Source: Viridothelium virens (lineage: Eukaryota > Ascomycota > Dothideomycetes > Trypetheliales > Trypetheliaceae). From it: DNA of 64,000 bases. The position numbers and the translations under genes were made by a program. Of this stretch, positions 1 through 64,000 are shown piece after piece. Location of the stretch: NCBI GenBank assembly GCA_010094025.1, contig ML991775.1:62001-126000 (forward strand), given 5' to 3'. The notes beneath the pieces are model-generated. The model made no database searches. It had not been told where the DNA came from and worked only from the letters and a program-made list of their open reading frames with translations. The first letter of the stretch is position 1. The number at the start of each line of letters is the position of its first letter.

Positions 1-1153
1 CACTCTTCAGTATTTCCATCAACGGACAACACGTTGGGACTCCAGAAAGCTGACTTCTCTCGTCCTTGCGTTCAAGTTGTACCCCTTGCACTGGTGGGGC
101 TGCCTCGCACAGACTTCAAGTCACGTGCTATCACCGTTATCGTAGAAGAGTGGTTCGTGCGAGGCAGCCCACAACACCAGTGCAAGGGGTATCCTAAGTG
201 TCCCAAGAACTGTACTAGAGTATTCAACTTTCAAGAACTTCCTGGATCCTGTCTGTCGAGATTCCTGCATGACCAAATTGAGCAGGCGACTAGATCGGAA
301 CTGTCTGAATTCATGAGAAGCCTGCACAACTGGCTGAGGCGGGTTGTCAACAAAGATCGTCACACGGTGGGGAGGTGTGGAAGATGCGAGAAGCGATTAG
401 ATACAGAAAATCAACTTAGGCCGTGGGATCCGCCTCGAAGATAGCAGTATAGCCGCGAAGGGTTTGTCTTCAGGTTCGACTATCGTATACGTAGATTAGC
501 GAGGAGCACAGACTAGCATGCATCGCTTTGTTGTTTTTCGACTTTCTAAAGGTACTCTAACGGGGCGACTCTCCGAACGCGCCAGGTCAGCACAGTTACA
601 CATTGTTGTTGAAGAGGCACTTGCAGCGCTCATCGATGTTCGCAGCTGTTACCATTCATCTCTGCGGCTCTACAGCGCAAGGCTGCCGCATCTCCTTTCT
701 CTCTATCTCTCTTTAGATATGTTCGGGTTAGGCACAAAGTCCAATGCTCTAGCCTTCGGTCTTTGACAACAGCAGCCGCATGCAGGAAGTAGAGCTAATT
801 AGCCTTTGTTTTCACCGAATTCGGACAATAGAGTAAAATCATTTATCCATTACCTTTGTCCCCGCTTGTTCTTCTCGAATCCTCTCTAGATCGATGTTCT
901 TCTTGATGTGAGATTCGAGCAGGCAGTTCTATCGTGTGATTTCGAGTAATGTGCGCGATCAGCACCTATAGCTACAGTACATAAAGATCCCCGTCCCCAT
1001 GGCGAAATCTATAAGCTTTTACCACATATTTGTTACCATCAGTTCTCTAACATACAGCAATACTGGGGCGTAGGGTCTTACGCTACTCGCATCTGGTCTG
1101 TTTCTTACATAAACAGTTCCGTACCCTGGCGCGCGATCTGCAAGCTCACTACC
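1..1153. other. gene-poor left edge
   Basis: No gene can be supported here. A plus-strand frame at 34-444 has no ATG at its start; it contains a Cys-rich stretch (CKGYPKCPKNC) and a second CGRC pair and could be the tail of a gene starting left of the window, but I recognise no family and the inverted repeat at 82-189 lies inside it. A second open stretch at 518-766 has no features. The last part, from about 780, is presumably the promoter of the gene starting at 1154. Confidence 0.4.
82..189. repeat. long imperfect inverted repeat
   Basis: The left arm at 82-110 (CCCCTTGCACTGG...) is the reverse complement of the right arm at 157-189, apart from a few extra bases in the right arm. The spacer is 46 bases. 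The arms are about 29 bases long, so the transcript could form a stable hairpin. No flanking target-site duplication or transposase is visible, so it is reported only as a repeat; it could be a short MITE-like relic or a local inverted duplication. Confidence 0.75.
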
Positions 1154-2052
1154 ATGGCCCCCTTGGATGACGACCAACTTGCGACCCCCTTCGCGAAAGA
1201 CCAATATCCTCCTGAAAAGATTGCAGAAGCTCTTGCCTACATGGACAATACAACACCAGCTGGATACATTGCCGCTGTTCAATGGTTTTATCTATGGCAC
1301 AACACGCATTGGTATTGTTTTGGACAGCGGGGTGGACTTGAATACGGAATTAAAAATCAACTCTGGGATGATTTTCAAGACCTTAAATACGATGACGATC
1401 ACGAAAAACACATTCGAGTCTCTTTAGATCAACGGCAAACAGACGAGCAGATGGTTGGCAACGTCTTTTCTCTTCACCGTTTTGTCGAGAGTCCATTACA
1501 GTCTGGTTCTGCGGCAACTGGATCGGAGCCTTCTATGACTCAATCGGCAGGACAAAACGAAGCCACTTCAAGTTGCGTCAAGGTGCTCTCACGCTTCTTC
1601 CAAGTAGGTAGATTGTGGACCAGACCACATGAGGGGGCTCTGATAACGCCAACACGCTTTACTGTTGTGAAGGCTACGGGCCCGCCTGAGTGTGCGGGAC
1701 TATGGATCATCGCTTTACCACCTACAGAGGAACGCAATCGAGATTTTGATGCGGGACCACCAACACCTGATTTTGACCGGGAGATGTCAGAAGAGGAGGT
1801 TGCTGAGATGCGCAGCAGTCGTACTGCCATTCTCGAAGGCTTCCCAGAACCGATATCATATGCGCGTATCAAAGAAGATGAACAAAGGAAGGAGTTTGCT
1901 ATAGTGGATCCTGTCGTAAGCAGCTTTGTGATCAGCAGTATAGTTTGGCATGTTGGTTGAGAGGAGGAGATTGCCAGGCAAGCAAAAAGACTTTTGAAGC
2001 AAACAACCCAGCCGCGCCGGCTCTTCTGCTTGATAGACTAGAGGATAAATAA
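1154..2052 (+). CDS. hypothetical protein, two exons
   Basis: Predicted protein of 278 residues. The first exon is open from the ATG at 1154. A GTAAGC donor at 1916 and a CAG acceptor ending at 1977 define a 62-base phase-0 intron, after which the frame ends at a TAA at 2052; without splicing the frame reads through to 1960. The sequence is rich in charged residues, with an acidic segment around residue 75 (KYDDDHEK) and a Glu-rich stretch near residue 215. I see no signal peptide, membrane segment or known domain. It lies 56 bases upstream of another unrecognised gene on the same strand, so the two may be an accessory pair. The alternative plus frame at 1167-1427 is shorter and less convincing. 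Confidence 0.5.
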
Positions 2053-2108
2053 ATATAGGAAGTAATGTAATGACTGAAGCATACTGTTATAATTTATCCC
2101 ACTGAGAG

Positions 2109-3408
2109 ATGGCGGCCAGCGAAATACCTGTTTGGCTGGAGTTCATTGATTGGTCCCGACCTACTTTGTATATCATTGACGCACGTGAATTCGAAAAGGA
2201 CCACCAACATTGGCTCGACCAAAGCACAAAGGGACAGCACTTCTCAAAAGTCAATACGATGCTTGAAGAGATCCAGCGATGCTTGGACCACTTTCGTCGC
2301 AATGTGAATGACGCGACGAAAGCCATCAATGAAATCCGTCGAAATCGAAACCTAGACATTTATCCAGCGTTTCGACTTTGGCGTCTTTTGTCCCGTGTGA
2401 TCATGCAGCATATCGAAATGTTGTTGGGCTTTGTCTTATACATAGACAAAGAAAGGAAGAGACGTGACGAATTGAAACAGATCAAGAACAAACAAATCGA
2501 CTGTATTCGGAAGAACATCTCCACATTGAAAAGAGCTTTGGGCGCCAAATTCTCTGACTGCGCCATCAAGCTGAATGGTAAGCACATAGTAATACTGAAA
2601 TTCTTGACCTGCCACTTTTTACTCAATTGTTGCAGCAAGCGATCGTGAAACATTTAGAGCCGCCAAAGGCAGATGGATTTGCCGTGTTCCTCAAGAACTG
2701 CTGCTTCTTATTCTTCGAGTTCGATACGAGACACAAGCCGCAACATGCAGGAAGGACGGAATGTCTGACTCTGCTCGTTTACGAGCGTTCCTCGACTCTC
2801 TTCGAAGCGAGCAATGGGAGTCGTTAGTAGAACCTACCGATCCTACCAAGAAGAATTCCATCAGCCCTCCGCCCCTAGTGCCACAAACCTTTTGCTTTGA
2901 CGAGACCCGGAAAAGACTGGGCATATCTAGGCCTACATGGGCAGACGGGAAATCCGCGGGCAAGCATGCCTGGCGAGAATTCCTCATAGAATCCAGGGAC
3001 AAGAGAGTGTCCCATGGAACTGTCCAAGCGGAGCTGAAGAAGGCGCAGATTCTTTCCGACTGTGTTAGGAAGAAGTACCCCGAAGAAAGGACTCTTCAGC
3101 AGGAAGAATGGGAAAGCATCCAATTCGAATTTCGAAACAAATACCACGGCGAACTGCGGCGCTACCAGAGGCATACCTGGCAAGCCACCAACGCTTGGGC
3201 AAGAGCAAAGAGTCAATGCTGGCGGGATAGATGTTACTACGATGCTGAGCTCGTGGAAAGCAATGGTGCCTGGGATCCAACGGACACAAGACCAATGGGC
3301 AACAGGCCTTCTGGAACCTGTGCAGAGAATTGTCTTCATGCCGAGGAAACTGAATGGAGAGTGGCGCAGGATGAAGGGAAGTTCGAAAGGTATATTCAAT
3401 GCGAATGA
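2109..3408 (+). CDS. hypothetical protein, two exons, helical N-terminal half
   Basis: Predicted protein of 413 residues in two exons. The intron at 2578-2635 (58 bases, GTAAGC donor, TTGCAG acceptor) is phase 1, and splicing joins the first frame cleanly to the long second one. The N-terminal half looks helical and basic (repeated Lys/Arg, for example KERKRRDELKQIKNKQ near residue 118). The middle holds a hydrophobic run, ELLLLILRVRY. The C-terminal half is rich in Trp, Arg and Glu and probably helical. I recognise no family, signal peptide or catalytic motif. It follows an unknown gene in the same orientation. A GTATAT near the stop could mark a further small intron, so the C-terminus is not certain. 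Confidence 0.6.
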
Positions 3409-4273
3409 ATCGTAGACCGTAGAAAGCTGATGAAACAGATAGATTAACTCAGCGACGACAGAGTGACTGCAACGACTGGTTTCTATTGTTCACGAGCGAA
3501 GTAGATCCAGTGGATTTGAAGATGGATGTTTGAGGAGATTTTTGGATAGACTACTGTAGCCCAGTCTGATCCATGGATGCTCCTTTGAAGAGTTTCTAAG
3601 AACTTAGGTAGTCAACAAACATTTCTGCAATTAAATTTCAGCGTCTTCTGTGTGAAAGTACCGTGTTTATCAGCAATACGGTCAATGTTGTTGATCGTAT
3701 CGACAACTCACGATGAAGCAATGCAATGATCTTATCCGGGCTTCAACCACGACTCCTTGCTCTACCGAGAGGCGTTCTGGCAAGACAGCGACATGTCTCA
3801 GAGGTGCTCTTCAGGTCGGCGCTAGCAGCAGTCAGAAAAATCCGATCCGAGCCATCCCGGCTAAACGCTTACGAAGAGTGCGACATCGGATCAGATATTC
3901 TAGAGAAAGCCTCCAGTCCTGGGGAAGATTAGTTGGGTTTCTAAGTCGAGAAGCCTCACAAGGCAAGTCCACACGGAGATTGATCCAGGCAAGGCTCTCG
4001 ACCCCCGACGAAGTTACGGATGGGTGGCTGAGATGCGTGACTTGGAAGCAAAATGAATTAGGCCTTATTCCGCCTCCCCGATATCATGATCCAGATATTG
4101 TTCACGTATCCCAACATAAAGGAAAGACTGAGCACTAAATTAAATATCGGAGTGCTTAATGAAAGTAGAGGTTGATTTAACCTGATCTCTCGTATCTTTG
4201 CTTTCTTAAAGCCCTACGATTTTCGCTTCTCATGATAGAGGGCATAGCCTTGTGACGACGGACTGATTCGTAC
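3409..4273. other. intergenic, one doubtful ORF
   Basis: An ATG-started plus-strand frame at 3713-4138 (141 codons) and a shorter overlapping one at 3726-3932 are present. Both are Arg/Ser-rich and match no family I know; two competing frames with similar quality suggest a decayed or non-coding stretch. Nothing else was seen. The right end is the 3' side of the minus-strand methyltransferase. Confidence 0.3.
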
Positions 4274-4966
4274 CTATTCGTAATAATCTCCCTTGACCAC
4301 CGCAAGTAAAAATCCGTCGAACATCTCCTGAGCAGTGCCTTTGTGGTCGGAGACTGTTGGAATAAGTGTCGCAGTCACTTTCTTCTCTTTGCCTACCTTC
4401 GTCACCAATGATTCTTCATGCTCACCCAGATTTTCGCTCTCCAAAAGCTCTCGAACAACATTATCGACATAGATGCATCCGCCCACCCTCGTCAATTTCA
4501 CTGCCCATTGAAAGTAGTCCCACTGCTCGCCCCAGTCCGCATCGATGAAAATGAAATCGAATTTGCGACCTCCGGCGGCAAGCGAAGGTAGCACGTCAAG
4601 TGCAGCGCCCAGGATGATTTCGACGTCGAGGCCTTTGGTGTTTTCGAGCGCGACATCCCGGTGTTTGGGATTGATTTCAATGCTTGTAACCTTGGCACCG
4701 GTGCTCGCGAACCAGATTGACGAGTAGCCTCCCAACGTGCCGATTTCAAGCACTGATTTGGCATTGATGAGTTGGCATTGGATGGCGAGGTATTGGCCCT
4801 GGAGAGGGGAGATGGTTATTGGTGGGAGGTCGTGAGACTTAGAATTGCTAAGTGCACGGTCAAGCTGTGAATTCGATCGCAGGAGGCTGGTCCGTGCTTG
4901 GGCGTGGATTTTGCCTGCTTGGTGGAGTTTGTCGGTTGAGGACATTTTCGAAATTCTGCACAGCAA
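4274..4966 (-). CDS. class I SAM-dependent O-methyltransferase (CCoAOMT-like)
   Basis: Single-exon protein of 230 residues; the usual start is probably the second Met (4945, MSSTDKLHQ), giving 223. It is a Methyltransf_3 family enzyme, which transfers methyl from S-adenosylmethionine to catechol-type hydroxyls. Visible motifs: the SAM-binding loop VLEIGTLGGYSSIW around residue 71, the acidic ribose-binding residue in KVTSIEINP, the metal-binding FIFIDADWG around residue 137, and GGCIYVDNV, which holds the third metal ligand. The length matches the family (about 220-250). It stands alone on the minus strand with about 860 empty bases on its 3' side and more than 3 kb on its 5' side. The natural substrate cannot be told from sequence. 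The monooxygenase and second methyltransferase further right suggest, without proving, a phenolic substrate. Confidence 0.9.
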   Translation of the reverse strand: MLCRISKMSSTDKLHQAGKIHAQARTSLLRSNSQLDRALSNSKSHDLPPITISPLQGQYLAIQCQLINAKSVLEIGTLGGYSSIWFASTGAKVTSIEINPKHRDVALENTKGLDVEIILGAALDVLPSLAAGGRKFDFIFIDADWGEQWDYFQWAVKLTRVGGCIYVDNVVRELLESENLGEHEESLVTKVGKEKKVTATLIPTVSDHKGTAQEMFDGFLLAVVKGDYYE

Positions 4967-7900
4967 TAATTATATTGGGCTATTGCAATATTGGCAAGAT
5001 TTCCTCCTTGTATAGATCAACACTGCCGGGGAAATCTATCTAAGGGTTTCTTTCATATATCAACGATTACGCCGAAAGCTCGGCCGATGCCTCGGCCGAG
5101 TTTCTGTGTAGTTCTACTCTTAGACTCTGACTCACACGGTGATCCGGCCAATGAATTTGGTCGATTTTTAATGGTCTATAGACAATAGCGCTCAGTAAAT
5201 ATCAGGCATCTACCTGTAGTCATGCAACAGCCTATGATACTTCGGTGGTTTACAACCGCTTCATCACTGGAGAAAGAGACGGGGGTAAGATCCCATGCTG
5301 AGTATGGAATAAATTTCCAATACAAGATGGCATGTTTGTGACTCATAGAACAACGGAGATAAGAGAAGAAAATTCAGCTCCCCACTGGAGAGTGAACCGA
5401 TCTGAAATTGATTTAAGAGGTTATATCTTTGACGAGGTGGAGAGAGTACCTACAGCTATTCGACGTGGACCGAGCGCTCAGTCCTATCCCAAATCATGCC
5501 TAGCTTCAGTACCTTATGCGCCAGCTAGCTCGCGTTTGGTTCCGAGCATTCGAAGTCTCTGTACGAAAATACTGCGACTTTCATCGGTCTTTGAAAGATC
5601 ACCATATGCTTAACCATCTTCAATCTCCGTCACAAGCTAAGCCTAGCCTTGTCCCTTATTTCATAGGGAGATTTACCTTCTTCGTCGCGTAAGCGTCCAC
5701 TTGAAGCGCTGCCAGAGGCATCAACTCTAGATGGAGTTGGCTCGCAGCTACGTGTACGCCGGGGATTAGTATTTCCCGAAACTTGCAATTGTTCTCTCAG
5801 CGTGGAGAATATATTATGGAGATGTAACTGGCTTTGGATGGCTTGGCGCTGTGATGCTTCGACTACCACGACTTCCGCAAACTCCCGGACGTTGAGTACG
5901 GAAAGAGTGTCAAAGTTGGGCCCTTCAGACGGATGTCCTCAGTAGTGCATAGTACCACCGCGTTAGCAAGGTACTTTCTCCTCCTTGGAGCCGCGACTCA
6001 CGCGATGCTTCTCTGTCTGTACTTGCCTTCTGCTCTGTTCTACTTTCCAAGCACCTCTTCCCTTCCCATTCCTTCCCTCCCCTTCGCTCTGTTCACGCCA
6101 TTTTCTCAGAGGCTATATATCTAACAGAAGTAGAGCTCAAGGTACTGCCTCGTCTTCGGGTCCGCTAATACCCTCTACCTCCTTCTGTCCACCGAGACAC
6201 CCGCTTGTGTTCTCGCCCCCCTCCTCTCCACCCTCTCGACAATCCACTTCCCTGTGCTCCACTGCCCTCCATGCATGACGTCTGCCAGCTGCAGGATGGC
6301 GTCGCTTAGCGGCGACGCGACCGCGTGGTGCACGAGAAGCGGCTGCCGCGGAAAGGATTTTTGAATTCTTGTTGGATGTGGAGTTGCCGTCGTTTATGTG
6401 GGGATTTGACGTGAGGAAGGGGGTAGAGAGATGAGGAAGGAGAGGGATAATAGAGAGGGTGCTAGGAAAGATGGATCATCTACTCCATATTTAAGACCTG
6501 TTTATCTTATTCCCAGTCCACTTAGTAAAAGGTGTGGGGGCAGGATCCAATGTGCAAAAGATTTGCCTTCCTTCATGAGTTCATGAGTACAAGAGGACAA
6601 CCACTCTGTACTCTACTTGTAACAGCATTGCCATTCCTCCAGAGGCAATAGCTGTAGGCATTTTCCAAGTGCGTTCGAAAATGCTTCTGGACGATCGAAT
6701 GGAATTTTAGGGATTGCGCAGCCAGCCTCTGATCGTACATACTAGTCTGGCTTTTCTTGGGTGTCGGAGTACGGTTACCCAAAACATGACAAGGCCGTGC
6801 GTTTGCGTCCCAAAGTGGATGCGCCCACCCGACCCGATATCCAACAGCGAAACCTCTGTAAAACTTTACAGGTTCGACGAAAATTTGGATTTTTGCAGGA
6901 TTAGCTCGTCGAATCAGAAGCGTTGGTCGGTGTACGCGAAGCGTCGTCAACAGCCGGCTTGCAGATTTGTGCTACTAATGTAAAGCTAGACTCCGAGCTG
7001 CCCTGCACGTCCTTGGTACGACACGAGCTATAGCATATAAGGGATTGTTGCTCCTCCCCCATGGCAAGATAGTTCTCACAGTTTTGTCTTTACATATGAA
7101 TGTTCTCAAATCTACTCTGCTGCAGATATCCAAAATTACAGTGGCAGCGATACTGCTCTCAACATTCCTGGTGATACTAAGCTGGGGACTAAGACGTCAG
7201 CACCTCGATACCAATGTCCCTTCCGCCCACAGTGGCGGAACTGTAACAAACTTCCCTGTCCTCCGTTGGCAGTGGCGCTTGTGGCCATAGCATTTTATCA
7301 CAGTCATCAAATTCTCATTTCATGGACTCCAATCACGTACAAAGCTAATGGCATTGCGTTAAGTTCGACGTTAAACCAAGCGTCCACGTTGTCACCACAG
7401 AACGTTTTGAACAACCCTTGCAAAGGCTATGAGTAAGCCTGTACCAGCTGCGCAGCGTGAGATTGATAAGAAAACCGCATTAGCGCCGCCATCCAACCCA
7501 AGGGTATCAACCAAAACTTTCCGGGTACGAACATACCAAAATGACAAATGCCGAACCGGAAAAAGACCTGTATAGAAAAGCCGTCGCCGCACTTAAGACC
7601 CCGACCTCCAAAAATAACAGTCCAAAATACAAAAATGCTACAACATGTGTTGACGTCTGAGAGGCCTAGTGCGTGATAAAGTGATAACAAAGGAGAATAG
7701 AGGCTACAGACAAAGATACAGGGATTTCAAGAGATCAGGCGACCGGACAGCGCGGCTGTAGAATACTCATAGCATCGAAGAACCCAACGGCGACGTATTT
7801 CCGTACAGCTTCGTCTTCTAAAATGGTATCAGCAGGCTGGAAAATTACAGCTGGACGACTTCATTACCTGTGGAGTTCATATCGATAAGTCGTGGGACGT

Positions 7901-8229
7901 AAAGCGAAGCAAGCTGATAATGGTTTAGAGAAACTCAAGGTCGGCATCAGCGCCTAGCTCCCTCATTTCGAGGCCAAGTCGTTATCTTGCAGCAATCGTG
8001 GAGTTTGTGGTAGAGAACTCGGTATCACTGAGGTTGGATCTCAATCCAGAGGGCTTTGCTCTAGGATTTCGACCTGTGGACTTTCAGGTAGGACTCCGTG
8101 ACTTCAAGCGTTCGGACCGCGGCTTCTTTTTGATGGATCGCGATGTTTGGGTGCTGTCCGATTGGTGACGTCTCTGTGTCTAGGCATCTTCTTTTCCGGG
8201 GGTAGGCTATCTTCGTCAGATTTCAGTAT
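4967..8229. other. 3.3 kb without a convincing gene
   Basis: Only short, mutually overlapping frames occur. Those most worth a look are a minus-strand 125-codon frame at 6573-6950 and a plus-strand 81-codon frame at 7045-7290 with one hydrophobic segment (VAAILLSTFLVILSWGL), but neither shows a family, splice context or codon pattern that convinces me. A pyrimidine-rich stretch at about 6010-6260 contains a TATATATC at 6115. No repeats, tRNA boxes or transposase remains were noticed. Confidence 0.5.
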
Positions 8230-9751
8230 TCAGATATACTTTCTATGCTGGTTCGAGGATCTTTGCCGCGTCAACTCCGTGGATGTCTTTTTGACCTTTT
8301 TCTGCTTGACGGGGATTCTCTGGCCAGAATCAAGCTTCTTGGGCGTCGACTGCTTCTTAGTCGAAGTCTTCTCCTTGCTTGCGTTCTTCAGTTCGGACCG
8401 AGCTTTCTGTTTGACATTGGGAGACGAAGATAGCTGCGTATGTCGTGAAGGGTCGCGTGTTTCGTCGGGTTCTAATTCCCTTCCCTTCATTTCGTTTAAC
8501 TTCAAGAGTGTGGCGGTGTGCAGCGAAGTCGCCCCTTCAGACCATGTGAAGCCCTGATTCGAAGCCCTTCGAGATGAGCCCTCTCGAGTAAACGACTCTT
8601 TGCATCAGTGAGCCTCAACAGAGGCAAGTGCGACTGGATACCCACTTGACGACTTTGATGACCGTGGCATAGATTTGGGTTTTCTGTGCACGGATCTGAC
8701 GACGATTTCTTGATCTTCGGCATCAAACTCGTCACTGTCGTCAACTGCGCTGTCCCACTTGCGTTCTGCGTTGTGTCCTCTGCCATAAGCATCATTGATA
8801 GCATGATCATTATCATCGTCGTCATCGTCGCCATCGTCATCTTCATTATCATCTTCGTCTTCTTTCTGTTCTATCCGCTCATCTTCCTCTTCACTTTGAT
8901 ATTGGTCGTACTCTCCATTTTCATTATCATCGTCATCGTAATCACCGTTATCGTCGTCATCGTCATCCTGATCATCATCGTCATCATTTGACTCGTAGGA
9001 GTCACTCTCATTCCAACTCGTTCCAATGACAATGTCATGCGTAATCTTCTCATCTGCGACGATTCGGAAGCAGGTACTCTTTCCCTTTCGACCAGGTTTC
9101 TTAGCCTGCTCCCTACAAGTAAGTCTGATTGTCTGCTCCCTCGTTGTATGCGACTTTTCCACGTGCTCGGACAGCTTGTTTTGATGAACAATCCTTATTG
9201 AAATATAGCAGTGTCTTTGTTCCCAACGGCTCCCTCTTACCAGAAAGAAGCTACTCGTCTTTGGATGGAAAACAGTAATGTCTAACGTTTCTGCCTTAAA
9301 ATTTGGTCAACATTACATAGGCGGGGTGTAGAATCGGGTTATCGATTCTTACCTCTTCTTCGCCAAACATGGTTGGCTCCGGGTGTCCTGTCGGTAAAGA
9401 CGTATGATGTGTTCCATCATCAGATCCAGGCTGACTGTGTTCGTCCTGCTCGCTTTGGGCTGGCGTTGGCGGCAGTACTGGACCGGTGTGCGCTGGTATC
9501 CGAGAGTGCAGTTGTTCTGTGATGGTCTTCTCAACATTCGAATTTGGCCCGTTTGCAAGCTTGAGTAGTTCGCGCAGATCCTTGGGCGAGAGGCGATCAA
9601 AGCAGTCCTTTGAGAGTTTGCGTTCCTTGATCCGTATCCGCAGAATATCCTTTATATCACCGACCCTTTCCAACTTGTATCCATCTTTCCGTGCTCCTTC
9701 AATGATTTCCTTGGCAAATTTCTTCTGCACTTCTCTTGCGGATGGTATCAT
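8230..9751 (-). pseudogene. interrupted gene with acidic and basic low-complexity tracts
   Basis: On the minus strand a first exon starts at 9751 (MIPSAREVQKKFAKEI) with a helical, charged region containing RLSPKDLRELLKLANGP. A GTAAGA donor lies near 9352. The following long frame includes a short segment ending HDIVIGTSWNE, which resembles the end of retropepsin-like domains, then an Asp/Glu tract of about 90 residues encoded by GAT/GAC repeats (8780-8990), then a Lys/Ser-rich tail. The reading frame is broken at least once, so it looks like a damaged gene rather than a working one. The order acidic tract then basic tail is common in nuclear or histone-binding proteins. It lies on the same strand as the retropepsin-fold gene at 10637 and may be distantly related. 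The family is uncertain. Confidence 0.4.
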
Positions 9752-10063
9752 GTCGTGGCGCGCTATAGCATTACACTATGCGCTTCCTACTCAACTGGAG
9801 AGGCGCTAGAGGGCGCTGCGCAGGAGGCTTGTGACAATGCAATGGCCCACTACGGCATAAGGAACATGCTGGGTCTGAGGCTCTGCGCAGCGGTGTCGCT
9901 GTTCCTCGCGAGTCGCTTGGTGACTTTGCGCTGTCGCCTTCTTCCTTCTTTGTTGAGGTGGTATGAGCGACTCAATTAGAAAGCGGGGGTGAATGCGCTA
10001 GGTGAAGCTGAGGCGCAATGGCCGAAAGCTTCGTCGTTTTGATGATAGTAAGAGGTGGTGATA

Positions 10064-10093
10064 TGCCAGGTGCCCTGCCAGGTGCCCTGCCAG
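10064..10093. repeat. 12-base tandem repeat (about 2.5 copies)
   Basis: The unit GGTGCCCTGCCA occurs at 10069-10080 and 10081-10092, preceded by a partial copy (TGCCA). It is a microsatellite-type repeat in non-coding DNA with no evident function. Confidence 0.85.
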
Positions 10094-10231
10094 TCTCGTC
10101 AGTCGTCCAGGTACGGCAGTATTTTCAAAGACAAGGTACCTTACCCAGGCAATCTAAGGTTACTCGGTGACGAATAGTGGGGGTGGGGTGATGGTTTAGT
10201 CAGGGACATGATCAATTCGGTCTGGAGTACG

Positions 10232-10273
10232 GAATAGGTATGGACTGGACGACAGAATAGGTATGGACTGGAC
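10232..10273. repeat. 19-base direct repeat, two copies
   Basis: GAATAGGTATGGACTGGAC occurs at 10232-10250 and again at 10255-10273, separated by four bases. The copies are identical, so the duplication is probably recent (replication slippage). No gene overlaps it. Confidence 0.85.
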
Positions 10274-10636
10274 TAGTATGCAATCTAGAGAACTGTCAAA
10301 TCTCGGGCCTGCGAAGCCGAACGCTAGATCCGAGTCTAACCGTTGACTGTAGAGCACAGCACCGCAGGGTGGCAGAAGTGAACGAAGATCCGACTGCTAC
10401 AGCAGACGAGACAGGGTTGTGTGGACGGAACTTCGAGGTTCGACGTCATCGTTAGGTACCAAGGTAGTCAGAACAGATGAAGCAATTGAAAGCTGTCACG
10501 TGCGAATAACTACGTTGTCTAAGAGGTGCTCCAGCTACCTGACCTCGAATTCGTCGCAAGAGTCGTTCGTTCATTGTTCAAAAAGCACCTCCTCCTACAC
10601 AGCCTGTCCGTAACATTTCGAGAACGCAATTTACGT

Positions 10637-11361
10637 TCACTTCTTCTCTACTTTGTCTTTTCTTTTGCCCTCGGCTGCGTTCGGCACCTCAGAACCCCGT
10701 TGTTGCTTTTGACGTTCAAGCTCTGCCGCCTTCTTCTCCGTCTCTGCTCGAGCTTGTTCAACCGACAAGCGCTCGGATTCCTAACTATGAAGCTATCAGT
10801 ATCTAGTTGCAATGATCTGGTCTGGCGTGATCTGCACATACTCCGATTCTCTTCTGCGTCACGATAAGAGACTGACCTTGTTCCTTGAGATTGAAAAGTG
10901 TATGAGGGTGGCCGCAATTCTTGATGAAATTGTTCCCGAGGACGATGCCCTCGACAGGGAATTCCGGCGGCCCGACAAAGCACTTAACGTATAGCGATTT
11001 GTTGCCTCTTCCAGTCAGATTCGTCTCAATCGTGATCTCCGGCGAATATTCTATTCCCATTAGACCCACGACTTTCATACTTTTATCAACTGGAGATCTT
11101 TGGAACATCAGTCTCTCCAAGACCTTCGGCGAGATCCAGTTTTCTACGGAGCCAGTATCCTCGATCACGTCGATGGACTGAACATCTCCAGTGTTGCAGT
11201 CGACCGTCCTCGCAATACGGACTGCGCCATGATCGACCTTGCAGCCTCTCCCAGGGCAGGTAGAACACTATGAATCGGATCCGTCAATGCATATGTTTTC
11301 AAGCAACCACAGAGACATTATAGTCTATACGTACCTCAGCCTCTGCCTTGCCGCTACTCAT
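10637..11361 (-). CDS. retropepsin-fold protein with coiled-coil tail, three exons
   Basis: Predicted protein of 198 residues: a 27-base first exon (11361-11335), a 67-base intron with GTACGT donor, the main exon (11267-10842), a 61-base intron (GTATGT donor, ACTGATAG branch region) and a last exon (10780-10637). All phases are 0 and the model is whole. After a Cys-rich start (CSTCPGRGC) comes IEDTGSVENWIS, which fits the DTG(S/A) active-site loop of the retropepsin fold (about residues 43-54), then an LTGRG turn region and GIVLGNNFI, which fits the end of that fold. The last exon is Glu/Lys/Ala-rich and likely a coiled coil. Such free-standing retropepsin-like genes occur in filamentous ascomycetes and may descend from retroelements, but no other retroelement part is present here. 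Whether it cuts protein is unknown. Confidence 0.65.
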
Positions 11362-12117
11362 TCCTGCTTCCGCTATTCCCACTGCCTCTGGCCGAGGGCA
11401 GCTACAGAAAAGTATAGACACTGGGAGGAGGGCAACTCCAATCTAAGCAGGCTGAACGCCGGGAGAGATCACTGCTTGCTCATTGATATTTATACGCCAG
11501 CTTATAGGCTGACCGAATCAGGCAAGTGGTTGCCTTGTTATCCTCCGCTTTCGTGCCTCTCACTCTAGATCCGCCTTGTATTTTTCGACCAATATCCTTC
11601 TTCGACCATGCTTGTTGATCTGCAAGACTTGTGCACAGGCTGCTAATGTTGGCAAGGCTGGATTTTGTCATGATTGGGCTAACGGTGGAGGGGCTGCAGT
11701 ATATTTGAAATGCCACGTCATTAGGCTGAGTGTAAATCAGCCTTGGCTCACCAAAAAACTCTATGTGCTATAATCGAATTGCCTCGCCGATGAACCCCAT
11801 AAAAGTCTACCTTCTGCCTAGACTTTTTACGATCGCATCACAATATTCAGACGAATCTAAAATACTCAGGCACCTGATGAGACTGATATACTTTGACTAA
11901 ACGGAAAGCTTAACCTCTTGATATGCTGCTACTAAGTGGGTTTAAAGGTTGCATTACAGGGTAGTACTACAAGGCGCACAGGGCCTAAGGAAAATTTGAC
12001 ATCGAGCCCTGCAACACAGCCTATCTACTGTTGGTAGTTTTCGGGGTTGGTGAAAGAGATTCATATCTTACATCATTGCAAGCCACGCGATACGTGTGAT
12101 CTCAGATAAAGCACACC
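11362..12117. other. intergenic between divergent genes
   Basis: No gene supported; only short frames without features. It separates the minus-strand retropepsin-fold gene from the plus-strand DUF6594 gene and presumably holds both promoters. Confidence 0.5.
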
Positions 12118-13129
12118 ATGGAAGGCTATGCAAAGATAGCACAACTCATGGGCGCGTATCCTGAGTTCGCCATATTTCGCCGCTTTCGAACTCTGAACAT
12201 GCAAAATTTGTTGTACCTGCAAGCTGAGCTCATGCATCTTGAGACAGAACTTGCTATCATCGCAAGTGACGACAATAAGCATGCAAGCCGCCAGGCTTAT
12301 CCTCATGACTGGTGGTCGATGGCACATGGACAAGGCGAGAGTGATAACAAACAGCGGGAGGTGGTTCTCAAGATCCAGGAAAAGCTAGAAAAATATAGTA
12401 CGCACCGTGGCAAAATGAGCACAGAACAATGCTTCCGAAACTCATATCCACGCAGATGATGCCCTTCTCAAACTCTCTGCAGTATCCGACCTTCCAGGTC
12501 CGGCAGATCACGATCTTCAGTTCTTCCGGAGCTGGTACGAACGGCCGAAAATGGGCGCTTTCCCATTGTATGGGCTAGATCGAAACGCTTGGAGCTTGGA
12601 GAACGAACACGACCTTACGGCAGTCATGGCTCGTAAAGCGCCAGATAGTTTCTCACATTGGTTTACTGACACGCTGATACCAATGTTCCACCAGCTTGTG
12701 GGAGAAAAGATCAAGGTACTTAGCCTATGATTGTTCCCTCCGTATGTTCTAATGAGACTAGAGTCCGATCTCTGACAAGCTTGGTGAGGGCTTATATGAG
12801 TACAATGAGAAGACACTGAAGGTGGTTGCCCGCGTCATAAGTACGGTTGTTGCGTCTGTACTTCCACTCTGCTCCGTTGTCATCCTCTATATCGTGAAGG
12901 CCAATGGAGTCCGACTCGGGATCATTATAGCACTATCTGCCTGCTTCTCATTAGCTCTTGCCCTCATGACGAACGCACGACAAATTGAGATATTCAGCGC
13001 TACTTCTGCGTGAGTACCGATCTCTTAAATTATTCATAAGTTTTTGATCGAGTCATTGCTAACATAGAAAATACAAGGTTCGCAGCGGTCAATGTCGTCT
13101 ACCTCACCAACGGCGTGCCTGCGAATTGA
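12118..13129 (+). CDS. DUF6594 membrane protein, four exons
   Basis: Predicted protein of 279 residues from exons 12118-12397, 12456-12715, 12762-13009 and 13078-13129; introns are 58, 46 and 68 bases and the phases close exactly. It has the layout of the fungal DUF6594 family: an N-terminal signature (YPEFAIFRRFRTLNMQNLLY, about residues 15-34), a Glu-rich helical stretch (LQAELMHLETEL), a middle domain with HWFTDTLIPMFHQL, and near the C-terminus two adjacent membrane helices (VVASVLPLCSVVILYIV and LGIIIALSACFSLALALM) followed by TNARQIEIFSATSAFAAV. The family is abundant in filamentous ascomycetes and has no established function. It is usually encoded in variable regions, in line with its neighbours here. 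Confidence 0.92.
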
Positions 13130-13828
13130 TATCCAGCTCTCATCCAGTCAAAGCAAGAAAGGAAGGATTTTATCTCTACCCCCGTAAGCCGGATCCTTGC
13201 TTTCTGTATACGGTACTTGGAGTGCCTTTGAAAACGCACTGGAAAGGCCAACGTAAAGCAATCTTTAGCCTTAAAGACAACAATCGTTGCATGATTGACG
13301 GCGCAAATACTATGCAGGGGAAAGTCACATTGAATTTTCAAAACGAAGCATATCTTGCTGAATTTACATGTGTCCAAAGGAGGCTAGGCCAGGAATATCA
13401 CGATAATCAACATAATCTAGGTGCACTTAGGAACTTGTTTAGTGATAGAATTTTATCTGACTTACAAAATACTTTATTCTTTCCCAATTCTACTCCCTAA
13501 GTTCAGTAGATTTGTGAATTATCCATTAGCAGGTCCTGAAACTCATCATACAGAATTTTGGAGCTGAGCGTTCACTATCAAACAGCCATCATAAATCAGA
13601 GGCGAAAATTGATTATGGTTAACAATATCTCATTTTGACGTAAGAGCTGATCATTCCACCTAACCCCCTACGTGCCATAGCATTCATCCATCCGTGTTCC
13701 AGCAATTCAGGAGAATATGAAAATCCTGTGACTTCTAGATCTGTCTCTCGAGGTGTTGAGATCACTCCTTGTAGCCCTTCGTGATCATTTCATTACCTAT
13801 CCTTATGGAATATAGTATCATAAGTAAC
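13130..13828. other. intergenic between convergent genes
   Basis: Contains the 3' sides of the DUF6594 gene and the minus-strand P-loop gene. A plus-strand frame at 13126-13500 begins inside the DUF6594 stop region and has no domain, so it is probably 3' UTR. Nothing else seen. Confidence 0.5.
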
Positions 13829-15007
13829 TTATAGTTTCTGTAGCAAACGCCTAACAGACCTCAAAGCAGATAAAAGTTTTTCCAGCACCAAAGGGCGGGA
13901 AGGCTTGACATTGATCTTCGCTTCCTTTTCCTCCTCCTTGCCTTTTGGTTTCGGCTTCAACCTCCTCTCCCACAAGTAATGATAATCTGGCATGGCTTGC
14001 CTAACCCATTCTTCTAATCTCCGTGCCTCGTCTTCGCCGAATTCTTCTCGCCACTTGCGTGCCTCAGCATCGATATCAATCGCTTCCGGAGAATCCAGTG
14101 CTTTCTCCTTCATGATACCCTCGCTCGCCCAGATAGTAGATAGATAGCTCGCGATGGCAGGTCCAGTGGCTTCGGTGAGGCGCGCGCGAATCTCATCGGG
14201 CGTGCGCTGCCAGGTGAACGTGAGTTTAGAAGCGTCGAGACCAGTGAGAGCACAGAAGCGAGGTAGCAGCTGGCGTGGAGCGTTAGTAACATCGTATGCG
14301 TCGATGATCACAGGCTGAGCCCGGGAGCGGCGAGATGCCAGAGGATGGTCGGTCGTGTAGAAATCGTAAAGACGACGGGACCATCGCATAGTCATGGAAA
14401 TGTCTAGCGCCATACGTTTGATGACTTCGGTGCTGGTCTCGCCGTGATTCTTCATGGTAACGCGGAGATTGGACGGGAAGACGAGTGCAGGATGACGAAT
14501 TAAGAAAGTGGGCTGAATTTGGTGGAGGAAAGAGTCAGGTAGAACGGTGTCATTTAGCGTAGAGTACTGGACTTTGGAGCCGCGAAGTTGGGGAAATTCA
14601 GGTTTCCAGTCAGTTTCATGAACGATATTGCGGCTCCATGCGTACTCGGACTGTTTCAGCGGGGTGGCCATGAAGTTGGCGTGTTCTTTGACAAAGAGGA
14701 TTTTGTCTTCGGCCTGAGCCTGGTCGACATAGGCTTGAAGCCGATCGAAGCCAGCTTGGTACATGAACTTCACTTTCTCTCTTTCCTCATCGGTCCAGTC
14801 ATCTAAGTGTCTATTGTGGAGCTTTGCTTCATTAATCATCATGAAGGCTGGTAAGAAGAAGTAACCTCCCATGTCGTTGGTAAGAACACCTGGCTGATTC
14901 TGAAGTGATAGAATTTTGACCAAAAGATTAGACGCTACCCGAGGACAGGTAATCAAGAATAGTATTCGACCTCTTTGAGAATCTTTAGACTCCATAATAG
15001 ATGGCAC
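13829..15007 (-). CDS. sulfotransferase-like P-loop protein
   Basis: Single-exon protein of 392 residues (a second Met at residue 5 is an alternative start). Near the N-terminus ILFLITCPRVASNLLVKIL matches the 5'-phosphosulfate-binding loop of the sulfotransferase superfamily (PR-x-x-S/T-x-x-L), and PTFLIRHPALVFPSNLR around residue 168 matches the 3'-phosphate-binding region with its conserved Arg and Ser. The C-terminal part contains FTWQRTPDEIRARL and a Lys/Glu-rich tail. The class is frequent in fungal genomes, often annotated only as P-loop NTPase, and sits in variable or biosynthetic regions. If active it would move sulfate from PAPS to a small molecule. It converges on the DUF6594 gene and lies 1.4 kb from an arylsulfotransferase, so two sulfate-transfer-type proteins are close together. 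The substrate is unknown. Confidence 0.75.
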   Translation of the reverse strand: MPSIMESKDSQRGRILFLITCPRVASNLLVKILSLQNQPGVLTNDMGGYFFLPAFMMINEAKLHNRHLDDWTDEEREKVKFMYQAGFDRLQAYVDQAQAEDKILFVKEHANFMATPLKQSEYAWSRNIVHETDWKPEFPQLRGSKVQYSTLNDTVLPDSFLHQIQPTFLIRHPALVFPSNLRVTMKNHGETSTEVIKRMALDISMTMRWSRRLYDFYTTDHPLASRRSRAQPVIIDAYDVTNAPRQLLPRFCALTGLDASKLTFTWQRTPDEIRARLTEATGPAIASYLSTIWASEGIMKEKALDSPEAIDIDAEARKWREEFGEDEARRLEEWVRQAMPDYHYLWERRLKPKPKGKEEEKEAKINVKPSRPLVLEKLLSALRSVRRLLQKL

Positions 15008-16073
15008 TATGCTCGAAAAAGATTGCGGATATCAGAGAGGGAGCTCTCTAGATTATTTTTGCCTCGATTTTGCAACAACTTGGGACCAAACTAGTAATAA
15101 GACGATTCAAACCAGTGGGTGACGTTACGACAGGGAGGAAAGTCTTATACAGGCTTCCTTCAGGGCGTTCAGCACTGGAACTTTACATAGCATGGCCGAT
15201 GTTTCAAGGCTACGGGATGTCTTGGCTAACGATTCCACAATCAGTGTGATTGCAAGAATACTGGATCGGCACATCGATTGAATCGCTGCACGACAAACCA
15301 TGTAGCCGATGCAAGGAGTGATAGCAATGGACATCCGAAGGACAGGCATCGCAAAAAAGCATTTTAGCCGCAAAGCAGGGCAAAACGCCGAAGCTCTGCC
15401 AAATATCAGCTCTGTAGCTCTACAGAATGACCACGCTAAGTGATTCAGAGGTTTAAACAAGAGTTCTAGCTTGGGGGACTCGTAAAGATCTAGCAGCGAT
15501 CTAGCCGGATCGTTGCGACATGGGTTATCCATGTTAAACAAACGGTAGTCAAAGTTGAATGTTGCGCAAGCAACGGCTCATACAAGCCTGAACCTGATCT
15601 TGAATCTGTTATTACGACATGGCGCTTGAGTTTAATGATGAACTTGTCGAGTGGGTAGCTTTACGTAGAAGGAGAAGAGTGGGGGCCTTGATAGGGCACC
15701 TTGTCCGGTAGTCGAAACGCGCAAAAAGAATTTACACCAAGATAGAAAATGAGATCGAGTGACGAAAATACTTTCTCAAGACTAACCTCAGTAAAGAAAT
15801 CTTATCTCAAGCCGAATAATATGACTGAAGTGACGAACGTACAGTTGCTGGTGCATGCTTCCCCGGCTTCCCCGACGATTGCTTTCCCCGAGTCTAATTC
15901 CCCGATCAACCCCACTCTTCAAATCATTGATTTCCATGGCGATGGGTTCCAAGACAGTCCTTCGGAAAAATCGTTTTATGGTGCTTATCTTTTTTCGTAA
16001 GCACTCAGTGCCGATCGCCTTCCAGATCTAGTAGCTTGTGAGAATCTATGTTCAGGCAGAAAGTCACTCGAAT
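15008..16073. other. intergenic with a possible decayed coding stretch
   Basis: A minus-strand 138-codon frame at 15125-15541 is Cys/Ser-rich and not convincing. On the opposite strand of the same stretch a protein-like sequence appears but is interrupted several times, suggesting an old coding remnant of unknown family. A plus-strand frame at 15749-16000 has no features. No repeat ends were found. Confidence 0.3.
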
Positions 16074-16313
16074 CTAGGTAAGACTGGTATTTTCCACGAA
16101 TGGACGAAAGAAATGCGGTTTTCTATCGTATCTTGGTCTCCACCCGCTGAGATGGTAGAGCTTCTGGATCCGAGAAGAGGGAAGCCATCCATTGTTGAAA
16201 TCTAGATAGTCTGCACCTCTCGATGATTTCTTCCAAGAACGTCCATCAACAGGAGTATATGCTCTACCAAGTTCCCAGTCATCACAGATTAGAATAGTCC
16301 CTTTTGCATTCAA
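16074..16313 (-). CDS. small unrecognised ORF
   Basis: A 79-codon minus-strand frame with plausible composition (DDWELGRAYTPVDGR, then Trp- and Arg-rich SGWRPRYDRKPHFFRPF), just 3' of the arylsulfotransferase. It could be an independent small gene, a fragment of a decayed one, or 3' UTR of its neighbour. No domain, signal peptide or supporting splice site was found, and I would not rely on it. Confidence 0.25.
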   Translation of the reverse strand: MNAKGTILICDDWELGRAYTPVDGRSWKKSSRGADYLDFNNGWLPSSRIQKLYHLSGWRPRYDRKPHFFRPFVENTSLT

Positions 16314-16376
16314 GTATCACCGTAACCATCGAAGATCCAAGATAGTTGGTTTGCAAGACTTGCTATGCCGTCGGCT

Positions 16377-18059
16377 TTAGATTTTACTCCCGGCAGTGAG
16401 TGCAACAAAGTCCGTAGATCTTAGTGGGACATCATCGCGATACGCAGTAGCTACCGCAGCACTACTGCATCCACTCCCTGCAAGATTGAACATGGTCTCG
16501 AATCCTGTGCTAGGGATCATGCCTAGCGAGTGGATCGCTTGCTGCTCTGTGGCATTGGCGCAAGAGATCTCCCACATTGTGATGCCCGTTGCGCCGTTCC
16601 AACTCATGTACAAGTTCGTATTATCCTGGTCGAATACTGCAGTCGGGGGTGCCGCTGGGGTTCCAATCCAGGGTTCGCGCCACGCCCGATAGGTGAGAGA
16701 CGTAAATCCAGCCGGATTTGAAGTAACGGTTTCGCCGAAGAGTATTGACATACGCACATCTCCCTCGGGGCCGAATTCTTTGATTGAAGGATAAGTACCG
16801 TAGCCTAAGAGAACGTTGCCATTAGGAAGGTCGACATAGCTCCCAGCTGCGATCGGATAAATGAGTTCGTTCGGATCGACAAGGTTCTTGAGGAGGGTTG
16901 CAGTTTTGTTCTCTAGGTCAAGATGGAACTCTAGCCCTTCTGCTGGGTGAGTGCCATTGAATAGAGGTGCATTGCCGTTGTTATTGTTGAAGTAGGTTAG
17001 AATAGCCTCCTTTTCGGTAACATTCTTCAGCACTGCATGGTGTTCCCAAGCCTGTTATGGAGATCCTAGTCAGAGAACATACGCAATACAATCAAAGGTC
17101 ACCCTTTGCGGGTTGAACTTACAAATTGGCCGCCCTCAGGTAGCTCAAAATCGCCTCCTGTATCTCCCTGATTCACCGTTAGAGCCGTTCGCAGATCAAA
17201 ATGGATTCAGTAGGCATAAACAAACCTCGATCGTCCACTCAATGTCCCCCTTGCTGTCAAGCATGTACGAAGTCCAGTAATGCCGACTATTCACGAAATA
17301 ACGCGATCCGACAAGTTCCACTGAGTTGATGTGAAAGAAGTCGAAAGGGCTATCCAGGGTTCCGTTACCAAATGCAGCTTGTCCTAAGGGAGCTCTTGAC
17401 GCTGTAAGTGGGATGCCAGCCTCATACGCGCTCCATCGGAAAACAGTCTGATTCGTTTTAATGTCAACCTCATAAAATAAGCCATCATAGATCCATCCGT
17501 CTTTAGGGCCATTGATCGATGTGAGGTCTGCGTTGGTGATGTTGTAGATCGTCATGAGTATTGTACCGCGGTCCGTAATATATGACTCGTGGATATCTCC
17601 GTAGCAGGAGAATGTTGTGTTGTCAGGTGCGAGCGCGTATGCTTGCGGACAGACTCGATATATTTCGGTATAGGTTGTATCAAGGATTGAAACAAACCCG
17701 TAGCCCTGCTCGCCAATACTAGAGCCATTCCAGGCGGTCAAGACTGGCTCAGAGTCCAGATATTGAACCCTCAAGTTTGAGTAACTTCCTGATGGACTAT
17801 TCCACACCAAGTCTCCGGCATCGGTAATGATCACGGCCGCATTTTCTATCTCGTCGGTTGCTGGTATGAAAGACGTTAGTAAGAGCCCAGGTGCAAGAGG
17901 AGCTCCAGACTTGTAGACATCAAAAACCGGCGGCTGAAAGGTGGGAGCTGTTTTGAACGATTGCCTCGGCCACGATCCATTGTTAGCCCGCTTGACAGGT
18001 TGACTTAGAGATATGACTCCGAAAAGGAAAAACGAAATTGTAGCGGAGAGGTAGTACAT
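16377..18059 (-). CDS. secreted arylsulfotransferase (ASST) family protein, three exons
   Basis: Predicted protein of 517 residues from exons 18059-17226, 17167-17123 and 17051-16377, with introns of 58 and 71 bases that keep phase 0. It starts with a signal peptide (MYYLSATISFFLFGVISLS), so it is probably secreted. The body is the beta-propeller of the fungal Arylsulfotran_2 family: PGLLLTSFIPATDEIENAAV near the start, DGLFYEVDIKTNQTVFRWSA mid-protein, then DFFHINSVELVGSRYFVNSR (about residue 240), the region carrying the family His, and GDIEWTIEGDTGGDFELPEG across the first splice junction. Several N-glycosylation sequons are visible. Bacterial relatives move sulfate between phenols without PAPS; fungal members are not well characterised. 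The 45-base middle exon is small but typical. Confidence 0.9.
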
Positions 18060-19444
18060 GGTCGGAAAGCAGAAAGAGGATCAGATTTCGAGCGAATCTA
18101 TTTGTGTATCACTTGTCCTGGGAATAAATACTCAAAGGGCTGATCGATAGCAAATATAACGAAGATTGTATCTGACCGACGTGCTATCAAGAATGACGGG
18201 TAGTCAACGGCATTTTGCACATTCACTTCTCCTAAAATTTGCCGCCTGGAATCAACATGGTCAAGAGCAGCGACTTACAGGATCTACGAACCTCTCCGGT
18301 ACTCATTTGGATATCCTGGATTGAGGTTTATCGCCGACGCGATTTGCTTTGGGAGAAGCCCCTGCTGGCGCTTGCACTTAGTCTGAGCCGGATAAATCCA
18401 TGGCAAATCCTAGTTTTCAAGGAACACCTCTTTCAAGGAGTTCGAGGCATTCGCTGCACCAGGACTCTTCTCTTATCTCCTCCCAAGACAACGGGCACTT
18501 GCCGAAGAGTTGTAGGATCGGAGACCGAGATTGCGGCTTCGTGTCCCCTCACGCATGGGACTTTCGATACACAACTGCTCGACATGGGAGGCAGCATGCA
18601 CAGCAAATGCCGAAGGGAGCTCATTGTGGGTAAGCGACGACGGGAGACAATGTGATGAGATCATCAAAGTCAACCGTGACGAGTTCAAAGACGCCGTGTC
18701 TTTATCCACCCTCGCCGCTAGAACTTGGACGATTTTTGGGCCAGTGTGGGGCGAGTTGGAAGGTGGAAGGTGAAAGGCGAAAGGTGAAAGATGTTGCATC
18801 AGATCCGCTCGGCGTATTGCACGAGACGGGTGCGAGTTTTATATGTGCAATGTAGGCCATGTAGGAAACTAGAGGTATGGCAAATAAAGGGACGAAATGG
18901 GGCAATTGTTCGAATTAGGATTAGCGGATATTGCGAATCATTGCGTGACAGTGAACCCTGCCCAGCGACACTCTTCTGCTGTTCCTTTTCACCGTGTCTA
19001 GCCTCAAGTTGCACTCTACAAGCCATTTAGAGGCATGTCCAAAGCTGCGATGGGACCGTATGTTAGATCCATGAGCTCTTGTCCCTGAGCAATTACTATT
19101 AGAGGCCCAGAGAACCCCAAAGTATCGTACGGCAGTAAATTCCTCCGAGGCTTACCCGGCTGACCCGACTAACACCTTACCAATCTGCTGGAGTAGAGGG
19201 TCATCCGCCGCAGACTTCTGGCAAGAAAGGTGTAATGGCGCGGATCGAAAGACCAATGTCCTCTTGGCATTCAGTCGTTTTAGTAGGATTCTCATCCTCC
19301 CTTCAATGAATATCGTCTAGTCTCCTGAAGGTGAACTGATAAGCCCGTGTGGCACAGCATGAGGAAATTATAGGGTAGGATTCTATGGAGTAATCAGTAC
19401 ATAATTGAGGTTCCGCCAAAGGAGAAAATCTACCTGATCTAAGA
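18060..19444. other. 1.4 kb intergenic between divergent genes
   Basis: No supported gene: short overlapping frames on both strands at 18239-19030 have no family. A purine-rich run with GGAAGGTG/GAAAGGTG imperfect repeats lies at 18736-18790. It probably contains the promoters of the arylsulfotransferase (left) and the FAD monooxygenase (right). Confidence 0.5.
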
Positions 19445-21256
19445 TTGCCCAAGAAGTCTGGAGTCCACTCTTTTTCTGATCATCTTAAGGCAATGGCTTC
19501 ATCTCATTCTTATCCTATCGCCATCATTGGCGGCGGTCCTGTTGGCCTCAGCTCCTCTATTCTTCTCTCTCTCCGCGGCATCCCTCATATCCTCTTTGAA
19601 CGCCACTCTGACACTTCGATCCATCCCAAAGCCTGCGGTATCAACCAGCGAACTTCCGAGATCTTCCGCACCATGGGCATCGAAGACGAGGTCTACAGGC
19701 ATGCCGGGCCTCCTGAAGTCACAGGGCGGACGGCTTGGTACACGAGTCTGGGAGAAGACGGAAAGGAGATTGCGAGTCGAGATGCGTGGGGTGGCGGTCA
19801 GTATGCAGAGGAATATGAGAGTTTCAGCCCGTGTCGGTATTGTATTCTACCGCAGATCCGGCTGGAGCCGATTCTGAAGCGAAGGGCGGTAGAGTTGAAT
19901 CCCGAGGGAATTCAGTACGGCGCAGCTGTAAGAGAGGTCCGCAATGAGGGACGGAATGTAAAAATTACCTCAGTCATCAACGGGGAGGAGGAGCTATTCG
20001 AAGCGTGCTTTGCCCTCATTGCTGATGGTGGAAGGATGTTCACGGATCAGTTCGGCGTAAAGTGGCTAGGCGAGAGCAATCTCTTTGATATGGTGACCGC
20101 GCACTTTCGCTCGCCGCTGCGCTCTCTCCATCCGGATCCACGCAATTTCCTTACCTGGTTTAGCAGCCCAGAAATGGGAGGCAGCACGCGGACGGGATAC
20201 TTGTATCAAATCGGACCCTGGCCCTCGACAAGACCAGAAACTGACGAGTGGGTCTTTGCGTGCGGTATCATTGAATCAGACCCGGCGGAATTCGATGAAG
20301 CAACGATGTTGGAAAGGCTCCGCAAGACACTAGCAATTCCAGACCTACCGGTGGAAATGCTGAGCTTCAGTCACTGGACCGTTAACTGCCTCTACGCTGA
20401 GCAATGGCGCATTGGCAACGTCTTTCTGGTTGGTGACTCAGCTCACCGGATACCGCCGTGGGGGGCGCTGGGAATGAACAGTGGGATACAAGATGCCCAG
20501 AATCTCGTCTGGAAACTGGATTTGGCTCTCAAAGATGTAGTAAGATACAATGCGCTACTAAATACCTACGAAACTGAGCGCTTAGATGTCGGCCGCCGTG
20601 TTGGGCTCACCAGCCTTCACAACATGCGAAGTCACAGCAGTGTCATTGATAAGGCGCTTGGTGTCAGCGCTGAGCAGTCTGCAGAGCAGAACGAAAAGGC
20701 TGCAGCGGAGTATTTTGACTCTGATCATCCGAACTACCCGGCTAAACGAGCTGCCATGGAGCGCGCGCAAAAAATCCTGGATACCGAGTTCAAGGCTCCT
20801 GGGTTTGAAGTCGGCTGGTTCTATCCTTCGGCAGATATCAATCATGAGGGAGGCAGTACTCACGGCGGTCAACAGCTTCCAGATGGAACACTCGAGTCAG
20901 AGTTCTACTTCCAATCTACGATCCCAGGACACCATCTGCCCCACGTTTGGCTAGAGAAGAATGGCCAGAGAATTGCCATTCGTGACCTGGTAGCCCTCAG
21001 CAAATTGACCCTCATTGTGGAAAGCCCCATTTCTGAGACTCTACTGGATGACCGTGTAGAGATTGAGGTGATTAATGCTGCGAATTGCTTTGACACAGAC
21101 GGCAAGTGGCGCAAGATATGCGGTGTCACTTTGATCGGTGGTGTTCTGGTTCGACCGGATGACATCGTGGCGTGGCGAGGGGAACTGCACAATCTCTCTC
21201 TACCAAATTGGAAAGCATTGATAGATAAGGTGCTACACGTCACAGAAGCGATTTAG
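19445..21256 (+). CDS. FAD-dependent monooxygenase, phenol hydroxylase type
   Basis: Single-exon protein of 603 residues; the Met at 19493 (MASSHSYPIAIIGGG) is the likelier start, giving 587. It belongs to the class A flavoprotein monooxygenases (PHBH fold), which hydroxylate aromatic rings with NAD(P)H and oxygen. Visible motifs: the FAD ADP-binding GGGPVGL around residue 29, the DG motif (LIADGGRMF, around residue 195), and GDSAHRIPPWGALGMNSG around residue 331, which binds the FAD ribityl chain. The C-terminal 120 residues match the thioredoxin-like tail found in phenol and 2,4-dichlorophenol hydroxylase relatives (GGQQLPDGTL...). Length fits that subgroup (about 580-620). Neighbours are an arylsulfotransferase and a methyltransferase. 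The substrate is unknown, probably a phenol or aromatic polyketide. Confidence 0.93.
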   Translation: MPKKSGVHSFSDHLKAMASSHSYPIAIIGGGPVGLSSSILLSLRGIPHILFERHSDTSIHPKACGINQRTSEIFRTMGIEDEVYRHAGPPEVTGRTAWYTSLGEDGKEIASRDAWGGGQYAEEYESFSPCRYCILPQIRLEPILKRRAVELNPEGIQYGAAVREVRNEGRNVKITSVINGEEELFEACFALIADGGRMFTDQFGVKWLGESNLFDMVTAHFRSPLRSLHPDPRNFLTWFSSPEMGGSTRTGYLYQIGPWPSTRPETDEWVFACGIIESDPAEFDEATMLERLRKTLAIPDLPVEMLSFSHWTVNCLYAEQWRIGNVFLVGDSAHRIPPWGALGMNSGIQDAQNLVWKLDLALKDVVRYNALLNTYETERLDVGRRVGLTSLHNMRSHSSVIDKALGVSAEQSAEQNEKAAAEYFDSDHPNYPAKRAAMERAQKILDTEFKAPGFEVGWFYPSADINHEGGSTHGGQQLPDGTLESEFYFQSTIPGHHLPHVWLEKNGQRIAIRDLVALSKLTLIVESPISETLLDDRVEIEVINAANCFDTDGKWRKICGVTLIGGVLVRPDDIVAWRGELHNLSLPNWKALIDKVLHVTEAI

Positions 21257-22151
21257 TAGGGATTTCAAGAACAAATTATGGAAGGAGTCCATACAGTTGG
21301 TGTACTTGTTGTCATTCGTCCCTCCCTGTAGTACAGGCAATACCGCCATTTCCGCCCCAACACATTTGATACTCGAAAGAACTCTTTTCCTATTCCAACC
21401 ATCGCCTCGCTGTACTTTGAAGAACTCAAGGGCACTGGTAGGTACTCAAATCGATACCGCATTATGAATTCAATCCTCGGATGTTACTCAGTGCGGAGCA
21501 GGCATGCGTCTCGGCTCGACATTCATTTGCCCAACTCAGTTCCGCTTCGATTCTACAGCGCATTGGTCATGCATGCGACTGCTTTGCGCAATCGGAAACT
21601 TAACCCTAAGGTTATATGTCACAACGGCCGAGATTTCTGGGAATTATGCAGCTACCATACTCTCGCATTTCAAAAACCAAGTTGCTAGAGTGGAAAGGCC
21701 GCGTTGGTTCATCGTCATGGCGGCTCGTCGCCACCCCCTCCTTGAATATCGTCTCGACCTGCTTCCCTAATTGATTGGGCGCAGACCATTCTTTACTTTT
21801 AAGAGCCCCGCAGCCTAGCTCAATCGAGATCGACTGATATATTTAGTCGCTTTCTCATTATCTAGACGCTAGAAAATGCCCACTATTTCAAATTCTCTCG
21901 GTGCTCTATAGCACCCGGGGCTTTTTGCCATAAACAGACATAAAAATAAAACCAAAGCAAACAAACATTTCTTCGCACTATCACGTCATAGATGATAGAG
22001 GTCCGACTCATCAGTCCCAGTCAAGTACTACGCAGAAAGCCTGGGGGTTTTCGATCTCTAATAATCGGACTCTTGCTGGAGCTTTTTCTTACGTGTTGCA
22101 CTTCTATTGTCGCGCTTCCAACCGAAGATAATTCAGTTACTACCCAAATCC
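21257..22151. other. intergenic
   Basis: No supported gene between the monooxygenase and the methyltransferase, which are on the same strand. Two overlapping short plus-strand frames at 21464-21770 have no features. The right part is presumably the methyltransferase promoter. Confidence 0.5.
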
Positions 22152-23325
22152 ATGATGGCGTCTGAAGAGAGCAACAGGCCTTCATATCCACTAAGTCGAG
22201 GCTACCGATCTTCGATGAGGTTTGCATGGATCCAAAACAAAACCGTTCCCGAGCTCAAGCTGACCTTCCTCACGAGGTTGAACTATATGCATTGGATGTT
22301 GAAAGCGATATGTGGCTATTTGCTTCACCCAAAAGTCCCACGGGGTTCTACGCAAGGTATTCGAGTTACCGATGTTGGGGCCGGCTCAGGGTAGAACACC
22401 CTTGCCAAATGTTTTCTCTCAAGCAGATCGACTGAGTGATTGCCCAAATGTAGGATCTGGCTGCTTGAACTGGCCGAGGAGCTTCCAGCTACATCCATGT
22501 TAGAGGGTTTTGATATTTCCAGCCAGCAGTATCCACCACCAGAGTGGTGGGCGAATAACGTGAGACTAATGGAGCACGATGCATTCAGGCCCTTTCCAGA
22601 GCAATACATAGGAGCTTATGATGTTGTCAATGTCCGCTTCCTCCTCACACTCATCAGAGGTCCAGAAGCAGTGCCGTTTCTTAAGAACCTTGTCACCTTG
22701 CTAAGTACGACTGCCTCTTCGAATAATTCTTTATTTCTTGAGTCGTATCTCAGTGTTTGTAGCTCGCTCGCTAATAAAAACCCTGCTTTACAGAGCCTGG
22801 TGGATACATCCAGTGGACTGAACCCCAATTCTACTCAGTGCAGACAAAACTTTCAAACCCTGAATCCGCTTCTGGTAATGTAGTCAGGCATCTGGAAGCA
22901 CTGATGCGCAAACCTCCGTCAGGTGTTACCTACGAGTAAGTCGATTGAGTTCTCTCGATAATTTCCTAGCTACTTTTAAGCTCTAGCCTTCTCATTGGTA
23001 CAAGCTGAGAGTCTACAAGTGGGTACTGCGCGCCAGATACTAATCATCAAGGAGCAGGTGGGTTGCAGAGCTTCCAAGTACTTTCGAAAAGGCTGGCCTT
23101 GAGCTGGTATGCCATGAGCTATTTCCCGTGAAAGATAGCTACAAGCTTCCCTATTGCCAAGGTCTCCTAGCGGCACTCGAGGAGACGACCGTCGACTCTC
23201 CAAACGTGTCCGCCGAAAGTGCTCAGGAAAGCTCAAAATTCATTAGCGAGCTTAGTAAAGAGTTTGCGAAGGGGGTCTACCTAGACACAAATTTTTTGTG
23301 TATGGTAGGAAGGAAGCCACATTAG
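22152..23325 (+). CDS. UMTA/LaeA-like SAM-dependent methyltransferase, five exons
   Basis: Predicted protein of 280 residues from exons 22152-22219, 22277-22390, 22454-22704, 22794-22935 and 23058-23325; introns of 57, 63, 89 and 122 bases with alternating phases that close exactly. Reading order: YPLSRGYRSSMRLNYMHWML (typical N-terminal signature), VTDVGAGSGIWLLELAEELP (SAM-binding motif I), LEGFDISSQQYPPPEWW (acidic loop), HDAFRPFPEQYIGAYDVVNV, KPGGYIQWTEPQF (motif after the third intron) and a C-terminal AGLELVCHELFP. This matches the UMTA family, related to LaeA and common in secondary-metabolite regions of filamentous fungi. It is probably cytosolic or nuclear. It follows the FAD monooxygenase on the same strand. 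The substrate is unknown. Confidence 0.9.
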
Positions 23326-24483
23326 ATAATTCATTCTAGGTCCTCAGTTGACTCGGAACATTGCTGACGATGTATGTTCTCATGCATAAAGCCAGATTTC
23401 TGATGTATCATTTTTGGGGTGTATCTTCGTCGAATGAAATAGCATCGATGCCTTTGCTCCATGAACGCAGTATAATGCATTTTCTAGTTATTTGCATAAG
23501 ACTATATACTCCTCTTCATCGACTGTTCGTCAGTGCCCAGATATTGAAGCTACATTGTTTTCCCACTGGTTCCCCGGCTTAGCGTTGTAGGCTAAACGAA
23601 CCATATTCGAAACCCTTTTCACTCACCAACGGTTTAGCGGAAACTTAAAATTCCTTCTGTGCGATCTATCGTTGACAATCTCACGGCACTCACTATCAAC
23701 ATGTGCAGTAAGTGCATTGTCTCAGACCTCCCGTAGTTCAAGAATTAAGCACAAGCTTCCTCTCTTTTGTGCTGTTGTTTATCGACTGACGCATTCCATG
23801 ATAGCAAAACAGGATCCGGCTCCCCAGATGTAGTACCGATTTGTCATAACGGCAATTCATTACAGCATACGCTTAATGTTCGTGGAGTTCATGAGTTTGG
23901 TTGCCAATAGGGAATCAAGTTTGGGGATTTCCAGTTGATGGCTTGTGTGTGAGATGGGCGTAGGACTCAACGAGCGAGAGAGCATTCGATGGTACTTTCA
24001 TTACCAAAGGCCCGCATTGGCTCCAATAATAGCGCCTGATTTGACATAGCAGCCCCTGATATTGGATCGTTACACATTAGAATTTGGACTCCCCCGGTAA
24101 GGTCGAAGGTTCGGCTGCTTCAAAAATCGTAAGCAATCGCATTCGAGACTAGAAATTCCCGTGTCTCGTAGGGGAAGGGGCGCGATTCTGTATCCCCTTT
24201 TGAGATCAGTCATACGAAAACTACTAGTGTTGTGATGCCTAATACTTGGAAAAATCTACTCAGGACGCACTTCTCGTATCGTGGCCCACCCTGTGAGCCT
24301 TCCGCCTAATTAGCTACCAACCTTTCGTTCATTCACCATTGGCCTGGGAAATTTTCAGGAGGTCTCCAATAGATCCGAGTGCAAGAGCTCGGCTATAGCT
24401 TGTGAGATCTTGCATTCCGAGCAGCAAAACCAGCATCTTTATACCTGAACCAAAAGAACTCGTGGCCGTGCTACCTTTCCAAG
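23326..24483. other. 1.2 kb intergenic
   Basis: I see nothing that can be called a gene; frames are short on both strands and no repeats stand out. Confidence 0.5.
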
Positions 24484-25464
24484 ATGAGTTCCATCAGCCA
24501 TGGCCATGTTCGCAACGGAGAAGCCCCCAGAAAGAACAAACCTCGAACCGTCCAATTCCGAGACGAATCTCTTTCCGGCTCTAATAGCAATGAGGAGGCC
24601 TATAGCGGTTTCAGACGTGTACCGGTACTTCGACGTCGTCCAACTCCGCATTCCCGGAAGACAAGGTCAGCCAACAGGAACGAACACACGCATCCGCGTC
24701 CTCCGTTTAGCGTTTACAGTACAGGGAACCCATCCAGGACGAAGAATCCCCTCCAGCCGGTACATCAGATCATGCCGACATCGCTCAATCTACCCAAACC
24801 GGCGGTGTCTATCAACGATAGCCTCATTGATGATGAATCCTTTTCATCCTCTGAAGAGGTCTCCAGTGCTCACAGTGAGGATCTGGTCACACCGCGCGAG
24901 CTTTTCCAAATCTCAAGCACTCGACCAAACCTACTGAGTAGACTCGGAAGTCAGAGGCCGCCTTCACATGGTCCAAAAAGCGCTGGGGAAATCCTCATTC
25001 GCCCGCGCGGTCGGCCAAAGGCCGTCGCATTTGCAGATCCCAAAGCTCGGAAAGAGAGCCGGTATAGCGCGGATGAAAGTAGCGATTCGTTGAGCGCCGT
25101 GCTGGGGAAGCCTCTGATCTTTCCGCCGACTTTTCAAGACTCGGAAGACGAGGAGTTTTTCTCGAGCGATTCTGATTCTGACTTTGATGGTGAGGCGGAA
25201 AGGGTAAGAGAAGGAGTATGTTCCAGATGGAGACCACTCCTTGACGATCTGGCAGATTTATTGGGAGGTGAGCACATGTATCGCCAAGCACATGAATTGT
25301 TGTTGTATATCGTTATAATCCATTGGGGGATGCAAGTATCAGTCGGACTGGGCCTTTTTTACCTTGTCTCTTTAGTGACGCGGTACTTTGCGGTGCTGGC
25401 AGATGCGGCTGTGGGTCTTGAATCAGTGGAATCCATGCCGTGGCATGAACATTGCTTCCATTAA
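24484..25464 (+). CDS. hypothetical disordered protein with C-terminal membrane segment
   Basis: Single-exon protein of 326 residues, ATG in a good context. The first 230 residues are Ser/Arg/Pro-rich and probably disordered, with acidic Ser clusters (DESFSSSEEVSS near residue 117; EDEEFFSSDSDSDFDGE near residue 222) that look like casein kinase 2 sites. The last 80 residues are different: a folded-looking LLDDLADLLGG stretch and a hydrophobic segment LLLYIVIIHWGMQVSVGLGL followed by FYLVSLVTRYFAVL, one or two membrane helices. This layout suggests a membrane-anchored protein with a cytosolic or nucleoplasmic tail. I recognise no family. It converges on ALE1 with 173 bases between stop codons. 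Confidence 0.6.
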   Translation: MSSISHGHVRNGEAPRKNKPRTVQFRDESLSGSNSNEEAYSGFRRVPVLRRRPTPHSRKTRSANRNEHTHPRPPFSVYSTGNPSRTKNPLQPVHQIMPTSLNLPKPAVSINDSLIDDESFSSSEEVSSAHSEDLVTPRELFQISSTRPNLLSRLGSQRPPSHGPKSAGEILIRPRGRPKAVAFADPKARKESRYSADESSDSLSAVLGKPLIFPPTFQDSEDEEFFSSDSDSDFDGEAERVREGVCSRWRPLLDDLADLLGGEHMYRQAHELLLYIVIIHWGMQVSVGLGLFYLVSLVTRYFAVLADAAVGLESVESMPWHEHCFH

Positions 25465-25637
25465 AAACGTAATTGAAAGTAGTCCTAAAAAGGCAGGCAT
25501 GCAAACCGCTAGCTTCTCAGAATTATTGAGTTTATTGATGAATCTTCAATGGTTGTACTTCCATCAGCAACTGCTACTGTGGAATTGTAAGATACCTTAT
25601 ACCTGCGAGATCCATTCCGAATTTCAGACTCCGAATA

Positions 25638-27540
25638 CTACCCTCTCTTTATCCCAAACTTGTTTTCCACTGCTTTCCGAACGTCATCCCTTGCTCCCAA
25701 ATTATCTTCGACTGCTTTCTTGAAATCATTTGTGATGGGTTGGCCATCTTGCTTCCTCCTTTCCAATTCTTGCTTTATTTCCTCAATCGCCTCGTTGACT
25801 TCCTTCTCGGGGTCGCTCGGCAGTCCAAGTACTGGCTGCGAATCCTGGCTCTGGACTCTCGATAGTTTGGGTCTTGTACTCCGCTTTTTGATCTCGTTTT
25901 GCAGATAGGACTTGCCGGGCGATGCAAGAAATCCAAGGCACACGATGACGCCAATGACGCAGTAGAAGTACACCCGAGCCCAGACCTTGAAGCTGTTCTC
26001 AAACGAGAGAAGTATGAAGGGAGCGGTCGTGAACGCAAAAGCTACTTGGGTAATGAACCATGTTAAAATGTCGTAATAGCGTTTGCTGGACTTAGATTGA
26101 GACCCATCGGGAGTCATGAAGAAGGGCCGAAGGAGGCGACGGCCGTCTGGGAACGCTTAGCAAATATTTACTCAACGAGGACAACTCGTAGATTCATACT
26201 CTTAGCAATGGTCTGCAGAAAGCTTGCAAGCATGAATGACATATAATATCCGGGTTCAAATCCGTGCCAAAATGCACTTGTAACAAAGGTGGCCATGCTT
26301 GCGCGAAATCCAGGTTTCTTGCCTTTGGGTGTGACTCGAAGATAGATGTAGTTGCGAAGCCAATGATTTGTGTTGATGTTCCAGTTACCCAGAAACGCAT
26401 AAGAGTTCTGCGCAAGCTCGACCCCCAGTGGTTTTATGTTTGTAAGACGGCTCCAGTCGGCTTTGCCCGTCTTTGGGTCTACGCCTTTGTAGCCGATACC
26501 GGATAGAATGCATGCGCCTTCTGTTAAGGACCACACGCCGTAGTACTTTGTACGGGCTGCCACACCGAGCATATGAAGGAGCCACACGCGGCGCAGAAAT
26601 CCATATTTCATATAGTCGCCGCTGAGATAAAACTCTGGAGTGTAAAGTGCGCCAATCTGAAGGTAGACCAAGATCCAAACCAAACCTTGTGCGGCTTTCC
26701 ACATAGCTGGGGTGCCGCTTCGAGGTATCCGCCGCTTCCCTCGAGTTGGTGGGGCCTTGCTTTTGTCAAAACCTTCAGGAAGATCAAACATTGAGGTCTC
26801 TATCCAACGTCGGTAGTCAATAAAGTCGAATGCAGGACCAACAAGCAGCGAAGGGAAAAAGAAAACGAAGCTAGTATAGTCAAGGACGCTAGGAAGCTTC
26901 CGTAATGCTCTATCTCTCTGATAGTCAGAGAGCTGGCCGTCAGGATATTTCCCATCATGGACATTCCACGCAAAAGCGGACAGCTTCATGATATTCACCA
27001 TCTGGGCTCCAGTGATATCGATAAGGCCTGGATCTGCCACCATATGCCTGTGAATATGATTCACCGACATGTGACCCATCAAGAAAACAAAGGCAATCCA
27101 TGGCATGAAAGGACCCTCGATATAAGCTGAAATAGCAAATGTTGCTACTGCATCAACCAAAAGCGTCCGGACACCACTCCAGAGGTCGAAAAGGCCCACG
27201 AGGTAGAACAGGGACACACTAAGAAAATGAGCGAAGATTTCGACTAAGACGCGAACTTTTTATATACCCTATGTTGAATACATTCTTGGCCCATGGCTTT
27301 GTGTCAGGTATTCTCTTCAATAACGCCGCCAGAGGGTAGGAAAGCAAAAAAGTGAAGAGAAGTTTAACTATTCAGAGATTAGACAAGGTCTGGTCCCCAA
27401 AAGGAATTGCTCACTCTCATCTGGCGAAGCACCCAGTTTCCCAGAAGCATACACGAATGCTAAGGAATGCTCGGGTCAGTTCGACACCTGATTTGACGCG
27501 GGGAGGGAGTAATCATACGCGCGTTGATATAGGGTAACAT
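25638..27540 (-). CDS. ALE1: MBOAT lysophospholipid acyltransferase, ALE1 type, five exons
   Basis: Predicted protein of 564 residues from exons 27540-27519, 27459-27415, 27367-27268, 27218-26200 and 26146-25638; introns of 59, 47, 49 and 53 bases close in frame. The start (MLPYINAPFVYASGKLGASP) fits the fungal ALE1/LPT1 N-terminus. The enzyme re-acylates lysophospholipids in the ER membrane (Lands cycle). The MBOAT active-site Asn and His fall in NWNINTNHWLRNYIYLR and VTSAFWHGFEPGYYMSF. Many hydrophobic helices cover the body; the C-terminus after IAKNGRRLLRPFFMTPDG carries two more helices and an acidic/basic cytosolic tail, common in filamentous fungi. It is head-to-head with CWC27. A B-box-like GGTTCAAATCC on the opposite strand near 26252 is a by-product of the HGFEPG codons, not a tRNA. 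Confidence 0.95.
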
Positions 27541-27906
27541 GTTGAAGCCTGTGGTTTCACGTAAAACGGGGAGGGAAGTCGTTCTCCAGGATTTTAAGAG
27601 AGGAGATGCGTTATTTTGGACGCTGAAGACAGCATCTGGATCGACAGTCAGCTGCGCCAAGTCACATTCGAAGTCATGGTTGTGTTGAGGCACCTTGCAT
27701 CCATAAGACTTTCCTGGCGCGTGCAACTGCGGCGGCGTAAAAGGTCGCAAGCAAGCGACGAGGATGAGGTCACCTTGCATTTCCCTCTGCTGCATCTAGA
27801 GCTACTCTAGCTTCGGCAAATCTGTTCTTCCAGCATCCGAAAATCTGCAAAAAGTCACGACTACAACGCGATCGAATGCTACTTGTGCTTGCTGCGTCGC
27901 TTCATC
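27541..27906. promoter_or_regulatory. shared promoter region of ALE1 and CWC27
   Basis: The start codons of these two divergent housekeeping genes are 366 bases apart, so this stretch must hold both promoters. No TATA box or known operator is obvious. Position inferred from gene layout only. Confidence 0.5.
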
Positions 27907-29550
27907 ATGAGCACCCTCTACAATCTCGAGCCTCAGCCCACTGCCAAGGCTCTTCTCACTACGACTGCTGGGGACATTCTCCTTGAGCTATTTGCGAAAC
28001 AAACTCCCCTCGCTTCCCGCAATTTTCTGCAACTCTGTCTTGACGGCTATTACGATGGCACTGTCTTCCATCGGCTCGTTCCGGGCTTCATTATTCAAGG
28101 TGGCGATCCCACGGGGACGGGTGCTGGTGGTGAGAGCAGCTATGGAGGCGAGCCATTTGCGGACGAATTTCACAGTCGACTAAAGTACAACCGAAGAGGA
28201 CTGTTGGGAATGGCGAATACTGGCAAGAAAGATGACAATGGTAGCCAATTCTTCTTGACACTAGACAAAACGGAGGAACTTCAAGGGAAGAATACCATGT
28301 TCGGACGTGTGGTAGGCGACACGATTTACAACCTGATGAAGATGGGTGATGCTGAACTGGCGGATGATGGGGGAGAGAGACCATTGTATCCCACCAAGAT
28401 CACTGGCGTCGAGATATTGGTGAATCCATTTGAAGACATGGCCAGAAGAGTGCAGAGTGCACCGCGAAATGTAGAAAAAGCAGAGAAAAAGAGGCCCAAA
28501 AAGAAAGCTGCAAAAAATATGCTAAGCTTTGGCGGGGATATCGATGATGAAGCTGATGTTGCTCCCATGGCCAAGAAACCCAAGTTCAATCCAAAGCTTG
28601 TCAGTGGAGGCAACGAGATTGCTACCGGTTCCGGAAAAGCTCCCACTGTCAGCGCTCGGCAATCTGCGACTGCTGTATCGAAACAATCAAAACGGAAAGC
28701 ATCTTCCTCCCCACCTCCGAGACCATCCGTTGAATCTCAGACCCTCACAAACTCGAAAAGAAAACCGACTTCTTCTGATCCTGCCCCTAAGCGCTCTTCT
28801 CATTCACCATCTCCCTCGAGCTCTTCCGAACCCGAGCAGGTCTCTTCGATGTCCAGTCTCCTCTCTAAAACCAACGCGCAGATCGCGGAACTCAAAGCTT
28901 CGATGAAACGCAATGTTGGTGGGATCGCTCCAGAGAAGGAAAAGCCAAAATCTGCTCTCGACGCTATGATCCCTGCCACTTCTTCGCGAGGTAGAAAGCG
29001 AAGACACGGAGGTGGAATCACTAACGGGTCGGCGTCAACAAGGGAAGAGAAACGAGCTCTTAGTGCTTTCAATTCCTTCAGGGAGAGACTTGGGGGCACC
29101 GCTTTCGACCCCCCAACTCTATCTAAATCTTTGCGTGACGGAAATACCGGTGTGAACGGAGCAAACGGCAACAAGGAGGCACTAGCCATCAGTGATGGAC
29201 AAGCTGACGTGCAAGCCGAGGACGAGGAAGCTAATCTTTGCGATCTGCACTTTATCTCCGATTGTCAGTCATGCTCGAAATGGGACGATCCTTCTGGCAA
29301 TCCCGACAATGAAGACTTCTCGAAAGGCGGAGCAGACTGGATGAAACATAGTCTGAGTTTTGCCAAAGATAGATTGGGTAAAGACCTGGAGTGGAAGAGG
29401 AAGAATGAGGAGGACTTAGTAGTGATTGATCCGCGAGAGAAGGAGAAGGGGATGAAGGAGGAAAAGAAAAATCATGACAAAGAGAGAGGTGCCTGGGGGA
29501 AGAGTGCGGGTAGAGGTCGAGGAAGAGAAAGGGAAAAGGCGAAAGGATGA
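27883..29550 (+). CDS. CWC27: spliceosomal cyclophilin CWC27
   Basis: Single-exon protein; the ATG at 27907 (MSTLYNLEPQPTAKALL) fits the family start, giving 547 residues. Residues about 10-175 form a cyclophilin domain: GTVFHRLVPGFIIQGGDPTG, ANTGKKDDNGSQFFLTL and TMFGRVVGD. In place of the Trp and His of typical cyclophilins it reads EELQGKNTMFG, as in other CWC27 proteins, which are thought to have little or no prolyl isomerase activity. CWC27 associates with activated spliceosomes together with CWC22. The rest is a long Lys/Ser/Glu-rich region with MLSFGGDIDDEAD, then a conserved C-terminal block, DADE-like residues and CDLHFISDCQSCSKWDD, and a charged tail. It is in the nucleus by homology. 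It converges on a Myb-like gene. Confidence 0.95.
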   Translation: MCLLRRFIMSTLYNLEPQPTAKALLTTTAGDILLELFAKQTPLASRNFLQLCLDGYYDGTVFHRLVPGFIIQGGDPTGTGAGGESSYGGEPFADEFHSRLKYNRRGLLGMANTGKKDDNGSQFFLTLDKTEELQGKNTMFGRVVGDTIYNLMKMGDAELADDGGERPLYPTKITGVEILVNPFEDMARRVQSAPRNVEKAEKKRPKKKAAKNMLSFGGDIDDEADVAPMAKKPKFNPKLVSGGNEIATGSGKAPTVSARQSATAVSKQSKRKASSSPPPRPSVESQTLTNSKRKPTSSDPAPKRSSHSPSPSSSSEPEQVSSMSSLLSKTNAQIAELKASMKRNVGGIAPEKEKPKSALDAMIPATSSRGRKRRHGGGITNGSASTREEKRALSAFNSFRERLGGTAFDPPTLSKSLRDGNTGVNGANGNKEALAISDGQADVQAEDEEANLCDLHFISDCQSCSKWDDPSGNPDNEDFSKGGADWMKHSLSFAKDRLGKDLEWKRKNEEDLVVIDPREKEKGMKEEKKNHDKERGAWGKSAGRGRGREREKAKG

Positions 29551-29993
29551 TGGCAATAGGCCCGCCCGTGTGACGCCACTCGAACAAGAGACCAGCATAG
29601 ACGTTACCCAATTATTTATACGCAGTGCGTTCAAAGACCTTGGCTCGAATGGATAGAAAGCCTGTGCCTTCTTGACACTTGCATTCGTAGCTTGTCCCAA
29701 AAGCTAGATCAAAGAGCTGAACGTCTTCAGTCTATTCCCGCTCGCAAGTTCGAGGAAGGATCAAGCCATTACCCTATTTTTATTGCATTTGGGATCCAAA
29801 AATTGGCTGAAGCAATACCTATGGAGGGTTCTTCCGACTACAAAGAGGTTGAAAGAGCCAGAAATCCGATGTCGCCGTTTTGGCATGACTAAAATCCAAA
29901 GAACAAAACCTAACCAGTCATTATCGCCAGGACCTTCCTTCCATAAGCCGTGGTTTCCCTTCCCAACTTTCCTGGCCTACCTTCCTTCTGACC
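29551..29993. other. intergenic between convergent genes
   Basis: 3' regions of CWC27 and the minus-strand Myb-like gene; no other feature seen. Confidence 0.5.
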
Positions 29994-31150
29994 TTAGTAA
30001 AACATACCCAGGCCATCATCCTGATACTCGCTGCGCTCACTCTCCGCCTCGTCATATTCATCTTCCTGCACTCCACTCTCCACCTTCACCTGACTAGCCG
30101 CAGCGACGCCTCCACGACCGCCATCGTTCGTCGTCGCGCCCCTCTCCTGACGCTCAACCGACAGACTACTCGAGGCACCACCCACTCCGCCAACCCCAGC
30201 GCCGCTCCCAAATCCGCCGTAGAAGTCGACCTCATAATCTTCCAGCCCACCCATCATTCCCATCCCAGATCCATCAAGAGGAATACCTCCAACTTCAGCA
30301 TCCAACCCATCCACAAAATCCCAGTCTCCGACCGACGGCGCTCTCAGCCCTTCTGCTTTCGCCGTAGGAGCAGCAGCAGCAGCACTACCCCCACGGCGGC
30401 GTTTAGAGACCGGCGTCGGAGTCGAGGTGGCCGCCGTCGCCGATGAGGGAGTGCCTGCCATAGTTTTGGAAACGGGGCGCCGCGGAGGCGTCGAGAAGGG
30501 ATCGCGATTAGCAGCGGCACCAGAACTAGCGCCCAGTCCATCAGTGTTGTGGAAACCCGGCGAGGAGAGTCCAAGGGCGCGGGCTTCGGCAGCGGAGACA
30601 TGCGGAGAGATGAATTCGTCGTCGTCGGAATCGGGGGGTTCTTCTTTCTTAAAGCGCTTGCGCTTGTTGCCGCTGCTGGGTGTGGTACCGCTGCCACTGG
30701 CGGTTTCAGTTTTAATCGAGGTGCCTGCGGTGGAAGCGCTGTTGTTTATGGGTTTCCTGGGTCGACCTCGAGTTTCGCGCTTGGGACCGTCGGGGCCTGT
30801 CTTGGTGACGTTGAAATCTTCGTGGGTGTAGTTGAAAGTACTCCGCAGTTTGACGAGACGTTCGGACACGGCGCGCCATGTGGGCCTTGGAGAGGAGTCG
30901 TCATCGTCAGCTAGTGGGGGTGAAAGAAAGTTAGTAGGAGGGAAGTGAGATAACGCGGTTGGGAAAATGAAGAGAGCCATACGCCATTGGGCAGCGACTT
31001 TGACCGAGTCGATTGCAACTTTGTGAGTCTTCAAGACGGTGAGGAGAAGCTACAGAAATGTACATTAGAGTGATATCAATGTCGTTGAAGTGTCGTATGT
31101 TTTTCTGTACTTACACGACGGTCATTCTCGATACTCCATCTGATTGGCAT
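29994..31150 (-). CDS. Myb_DNA-bind_8-type nuclear protein, three exons
   Basis: Predicted protein of 339 residues from exons 31150-31115, 31049-30983 and 30910-29994; introns of 65 and 72 bases. The start, MPIRWSIENDRRLLLTVLKT, followed by HKVAIDSVKVAAQWP and WRAVSERLVKLRS, has the spacing of the short fungal Myb-like domain (Myb_DNA-bind_8), so it probably binds DNA or chromatin. The remaining 270 residues are disordered: an RGRPRKP AT-hook-like motif near residue 92, an NKRKRFKKEEPP nuclear-localisation-like stretch, KRRRGGSAAAAAP, Gly-rich repeats and an acidic C-terminus (EDEYDEAESERSEYQDD). Targets are unknown. A smaller gene with the same domain type lies 1.65 kb away in the opposite direction. 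Confidence 0.75.
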
Positions 31151-32804
31151 CTTGACTGAAACAGCAATGGAGTAAACGTGGTCAGAATGAAGCGGTAGTA
31201 GTAGAAGTTGGAGGAACTAAAGTTTGCAGGGCAATTTCGAAAGCTCCGAATGAGATTCTGCTTAAGTAGAGGAAGTTGAAGGTTGCGTGAGGAGTGGTGG
31301 GCAATTTAAGTGATACACCACGGAAGGTTAGACTTGGGCGACGACAATCCAAGTCGAGTAGGAGGCCGGAGAAATGAACTCCTTCAGTCATCAGCCCGAG
31401 TCTTGTGAGAATGATACCCGAGGGGGTCCCGGCTTGCAAGGATGTTTTGATGTGATCAATCACTTGAGCATAGCTTTTGGCACGAAACGTCACTTCTCTC
31501 GCCCCTTGTGTAACGTTAGGAAAGATGGTACACCACAGATCACTTCATCCTCCAGCCACACATGTATGACGACTGGATTTTTAAGCCTCGAGGCTTGAAG
31601 CCAACGAGGAGCCTAAAGTAAGTATACCTTTGGATCGAATGGAGGCGTTTCATCAAAATCTTCAAGATCTCGAACCATGGAGTAACATTGTCTGCATATT
31701 AAATATGCTCAATTCGCTCACTTCATCAAGTATATCACGCTACAGCTCCCACAGTAGTAGGTATGTGCGACATCTTGCAGGTTCGCTTAGAATTTGAGTC
31801 ATAGATGCATTTGCAGTCGGCGAGGATAGCTGCAAATGCTTCAAGGATGGTCAAGGCAACAACTATTCTCAGGCTCATCCCTTGTCTTCTTCAGACTATA
31901 TTGATGATGTTAGACACCGTTTTCGGAGAAAAGGACTCGATTAATTTCTCTGTGTAACCTGAGATAAGGGCTCTATATAAACCTCATCGAAAATGAGGAC
32001 AGTAAAAAACCTAATTAACTAGTAAAATGAGGACCTACGTAGTAGGTTCGAGAATCTCGCGCATTGACCCTCGTGTAGAGCATAGCGAGATTACGCGGTA
32101 GGCTAGGTTGATTGGATCAACTTCATGAAGAACATCATGAACATCATCATATATAGATATACTTTCTGCCTTGCAGCTATTCCTATCAAAACTTAAAAAG
32201 TGATCATACAGCAGCTTACAAACGTTGCATACGTGGATTGAGTCAACCGCCTATCGCAGCTTTACAGTATGCGATCGGAAAACAATACTCTCAACCTGTG
32301 CTACAAGTCGTGACTCGTGCTACCAGTCGCGTATCAAAGATTATAGAACAGGTGATAGGCTTTCATTGAACACTCTGTGACCCACATCACAGAGAAGGAT
32401 AACGTCTCCAGACAGCCACTGGCCAATAGGTGTGTAGGATGACAACATTTTGGTGAATCGCGAATATCCAACACTTAGGTTAGCACTTTTTCTCTTCGCT
32501 TTCACGGAGCATAAAAATCACTGATACGGTACTCACCTGCTTATCTCCAAACTTCATCGTATTGACCCACGATCCACAATATACTCTTGACGAAAAACAG
32601 ACTTGACTCGCAAGATTCAATCTTTTGCCATCAACTTGCAGCACATAGTAAGTGCTTTTGTTCACATTTCATATCGTGTATTGACACCATCTCAGACAGG
32701 ACCGCCGGAGGCCTTTTTCTAGTCTTCAGTAAGTGAAGCTCAGAGTCCCTGGCATCCGTCGCGGTCAAGTAACGTCTTCAGTGCCTCGAGCAGACAAGGA
32801 CCCC
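31151..32804. other. 1.65 kb between two divergent Myb-like genes
   Basis: No supported gene. The minus-strand frame at 31182-31493 lies in the 5' region of the left gene and has no domain. A direct pair of AAAATGAGGAC copies lies near 31990-32032, next to a near-palindrome ACCTACGTAGTAGGT at about 32033-32047. These may be regulatory but are unproven. Confidence 0.4.
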
Positions 32805-33378
32805 ATGCCATGCAAGGGAACATCGACGACCATTAACTGGTCCGATGAGGAGAATCAGCGTCGTTTACTGGCAGCCATGTACGCGGCATGTACGGGTGCT
32901 AAGGTAGGCACGCTCTCCATATATCATCCCATGACATCATCCAGCTTCTACATCAGTCCCTTCTACATGCGTCTTGAACATTCTTTGCAGCCCACCTACT
33001 GATAGCTTACAATTTCGAACAGCCTAATAACAAAGATATTGCGAAGTTCTTTGGCAAAAACGCAACTGAAAGCGCGATCAACAACCAGATGCGTAAAGTC
33101 AAAGCCCAGGCAAAGCAGCTAGAATCGGAAACCAGCGACGACTATGAAGTTCCTGTGCGCCAGGGTGCAAGTAAACGCAAGGCGAAAAATGACGGTAAAG
33201 TCCTCCCCTCCGTATATTCGCAGAAGCTAATCGCCACTGGCGGGATACAGAAACCCCTGTCGCCAAGGTCGTCAAACCGATAGCGAACGTTCTCGTCACC
33301 CCTTCTCAGACCATGAAGGATAAGTGCGAGGAGAAATTCGAGGACGCAGCTGAATACGAATCTGGGGATGCCGAATAA
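32805..33378 (+). CDS. small Myb_DNA-bind_8-type protein, three exons
   Basis: Predicted protein of 132 residues from exons 32805-32903, 33023-33194 and 33251-33378; introns of 119 and 56 bases. The frame also stays open upstream of the ATG, but no other ATG is there. The N-terminal 60 residues carry TINWSDEENQRRLLAAMYAA, then PNNKDIAKFFGKNATESAIN and QMRKVKAQAKQL: three helices with Trp in the first, as in the fungal Myb-like domain. After this come a basic stretch (GASKRKAKND) and an acidic tail (EDAAEYESGDAE). Small proteins of this make-up are numerous in filamentous ascomycetes and poorly studied. It is probably nuclear. It is divergent from the larger Myb-like gene at 29994. Confidence 0.8.
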
Positions 33379-34269
33379 AGGTTCCCTCTCGCACCGCTTT
33401 CCTGCTGAATCCAGTCAATGACATCGGGCAAAGGAGTGCATGGAGAAATGAGACACAGATGCTTTGCGGAAGCTCTCTTCTACTCTATCAATGTATCAAA
33501 TGCAGAGCTCGCGAGGATATAATGATGGTGGAAGCCTGATTTTGCTTCTTCCGATGTTGCGGTTGACGAGCTTACCATGATGTACCGTGCTGCGCAATAG
33601 AACGGCATCTTCACATAAGTGACCCGTCTACGAGTTTTTAATGCGATGCTGCCTTTAGAATTACGGCCACTGCCTCATTCAGAGATTCCATATGGAAAAC
33701 TCATAGGCTGATCTGAGTCGTCGGATGCCGCTCGAAGCAATAGGAACGGTGACATCTTTGCGTCATCGCGTGCAGCTACATTCCGCCCAAAGCTAACTCA
33801 GATGCGATGTTCAGGTACCGTCCACCATGTCTTAGGCATCAGAAGATCTCGTCAAGTCATTGCATCTTGTTAGCTTGTCCAGTAACCTGGTTTGGACTCG
33901 GATCGGTAAAGTGCAAGTACACTCGTATGAGATAGCCGTTCTCGGGCTCGCATTCAATGATTGCTTAAGATCTGGGACACAAAGATGCTGGATGCAAGTG
34001 TCTAGTGCTGGAATATGTAAGGAAGCTTGTTCGAGGAATCAATCGCATCTCGAATGTCGATGGCGAACGGAGTTATTAATGGTGTAAAAAAATTTGTGTA
34101 AAGTCCCGAAGTCGAGACTTCTGCTGCACATTTCCATACATTCTTGGCTGCTTGGTAGAGTCGTCATTTAGACACATCAGACCCACTCAAACATCTGAAA
34201 TATCAACTTTCATCGTTGGAAAGGAGTGTCTAAAAGCTAAAGATTTGATAGACTCTCTGTTCAACTCCA
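33379..34269. other. intergenic
   Basis: No supported gene; a short plus-strand frame at 33860-34087 shows nothing recognisable. The right end is the 3' side of the sugar transporter. Confidence 0.5.
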
Positions 34270-36110
34270 TCATATTTCCTTGTGTGTGGTGCTAAGGTCC
34301 TGTATCTTTTCAACATCGAAACCCGCGTGTATGTTGGTGGTCATCCCCGTATTCTTCTCTTTCAGCAACGCAAAATTGCGCTCAGCGTCCCAAACCCAAG
34401 GAGAGTCTGATGCGAACAGGAAGTCCATTTCTTCTAGTGTACGCTGACTCGACTCCGGATATAGAGCCCAAACTATGGGAAAGGTTAGCAACGAGTACCG
34501 TCCTTCTATCGCAGCGCTCGCCTTACCTAAAGGGATACTAATAATATTACAAGCCCCGAAGATGTACAGAAGCTTTTCGTTGATCGCGCTGACGATATAT
34601 GGAAGAGCAAGAGTCAAAGATCTGAAGTTATGTCAGAAAGCATGAATTGAGTAGTCATCTGGGGTGAGATGTTACCCATTTGCGATACTCCATCCAACAA
34701 CACCCCAAGCATTCCCCTTTGCACGGACGTGCAGAGGAAATATTTCGGCTGGATATAGCCAAGGCACAGTAAGCCAGGTGGCCCCAAAGATGAAAGTATA
34801 GAGATACACCATCGAAGCGGCAGCAATTCCCCACTGACTTGCAGCATGCGCATCGCCAGATGCCGTAGCGTTAAGTCCGAGACGACAGAAGGCTCCCACT
34901 AGGAACATTGCAATCGCTTGTCCAGTTGCCCCCCACCACAAAGTCCAACGTCGACCAATTCTATCCAAGGTATAGACACAAATCAGCGTTGAGAACATGT
35001 AAAAGATATTGTTGAGACCAGAGACCCATTGTGCTTTCGTGGAGGTGAATCCGGCAATTCCAAAGATTGCTGCAGAAGGTTAGCAATTTTCTAAACCAAA
35101 ATACTTGGAGAGACTTACTTGGCCCAAACATGGTGATGCCAGCGATGCCGGTCCAGTCCTGCATAATCTGTAGCCACATTACGAGCTGTACCCTTCGGCC
35201 AATGTGCAACTTCTCGGAACCCAGACCAAACAACATATGGAAGTATGTCGTATGTTTGGCGGTCTTCTTCTCCAACTCCACTACACTAATGATGTCGTTT
35301 AATTCTGCTTCAGCTTTACCAGCATCCGTGCCCTGCTTTCCTCGCAGTCTTTCTAGGACGAAAAGGGCTTCATCATTTCGACCCACTTTGCAAAGCCAAC
35401 GTGGAGATTCTGGAAAGGCCCAGCAGATGAGAAGGAGCAAAAGTAGAAATATGATTTGGAATGCGATCGGAAAGCGCCATCGGACAGGCGACCAGCCGTT
35501 ATCCATGAAGCTGACGGCGTACTCCAGCCAATATGCAATAACAACCCCAAATATATTGAGAGTGAACTCGATAGCGATGAATTGGCCACGGGAGGTGTGT
35601 TCAGAGATCTCGGAAGCCCAGGCTGGAACAATAGCATTGAGAATGCCAGTACCGACGCCATTGACCAAACGTGCGCATATCATCCAAGCATGGTTCTGTG
35701 CAGAGCATTGAAGGGTTGCCCCAAGAATTGCCCACGCTGCACCGAGCCCAATGGTGATGATTCTGCCGTAACGGTCGCCCACCGATCCTCCGAGAAGGCA
35801 GCCCAAAAGTGTGCCCAGATAATAGACTGAGACAATGCCACCCTGAAGTAATGTACGAGTAATGACGGGATTGCCTTCGGCGTCGATATATCCAAGTCCC
35901 ATTTCGCGGATGTAATCATTGGACTCATTGACACCACCCATCATGCCTTGGTCATACCCTAGACTCCTCTGTTAGCTTTAGCAATCCGAAAGGAAAAGTG
36001 GTTCTCTAACCAAAGAAGAGGATCGCCAGGCCAGCAAGACAATTAACGGCGATAAGTAACTTGCGTTTCTCCAACTTCGACGCAACCATCCATGACTTGC
36101 GCTGATCCAT
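34270..36110 (-). CDS. MFS sugar transporter, five exons
   Basis: Predicted protein of 543 residues from exons 36110-36011, 35958-35119, 35069-34676, 34621-34527 and 34472-34270, with introns of 49-54 bases that close in frame. It belongs to the sugar porter family of the major facilitator superfamily, with 12 membrane helices in the plasma membrane. Signature pieces: FFGYDQGMMGGV after helix 1, GGSVGDRYGRI between helices 2 and 3, PESPRWL after helix 6, LDRIGRRWTLWWG in the second half, PAEIFPLHVRAKG after helix 10 and PESSQRTLEEMD after helix 12. The layout resembles fungal lactose or general hexose permeases, but the sugar cannot be read from the sequence. It is the left member of a likely sugar catabolic cluster and is probably under control of the Zn2Cys6 regulator at 41224. 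Confidence 0.95.
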
Positions 36111-36630
36111 GTCTTCTATCCTCTAAAGGTAGAACAGACTCTTTCCCAATCCACGCAAGTTAAGTTGTCTAATTTGTGCTCGCATGCAAGATCGAATAGA
36201 GAGACCAGCATGGGTTAATCGTTCATGGGGATTGATGGGCTCCTTTCTTGTCAGTTATATATCCATGGCGATTTGCTCCTTACGAAGCTAACGTTTCTTA
36301 GGGTTAGGTACGCACCACAACCGTAAGCGCCACGGATACAGAGTCATATTACGTACCTAGAGGTTAATCGGGGGGGTGACTGCCTCCGGCTCTCGTTACG
36401 AGTCCACTGTTCTAGACCTTCTCTCCAAAATCGACTCCGAGACCTCTCGAACACCCTGTCCTCTAAATGTTCAGACGCTAAACCGGACGGCCAAGTTCTT
36501 GGACTCTATATCCGATCTCTAGGATGACACGGTGTCAAATGGAAGGAAAGTCGGTCACCTCGCATCACCAAACCAGAGTAATGTTCCGACGTAGACCTAG
36601 AAAGATATACAATGATGTGCGAGTGCAACT
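36111..36630. other. intergenic
   Basis: Promoter side of the sugar transporter and 3' side of the aldo-keto reductase; no gene or repeat recognised. Confidence 0.5.
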
Positions 36631-37800
36631 TCAGTGAGTCCTTCCTCTGACTGCACCTTCAATGCCGTCTAAGTCACTATATAATCTCCACTCATAATCA
36701 AGACTGGGATCATTGAATCGAGCTTTTGCGTCCAGTGCTTCAATCTCATGCAAATCCTTTGGGTCCAATACAAAATCCGCCCCGATATTCTCCTCCAGCT
36801 GCCAATCTATGATACTTTTGGGAATGATTGATCGGTGGTTATTGACGCCCCATGCCAACGCTATTTGCGCTGCACTCTTGCCATACTTCGAGGCCAATCC
36901 TTTGAGAAGCGGTTGGTCTATCAATCGCACCATATGCGATATCTCCTTGCTCCAGCCGGTCTGTCGATAGAAGTCGTTCATGTTTCCCAGTGGACTGAAT
37001 TGCACGACGTGGATGCCTTTGCTTCGCAGCCATTCATTGAAAGTCTTCTGCTGCAAATATGGGTGGACTTCCATTTGGTGCACTGCAGGCACCACTGTAG
37101 CTTCTGTCAATAGCGTCTCAATTTCTCCCTTGCTGAACTTCGAAACCCCAATAGCTTTTGCTCTTCCTGTCTTCATCAACTTTTCCATCGCCTTCCACGT
37201 GTCCACAAAGCTCGTTTCCCCATGGATCTTCTGCCCGTTGGCATTTCGCGGAAATCGCTCAGAGCCTCTCGCAAAAGTGCAAGGGTAGTGCATCAATAGC
37301 AGATCGACATAAGGCGTATCAAGATCTCTCAAAGAATCTTCCAAAGCACGAGGTACGTCGTCGGGATGAAAGTCATTGCACCATAGCTTCGTACCAATGA
37401 ACAGCTCCTCTCGAGCGACGCCGCTTGTCTTGACACCTCTTCCCACTTCCTTTTCAATGTTGTAGACTCGTGCAGTGTCGATCAAACGAATGCCCCTTTG
37501 CAGAGCTCGACAAACTGTCTCCTCTTGAGCGTTCGCATCTTGGAATGTGCCAATGCCTATAGCTGGTATCCGATCTCCTGTATTCAGAGCAAATGTTGTT
37601 GCGGTCTGCAGGAAATGTCCTTGTGAGAAGTACCGGATTCGCGAAGTTGATTGCACCTTTGGAGGATGAGCTGCTCTCAACACTGTCAGTCTCGATAACA
37701 TCACGACGGCGAACTTCTTGCCACGGATCAGAGGGATGGACGAGATGGTACAAACCTCCAAGATCACTACGCGATAGTATAAAGCAGCTCTCGTAGCCAT
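36631..37800 (-). CDS. aldo-keto reductase, possibly mitochondrial
   Basis: Single-exon frame of 389 residues. The likely start is the Met at 37701 (MLSRLTVLRAAHPP), giving 356 residues with an Arg/Ser-rich amphipathic leader (to about RIRYFSQ) typical of mitochondrial targeting; the upstream ATG adds 33 poorly conserved residues. The rest is a TIM-barrel NADPH-dependent aldo-keto reductase: IPAIGIGTFQ, the catalytic Asp and Tyr in IDTARVYNIEKEVG, the Lys in FIGTKLW, and the His in VDLLLMHYP. Cofactor-binding residues appear near the end (SIIPKSIIDWQLEENIGA). Such enzymes reduce aldehydes or ketoses, for example sugar acids or 2-keto acids. Between a sugar transporter and a dehydrogenase/aldolase pair it could act in the same catabolic route; a mitochondrial leader would be unusual for that. 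Confidence 0.92.
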   Translation of the reverse strand: MATRAALYYRVVILEVCTISSIPLIRGKKFAVVMLSRLTVLRAAHPPKVQSTSRIRYFSQGHFLQTATTFALNTGDRIPAIGIGTFQDANAQEETVCRALQRGIRLIDTARVYNIEKEVGRGVKTSGVAREELFIGTKLWCNDFHPDDVPRALEDSLRDLDTPYVDLLLMHYPCTFARGSERFPRNANGQKIHGETSFVDTWKAMEKLMKTGRAKAIGVSKFSKGEIETLLTEATVVPAVHQMEVHPYLQQKTFNEWLRSKGIHVVQFSPLGNMNDFYRQTGWSKEISHMVRLIDQPLLKGLASKYGKSAAQIALAWGVNNHRSIIPKSIIDWQLEENIGADFVLDPKDLHEIEALDAKARFNDPSLDYEWRLYSDLDGIEGAVRGRTH

Positions 37801-38281
37801 TCACCAAAGCCTGTTACGACGTAGTCCCGGCGTCGTATTGTGGATAGTGAACCTATTTCCTCGGCTAGGGAACCATGTCCGCCATTCTTGGAATCCCCCG
37901 GACCGACCGTGCTCGAGCGCAACCTCGTCTCGGAGCCGAGCAACGACAATGCTAGGACCGACGATGCGTCCAAAATCTGTCTTCCTTGCCAACTCTATTT
38001 CGGCGTCGTCAATAATTGCCCGTCCACGGATGCGATCAGCAAGGGATTCTAATGGGTTACCAGCATTCTGGACTCTCATATCTGCCCGCAGTAATGTCGC
38101 TATTATGCGTGGCTCAACGTCAGAGTGCTAGTTTTCTCATGATTGCTTTCCCATATTAACTGCGATCCTGCGCTCTGCAAAATGATTTCTTTTCATCCGT
38201 GCATCCCATTGAAGGATCCATACACTATTAGACGATTCATTGTAAACTCACTGGCCTGCGACACAGCTCGACATTCTGGCT
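37801..38281. other. intergenic with a doubtful minus-strand ORF
   Basis: A 92-codon minus-strand frame at 37801-38079 has an ordered-looking sequence (IDDAEIELARKTDFGRIVG, VVARLRDEVALEHG) and ends just before the reductase start. It could be the tail of a lost gene; no family recognised. The right part is the promoter of the short-chain dehydrogenase. Confidence 0.3.
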
Positions 38282-39282
38282 ATGGCTGCAAACCACAATG
38301 ATAACGGCACAAACGGCTATATTACCAACAGTACAGCGGCGACACCGGCAACAACGCCTTGCATGGCGATCTCTCTAGCAGGCAAGGTCATTGCAAGTAA
38401 GCTTTCTCGATAACAGATTCAATCCATGAGGATGTCGGCGCTGATACGGAGGCAGTAACTGGCGCCAACAGAGGTGAGCACAAGATGTTTCCGCAGTATT
38501 GGAATATCTCCTCATCGTAGACTGCAGGCATTGGTCTGGGAATTGCAAATTCTTGCTTAACCAATGGCGCCGAGCATGTCTTTTCAATTGATATTGGCGA
38601 CACCGGTGAGGACTTCCTCGATGTGCAGAAGCAATTCCCCGGGAAACTCCACGCTATAAAGGCCGACGTGACGAAAGAAGACACAATCATACAAGCTCTT
38701 GATAGCATAATCGAGCAAGTAGGTAGTGTGAATGGCATGGTAGTTAATGCAGGCCGGACGAAACACAAGCCTGCACTTGACTTCACTACCGAGGAGATTG
38801 ATCAGCTATGGTCTATCAACCTATACGGGTCGTTCTACTGCGCACGAGCAGCAGCGAGAGCATTCATCAAGCAAGGAGTCAAGGGCTCCATTGTTTTTAC
38901 CGCTTCGATGGCCTCGTACCGTCCTAATAAAAGAGTCCCTTCTGCTCCTTATGGAGCAAGCAAAGCTGGCGTTCGCAACATGACTCATACACTAGCTTTG
39001 GAATGGGCGCAATACAATATTAGAGTAAACTCTGTCTCCCCGGGACTAGTGAATACTGCTATGACGTACTGGGTACCTCAACAGCCAGACTGGAATCAGC
39101 AACTGAAGTACTATGGCGGAATGCCAAGATTGGCTGAAGTTGAGGAATTGGGAGGGGCGTATGTGTACCTCCTGAGCGATGCTGCCAGCTACACGACGTC
39201 GATCGACATACCTGTCAATGGCGTCATCGGAAGTGAGTGCTCTCTTTCCCATTCGAATACATCCGTACTGATAGGTAGCTGA
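38282..39282 (+). CDS. short-chain dehydrogenase/reductase with 18-base micro-exon
   Basis: Exons 38282-38396, 38456-38473 and 38528 onwards. The 18-base second exon restores the Rossmann motif ITGANRGIGLGIA, which is otherwise cut in two, so the model is strongly supported. Other marks: IDIGDTG (cofactor-selecting acidic end of strand 2), ADVTKEDT, VNAGRTK (NAG motif), SINLYGSFY, catalytic Ser in TASMASY, and the YGASK Tyr-Lys pair, then VSPGLVNTAM. The C-terminus is either about GVIGSECSL... to 39282 or shorter if the GTGAGT at 39232 is used; I cannot decide. The family oxidises sugar alcohols or sugars with NAD(P)H. It is followed on the same strand by the class II aldolase, consistent with a shared pathway. 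Confidence 0.92.
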
Positions 39283-40174
39283 ACAGTCTGTTGAATTGCT
39301 AACTTTGACTGCTCTGAAAGAATGTATTGGCGATTAGGGTATTGTCTGGCATATGTTTCTTGCTTCAGGTTCAAATCATCGGTGAGATATCTACGGTATA
39401 AGTCTCATTCTTGTGGAATTTCGCAATGCGCTATCTTCTCAAATTAGTTAGATTCCGAGCTGTTGCAAGCCGGGCTTTTATATTATCGTTGCGCCGGGCA
39501 TTTAGATAGAGACTTATTCTTTGATCTTACTTAGTAAATTGACGACTTCAATACTTGTATGCAGGAAAAGTACCTAGTCATACTTTTCGTGAATGCATGA
39601 AGCAGCTTCAATTCCCAACTCTGTTGATGCAGAGTCTGCATAGTGTGTCCGACTCAATATGACTGTTCCAAGCTGCAGTGGTAGCGAGATTCAATCACTT
39701 TACAATATGTAAATATGCAGATGGTATGGAGGATTACGTTTAGGATAGATGTGCTTACCTGTGAATTACTACAAGTTAAATTTTAACGGGGCGAATTGTC
39801 GAACTGGCAGACTTCAATACTGTTGCTAGCTGCTGCCTCGTAACGAGCCGGAAACCCTTCTTCGTGCGCGTGGCGAGATACGAAGCTCGGGTCGTTGAAG
39901 CCCAAATAGGGTATTAGATGCGTAGATAATCAGCTCTGGGTCAAGACAAGGCCACGAGACGCGGTGGCTCAACGGACGGACGCGATCTAGCCGGCTGGGA
40001 GAATAGTACTTCTGCTTGTGACGCTTCATCTTTGGACTCGAACTTATTAAAGCTCCTTAGCCAACTAAGCAGCGAGCTGCTGAAATGAGACTTGAGACTG
40101 ACAATGTATTCGTGGGCAATAATGTGGGATTGCTAACTCTCCACCATTACATTTACAACACGCAAGCGTGCAAG
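39283..40174. other. intergenic
   Basis: No supported gene between the dehydrogenase and aldolase genes; it looks AT-rich around 39400-39800, though composition was not computed. A minus-strand frame at 39826-40029 has no features. The aldolase promoter should be on the right. Confidence 0.45.
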
Positions 40175-41164
40175 ATGGTCAACCTTAGAGATTGGCATGA
40201 CAGCAAGACTATTCACATCCTCAAGGATGCTGAAGAGCGCGGCTATGGAATCATCGCGTCCATGGTGTATGTAAACCATAAGACTACTTCTCGTTCTCTC
40301 TCGCTGATCTTTGACCTTCTCAAGATACAATATCGAGCAAATCATTGGAGTCGTGCGGGCTGCGGAGCAAAATCAATCTCCGTTGATCATCCAAGTGTTT
40401 CCATGGGCCATAACTTTCTCCGATGGCCTCCTTGTGAGAACAGCAGCAGATGCAGCGTCAAGGGCCTCCGTACCTATAGCTATTCATCTGGACCATTACC
40501 AAGATGAAAAGCTTGTGCGATATGCAGCGGATTATCTTCCATTCGACTCGATCATGATCGATATGTCGCACCACGAGAAAGCTGTCAATCTAGCCAAAAC
40601 GCGAGAGCTCGTCGCCTATTGCCATGCACGCGGAATCGCTACAGAAGCCGAGCCAGGACGGATAGAGGGTGGCGAAGATGGAGTTGCTGATACTATAGAT
40701 ATGCAAGGGATACTAACTACCCCTGAAGAGGTCGAAGAGTTTATTGCGACAGGAGTCGACTTTGTCGCTCCAGCTTTCGGGAACGTGCATGGAGAGTATG
40801 GGCCAGCAGGTCCGCAATTGAATTTTGATCAGCGAGTGATGAGTCTCCAAAGTTTCCTTTCCCAAACGCTGACATCGCACAAAGATTCGCGTCGATTAAG
40901 AAGCAAGTGAATGGCCGGGTAAAGCTTGTCGTTCACGGGACCAACGGCTTTCCTCCAGAATTGCTCCAAAGATGCATTCGGGCTGGAGTGAGCAAGATCA
41001 ACGTGAACAAGCTGGTGCTGGAAAATTATACACGTCACCTCCAGTCTAAGGCACCATATTTGACCATGACTCGGCTGATGGAGGAAGGTGTAAGTCATGT
41101 CATTGGTCAGCAAAAGGAGCAGATGGACATATGCTGGTCGAGCGGAAAGGCGCGGCCTGCCTAG
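40175..41164 (+). CDS. class II zinc aldolase (fructose/tagatose-bisphosphate type), three exons
   Basis: Predicted protein of about 288 residues from exons 40175-40266, 40325-40835 and 40901-41164. The first intron (GTATGT donor) rebuilds ASMVYNIEQIIG. Metal and phosphate ligands of class II aldolases are visible: IHLDHYQDE, ATEAEPGRIEGGED, GNVHGEYGPAG and VVHGTNGFPPE, then INVNKLVLENY. These enzymes cleave ketose phosphates to triose phosphate and an aldehyde. Fungal members of this shorter type sit apart from the glycolytic enzyme and often lie in sugar-catabolic gene sets. The second intron is odd: homology suggests FDQR joined to FASIKKQ, but canonical GT-AG sites do not give that junction. 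The model here uses the AAG at 40898-40900 and loses a few residues. The sugar is unknown. Confidence 0.9.
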
Positions 41165-41223
41165 TCATAGCTTTGAGTGACCTTTCTTTAAAGATGTCCT
41201 TGTCGACTGGAGATCTTCAGCTA

Positions 41224-42951
41224 TTACATAAGATCGTCGTTCGAGGGGATGTTATTCGGCCAACCTGTTGTTTCTCGGTGAGCTTGTAACAACGCCGCAA
41301 TTTCCTCTTTTTGTTGCGTTGTGTCTACATGCGTAGCTGCAGCATAAAGGCAATAAGTCGAAGTGATCATCGCTGCACCCTTTGAAGTACATTGTGCAAT
41401 GCCGCAAATACTGCTGACGCATTTTTGAACTTCAACCTTCCTAGATGTCAACTCTCTCGAGCCGCCTGTCGCAGGCATCATATCCAGAAGCAGCAGTTTA
41501 GCAAAGAAGTAGATTTGAACTGCAGCGCTTGCAGCTGGTGGATTGATCCAAATAGATTTGAAAGACGAATGCTCCGGACTTAGTACGGGCAACCGCCGGT
41601 CATGCTGTCTGAAGTAAGCCACCCATTCCTCAAGACTATTCCAGAGGCTCTGTCCTTTGTCAATCCTCCCTTGCATATCGAGTCGGCCGGCTTCTGTCTC
41701 TTTGTCGCTGATATAGTTGACGCATTGTCCAAGCAAGAAGAACGCACGATTCACAAGCTACCAAAAGTCGAGTTCTGAGCAACATCTCTTCAGCGAATAA
41801 AAGCTGAGAATCTTACGGCGCTCTTTGAATGCCGCCCAAATATCTTGCCTTAGCCAGGCCCACCAAATCCGTTTTTTCAGCCCTTCAGACTCTCCATGTA
41901 TAAGCTGCGAGCGCTGGATCCAGAAAACTCCTTTCAAGTGTCTCTCCCATCCACTTCCACAGCCGTCAATCATTTCAAACGTGGATATTATCAACACAGT
42001 CGCTAGTAAGTGGTCGCTGCGAAGATATGTACTGTCTTGCATTGCTTGCTGCAGATACTGTAGAGCCTCGCTGTAATACCGTACCGAGAGTGTCCGGTCT
42101 GAGGAAATACTCTCACTCGGCGAGGCAAATGCGGGCCGCAAGGATAAGTGACGGGCAGACAGGGCTAGTACAGCCTTCATGAGACCTTTGTTTCTAAGTG
42201 CCATTGAGGGAACAACTATAGAAAAGGATTGATCTGGATCCGTGAGATCAATCCATGAGCTAAGATGGTTTACAAAGTGCTGCAGTAATGAAAGTTCATG
42301 TCGAGATAACGGCACCTCCTCATCACTCACATATGTCTCTGCTTCTGTTGTTGTTGAGCATGCTGATAATGCCGCGCCTTTGTCGTTGAAGTTGTTTACA
42401 GGCTGTGAAGGTGCAACATCGAGAGTTGCCGGTATCTTCTGCAAAATTTCTAGCTGTGTATCGACGGCGTCTGTTGCAAGCAGATTGAGCCAGCCAAGTG
42501 ATGCGGCTTCGGCAGTAAAGCCGGGACCAGCACTCCAGGACGATTCTGGGCTAGTTCCATAAAAAGCCAACTCCGATGGGAACTTTGTGCTCTCTAGATC
42601 AGTCAAAGGAAGCAAGGTTGAAGGTGCTTCATTCAGGGTTTGAGCGTAGTTGTGGTCCGCCTGCGACGTGATATCCTCAGTCTCTGGTGGTGGCTCACTT
42701 GACCCTATGTATTGTTGATGATCATGTACGGATTCAAATTCGGGCGGTCTTGTTGTACTCTTGTCGGGCTTGGACTGCCCTCCTTGCTCATACACACATG
42801 TGTGATCTGATTTCTCACGACGGCAGCGTGGCTTCTCTTCACCACATTTGACGTGACGAGCACGGCAAGCCACGCATCCTGTTCGCGTTCGTAATCCACT
42901 GCCGCGCGGCTTTCGTATGCGCTTGTGTGATGTCGTTACATTTGAGCTCAT
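41224..42951 (-). CDS. Zn2Cys6 transcription factor with in-frame stop and altered zinc cluster
   Basis: A continuous minus-strand frame of 576 codons with one internal TAG at 41760-41758, where the protein reads ELDFW-stop-LVNRAFFLLGQ. Both sides match a fungal regulator: N-terminal zinc cluster (about residues 25-52), a disordered linker, and the Fungal_trans_2-type middle region (LLQHFVNHLSSWIDL, LWLRQDIWAAFKERR-like block) running across the stop to the C-terminus. No intron with canonical sites keeps the frame while removing the stop; the only good donor, GTAAGA about 60 bases upstream, gives a 59-base intron that shifts the frame. The cluster reads CVACRARHVKC-GEEKPRC-RREKSDHTC: the fifth cysteine is absent, as if one codon were missing after RR. 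It is likely the local regulator of the sugar gene cluster, possibly no longer working. The flanking aldolase and dehydrogenase lie within a few hundred bases. Confidence 0.85.
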
Positions 42952-43354
42952 GCCTCGTCACGATAGTGGTCGTTTTTTGGGGGCGTCTTGAGATTGGAAA
43001 TGCGTGGGTGATAGAGTAGAGTACCGTAAAGGCCTTCGTAACGAGACTTGGACTTTAGCCGAAGTGCCCCGCATCGAGCCCAAAGTCCGGCAGCACAGTT
43101 CGGCGTATCACCATATGTCTATTTCAAGCCTCTCGATTAATCGACAAATGCAGGATGACGAGTACGCTTGCAAGAACTGCAGAAATTGTGCTCAAGATTC
43201 GCCGAGTGGAGGGTGAGAGCTACATGGAATGCAATCATCGAGAATAACCATGTCAGGCCATGCGGCAATTCTCACGCATTCAACATTGAGAATAGGGAGC
43301 ATAAGAGCGATATCTGACCTATGATTGACATGATGTAGCACAAATGTAGGCCAT
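42952..43354. other. intergenic
   Basis: Promoter side of the Zn2Cys6 gene and 3' side of the next dehydrogenase; no gene supported. Confidence 0.5.
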
Positions 43355-44192
43355 TTATTGGAGAGATATCGACAAGCCTCCATCTACACGTATCTCCGCT
43401 CCAGATACGTACTTGCTCAAATCACTTGCAAGAAATACTGCTGGCCCAGCTATGTCCTCGGGATTGGCCACTCGTCCCATCGGCATCCTTTTTTCTAGAT
43501 ATTTGAGCTTGTCTTCATCCGCAAGATCTTCAGCCGCCAATTGCGTCCTTGTTGTACCTGGCAACAATGCATTGCACCGGATACCATACTTGCCCAAAGC
43601 ACAAGCTGAGGATTGCATCATGCTTAATACAGCGGCTTTCGTGGGTGTGTAGTGGACCTGCTGCGCGCCTCCTAAATGAGCGCTTATCGAGGAAATGCCA
43701 ATAATACTTCCTCCATGCCCCTGACGAATCATCTGGTTGGCAGCCGCTTGCGTTGTCCAGAACGTGCCTTGAACATTAGTTTGTATATGTGACTCCAACG
43801 TTGATTTATCAAGGCTGTCAAAGGCGTATCAGCAGACGGGTCACCAGAATACATCGGTCAAGGACAACATACGTCAGGAAATCCCGGAATTGACTGACAC
43901 CTGCGTTGGCAACAAAGACATCCAAGCCCCCAAACTGACTAATGGATGCTTCAACAATCTCGAGACCAGTCTCCCTTTGCTTGATATCTCCTACAAGTTC
44001 GTGTAGTCTTGACCCCTGGATGCTAGAGGCTTCTCTCTGAAGGCTTTTGAAGTGTTGCCGAGAGAGTTCGTCGTCCATAAAATTAACCGTCACCGATGCA
44101 CCATGCCTCAGAAAATCTAGTGCAATGGCTCGGCCGATGCCTATCACGCCGCCTGTTATGGCTGCTGCCTTTCCCACGAGGAGGGAGGACAT
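43355..44192 (-). CDS. short-chain dehydrogenase/reductase, two exons
   Basis: Predicted protein of 259 residues from exons 44192-43873 and 43814-43355, with a 58-base phase-2 intron (GTATGT donor). Classical SDR marks: AAITGGVIGIGRAIA (cofactor-binding Gly motif, about residues 10-24), VNFMDDE, VGDIKQRET, VANAGVS, catalytic Ser in GISSISAHLGG, YTPTK (Tyr-Lys pair), LLPGTTRTQL and the C-terminal GGLSISLQ. It resembles the glucose 1-dehydrogenase-like and 3-ketoacyl reductase-like SDRs that oxidise sugars. Its length is usual for the family. With the transporter, reductase, first SDR and aldolase it completes the presumed sugar cluster. The substrate is unknown. Confidence 0.93.
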
Positions 44193-45357
44193 ATTTTGTG
44201 CTGAAGATAAAGATTGTTGGGCATGTTAAGCCGCTCGAGTGACATTGTGGGTCGAAATAACTGATCAAGTCTTCCATTGCGCTTGAGAGGAGGTGGAGAA
44301 CCCAATCTGGCCATGATAATCTTTACCGGGACCGCGTAACGAAGGATGCTCGTGTCGGTGTCGTTTAGCGAACCTCAAAGATCGACCATTAGCCGATCCG
44401 GCCTTGTCCTTAATTGCCATAGTAGGTTTCTCATGAAGCTCCAACGTCAGGCCTATATCGCTTGGCGCGACTGGGATTGGGACTGGCTTTGGGTTTCGGC
44501 TGTCGTGTCGATGCGTTCAGTCATTGTCATGGACTTCATCAATCGAACTTCTGGGAAGAGGCCGAGCAGCCTGAGCAGGGATTGAGCGAACGTTGAGCCG
44601 ATGGCTTAGCTTACCACTTTTAGCCTTGTATGAATCTAACCTATCTCAGTAATGAACGTGGTTTTTCCACCTTCGAGAACAACTATACCGGCTGAACTAG
44701 CACGGATCGGTATTAGTTCAGGATAGAACCGCCCGCTTTCGTTTTTATCAGAGGCGGGTGCTTCCAATACTTATTCTTGTGTTCGACGTCGTACACAATA
44801 TTTTCAAGGAAGAAAGAAAGTAATGCCGCACTGTGCCCAAGGATGCAATAGAATTCCTATTGCTAGCGGCCTCGGACCTGCCGCTCAGATCTACTGCCAT
44901 CTCAAGGAGAGAGGCAAGGCAGGCTATTTAAATGTTTCAAGGACATCCAGTAGATCAAGCGACGAGCTCATACCGCGAGATAATATATGAAAGCAATGTG
45001 CGTCTATATGCAAAAAGGCAATGACTTTTGATTGGATTCGGTGTGCCGTTCCTTGCTTATCCTGTCCTGTCTAAAGCAGTCATAGACTTTAGGACTCCTT
45101 CAAACTCAATTAATGATCCTTGATTCAATTCTGGAGGCGTTTTCGCTCACATTCTTCTCAACCAACGTTCTTGGACGATGTGGGAAGCCATGCGATGCAT
45201 GCTACTTTGCACTGCAATTTCTGGACTGGTATCATCCCTCCTCGACAAAATGCAGTCAAAGCAGGATATTCGCCAGGTCATAAAGTCATAACATCGTAGC
45301 TCGTATGAGCCATGCATTTCGGAACGGTCGTTAATGCTGACTCGAGAGGGTTCCTCG
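44193..45357. other. 1.2 kb intergenic
   Basis: No supported gene. Short plus-strand frames near 44346-44585 are unremarkable. The left part is the promoter side of the dehydrogenase, the right part the 3' side of the ankyrin gene. Confidence 0.5.
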
Positions 45358-47703
45358 TTATCGATCTTGATACTCCTTCGCATCCGAGAACAGTTCTGAC
45401 TCCGCATTTTGGTCGAGCAGTCCACTTTCCACCACGGCCTCGACAAGCTCGGTCGGCCGTCGCGCGTTGATAACACCCATCAAATCTGCAAAAGCCAGGA
45501 CAAGCGCCTCTGACATATCTCTTCGATCCCGTAGCAGTGTTTCGAAATCGCTAACAACAAAGTTCTTATCATAGTCAATGTTGAAATGATCCGCACCCTT
45601 CAGGATGGTAATGGTCTCAAGGTCACCATAGAAGGCTGCTAGCTGAAGGAGATTTGGCCCTTGTAGACCGGGACACGCACTGTATTTCTGCCATCGATCA
45701 AGGAGCAGCTGGAGGACGTGGTGGCTATTGTGGATGATCGCAGCGGTAAGAGGAGTCTGTGCTGTGATGGACCTGGCGTTGATATTGGCCTGATTCTCCA
45801 GAAGTAGCGTGGCAACGGCGACATCATCGTTCAATGCTGCATGAAGCAGTGACGTCCGGCCTTCAGGGCCGCATGACTCAATGTCAGAGTTGAAGTCGAG
45901 GAGCGTCTCAATAACGATCGGATCGGAACCGAGCCGCGTGGCGACGTTCAACGGATTTCCCTTCTTGAGTTTCTTGTATATAGGATGATTTGGATCTGCT
46001 CCTGCTTCAAGGATCAAGCGGAGACATCCGGGATGATTTTGTGCTGCTGCGTCTAGAAGAGGTCCGGAGAACTGCTGATCCATATGATTAGGATTTGCTT
46101 GGTAACTCAAAAGGATGGCGACCGATCGATCGTCTCCAAGCGCAGCAGCCCATTGTAATGCGGTTCTGCCTTTAGCGTCAGTCGCATCAATTTCTTCTGG
46201 ATGTGCCTGCGCTTCTTGCTCCAAGCTGGCTGTGGATAGGCCAATGATGATCTTATGCAACTTGGTGAAGTTCTGCTCTTCGGTGAAGTTATCCATCCTG
46301 GTCAGACAACTCAAGTAATCCTTCGCCTCTTCCGAAAGGGCACCTTGAAGAAAAAGGTCACAAGCTTTGTTTTTAGGATTGTCATCATGAGGTGAAATAG
46401 GCCTGTATTCGATGTCTGCACCGGCATACACTAGAAATTGACATGTTTCGTATTGCTTTCCGTAAAGAGCCCAGCGAAGAAGCGAGTAACCACGGGTACT
46501 GCTTACGTCCTGAGGAGACGCCAAACCACGTGCAAAGAGATCTTTTAATGCTGCTACGTTCCCTTCTAGCGCAAAATTGACGCAAGGCGCAGAGTCAGGA
46601 ACCCTGCGTAAGGTCTTCAACTGAAACTGTGGGCCAAAACTCCGGGAGACACCCATTTGGACGCGAACAATCTGGGACCAAAAGAAACCGAGCGGGAACC
46701 AGTATTCCACATTTACGCGGGGCGTTTGAGCTTTTCGGCATGCTTCCAGGTTACATCTTCGGCTTACGACGGGTAATCCGGCATAGCCGACAAACAACTG
46801 CCCAAGCAACCGGTCTGCAATTGTTGGCGTAGAGGACATTCTATACGTATGGCACAGGCATGGGCATCCAGGCCGACATACAGAGGAGTATTGCGAGAGC
46901 CTGACACTAACGCCCTCGGGCTTTGGTATGGGCTGTGGCCCTTCTTCTATATTGTTTCTAGTACTTTTCCGTCGCCGATACGTAGGCGATCCATAGTGAA
47001 GACCAAGCTGTGTAGTATAGTCTTCCTGTAATCTATCAGACTGACTCTTCAATAGTCCCATCATCTCGTCAATCCTTGAGTCCATCTGTCGCGCGAGTGC
47101 GTTGTTTTGGAGAACCTCTTGCCGTAGATTATGTAAGTCTTCTGAGGACGGTGAGTCTACTGCGGAGAGGTTCTCAAGATCTAGCCGTACACGAGCCATA
47201 TCCCGTCTGCCACATTGCTCTCTGTCAGTACGAGCACTAGTCATTCAAGTTCCTACTGGACGACGGCTTGCTTACGAGTTCGATGCGCCCAGAATGACAT
47301 TGAGGCTAGACTTCACGGACTTGATTTCTTCTTGCAGTGTTTGGATTGCTGTTTGTTCCCTCTGCCAGCGTGGACCTCGGAAAATGGCGATTCTAGTCTC
47401 GATGCAAGTATTGACGAGCCGTAAGTTGATGGTGTCTAGTTCTGTTAGTTTCGTCTCGGCGCGTTTCAAAAGATATTCGATATCGGCCCGTTCCGGTGTC
47501 GACGATAGCAAAGCTTCGCGATCTTGAGTAACAGCTGCAAGTTGAAAGAGGACGACTTTCAGGTCAACGACCTCGTTGTGCAATGCGTGCACCCTCCCAG
47601 GGACAGAGTTGTGAAGTCCGCGGAGTTTAATGAACCCTTGGCACGTCTGACCAGCAAGAGTGGCGACGGCGACGATGGAAGCAGTCAGCGATAGCGGGTC
47701 CAT
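45358..47703 (-). CDS. ankyrin-repeat protein with fungal N-terminal domain, two exons
   Basis: Predicted protein of 763 residues from exons 47703-47276 and 47221-45358, with a 54-base intron. The N-terminal exon (MDPLSLTASIVAVATLAGQ, then RVHALHNEVVDLKVVLFQ) matches the fungal-type N-terminal domain (Fungal_N, PF17111) found on many ascomycete NLR-like, ankyrin and NACHT proteins. A coiled coil and a Cys-rich stretch (CRPGCPCLCH around residue 235) follow. From about residue 330 there are at least five ankyrin repeats, for example GYSLLRWALYGKQYETC, GRTALQWAAALGDDRSVAIL and GRTSLLHAALNDDVAVATLL. No NACHT or NB-ARC domain lies between. Such proteins are linked to self/non-self recognition by architecture rather than by proof. 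It stands between the sugar cluster and the housekeeping block. Confidence 0.88.
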
Positions 47704-48973
47704 CGTCCCTGGGTCGAATAGACGGTGGGTTGATGAGAATTAAACAGCTGCATCCCCGTACCGTTCGTGCACTATAGTACGTGTATGTATAGACCCAATC
47801 CCGACCAGAGAACGAGGCGTAGAGATGCGAAAAGGACTAATGACGCTGTGAAGCGCCCAGCCTTGCGAAGGCTTGGCATTGATCTCATACCCTCCCATCG
47901 CATAACACCGTGCGAGCCTGTCCCTAGTGAAAGAGATCTGATTTAAAAAGAGCTTGTCGAACATGGAGCCCGCAGGAGACCTGTGAGAGGTGTACCGCCA
48001 AGTCGTAATTATAGAGCGCAGCGCCTAGACCGCATTCGCTCGTAACAAACGTTATCGCAATTTCGTATTATACCTACCTAATATCATTCGATTCTCCTTC
48101 CCTAATCCTGCAAGCTATAGATCCCTTTGATGCGTAGCTACGCATGCTCTGGTCTCTTTTGTCTACGCGCTCTACTTTAGGTAATTACTCCTTCATATGC
48201 AGCACAGCATTATTCTCGCTTCATTATGCACAATGCAGGTGTACGGCATAAATGTAGACTCGAGTATGTACATTGTACCTACATGTCTGACAGCATGTAT
48301 TTTCTCAATGATCTAAGTACCTTATCTAGTGGTGCTTCCTGAGTTCTGTAAAATGTTAACAGGATTACTGTGCTCCCCAAGGGCTCCCCTAATCAATTCT
48401 TGCAGAGCCATATCAAACAAGACTCAACATCCTTAGTAGGTTCTAGCTATAAGACCTCGCGGGCCTCGGGCATGTGATTCCAAATAGCGGCAATCTCACG
48501 AGTCACATATTGTGGAAGATCCAGTTCTCTCATCCTTTATTCATGCGCTATTTACTATTCGCTAAGCAAAAAACCAATTCCTGGCCTATGCAGAAGAGAC
48601 CTTCCGGTATATGCTTGTCTTTATCACGTCCTTATGACCGTCGTATACCCTGCCATGACTCCAGCTCAATCTCTCCAGTTTCAATCCTGCACTTCTTTCC
48701 GCCTTTCCACCCAATACTCCTGCGAAATGCGAAAACGATCAGATAGCCTATGCAAAAGAAAGATGAATGTCAGCCTCTAAGGTCAAAAGTCATAATTTCT
48801 ATTTGACTGTACAAGAATTTCAATAAGTATGTATGCTCAGATGGTCCAGCCAAGGAAGTAAGAGCTTTACGAAAGTATTGATGATGCAAGAGTGATACCA
48901 TTAAGGGCAATGAACCCTATAAGAATAGAATCAACAGAAAATTGGAGGCAAAGAAAGATATTCAGCAGATACA
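47704..48973. other. 1.3 kb intergenic
   Basis: No supported gene; a short plus-strand frame at 48474-48746 shows nothing recognisable. AT-rich stretches around 48060-48360. Confidence 0.5.
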
Positions 48974-50896
48974 TCAAATAAAGCGAAACTTCTTCGCAAG
49001 CGACATACACAACACCGCAAACCCGACTATAAACCCCAGAATACCAAACCACCATGCAAGACTGTCCGACCCTTCGCCTGGCACTTTGACGTTCATGCCG
49101 AACAAACCACAGACCAGGTTCAAGGGCACCAAAATAGTCGCAAGCAGCGTGATCTTGCTCAACGTATCATTCGTGCGATTCCCCTGCGCGATCGAGTCGA
49201 CCGAGATCTGCGCCAGGTAGTTGGAATGCGCCCGACTCAGCATCTTCTCAAAGTGGCCCAGATTGCTCATCATAGTGACCACATGATCCTGAATATCGCT
49301 GAGGTACATGCCGACATCGCCACGGGGCGCGACCTCATACTGCTCGTTGCAGCGCTTGGCGAAGCCCTTGATGACGTCCGCCTTGCCGTAGAGCAGGCGC
49401 ATGAGGGTCATGACGGTCTTGCGGCAGTCGCCGATCTGCCGGAGGATCTTGGTGTAGTCCTCGAAGCGGGCGGTGAAAACCGAGTCCTCGATGGCGTCGG
49501 TCTCGTGCTCGACGTCGGTGATGACAGGCCCGAAGCTATCGACGATGTCGTCGATGAGCGCGTAGCAGATCCAGTCGGCGGAGAGGGAGACGTAGTCGCG
49601 GAGGCGGGAGATGCGCTGGCGCACGTTGGAGGTGTGGGGCGTGGAGCGGAAGGTGAAGGTGAGGAGGCCCTCGCGGAAGACGACGGCGTAGACGTGGACG
49701 GGTTCGAGGAAGTCGTCGCTGTGCTTGTCCTTTTGGTAGAAGGAGCGGAAGCAGAGGAAGTAGTAGTTCTTGAAGAGCTCGACCTTCTCGCGGTCTTCTT
49801 GCATGAGAATGTCCTCTCGCGTGAGTCGGTGGATGTTGAATGCTTTGAAGATGACGTTCAATTCCTCTTCACTAAGATTGGCCATGTCAAGCCACCAAAC
49901 ACCGCCGGTATCCTCGTTTGGCTCAAATAGGTCCCGGAATGTGTCCCCTTCCATGAGCAGGTCCCCAAGATTGTTCGCATGGATTGCGTTGTCAACGTCG
50001 GAAGAAAAGAAAGACCAACGCGGTGTTTTCTGTTCGGATATCGCGCTGTCTTGACGCTCGCAAGGCTCTGCAGTCGCTGCAAGGACATCGGCGCTCTTTT
50101 CGTCCAGGTGGTCCTGCTTTTCATTGGCAACTTCAGCATCAGAGCTGTTATTTGTCTCAATGGCCCGCAAATCTCGGAAATATCTTGGGGTTTGTGGCAC
50201 CAACGGCGTTCTGGGTTTGTAAGTAGCCACAAACTCATCCAATTCTTCATAATCAATTTTGCGGTTCTTGTAATCTTCATCTTCTGAAGGTGGGAAACAA
50301 ACATCTTCCTCAATGGATCCATGTTCAGAATCGTTTGGATTGTGGGTCGCAGTCTTCGGCCCTTCGCTGAAAGTCGGTCGGCGCCTGTGAGTTCCGCCAG
50401 ATACAGTGCGAGTTAGGTCGAGTTCCGAAGGCTTATTGCTATTGAAAGTTCCTGCTCGTTGGCGCCTTGGTCCTGCAAATGCATCGACGGAATTCGGAGG
50501 AGAGGAAGAACGAGAACTTCGAATCGAAGCCTTGGATCGAATTGTTCCTTTATCACCTTGCTGACGCTTTAGAGGATCTCGTCGAGGCATAGGACTGACT
50601 GAGGTGCGTTGGTTAGACGCAGTCTGATCATGTATTGACAAGTGTCCGCTTCGATCATCATCAATGATTGCGTGTTCAAAATCGCGGGTGGCACTCATTT
50701 GGCCTTCCAATGCTGCGTTGACCTCTAGAAGATCCGGTCGGCCAGTCGCTATACTTGCAAGAGTACCCCTCCTTGTGCCGGGGATAGGTGATTCTGCTCG
50801 TGGTAGGTGATCTGGCTGATTGCGGTGATCATGTAGGTCAGAAACAGGAGTACTGAACCTCGTATTCGAGCCGTGGGATTTTGGAGTGTCTGACAT
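48974..50896 (-). CDS. CorA family metal (Mg2+) transporter
   Basis: Single-exon protein of 640 residues in the CorA superfamily, ALR/MNR2 subgroup. The first 270 residues are Ser/Arg/Pro-rich and disordered. The cytosolic domain follows (VWWLDMANLSEEELNVIFKA, then LTREDILMQEDREKVELFKN), then helices with SVFTARFEDYTKILRQIGD, and near the end two membrane helices separated by the signature GMN (LNLVCGLFGMNVKVPGEGSD), closing with a short basic tail AKKFRFI. The protein forms a pentameric Mg2+ channel in the plasma or vacuolar membrane by homology; which one is not decidable from the sequence. Its strong codon bias creates a long open frame on the other strand (49226-49930), which is not a gene. 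Confidence 0.95.
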   Translation of the reverse strand: MSDTPKSHGSNTRFSTPVSDLHDHRNQPDHLPRAESPIPGTRRGTLASIATGRPDLLEVNAALEGQMSATRDFEHAIIDDDRSGHLSIHDQTASNQRTSVSPMPRRDPLKRQQGDKGTIRSKASIRSSRSSSPPNSVDAFAGPRRQRAGTFNSNKPSELDLTRTVSGGTHRRRPTFSEGPKTATHNPNDSEHGSIEEDVCFPPSEDEDYKNRKIDYEELDEFVATYKPRTPLVPQTPRYFRDLRAIETNNSSDAEVANEKQDHLDEKSADVLAATAEPCERQDSAISEQKTPRWSFFSSDVDNAIHANNLGDLLMEGDTFRDLFEPNEDTGGVWWLDMANLSEEELNVIFKAFNIHRLTREDILMQEDREKVELFKNYYFLCFRSFYQKDKHSDDFLEPVHVYAVVFREGLLTFTFRSTPHTSNVRQRISRLRDYVSLSADWICYALIDDIVDSFGPVITDVEHETDAIEDSVFTARFEDYTKILRQIGDCRKTVMTLMRLLYGKADVIKGFAKRCNEQYEVAPRGDVGMYLSDIQDHVVTMMSNLGHFEKMLSRAHSNYLAQISVDSIAQGNRTNDTLSKITLLATILVPLNLVCGLFGMNVKVPGEGSDSLAWWFGILGFIVGFAVLCMSLAKKFRFI

Positions 50897-52003
50897 CTTG
50901 ACTTGTTGTTTCTTGCTGAGAGGAAACAGTTTTGAGGGATTGACTTATAGTGCGATGTTGTGACTCGATGAGACGTTCGACTCAGATGCTTTGTCTCTTG
51001 ACGAGGGATACCCAAAAAGGCGAGCCGGGTAAGGCTCACCGCGTAGAGACCGTCAACTTGACTGATGGCTTCGCGTAGGGAATCTCACCCCACACTAGGC
51101 CTAAAGGTGCAGATTCTATCAATGTGGTGACGATGTCCCACTCCTAGCGCAGGCCGACACCTACTGTCCAATTCGATGATAGATGTTCAAGGCTCGTATG
51201 ATGTTCAGAGGTTGTTCGGCACTTAAGGGCCAGTTAAGGAGGCTTCAAGTCGCCTCCGCTAAAGACCCAGAACTTGGGTCCTAGAAGGGGGCGAATCGCA
51301 GAGAACTTGTGAACGTAGAGTCCCGCCAACTTGATGGTGTTTGTAGAAAAGCTGACTGAAGTCGGTAGGAGCTAGGCAATGGAAGGCCGCAATCCGGAGA
51401 ATGTACCAGGAGCCGGGCAGACTACTGGAATACTGTCGGATACGTTGGCTTCAGCGATTGGTGAAACTGGTTCTCTGTCAAAAATAGCGGTCGGAAGCTA
51501 TCGTAACTCGTGGCTGTCGGTTGTTCGCACTGGGCGATGCCAGCGATTTGAGAGAGCGGCAGCAGGCGTTCTGTGATTACAAGGGAAGTAAGAGACCAAG
51601 AGTCTGGGTGGGCGATGTTGTGAGGCGAGTGGAAGGCCGGTTTTGTGGGTGCCAAAGGAAGAATTTGCGCTTTGGCCTGGGCTGGGCCAACGCCAAACTT
51701 AGACCTCCAATCGCCGACGCCAACCGAACGCACGACCCAGTGAAGGCCGTTTGTGTGTCTTTGACGCGTGATTTTTGGACCTTTATATTCGTTGGGGGGC
51801 AATCGGAGTATTGCGTGTCACAGATACGGAGTGATGGAGAAGAATTCCTGGAGGAAGAAGCAAATACTGAGGACGATGACATCGAGTGCGCACTTCCCAT
51901 CCCAATCCGGCTTAGTTATCTCCGTCCCTGCCCTTTAAGCCTGGTTCCTGCGCATTGGCGGCCCGCTTTGTTCAAGCAACGTCTTCACGAGATCTAGGAC
52001 AAA
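50897..52003. other. 1.1 kb intergenic
   Basis: Lies between the divergent CorA and SPC1 genes and holds both promoters. A frame at 51521-51997 lacks an ATG start and any domain, so it is regarded as non-coding. Nothing else seen. Confidence 0.5.
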
Positions 52004-52422
52004 ATGGCAGATCAATTATTAGAGAAAGTTCAGGACGTGCTCGAAGGCCAGATTGTACGTCTATCGCACAACCCTTTCATCCGTATTTGAGACTGACCTT
52101 TGGCCAACAGGACTTCGAGGGCCAACGCCTCGCAGAGCTCTTGACCACTGGCGTTCTTTCCGCTACCGGGGTATGATTCGTTAGAAGAAAATGATACGAA
52201 GAGTACAAACTAAAGTCCCCGAAGGCAATCGCATTCATTCTCGGCTTCGTACTTCAAGATATTCGTCTTTCGCTTTGGACTGGACTCGGAGGCACAGCTC
52301 TTACCTTCCTCATCGTCGTACCGCCATGGCCATTTTTTAAACAACACCCATTACAGTGGCTTCCGGCGCAAGGTCAAACTGGGGGAATATCCATTGAGGT
52401 GGACGGAAAAAAAGTTAGTTGA
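52004..52422 (+). CDS. SPC1: signal peptidase complex subunit 1, three exons
   Basis: Predicted protein of 102 residues from exons 52004-52054, 52111-52170 and 52225-52422; introns of 56 and 54 bases, all phase 0. It is the fungal SPC12/Spc1 subunit of the ER signal peptidase complex. Family marks: VQDVLEGQIDFEGQRLAELL near the start, then two membrane helices (ATGAIAFILGFVLQDI and TGLGGTALTFLIVVPPWP) and the cytosolic tail FFKQHPLQWLP. Length matches other members (about 95-110). It is not catalytic; the yeast protein helps keep transmembrane segments from being cut. It converges on RBX1, with 304 bases between the stop codons. Confidence 0.95.
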
Positions 52423-52726
52423 AAGTGTGTCACAAATTCGCAGCATGGCGTTTGCGCGACTCGGATTGGAAAGTTAGTTGTAAGCGTGACCTATTTACAG
52501 GCCAAGCTACAGTCTCCAAAAATGGGACATCGGGAAAAATAAGATTGCTCTAACGAGCATCTATGAGCGTTACTGACGTCTCCAAAACGCCATCCCATGT
52601 GAACATATCCGTAAGGCCTCACCAAGATAGTCTCATGCTATCCATCCTACCCATCCTCCCCAGTAGCGGACATTTTTCTTCATGATACTGTCCATCATCT
52701 TGCCAATTTGCCCAGCCTCCCGAGGT
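52423..52726. other. intergenic between convergent SPC1 and RBX1
   Basis: 3' regions of both genes; no other feature seen. Confidence 0.6.
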
Positions 52727-53196
<470 letters not shown>

Positions 53197-53958
53197 GATA
53201 TATGTGTTCGGTCTGGGCAGTAGTCTTGGTTTCGGCGAAGAGGAAAATCAGAGTGGTGCCTAGCAGCAGGTCGAAGCTCGCAAGATAGAAACCCTGCTTT
53301 GAATGTTTGGGGAAGAAAGGAAGAATAAATTTATCATTAACAGGTCCTTCTATCAAAAGAACCACTCACACTGTACTATTGATAACCCCCCGATGCAAGG
53401 GCAAGAGTGTGATGGAGGGGTCGAGCTGTGTGAAGAAAGAGTGAGTGCCTAAAAGAGGAAAGCGTGATGGTGAGTGGCATGTGGACGGCTGAGCCTCAAT
53501 AGCGACGACTCTGCGCTGCGTCACTCCCATTGTTGCGCATTCACCTACTTCTCTACCCAACCCAACCAACAAGGACTCCATACTTCCCCCCACTACCAGC
53601 ATGATCCCCTTTTTGCCGAACCTCTGTTCGTTTGATGCTCAACGTCATTCAATGCAATCCCGAAGAAAAGAACTTTTGCTTACTGCTTTCGTCGCCAGGC
53701 TACTCCCCAGATAGGTCCATTCACAGGCATCGCACACCTCTTCACGAATCGTCCGCGTGACGAAAGAAGATCAATCGACCATCGTTCAATATCATCATTG
53801 TTGGCGCCTCACGACCTGCACGCGCTGGGTCCGCACAAACATTTCTATTCACATACAAACGACGCGGATAAACGCCCCTATCTCTCCGAGGGTTACCTCG
53901 TCCAAACATCACCAACGTAATCATAAATACTGTTTTCCATTCTTGGCTTCGCTCATTC
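53197..53958. other. intergenic between divergent genes
   Basis: Promoter region of RBX1 (left) and the PNRC-motif gene (right). The plus-strand frame at 53757-54230 overlaps the latter in another frame and is not supported. Confidence 0.5.
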
Positions 53959-55722
53959 TTGAGCCTGTATTCAAGGGGACGGCCTTTTCACTTTGGTACA
54001 AATTTTATTCTCTCTCGGAGTCGCCCGGTCCTAATATCTCTACCCATTCGCACGGAGGTGCTTTCAGAGGGAATACTGCGTCCGAGAAGGTTGATGGAAG
54101 GTTTTTCGGAAGCTGTTCCGCAGCTGAACCCGCAAAAGACGCGGAAACCCTCCCGACCCCGCCGTCAAAAGCGTGCCAACAGCCATCAAAATGGCATGCC
54201 CAACGGGCACGGAGGCCATTCCGACAATAACAGAACCCCTCCCCGGGAGAACAGCCACGACCGAGCGAGACTAGTCTCCATGTCCGCTCAGCCGGGGACA
54301 GAGACTCCTTTGAAGCCTGCATATGCTGGACCGACTTTCCATGCATCACCTGCTGCATCCTCTTTACCAGTACCACGATTCGTCTCCAAATCCGTACCTA
54401 CAAATGTTGAACAGCCAGGGTTGCAGGCGCGATTGAACGAAGAGTCAGATCGTGGCGAAGGCCCGGCGTCCTCTTCGGGCACGACCCCAAAATTGGCTCC
54501 AACGGTACCTTCACAAGATCGAGGACCGACTCCAATCGATTTCCTCCTTGACGCGGATAGAAGAGAAAAGGCCAGAGCGGGGAGTAGGGACTCTGGCTCG
54601 CACACACCGGACCGTGATCCGTTTTTCCAACAGCTCACATCCGAATCGTCTAAAAATGATCAACTGCCCGAAAATGTCAAGGAGTTGCCTATGCATCATT
54701 CCCGCAGCCCTTCAAACAGAGGCATGTTTCCGATGGAGCTTGATGGTGCCCAAACAGAGAATTCTCGACTTGCAATTCCGCAGGGTACGCCGGATCGGTC
54801 ACGCATGCCGGTTTCCCGGTCAAATACTGAACCTTCCAAATTATCTCATGCCGATAGCGAGGCGGCTGCACAGACCCTGAAAAGTATTCTAGGCGTGCCC
54901 ACTAATGTGCAATCTCCTCCAGGGGCTGTGTCAAATCCCTTCTCCAATCACGGCACTGCGTCACCTCAGCTCCACCGAAATCACTCTTCAAATCCGTCCG
55001 TTCCACTTTCAGGATCGCCTACTCCGCCCGTCACGCCTTCAGATGGGGCCAGACTCCCTCCAGCAGATCTACGCTATGGAAACCGCAACCTTTCGCCCCT
55101 TTTCCAGGCTGCGCGTGCACCCCCGCCGAACCGGCCATCTTCGGGTTTGCGGCAGCAAGTAGAACAAGAGCCTCCACCTGCACCTGCAGAGCTACCCGCG
55201 ACCAATGGACTGGCGTCACCACTCTCGGCTCATGGTCCACAGCAAAATACATCTCCACCCCCAAATCCTCATTTTGACGTTAGAGCATTCTCACGCGCAT
55301 ACTTGGATAAGCAGATCCAGGCTGCGAACCCGACAATGCCTTCGATATCTCTTCCATCTCACGCTGGGAATTCGGACCAGTCGATTTCAAATGCTGTTCC
55401 TTCCGCATCTCTTGGTCGCGAGCCATCTCCTTTCAATTCCCCTTCTCCTGCTTCTGCATCTTCCAGTCAGCAAGACGTTTTGGCATCTGGCTTCATTCAT
55501 CGCGATATTTTTCCTGCATCTCACTCCGACAAGGCTGAAAATAAGGGAGCGTCTGGACCCGACCACCGCTTGCACAACGCAGCGACGGCTGCACCTAATG
55601 GGTCACCAGTCCAGACACGATCAAATCATACGCAGGATGTGAAGACGATGGAGGATAGTTTACGCAAGATCTTGAATTTGCATGCGGTAGGTAGTCAAGA
55701 CGGATCGGCGCATCCACAGTGA
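53959..55722 (+). CDS. PNRC-motif protein, possible mRNA decapping activator
   Basis: Single-exon frame of 587 residues, largely disordered and Ser/Pro-rich. The diagnostic piece is YAGPTFHASPAASSLPVPRF at about residues 122-141, which matches the PNRC motif of fungal proteins related to yeast EDC1/EDC2 and animal PNRC; the family binds DCP1 and stimulates decapping. Upstream are a basic region (KTRKPSRPRRQKR) and NNRTPPRENSHD; downstream a second conserved patch TPIDFLLDADRREKAR at about residue 207 and a helical C-terminus, DSLRKILNLHAVG. The real start may be later (Met at residue 46) or on an upstream exon, since the first 45 residues look unrelated. Function is inferred from the motif alone. 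Confidence 0.75.
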   Translation: MSLYSRGRPFHFGTNFILSRSRPVLISLPIRTEVLSEGILRPRRLMEGFSEAVPQLNPQKTRKPSRPRRQKRANSHQNGMPNGHGGHSDNNRTPPRENSHDRARLVSMSAQPGTETPLKPAYAGPTFHASPAASSLPVPRFVSKSVPTNVEQPGLQARLNEESDRGEGPASSSGTTPKLAPTVPSQDRGPTPIDFLLDADRREKARAGSRDSGSHTPDRDPFFQQLTSESSKNDQLPENVKELPMHHSRSPSNRGMFPMELDGAQTENSRLAIPQGTPDRSRMPVSRSNTEPSKLSHADSEAAAQTLKSILGVPTNVQSPPGAVSNPFSNHGTASPQLHRNHSSNPSVPLSGSPTPPVTPSDGARLPPADLRYGNRNLSPLFQAARAPPPNRPSSGLRQQVEQEPPPAPAELPATNGLASPLSAHGPQQNTSPPPNPHFDVRAFSRAYLDKQIQAANPTMPSISLPSHAGNSDQSISNAVPSASLGREPSPFNSPSPASASSSQQDVLASGFIHRDIFPASHSDKAENKGASGPDHRLHNAATAAPNGSPVQTRSNHTQDVKTMEDSLRKILNLHAVGSQDGSAHPQ

Positions 55723-56789
55723 TATGACAGTGCTGGATTTCGTTTTCATGGAATCTATGTCTCTCTGGAATTAAAGAGATTTCTCACGGCGCTGGTGCTT
55801 TGGTTCGTTTAGGACGTGACTACGGTCATATCAGTCTTTTTCATTCCACTTTTCTTGATGTTTCCATAGCGACTGCATGTAGCCTGCGCGTCGGTCTGGC
55901 GTTCTGCATATGCTGAACTCGCGTATCTATTTTGTCTTCCCTGCAAGGGTTCGCTTTCGCATAAGGTTCAATGGCGAGAGCACTCTCGCATTGGATTCTG
56001 TCTCTTTCAGGATCGGACCATGATGTTCCTTTATGTTTTTCTGTGCGTGACCATCTGGTCATCTCGATGGTTTCCGAGCACGGCTAAGGCCTCATCTTCT
56101 GATGTTCACAAGACCGGATGGTCTTCTCTCTTGCGGAGGACTAAGCGACGCAGGGATTGTGACCTGTTGCCGTTGGGTCTTCTCTCTGGTATTTACGCCA
56201 GTAATATTAGGCTGGGAAGTCTACTTTGCGTTTACAGTTACCAGGACATTGTGGGCGCCCTGGGACTCTCGTGGAAATAGGGATGCTGGAGGGCGGACGA
56301 ATACTACAGGACAACAATTCCTGATGTTTTCATGGAGGAAGTCGACAGAAATGGGAGAGTTCGATGGTGCGCGATGGATGATGAGTGAAAGATATAAAAG
56401 CAGAAAAAAGACCAGGTCTAGATAGCTGCCAACACATGCTGTTTAGTCCTGACGAATCCTGTGCTGCCAGTTCAGCTCTTAATCGCAACCGAGTCGTTAA
56501 ACCTAGAGCTGGGAAAATGTTGATCATAGATTACACGCTTGACGCCATACCTTCGCGACACACACCTGATCAAGTAGCCAGAGATAACAGGCTGCGATGT
56601 CCATCTTGATTGCTGCCCAAGCACCCAGGGGTAAGCTATGCTATCAAAAGGTTCGGAGGTGATCGGCGAGCCGCATCGACCCAGGAGCAGGGTTTGCCGA
56701 AATCCGGGGAAGCTGGTCAAGCTTTTAATTTCATACCCCTCCTCTGCTCTCTTCCACCCTCAATTCACTCATTCCTCCTCTCTATAACC
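55723..56789. other. 1.1 kb intergenic
   Basis: 3' side of the PNRC-motif gene and promoter of HTD2. The pyrimidine-rich start of HTD2 begins at about 56740. No gene supported. Confidence 0.5.
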
Positions 56790-57963
56790 ATGGATCGACC
56801 CATCGTCCGTCTTGCCCCTCTTTTACGACCTCACCGCTCACCCTTTCGCCCAGCCCTCCTCCCCTCCCGCCGCTCCTCCTCCCTATCCCACCTCTCCACC
56901 GAGCTCCCCGCCCGCCGCCTCCCAATCCTCTACGACTACCTCTCCCCCGTCCCAACCCACCTCCTCAACACCACCCTCGCCGACTTCCTCCCTCCATCCT
57001 TCTCAACACACTACCTCCCTTCCCCGTCCCCCTCTCCCTCCTTCCAATCTCTTCCCCCCCTCCCCACCATCACGCCCGACCCCACCCTCCTCCCCCCAGC
57101 CTACCACCTCATACACTTCCCCCCACCCATTCCTCTCCCCCTCCTCCTCCCCGACGGCACTGATCCCCTCCAATCCCCCGGCCCGCCGTTCCATCGCCGC
57201 ATGTGGGCCGGCGGCTCGCTCTCATTCAACCTCGCACATTCGCCTCCAGGGACGCTGGAGCTACGGGGCCAGCGGGCGGCGTGTGTGGAGCGGATTATAG
57301 ATGTTGGGGTGAAGGGGAGGGAGGGGGAGGAGAAGGTGTTTGTGGGGATTGAGCGGAGGGTGGGGGAGGTGGGGGAGGCGGAGACGGAGGAGGGGGTGAG
57401 GAGGAGGTTGGTGGAAGAAGGGGAGAAGAACGTGGCGTGCGTGGAGAGGAGGAATATTGTGTTTATGAGGGAAGGAGAGCTGGAGAAGAAGGCGGGGGAG
57501 AAGAAGATTCTGAAGGGTGGGTTCTATATGGCGGTGCTATGTTTGAGGAGGTTTTGTGCTGATCCTTATTTTTACAGCGTCGCATCCTCCGACGTTCTCT
57601 CACACACTCACGCCGTCGCCGTTTCTCCTCTTTCGGTATTCGGCGCTGACTTTCAATGCTCACTCCATACACCTTGATTCGCATTATTGCCGTACGGTGG
57701 AACAACATCGAAATCTACTAGTACATGGACCATTATCGTTTACGCTCATGGTCACCATGTTGAATCTCCACCTCAAGGCACAAGGGTCCGCCCAGATAAA
57801 GGAAATCGAGTATAGAAATCTCGCGCCGCTTTACGCCACGGAAGAGATGAAGGTATGTGGGCGTGAGATAGAAGACAATGGAAAAGAAGGAAGAAAGTTC
57901 GAATTATGGGTCGAAGGTGTAGAAGGTGGAATGAGCGTGAGAGGTGTCGCTAAGGTCGTATGA
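56790..57963 (+). CDS. HTD2: mitochondrial 3-hydroxyacyl-thioester dehydratase HTD2-like, two exons
   Basis: Predicted protein of 370 residues from exons 56790-57516 and 57578-57963, with a 61-base phase-1 intron (GTGGGT donor). It is a hot-dog-fold dehydratase of mitochondrial type II fatty-acid synthesis, which makes the octanoyl precursor of lipoate. The N-terminus (MDRPIVRLAPLLRPHRSPFR) is Arg-rich and lacks acid residues, as expected for mitochondrial import. Conserved pieces: PAYHLIHFPPPIPLPLLLPD, PGPPFHRRMWAGGSLSF, then after the intron FRYSALTFNAHSIHLDSHYC, the catalytic hot-dog segment, and LLVHGPLSFTLM. Exon 1 is extremely Ser/Pro-rich at first, then Glu/Gly/Arg-rich, giving a strong pyrimidine-to-purine switch in the DNA near 57230. 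Confidence 0.92.
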
Positions 57964-58087
57964 TGATTGCGAAGAAGTTCGTATTTACATCCTGCCAGAA
58001 GCGAGTACAAGCCTTCTTTGTATATCTTCATAAGCTCTACGTGAGAAGACTACAGCTAGAAAATTCTACTTGGAGGAGCGTTGAGTT

Positions 58088-59159
58088 TTAAGGATTGGTC
58101 GGCCTTTCTACAACTTCCATCCCTTCTTCCTTAACCTCCCAACTACCAAGACAGCGCCATGAGCTTGCCACCTTGTCCAAGTCCCGCAGCGCAGCGTCGA
58201 TGGCACCCTTTCCCTCTTTTTTATCCGAAGTCGTGCCAAGAACCTCTACAAAGAATATATAGTGCCAAGCCGCCATTCCACTTGGTCTGGAGCTAATGCT
58301 CGTCAAATTCAATCCATATTTTCCAAATACACCCAGGGAGTCTGCCAAAGCGCCAGGAGAAGTATGTGCAACGGTAAACGATACCAATGTTTTGAAAACG
58401 GCTGCATTTGGGATATGAGCAAGGGCCTTGGTGTCAAGATTTGTATCGTCGCTGTCGCTATGCCGCAGAATTAGAAAACGTGTGCGATTTCCTCGCTCAT
58501 CTTCAATGCCTCGCGCCAGGATGTCGAGGCTATAAACTTTGGCAGCGAGTTCGCAAGCAATTGCTGCCTCTTCGCCCTCCGCATTGGAATCTATTGAAAC
58601 TATGTCTGCAGCTCTGGATGTTGAGGAGCAGTCCTGGCGCTCTGTCTGACGGAGGTAGGTCGAGAGGAAAGCGTTGCACTGTCCCCACGCCTGTGGATGG
58701 GAATAAAGTTTTCGAACGTGCGAGATATTGTGTAATGGTTTTGTAAGGGGCTTCTTGGGCAATGGTATGTAAGCTGTGGGTGTTGTAGTCCCAGAAGTAG
58801 ACGGAGAGCTGGTAGAAGACCTGAGGGTTGCCAGATTGCCATCCACGGGAGCGCTCCTAATGCGCCCAAGTAGACAATGATGAACATCGACAAAGGCTTC
58901 ACCACAGACTTTGATGTCAGGAAAGCGTCGATGTCGGTCAGCAAACAAGTCAAGAGTGAAAAAGACCGGTCCATTAGTGGAATTCTCAAAGGGCACTACG
59001 CCGATAGCTGAAGTGCGGGCTTGGACGGCAATAAACACATCTTCGATTGAGGTCTGGGGAAGCAGCGAGCAATTTGGGAAATTCTCGATTGCAGCCTATT
59101 CTGTAGATTTAGCCACATCCTGTCTGTGCCTTAGGGAATGGCGATTCTTGGTGTGTAAA
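58088..59159 (-). CDS. PHA2: prephenate dehydratase, 5' end uncertain
   Basis: The main exon runs from 59095 to the stop at 58088: AAIENFPNCSLLPQTSIEDV, then AIGVVPFENSTNGPVFFTLD, HPQAWGQC, the catalytic Thr-Arg-Phe in GNRTRFLIL, and a C-terminal ACT domain (SFTVAHTSPGALADSLGVFG, ISSRPSG) that binds phenylalanine for feedback control. The enzyme turns prephenate into phenylpyruvate. The 5' part is a problem: the family needs a YLGP...THQAA start, and an FTHQ piece lies at 59159-59148 in the right phase and one normal intron length (52 bases, 59147-59096) away, but the base pair at the expected donor reads GA instead of GT. A possible first exon is MSYIWKIEVPFRVA from 59269. No complete N-terminus can be drawn with canonical splice sites. 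Confidence 0.88.
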
Positions 59160-60042
59160 CTTGAGAGATACGAGTAAAGATGGTAATGCATCAGCTCGGC
59201 GAGAGAAAACACAGAGAAGCACACCTCCGCAACTCGGAACGGAACCTCAATCTTCCAAATGTAAGACATGAACAATATCAATTTATTCGATCAATTTGAA
59301 AAATGAAATCTGAAGGCCCTGGGGCAGCTCATAGGTCATCGCTCCCCAAGATCTACTCGCGCGGGAATGGCCTATTCTGACGCCCCAAGAACTTGGCCAA
59401 AAGAAAGGAACGCATTGGAGGATAATCTTGTCGATGTTGGAACGAAGTGATAATGTTAAAACAAAAGTCTTTCTAGCAAACACCAATCATACCTGATGGG
59501 TGTAAGAGGCTTTTGGCCCAAGATATGCCACGGTCTGAGATTCCGACATTTTGAGATCTCCAATTGTGCTTATTCAAGATAGATTGCCATTCTCGGAGGC
59601 CAGAAGCGAAGGCTACCTTTGGTAAGTAAGCATTCAGCTGTTTTCGGTAAATGTACACTATTAGCGAATGTAATGCAGAGTAGTCATCTGTTGAGGAATC
59701 AATATAGAGGCATAAAGGTAAGCAGAAAAAAAAAAGCGATATTGTCGCTCTTCCTAAAAAGATGTTTTAGCGTAGAACCAAACAAAAGCTAAAGAGGTTT
59801 AGCGCCCCATACAACCCGGTTCGCTTGTTTATCACCCGTCGTCAATATCAGAACCTTGTTTCATTAGTTATACTGATGGAGCCACGGGGGCGTGGGGGGC
59901 TCCTCCAGCTCAAGGGTGAGACAGGCCTCCCAATCACACCATATACTTTTCTGTCTCAATCCCAATGGGTGATCGAGCATTGTCAAGACTTTGGACAGGG
60001 ATCCTTCAATGGTCCACATGGGAAAGAGGATCAGCATCCTGA
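59160..60042. other. intergenic or 5' end of PHA2
   Basis: May contain the first exon of PHA2 (near 59269) and the promoters of PHA2 and the helicase gene. Two short minus-strand frames at 59283-59658 are not convincing. Confidence 0.4.
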
Positions 60043-62118
60043 ATGGCTGGCTCAAGAAACGGTCAATCATCAAGACCAAGGAAAAGGAGACGTCGTGACC
60101 CAAAGAAATCTCGGAAACAGCAGCTTTTGAAGTCCCAGCACGATGCCTCCCGATCAACTCATACGAGCTATAAGCCTCAATATTTAGTCTCTGCCAGCAA
60201 CCTAAAAGACCAATCAGTTCCAGAGCCATCAGAGAAACAGCGTATTCAAGAACAGTCCTGTCAACTGCCTCCGGAGCTTTGCGATTACGAAAGCAGAGTG
60301 CCTTCCTCAGGACAAAAGATACCTGCTAATTTGAAGTCTAAGCTATTTAACATGGAGGTGTTTAAGTTCGGAGCCGAAGCCCCCTCCCCACGCGACCTTT
60401 TCGAGAACACGGACACAAAGGGATTTGTGAAGCTCAAGACCAATTACAGGGGCCTGGATGAATTGACCTCATCAGAGCCATCTACAGAAACAGAATCCTC
60501 TTCGAGCGGTAGATCAGAATACTTTGATTCGTCAGATGATGAACTGGCAGAATGGCTCTGTGCAGATAATTCGGCGCAACAGCAGCAACTGCAGAAGCTA
60601 TCGACCGAGCCGCTACTTTGCAAGGAGCAACAAGAGTTGGTCGATGTTATATTGAGCGGAAGAAATGTTTTCTGCACGGGGTCTGCAGGGTGCGGCAAAT
60701 CGACGGTCTTGAAGGCTTTTCATAGGAAGTTGATTGAGAAAGGTGTGAAAGTACACGTCGTTGCGCCAACGGGAATTGCAGCGCTGAACGTGAACGGGAC
60801 AACACTATGGACCTATGCTGGATGGACTCCGAACAGTGTAAAGCAATCAATTGGAAAAATTGCTGCCGCAGGTCATGGCAAATTTGTCTGGAAAAGACTC
60901 AAGCATACCGATGTGTTAGTCGTTGATGAGATTAGCATGGTTGAAAATTTCCAATTTGAGCGCTTAAACCAACTGATGAAGGTGGCACGAGGTTCGGAAG
61001 AAGCTTTCGGTGGTGTCCAAGTCATCGTTACTGGCGATTTCTGTCAGCTTCCTCCTGTCAAGCCTTTCGAAACCTGCCTTAAATGTGGCCGGGACCTTAT
61101 TCCAAATAACGACAAGACCCAATTCACCTGCAAAATGCACGGCACCTTTTACGATGATGACAAGTGGGCGTTTCGAAGCCAAGCATCGGAGGAATGCGAC
61201 TTTCACCATGTCAATCTTTCCACGGTTCATCGTCAAAGTGACGAAGTCTTCATTAACATGCTTCAGCGATGTCGTCTCGGTGAGCCATTTACTCGCCAAG
61301 AACGAGATCTCCTACTCAATCACGAATGCAAAGTGGGAGGTGCTGTTCGGCTCTTTCCAACCCGCAGGGAGGTAAAGGAAATCAACGACCGCGAGTTCAA
61401 CAAGCTCAAGACACCTAATATTTCGTTCAACTGCCAAGACAAATTTGACTGGTAACAGGAGCACCCTCATCTCCGGTCCAAAGGAGAGGTTTCCGAGGAT
61501 GGATACTCATTGAAAGCACTAAAACAGCATCGCTACGATTCACATATCGATTTGAAAAAGGGCATGCTCGTCATACTGCTGGTGAACATAAATGTTTCGG
61601 AGGGGCTTGTCAACGGCAGTCAGGGTACCATCGTTGGGTTCAAAGAACACCACCCGGGTTTTTTGCCAAAGGCAAAAGATGACATGACACCTGGTGGTGA
61701 GCATGGGAGGAAACTAATGAGCGATTTTACGCGGGTGAGGGCTGCGAATATCGAGGCATTCGTAAAGCAAGCCAGGGTGCAAGAATGGCCCATCGTGCAA
61801 TTCAGGAATGGCGAGCAGAGAGTCATCAGTGCCGACTGCAGTGTTAACACTCTCGGCGACGAAGAACCAAGGTGTCTGCTTTCGAGGACGCAGATCCCAC
61901 TTTGTCCGGGCTGGGCAATGACAGTACATAAGAGTCAGGGCATGACGCTTGATCGTGTCATTGTGGATCTAAGTATGGCTTTCGAAGACGGCCAGATATA
62001 TGTCGCGCTTTCGCGCGCGAGAAGCTTGAATGGGCTGAAGGTACAAGGTTTGAAGGATTGGCATGGGAGAGGCGATCCACAGGTAAGGGCGCTTCTCAGG
62101 GAAAAGTTTGGACTTTGA
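60043..62118 (+). CDS. PIF1-like DNA helicase with one in-frame stop
   Basis: A 692-codon frame interrupted by a single TAA at 61453-61455, after NCQDKFDW and before QEHPHLRSKGEVSEDG. Helicase motifs lie on both sides: before it LCKEQQELVDVI (Q-like), GSAGCGKST (Walker A), VVAPTGIAALN (Ia), VLVVDEISM (Walker B), VIVTGDFCQLPPV (III) and NLSTVHRQSD (IV); after it KKGMLVILLVNINVSEGLVN, GWAMTVHKSQGMTLD (V) and IYVALSRARSL (VI). It is a superfamily 1B, 5'-3' DNA helicase. Between motifs III and IV it has a CLKCGRDLIP...CKMH insertion that could bind zinc, a feature of a fungal PIF1-like subgroup rather than the telomeric PIF1. The N-terminus is basic (RPRKRRRRDPKKSRK), probably nuclear targeting. 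A GTAACA covers the stop, but no acceptor restores the frame, so the stop is real in this sequence. Confidence 0.88.
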
Positions 62119-62624
62119 ATTCTGGATTCAACTGGTGTTACTTGGCGGCTTGAATGTTGACGTGCGCATTGGGCGGCAAGGCCTTGTGCCCTTTTCAAGA
62201 GATACCTATATACAGCTTTTTCTGGTGTTTTGCCGATTGGCATTGTCTTCGGTGCATTTTACAGGAAATGAGTCTAGACTCGTAGAACCCAATACAGGTA
62301 GATGTCGAAATATACTGCCTTCAAATCCAAATAAACTTGATACTGGTTTTTGGAAAGATCGAATGGTTCGTGAGGCAAACCAATCAGACGAATATCTACC
62401 TGACCTTCCAATATCCACTGTAATGCGGAGTTTCGAAGCTTCCGCCCGGAGGTCGTGTCTTCATCGCGTACCAACATCCCACCTTGCTTCCTTCATGCCT
62501 ACCTGCGCTCGTTCTCCCAAGTCTAGCCCTCGGACACACTTTGCCTCATAACATTGCGTCTGTCTGCCTATAGGGGTTCAATGCAGGAACTGATCTCAAC
62601 CCGTCAAGACCGCAAACGCAAGCC
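62119..62624. other. intergenic
   Basis: 3' side of the helicase gene and promoter of VPS45 on the same strand. The frame at 62108-62551 is not supported. Confidence 0.5.
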
Positions 62625-64000
62625 ATGGACATCGTTCAGACCGTCTCCGGCTACATCAGCAAGATGATAGCTGTTGGGGACGGTTCATCTACTTCTGGAG
62701 CGGCAAAAATGAAGATACTGTTACTGGACGCCGATACAGCAAGTCTTGAGATGTCGATTATGAGGCACACTGAAGCTAACAAGGACCTAGGTCTCCATAG
62801 TCTCTACCGCAACTACTCAGTCCGCCCTCCTAAACCATGAAGTGTACCTCACGGAGTACGAATATGGATGGGGATATTCCTTGCGAAGCATTTCTAACGT
62901 GTTCAGGGCAGTCGACTAGACAATGCGCAAAGAGAAAAGATGCGACATCTCCGGTGTCTCTGCTTCGTACGCCCGTCGTCAGACTCCATTCAGTTCCTCA
63001 TTGATGAGCTCCGAGAACCAAGATACGGCGAATATAACCTTTGTAAGGAGCTTCACAAAGTCTAACGAGTCGGCTCAATCGCTAATGACACAGACTTTAG
63101 CAATATAGTAAAGAAATCGTCGCTTGAGCGCTTAGCAGAAGCGGATGACCATGAAGTCGTGCGCGCCATCCTGGAATACTTTGCTGATTACCTCGTTATA
63201 AATCCAGACCTTATGTCTCTCGACCTCGGATATCCCAAGCAGCGAATATGGAGTAGCAGCCCAGATCAATGGAATGCGGACGCACTACAACGGACAACAG
63301 AAGGGGTCATAGCATTACTGTTGTCGCTAAAGAAGAAGCCCTTGATTCGGTATGCGAAGAATAGTCTCTTAGCAAAAAAGTTGGCAAGCGAAGTACGATA
63401 TCAGATGACACAGGAAGAACAACTCTTCGACTTCAGAAAGGCCGATACACCTCCTATATTGCTCATTGTGGATCGGAGAGAAGACCCGCTTACACCTTTA
63501 TTGACGCAGTGGACGTATCAAGCCATGGTGCATGAGATGCTTGGAATTGATAATGGCCGAGTAGATCTCAGTCATGTGCCAGACGTGAGACCAGAGCTGA
63601 AGGTCAGAAGTTTCCAGTCAAGATCTCATTGACTGCTGACTAAGACTGCCCAGGAAATTGTGCTATCTCAAGACCAGGACCCATTCTTCAAGAAAAACAT
63701 GTACCTCAACTTTGGCGATCTAGGCCAGAACGCAAAAGAGTATGTCGAGCAGTTTGCATCAAAGACGCAAAGCAACGCAAAGCTGGATTCGATTGCGGAT
63801 ATGAAACAATTCGTCGAAGAGTACCCCGAATTCCGACGACTGTCCGGCAATGTCACCAAGCACGTCACTCTAGTCACCGAACTCAGCCGCCGTGTCGAAC
63901 AAGACAACCTACTCGACGTAAGCGAACTCGAGCAATCCCTCGCCTGCAACGACAATCACTCCAACGACCTCAAGACCCTCCAAAAGCTCATCGCCAACCC
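62625..64000 (+). CDS. VPS45: Sec1/Munc18 protein VPS45, 5' part, runs off the window
   Basis: Exons 62625-62738, 62791-62855, 62912-63042, 63094-63602 and 63654 to the edge; introns 51-56 bases. About 389 residues are present of a family length near 570-600. VPS45 binds the syntaxin Tlg2/Pep12-type SNAREs and is needed for Golgi-to-endosome traffic. Typical segments: MDIVQTVSGYISKMIAVGDG, VSIVSTATTQSALLNHEVYL, REKMRHLRCLCFVRPS, FLIDELREPRYGEYNLYFSN, DFRKADTPPILLIVDRREDP and QWTYQAMVHEMLGIDNGRVD. The first intron has a GC donor (ACA then GCAAGT, intron 62739-62790, acceptor CCTAG), a rare but known class; all others use GT. All phases agree with the family alignment. The C-terminal third lies beyond the window. 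Confidence 0.96.

Follow-up and report, generated by a model that had tools for sequence, protein, structure and literature searches.

The genes at 34270-44192 of the window (the 64-kb stretch of contig C5 analysed here, from a genome of 30.7 Mb in 175 contigs) plausibly form a catabolic cluster for one sugar or polyol, with members that are probably controlled together through a palindrome shared by their promoters and with a local Zn2Cys6 gene that appears damaged. The probability given to this reading as a whole is about 0.45. The initial annotation had proposed a carbohydrate cluster with its own regulator; the cluster is retained as the best reading, with the palindrome as added support, while a working regulator is not supported, on account of two lesions in its gene.

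Gene content and genomic setting

The six gene families reported earlier at this place, namely a sugar porter, an aldo-keto reductase (AKR), two SDRs, a class II aldolase and a Zn2Cys6 gene, were all recovered, Pfam matches and coordinates being in agreement (Table 1). The Zn2Cys6 and Fungal_trans_2 domains and the short introns are gene types that fit an ascomycete. Five of the genes (porter, AKR, SDR1, aldolase and SDR2) give clean exon models free of internal stops. Every intron in these models is GT-AG, with one exception: the second intron of the aldolase begins with GC. This intron is credible because a GT-AG intron occupies the same position, in the same phase, in the aldolase paralogue on contig C6.

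Table 1. Coordinates of the genes, their exons or introns, and the promoter palindromes within the window.
Feature	Position	Strand	Remarks
Sugar porter (PF00083)	34270..36110	-	561 aa, 4 exons; Pfam E 5e-80
Porter exons	36011-36110, 35119-35958, 34676-35069, 34270-34621	-	three introns, all GT-AG
Aldo-keto reductase (PF00248)	36631..37800	-	single exon; Pfam E 1e-42
SDR1 (SDR, PF13561/PF00106)	38282..39294	+	281 aa
SDR1 introns	38397-38455, 38474-38527, 39233-39286	+	last exon just 8 bases
Class II aldolase (PF01116)	40175..41164	+	292 aa; Pfam E 1.1e-81
Aldolase introns	40267-40324 (GT-AG), 40832-40884 (GC-AG)	+	
Zn2Cys6 / Fungal_trans_2 regulator gene, apparently broken	41224..42951	-	Zn_clus E 9e-5, Fungal_trans_2 E 4e-21
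SDR2 (SDR, PF13561/PF00106)	43355..44192	-	259 aa; intron 43815-43872
Exact palindrome CTCGTTACGAG	36392..36402		282 bp upstream of porter ATG
Exact palindrome CTCGTAACGAG	39837..39847		328 bp upstream of aldolase ATG
Palindrome TTCGTAACGAG, 1 mismatch	43035..43045		84 bp upstream of regulator ATG
Palindrome CGCGTAACGAA, 2 mismatches, weakest site	44333..44343		141 bp upstream of SDR2 ATG

The AKR may start at ATG 37800 (389 aa) or at ATG 37701 (356 aa). Its relatives among solved structures are aldehyde/aldose reductases, and in NCBIfam it matched DkgA, well below the cut-off of that model. For SDR1, the nearest solved structures are NADP-mannitol dehydrogenases, which take the top three places and make up three of the five among the matches listed.

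As had been noted before, no unrelated gene is recognisable within the set: the long frame that separates AKR from SDR1 (37804-38127, minus strand), the single intergenic frame tested, has no Pfam match. The reported lack of a dehydratase, a lactonase and a kinase likewise holds as far as Pfam matches within the cluster go. Three frames tested on the left flank are all without a Pfam match, and the two tested on the right correspond to an ankyrin-repeat protein and a CorA transporter; since these five sampled frames are either unmatched or unrelated to sugars, no further sugar gene is seen at either edge. No description of the gene set was found in the open-access literature, as judged on titles and the starts of abstracts.

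Clustering versus chance

The same genes could belong to no single pathway, being either unrelated sugar genes that are neighbours by chance or the relic of a decaying cluster. The genome contains about 30 AKR genes (46 exon-level matches, grouped manually), 73 exon-level matches to an SDR2 query, a lower bound for SDRs, and at most 230 sugar-porter candidates, nine of which were scored. For the three short aldolase genes, and with random gene order assumed, the chance that any of them lies within 10 kb of a porter, an AKR and two SDRs is roughly 1e-6 in order of magnitude; this speaks against mere chance neighbours. On the other side, no SDR2 or PF00248 matches were found around the other two short aldolase genes, in the stretches C6:1-9900 and C13:222000-249000, which favours the absence of a single pathway. 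On visual inspection, the C13 stretch does carry a frame that resembles an epimerase (L039 1116-2400).

A palindrome shared by four promoters

The consensus CTCGTWACGAG is found in the upstream regions of the porter, the aldolase, the regulator and SDR2, four genes out of the six. The SDR2 copy, CGCGTAACGAA, contains the core 8-mer CGTAACGA, which occurs four times in the 64-kb window, each time in one of these promoters; none of 100 shuffles reaches four. With every 11-base palindrome class scored over five promoters, the observed score was reached in two runs by none of 400 and none of 4185 shuffled promoter sets, and in two further runs by none of 400 and none of 3080 sets of real segments, for a palindrome that was first spotted by eye and whose length and score weights were set afterwards. 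An exact palindrome common to two segments was found in none of 400 shuffled sets, but in 11 of 400 real ones. In a choice-free test, which takes any 8-mer present in at least four of five segments, 312 of 3000 random sets succeed, and 94 of these 312 have a word found nowhere else.

With up to two mismatches allowed, the palindrome matches the window 17 times, the mean being 12, and 7 of 100 shuffles reach that count; of the 17, ten lie outside the cluster stretch and seven within it, one of the seven in the porter gene itself. As this stringency shows no enrichment in the window, the SDR2 site is weak on its own. The 9-base core with one mismatch occurs 14 times in the window, which 6 of 100 shuffles reach. 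Across the genome there are 12 exact palindromes, two of them at this locus, as compared with 23 for a reversed control pattern, and the palindrome is not over-represented. A wider regulon was considered and rejected, the other ten genomic copies lying near unrelated-looking frames (judged by eye). A second promoter word, GGCTCAACG (38111 and 39966; reverse complement at 44591), was also discarded as not significant, at least one such word being held by 43 of 500 random sets.

The palindrome is missing from the divergent promoter of AKR and SDR1, where the best match carries three mismatches. This fits a chance neighbourhood or a relic, whereas the occurrence of one palindrome in four promoters argues against both.

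The regulator gene

The frame of the regulator gene opens at 42951 and runs for 397 codons to an in-frame TAG (41758-41760) that interrupts the middle homology region; beyond this stop, 177 more codons are open and match the C-terminal half of paralogues. Aligned separately to the genome's own paralogues, each half matched, and in three of eight paralogue loci (L026, L028 and L032) the two did so within one open frame, with modest C-half alignment scores of 55, 93 and 60, respectively. At L033 the halves matched in different frames, and at L027 and L029-L031 no C-half alignment rose above the threshold. The zinc cluster, C-x2-C-x6-C-x6-C-RR-EKSDHT-C, is without the fifth cysteine, which is kept in all three paralogues with an alignment spanning it (L030-L032); Zn_clus still matches the protein, at 23 bits against a cut-off of 21.

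With two lesions that are independent of each other, the gene is unlikely to encode a functional classical Zn2Cys6 factor. Judged by its frame and its zinc cluster, the local gene appears broken, and an intact "own regulator" of the cluster is not confirmed. It is possible that an assembly error accounts for the TAG, but such an error would not account for the absent cysteine. Removal of the TAG by an intron was rejected, as the visible in-frame introns would delete conserved sequence (frames viewed by eye). Editing of the TAG in the RNA is possible and weakly supported: fungal RNA editing is described in an excerpt of PMC11169179 as favouring U at -1 and hairpin loops, and the TAG does have U at -1, with its A in the stem of a predicted fold that is no better than those of shuffles.

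A damaged regulator could signal decay of the whole cluster and to that extent favours the relic. The five other genes, with no internal stops in their models, tell against it, and the absence of any single pathway is on balance considered improbable.

SDR2 and L-rhamnose dehydrogenase

The top solved relative of SDR2 is the SDR 7b81 (237 bits; runner-up 137), which we take to be a bacterial L-rhamnose dehydrogenase, from Azotobacter. The best NCBIfam model is that of L-rhamnose 1-dehydrogenase (NF053807), at 305 bits against 212 for the next. The curated cut-off of this model is 400 bits, and both SDR2 and the genome's own LraA-like protein (contig C54; 363 bits) lie below it. The two proteins are 60% identical, and the sequence comparison marks SDR2 as a paralogue of L-rhamnose 1-dehydrogenase. 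The LraA-like gene on C54 adjoins genes for an amidohydrolase (PF04909, lactonase-type) and a DHDPS-family protein (PF00701), a neighbourhood that resembles known rhamnose genes. Since the LraA-like gene sits there beside a lactonase-type gene, the window locus is not the rhamnose cluster, which bears out the earlier view that the gene set departs from the fungal rhamnose route.

The paralogy of SDR2 to LraA could nevertheless reflect a second branch for 6-deoxy-sugars, rhamnose- or fucose-like, in which SDR2 oxidises such an L-sugar and the remainder is shared with the C54 genes. An excerpt of PMC12028159 names NRRL3_8837, 56% identical to LraA and uncharacterised, as the sole LraA paralogue of A. 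niger, and terms LraA paralogues interesting candidates for future work. The same paper describes NRRL3_8837 (not necessarily the SDR2 orthologue) as weakly expressed on L-rhamnose, which detracts from the branch. It further gives the Thr in TGGLTGIGR as the fungal NAD signature of LraA; this Thr is kept in the C54 copy but replaced by Ile17 in SDR2. For fucose, the T. reesei enzyme FDH1 is proposed in an excerpt of PMC12370193 to act with LGD1 and LGA1, and no dehydratase match is present at the locus. A 6-deoxy-sugar branch is regarded as very unlikely.

The aldolase and its phosphate pocket

The genome has three short aldolase genes (the window copy and those on C13 and C6), and a fourth PF01116 gene, on contig C7, is probably the glycolytic enzyme. 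The window aldolase is 51% and 55% identical to its two short paralogues and 53% identical to 3pm6, its closest solved relative (313 bits; next 132). A full-text search of the open-access literature for 3PM6 returned no paper, and no function test of it was found. The solved PF01116 relatives are mostly named fructose- or tagatose-bisphosphate aldolases. All 20 NCBIfam models among the matches listed (E 1e-5) fall below their cut-offs, these models being prokaryote-built. A scan of prokaryotic and viral contigs gave 75 and 94 matching stretches, respectively, none confirmed as a relative, and gene neighbourhoods in bacteria thus yielded nothing; the scan used two short peptide patterns, and relatives without those patterns escape it. 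PF00596 aldolases were dismissed as the wrong family. The C13 paralogue adjoins a gene with 3-hydroxyisobutyrate-dehydrogenase-type domains; a threonate-type route, to which this neighbour had given rise, was rejected, the genome having no PF07005 match.

In an alignment with E. coli YdjI, KbaY, GatY and FbaA, the residues D87, H88, E138, E140, H186, H217 and N239 are invariant; these are presumably the catalytic Asp and the zinc-binding residues. The phosphate pocket is another matter. The side chains of FbaA Ser267 and Thr289 presumably hold the C1 phosphate in bisphosphate aldolases. The corresponding positions of the window aldolase are N220 and K242, not Ser and Thr. Four fungal sequences have N/D/T/D at the first and K/K/K/R at the second position, as against Ser and Thr in all four E. 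coli enzymes, and Lys or Arg at the second position is seen in none of four further chains (1rv8, 2fjk, 3gak and 7nc7). Judging from these residues, the altered pocket suggests a group at C1 other than phosphate, although the Lys or Arg could bind phosphate as well. With the pocket side chains changed, a kinase may be unnecessary. The phosphate donor had been described as missing; no local kinase match is indeed present, but the premise of a bisphosphate-type aldolase may itself be wrong.

One reading is accordingly a kinase-free route, in which the fungal PF01116 subgroup with Lys or Arg in its pocket would cleave an unphosphorylated keto-aldonate or ketose made by the L-sugar dehydrogenase paralogue, and kinase, lactonase and dehydratase would be unneeded. 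The pocket also varies in named fructose-bisphosphate aldolases (7nc7 has Thr at the first position, 3gak Ser at the second), and for this reason the kinase-free route is rated lower; it is distinctly doubtful.

The same variation suits a phosphorylated route akin to the E. coli ydj or galactitol pathways, whereby AKR and SDR would convert an aldose or polyol to a ketose, an unlinked kinase would act at C1 and cleavage would yield DHAP and an aldehyde. The names of the solved relatives and the possible binding of phosphate by the pocket Lys or Arg agree with it, as does the pairing of like genes with a kinase in the ydj cluster. It has to reckon, however, with a cluster that lacks a kinase match and a genome that lacks a match to PF07005 (DUF1537-type) at E 0.001, the sole kinase family searched genome-wide. 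It must also accommodate the replacement of Ser and Thr in all four fungal sequences, with a second residue that is always Lys or Arg and has no counterpart in the four further chains. This route is held to be somewhat unlikely.

Proposed pathway

For the preferred reading, a co-controlled catabolic cluster for one sugar or polyol, the substrate is probably an L-sugar or a derivative, and we infer the following order of steps. The porter would import the sugar or polyol. SDR2 may act at C1 of an L-aldose, and SDR1, of the polyol/ketose dehydrogenase type, would lead together with SDR2 to a 2-keto compound. The zinc aldolase would then cleave this compound between C3 and C4, while the AKR would reduce either the aldehyde fragment or the starting aldose. 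Joint expression of the cluster would depend on a factor that binds the common palindromic promoter element. Because the local Zn2Cys6 gene is damaged, control today would probably come from an unlinked factor, or be in the course of being lost.

The number of sugar-catabolic routes elucidated in fungi is small. The locus supplies a delimited set of genes together with a candidate control element, and its aldolase belongs to a subgroup in which 3pm6 has a solved structure. Given the apparent breakage of its regulator, it also exemplifies a cluster that is being rewired or is decaying. Furthermore, it bears on the LraA paralogues flagged in the excerpt of PMC12028159.

Comparison with known systems

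By gene content, the closest working analogue of the window locus would be the E. coli ydj cluster, in which two transporters, a regulator, an AKR, a kinase, the YdjI aldolase and two dehydrogenases stand side by side. The stretch ydjE-ydjL resembles the window locus in the adjoining transporter, regulator, AKR, dehydrogenases and PF01116 aldolase. It differs in being bacterial, in the presence of the kinase ydjH and in having dehydrogenases annotated as zinc-binding. YdjI is annotated for octuluronate 1-phosphate and YdjH as octuluronate kinase; YdjI keeps the pocket Ser and Thr, and its identity with the aldolase of the window is 29%.

Among fungal systems, the LRA cluster is comparable in that SDR2 is homologous to LraA, but the window locus has no lactonase or dehydratase match and has Ile in place of the signature Thr. 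The oxidoreductive pentose and galactose routes follow a like logic of aldose reductase and polyol dehydrogenase; they are not known to employ a short aldolase of PF01116, and their genes do not usually form clusters. For the aldolase itself, the counterpart is 3pm6, named a "putative fructose-bisphosphate aldolase" and presumably from Coccidioides immitis, which belongs to the same subgroup and has both pocket positions replaced as in the window aldolase.

Probable rhamnose-type genes on another contig

The genome's own rhamnose-type genes are likely the three that adjoin on contig C54, encoding an LraA-like protein (LraA being the fungal L-rhamnose dehydrogenase), an amidohydrolase and a DHDPS-family protein.

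Features and their coordinates in the window or in stretches (L034 to L036) of other contigs of the source genome (G000)
Feature	Location
LraA-like, amidohydrolase (PF04909) and DHDPS-family (PF00701) genes	L034, G000:C54:171500-181400
Divergent gene pair: PF03446 + PF14833 gene and second short class II aldolase	L035 2945-5810, G000:C13
Pectinesterase-family frame (PF01095)	L036 2-712, G000:C6
Aldolase intron	window 40832-40884
GGCTCAACG or reverse complement	window 38111, 39966, 44591
Regulator stop	window 41758-41760
AKR N-terminal stretch	window 37615-37701
Open frame, minus strand	window 37804-38127

Regulation and reading frames of the cluster

The word GGCTCAACG (either orientation) lies in three cluster promoters and is absent from the rest of the window; its sharing among the three is without significance versus random segment sets. 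The stop interrupting the regulator is TAG, its A preceded by U, which is the context preferred by fungal A-to-I editing according to PMC11169179. This A, however, is predicted to lie in a stem, not a loop.

The Arg/Ser-rich N-terminal stretch of the AKR, which includes ..RIRYFSQ.., may be a mitochondrial signal. Between AKR and SDR1, the 108-codon frame has no Pfam match.

Aldolase paralogues

The cluster aldolase intron is GC-AG and that of the C6 paralogue GT-AG, with identical place and phase. Near the end of C6, the pectinesterase-family frame lies ~4 kb from this third short aldolase gene. The 3-hydroxyisobutyrate-dehydrogenase-type domains encoded beside the C13 paralogue are reminiscent of plant proteins with such domains fused.
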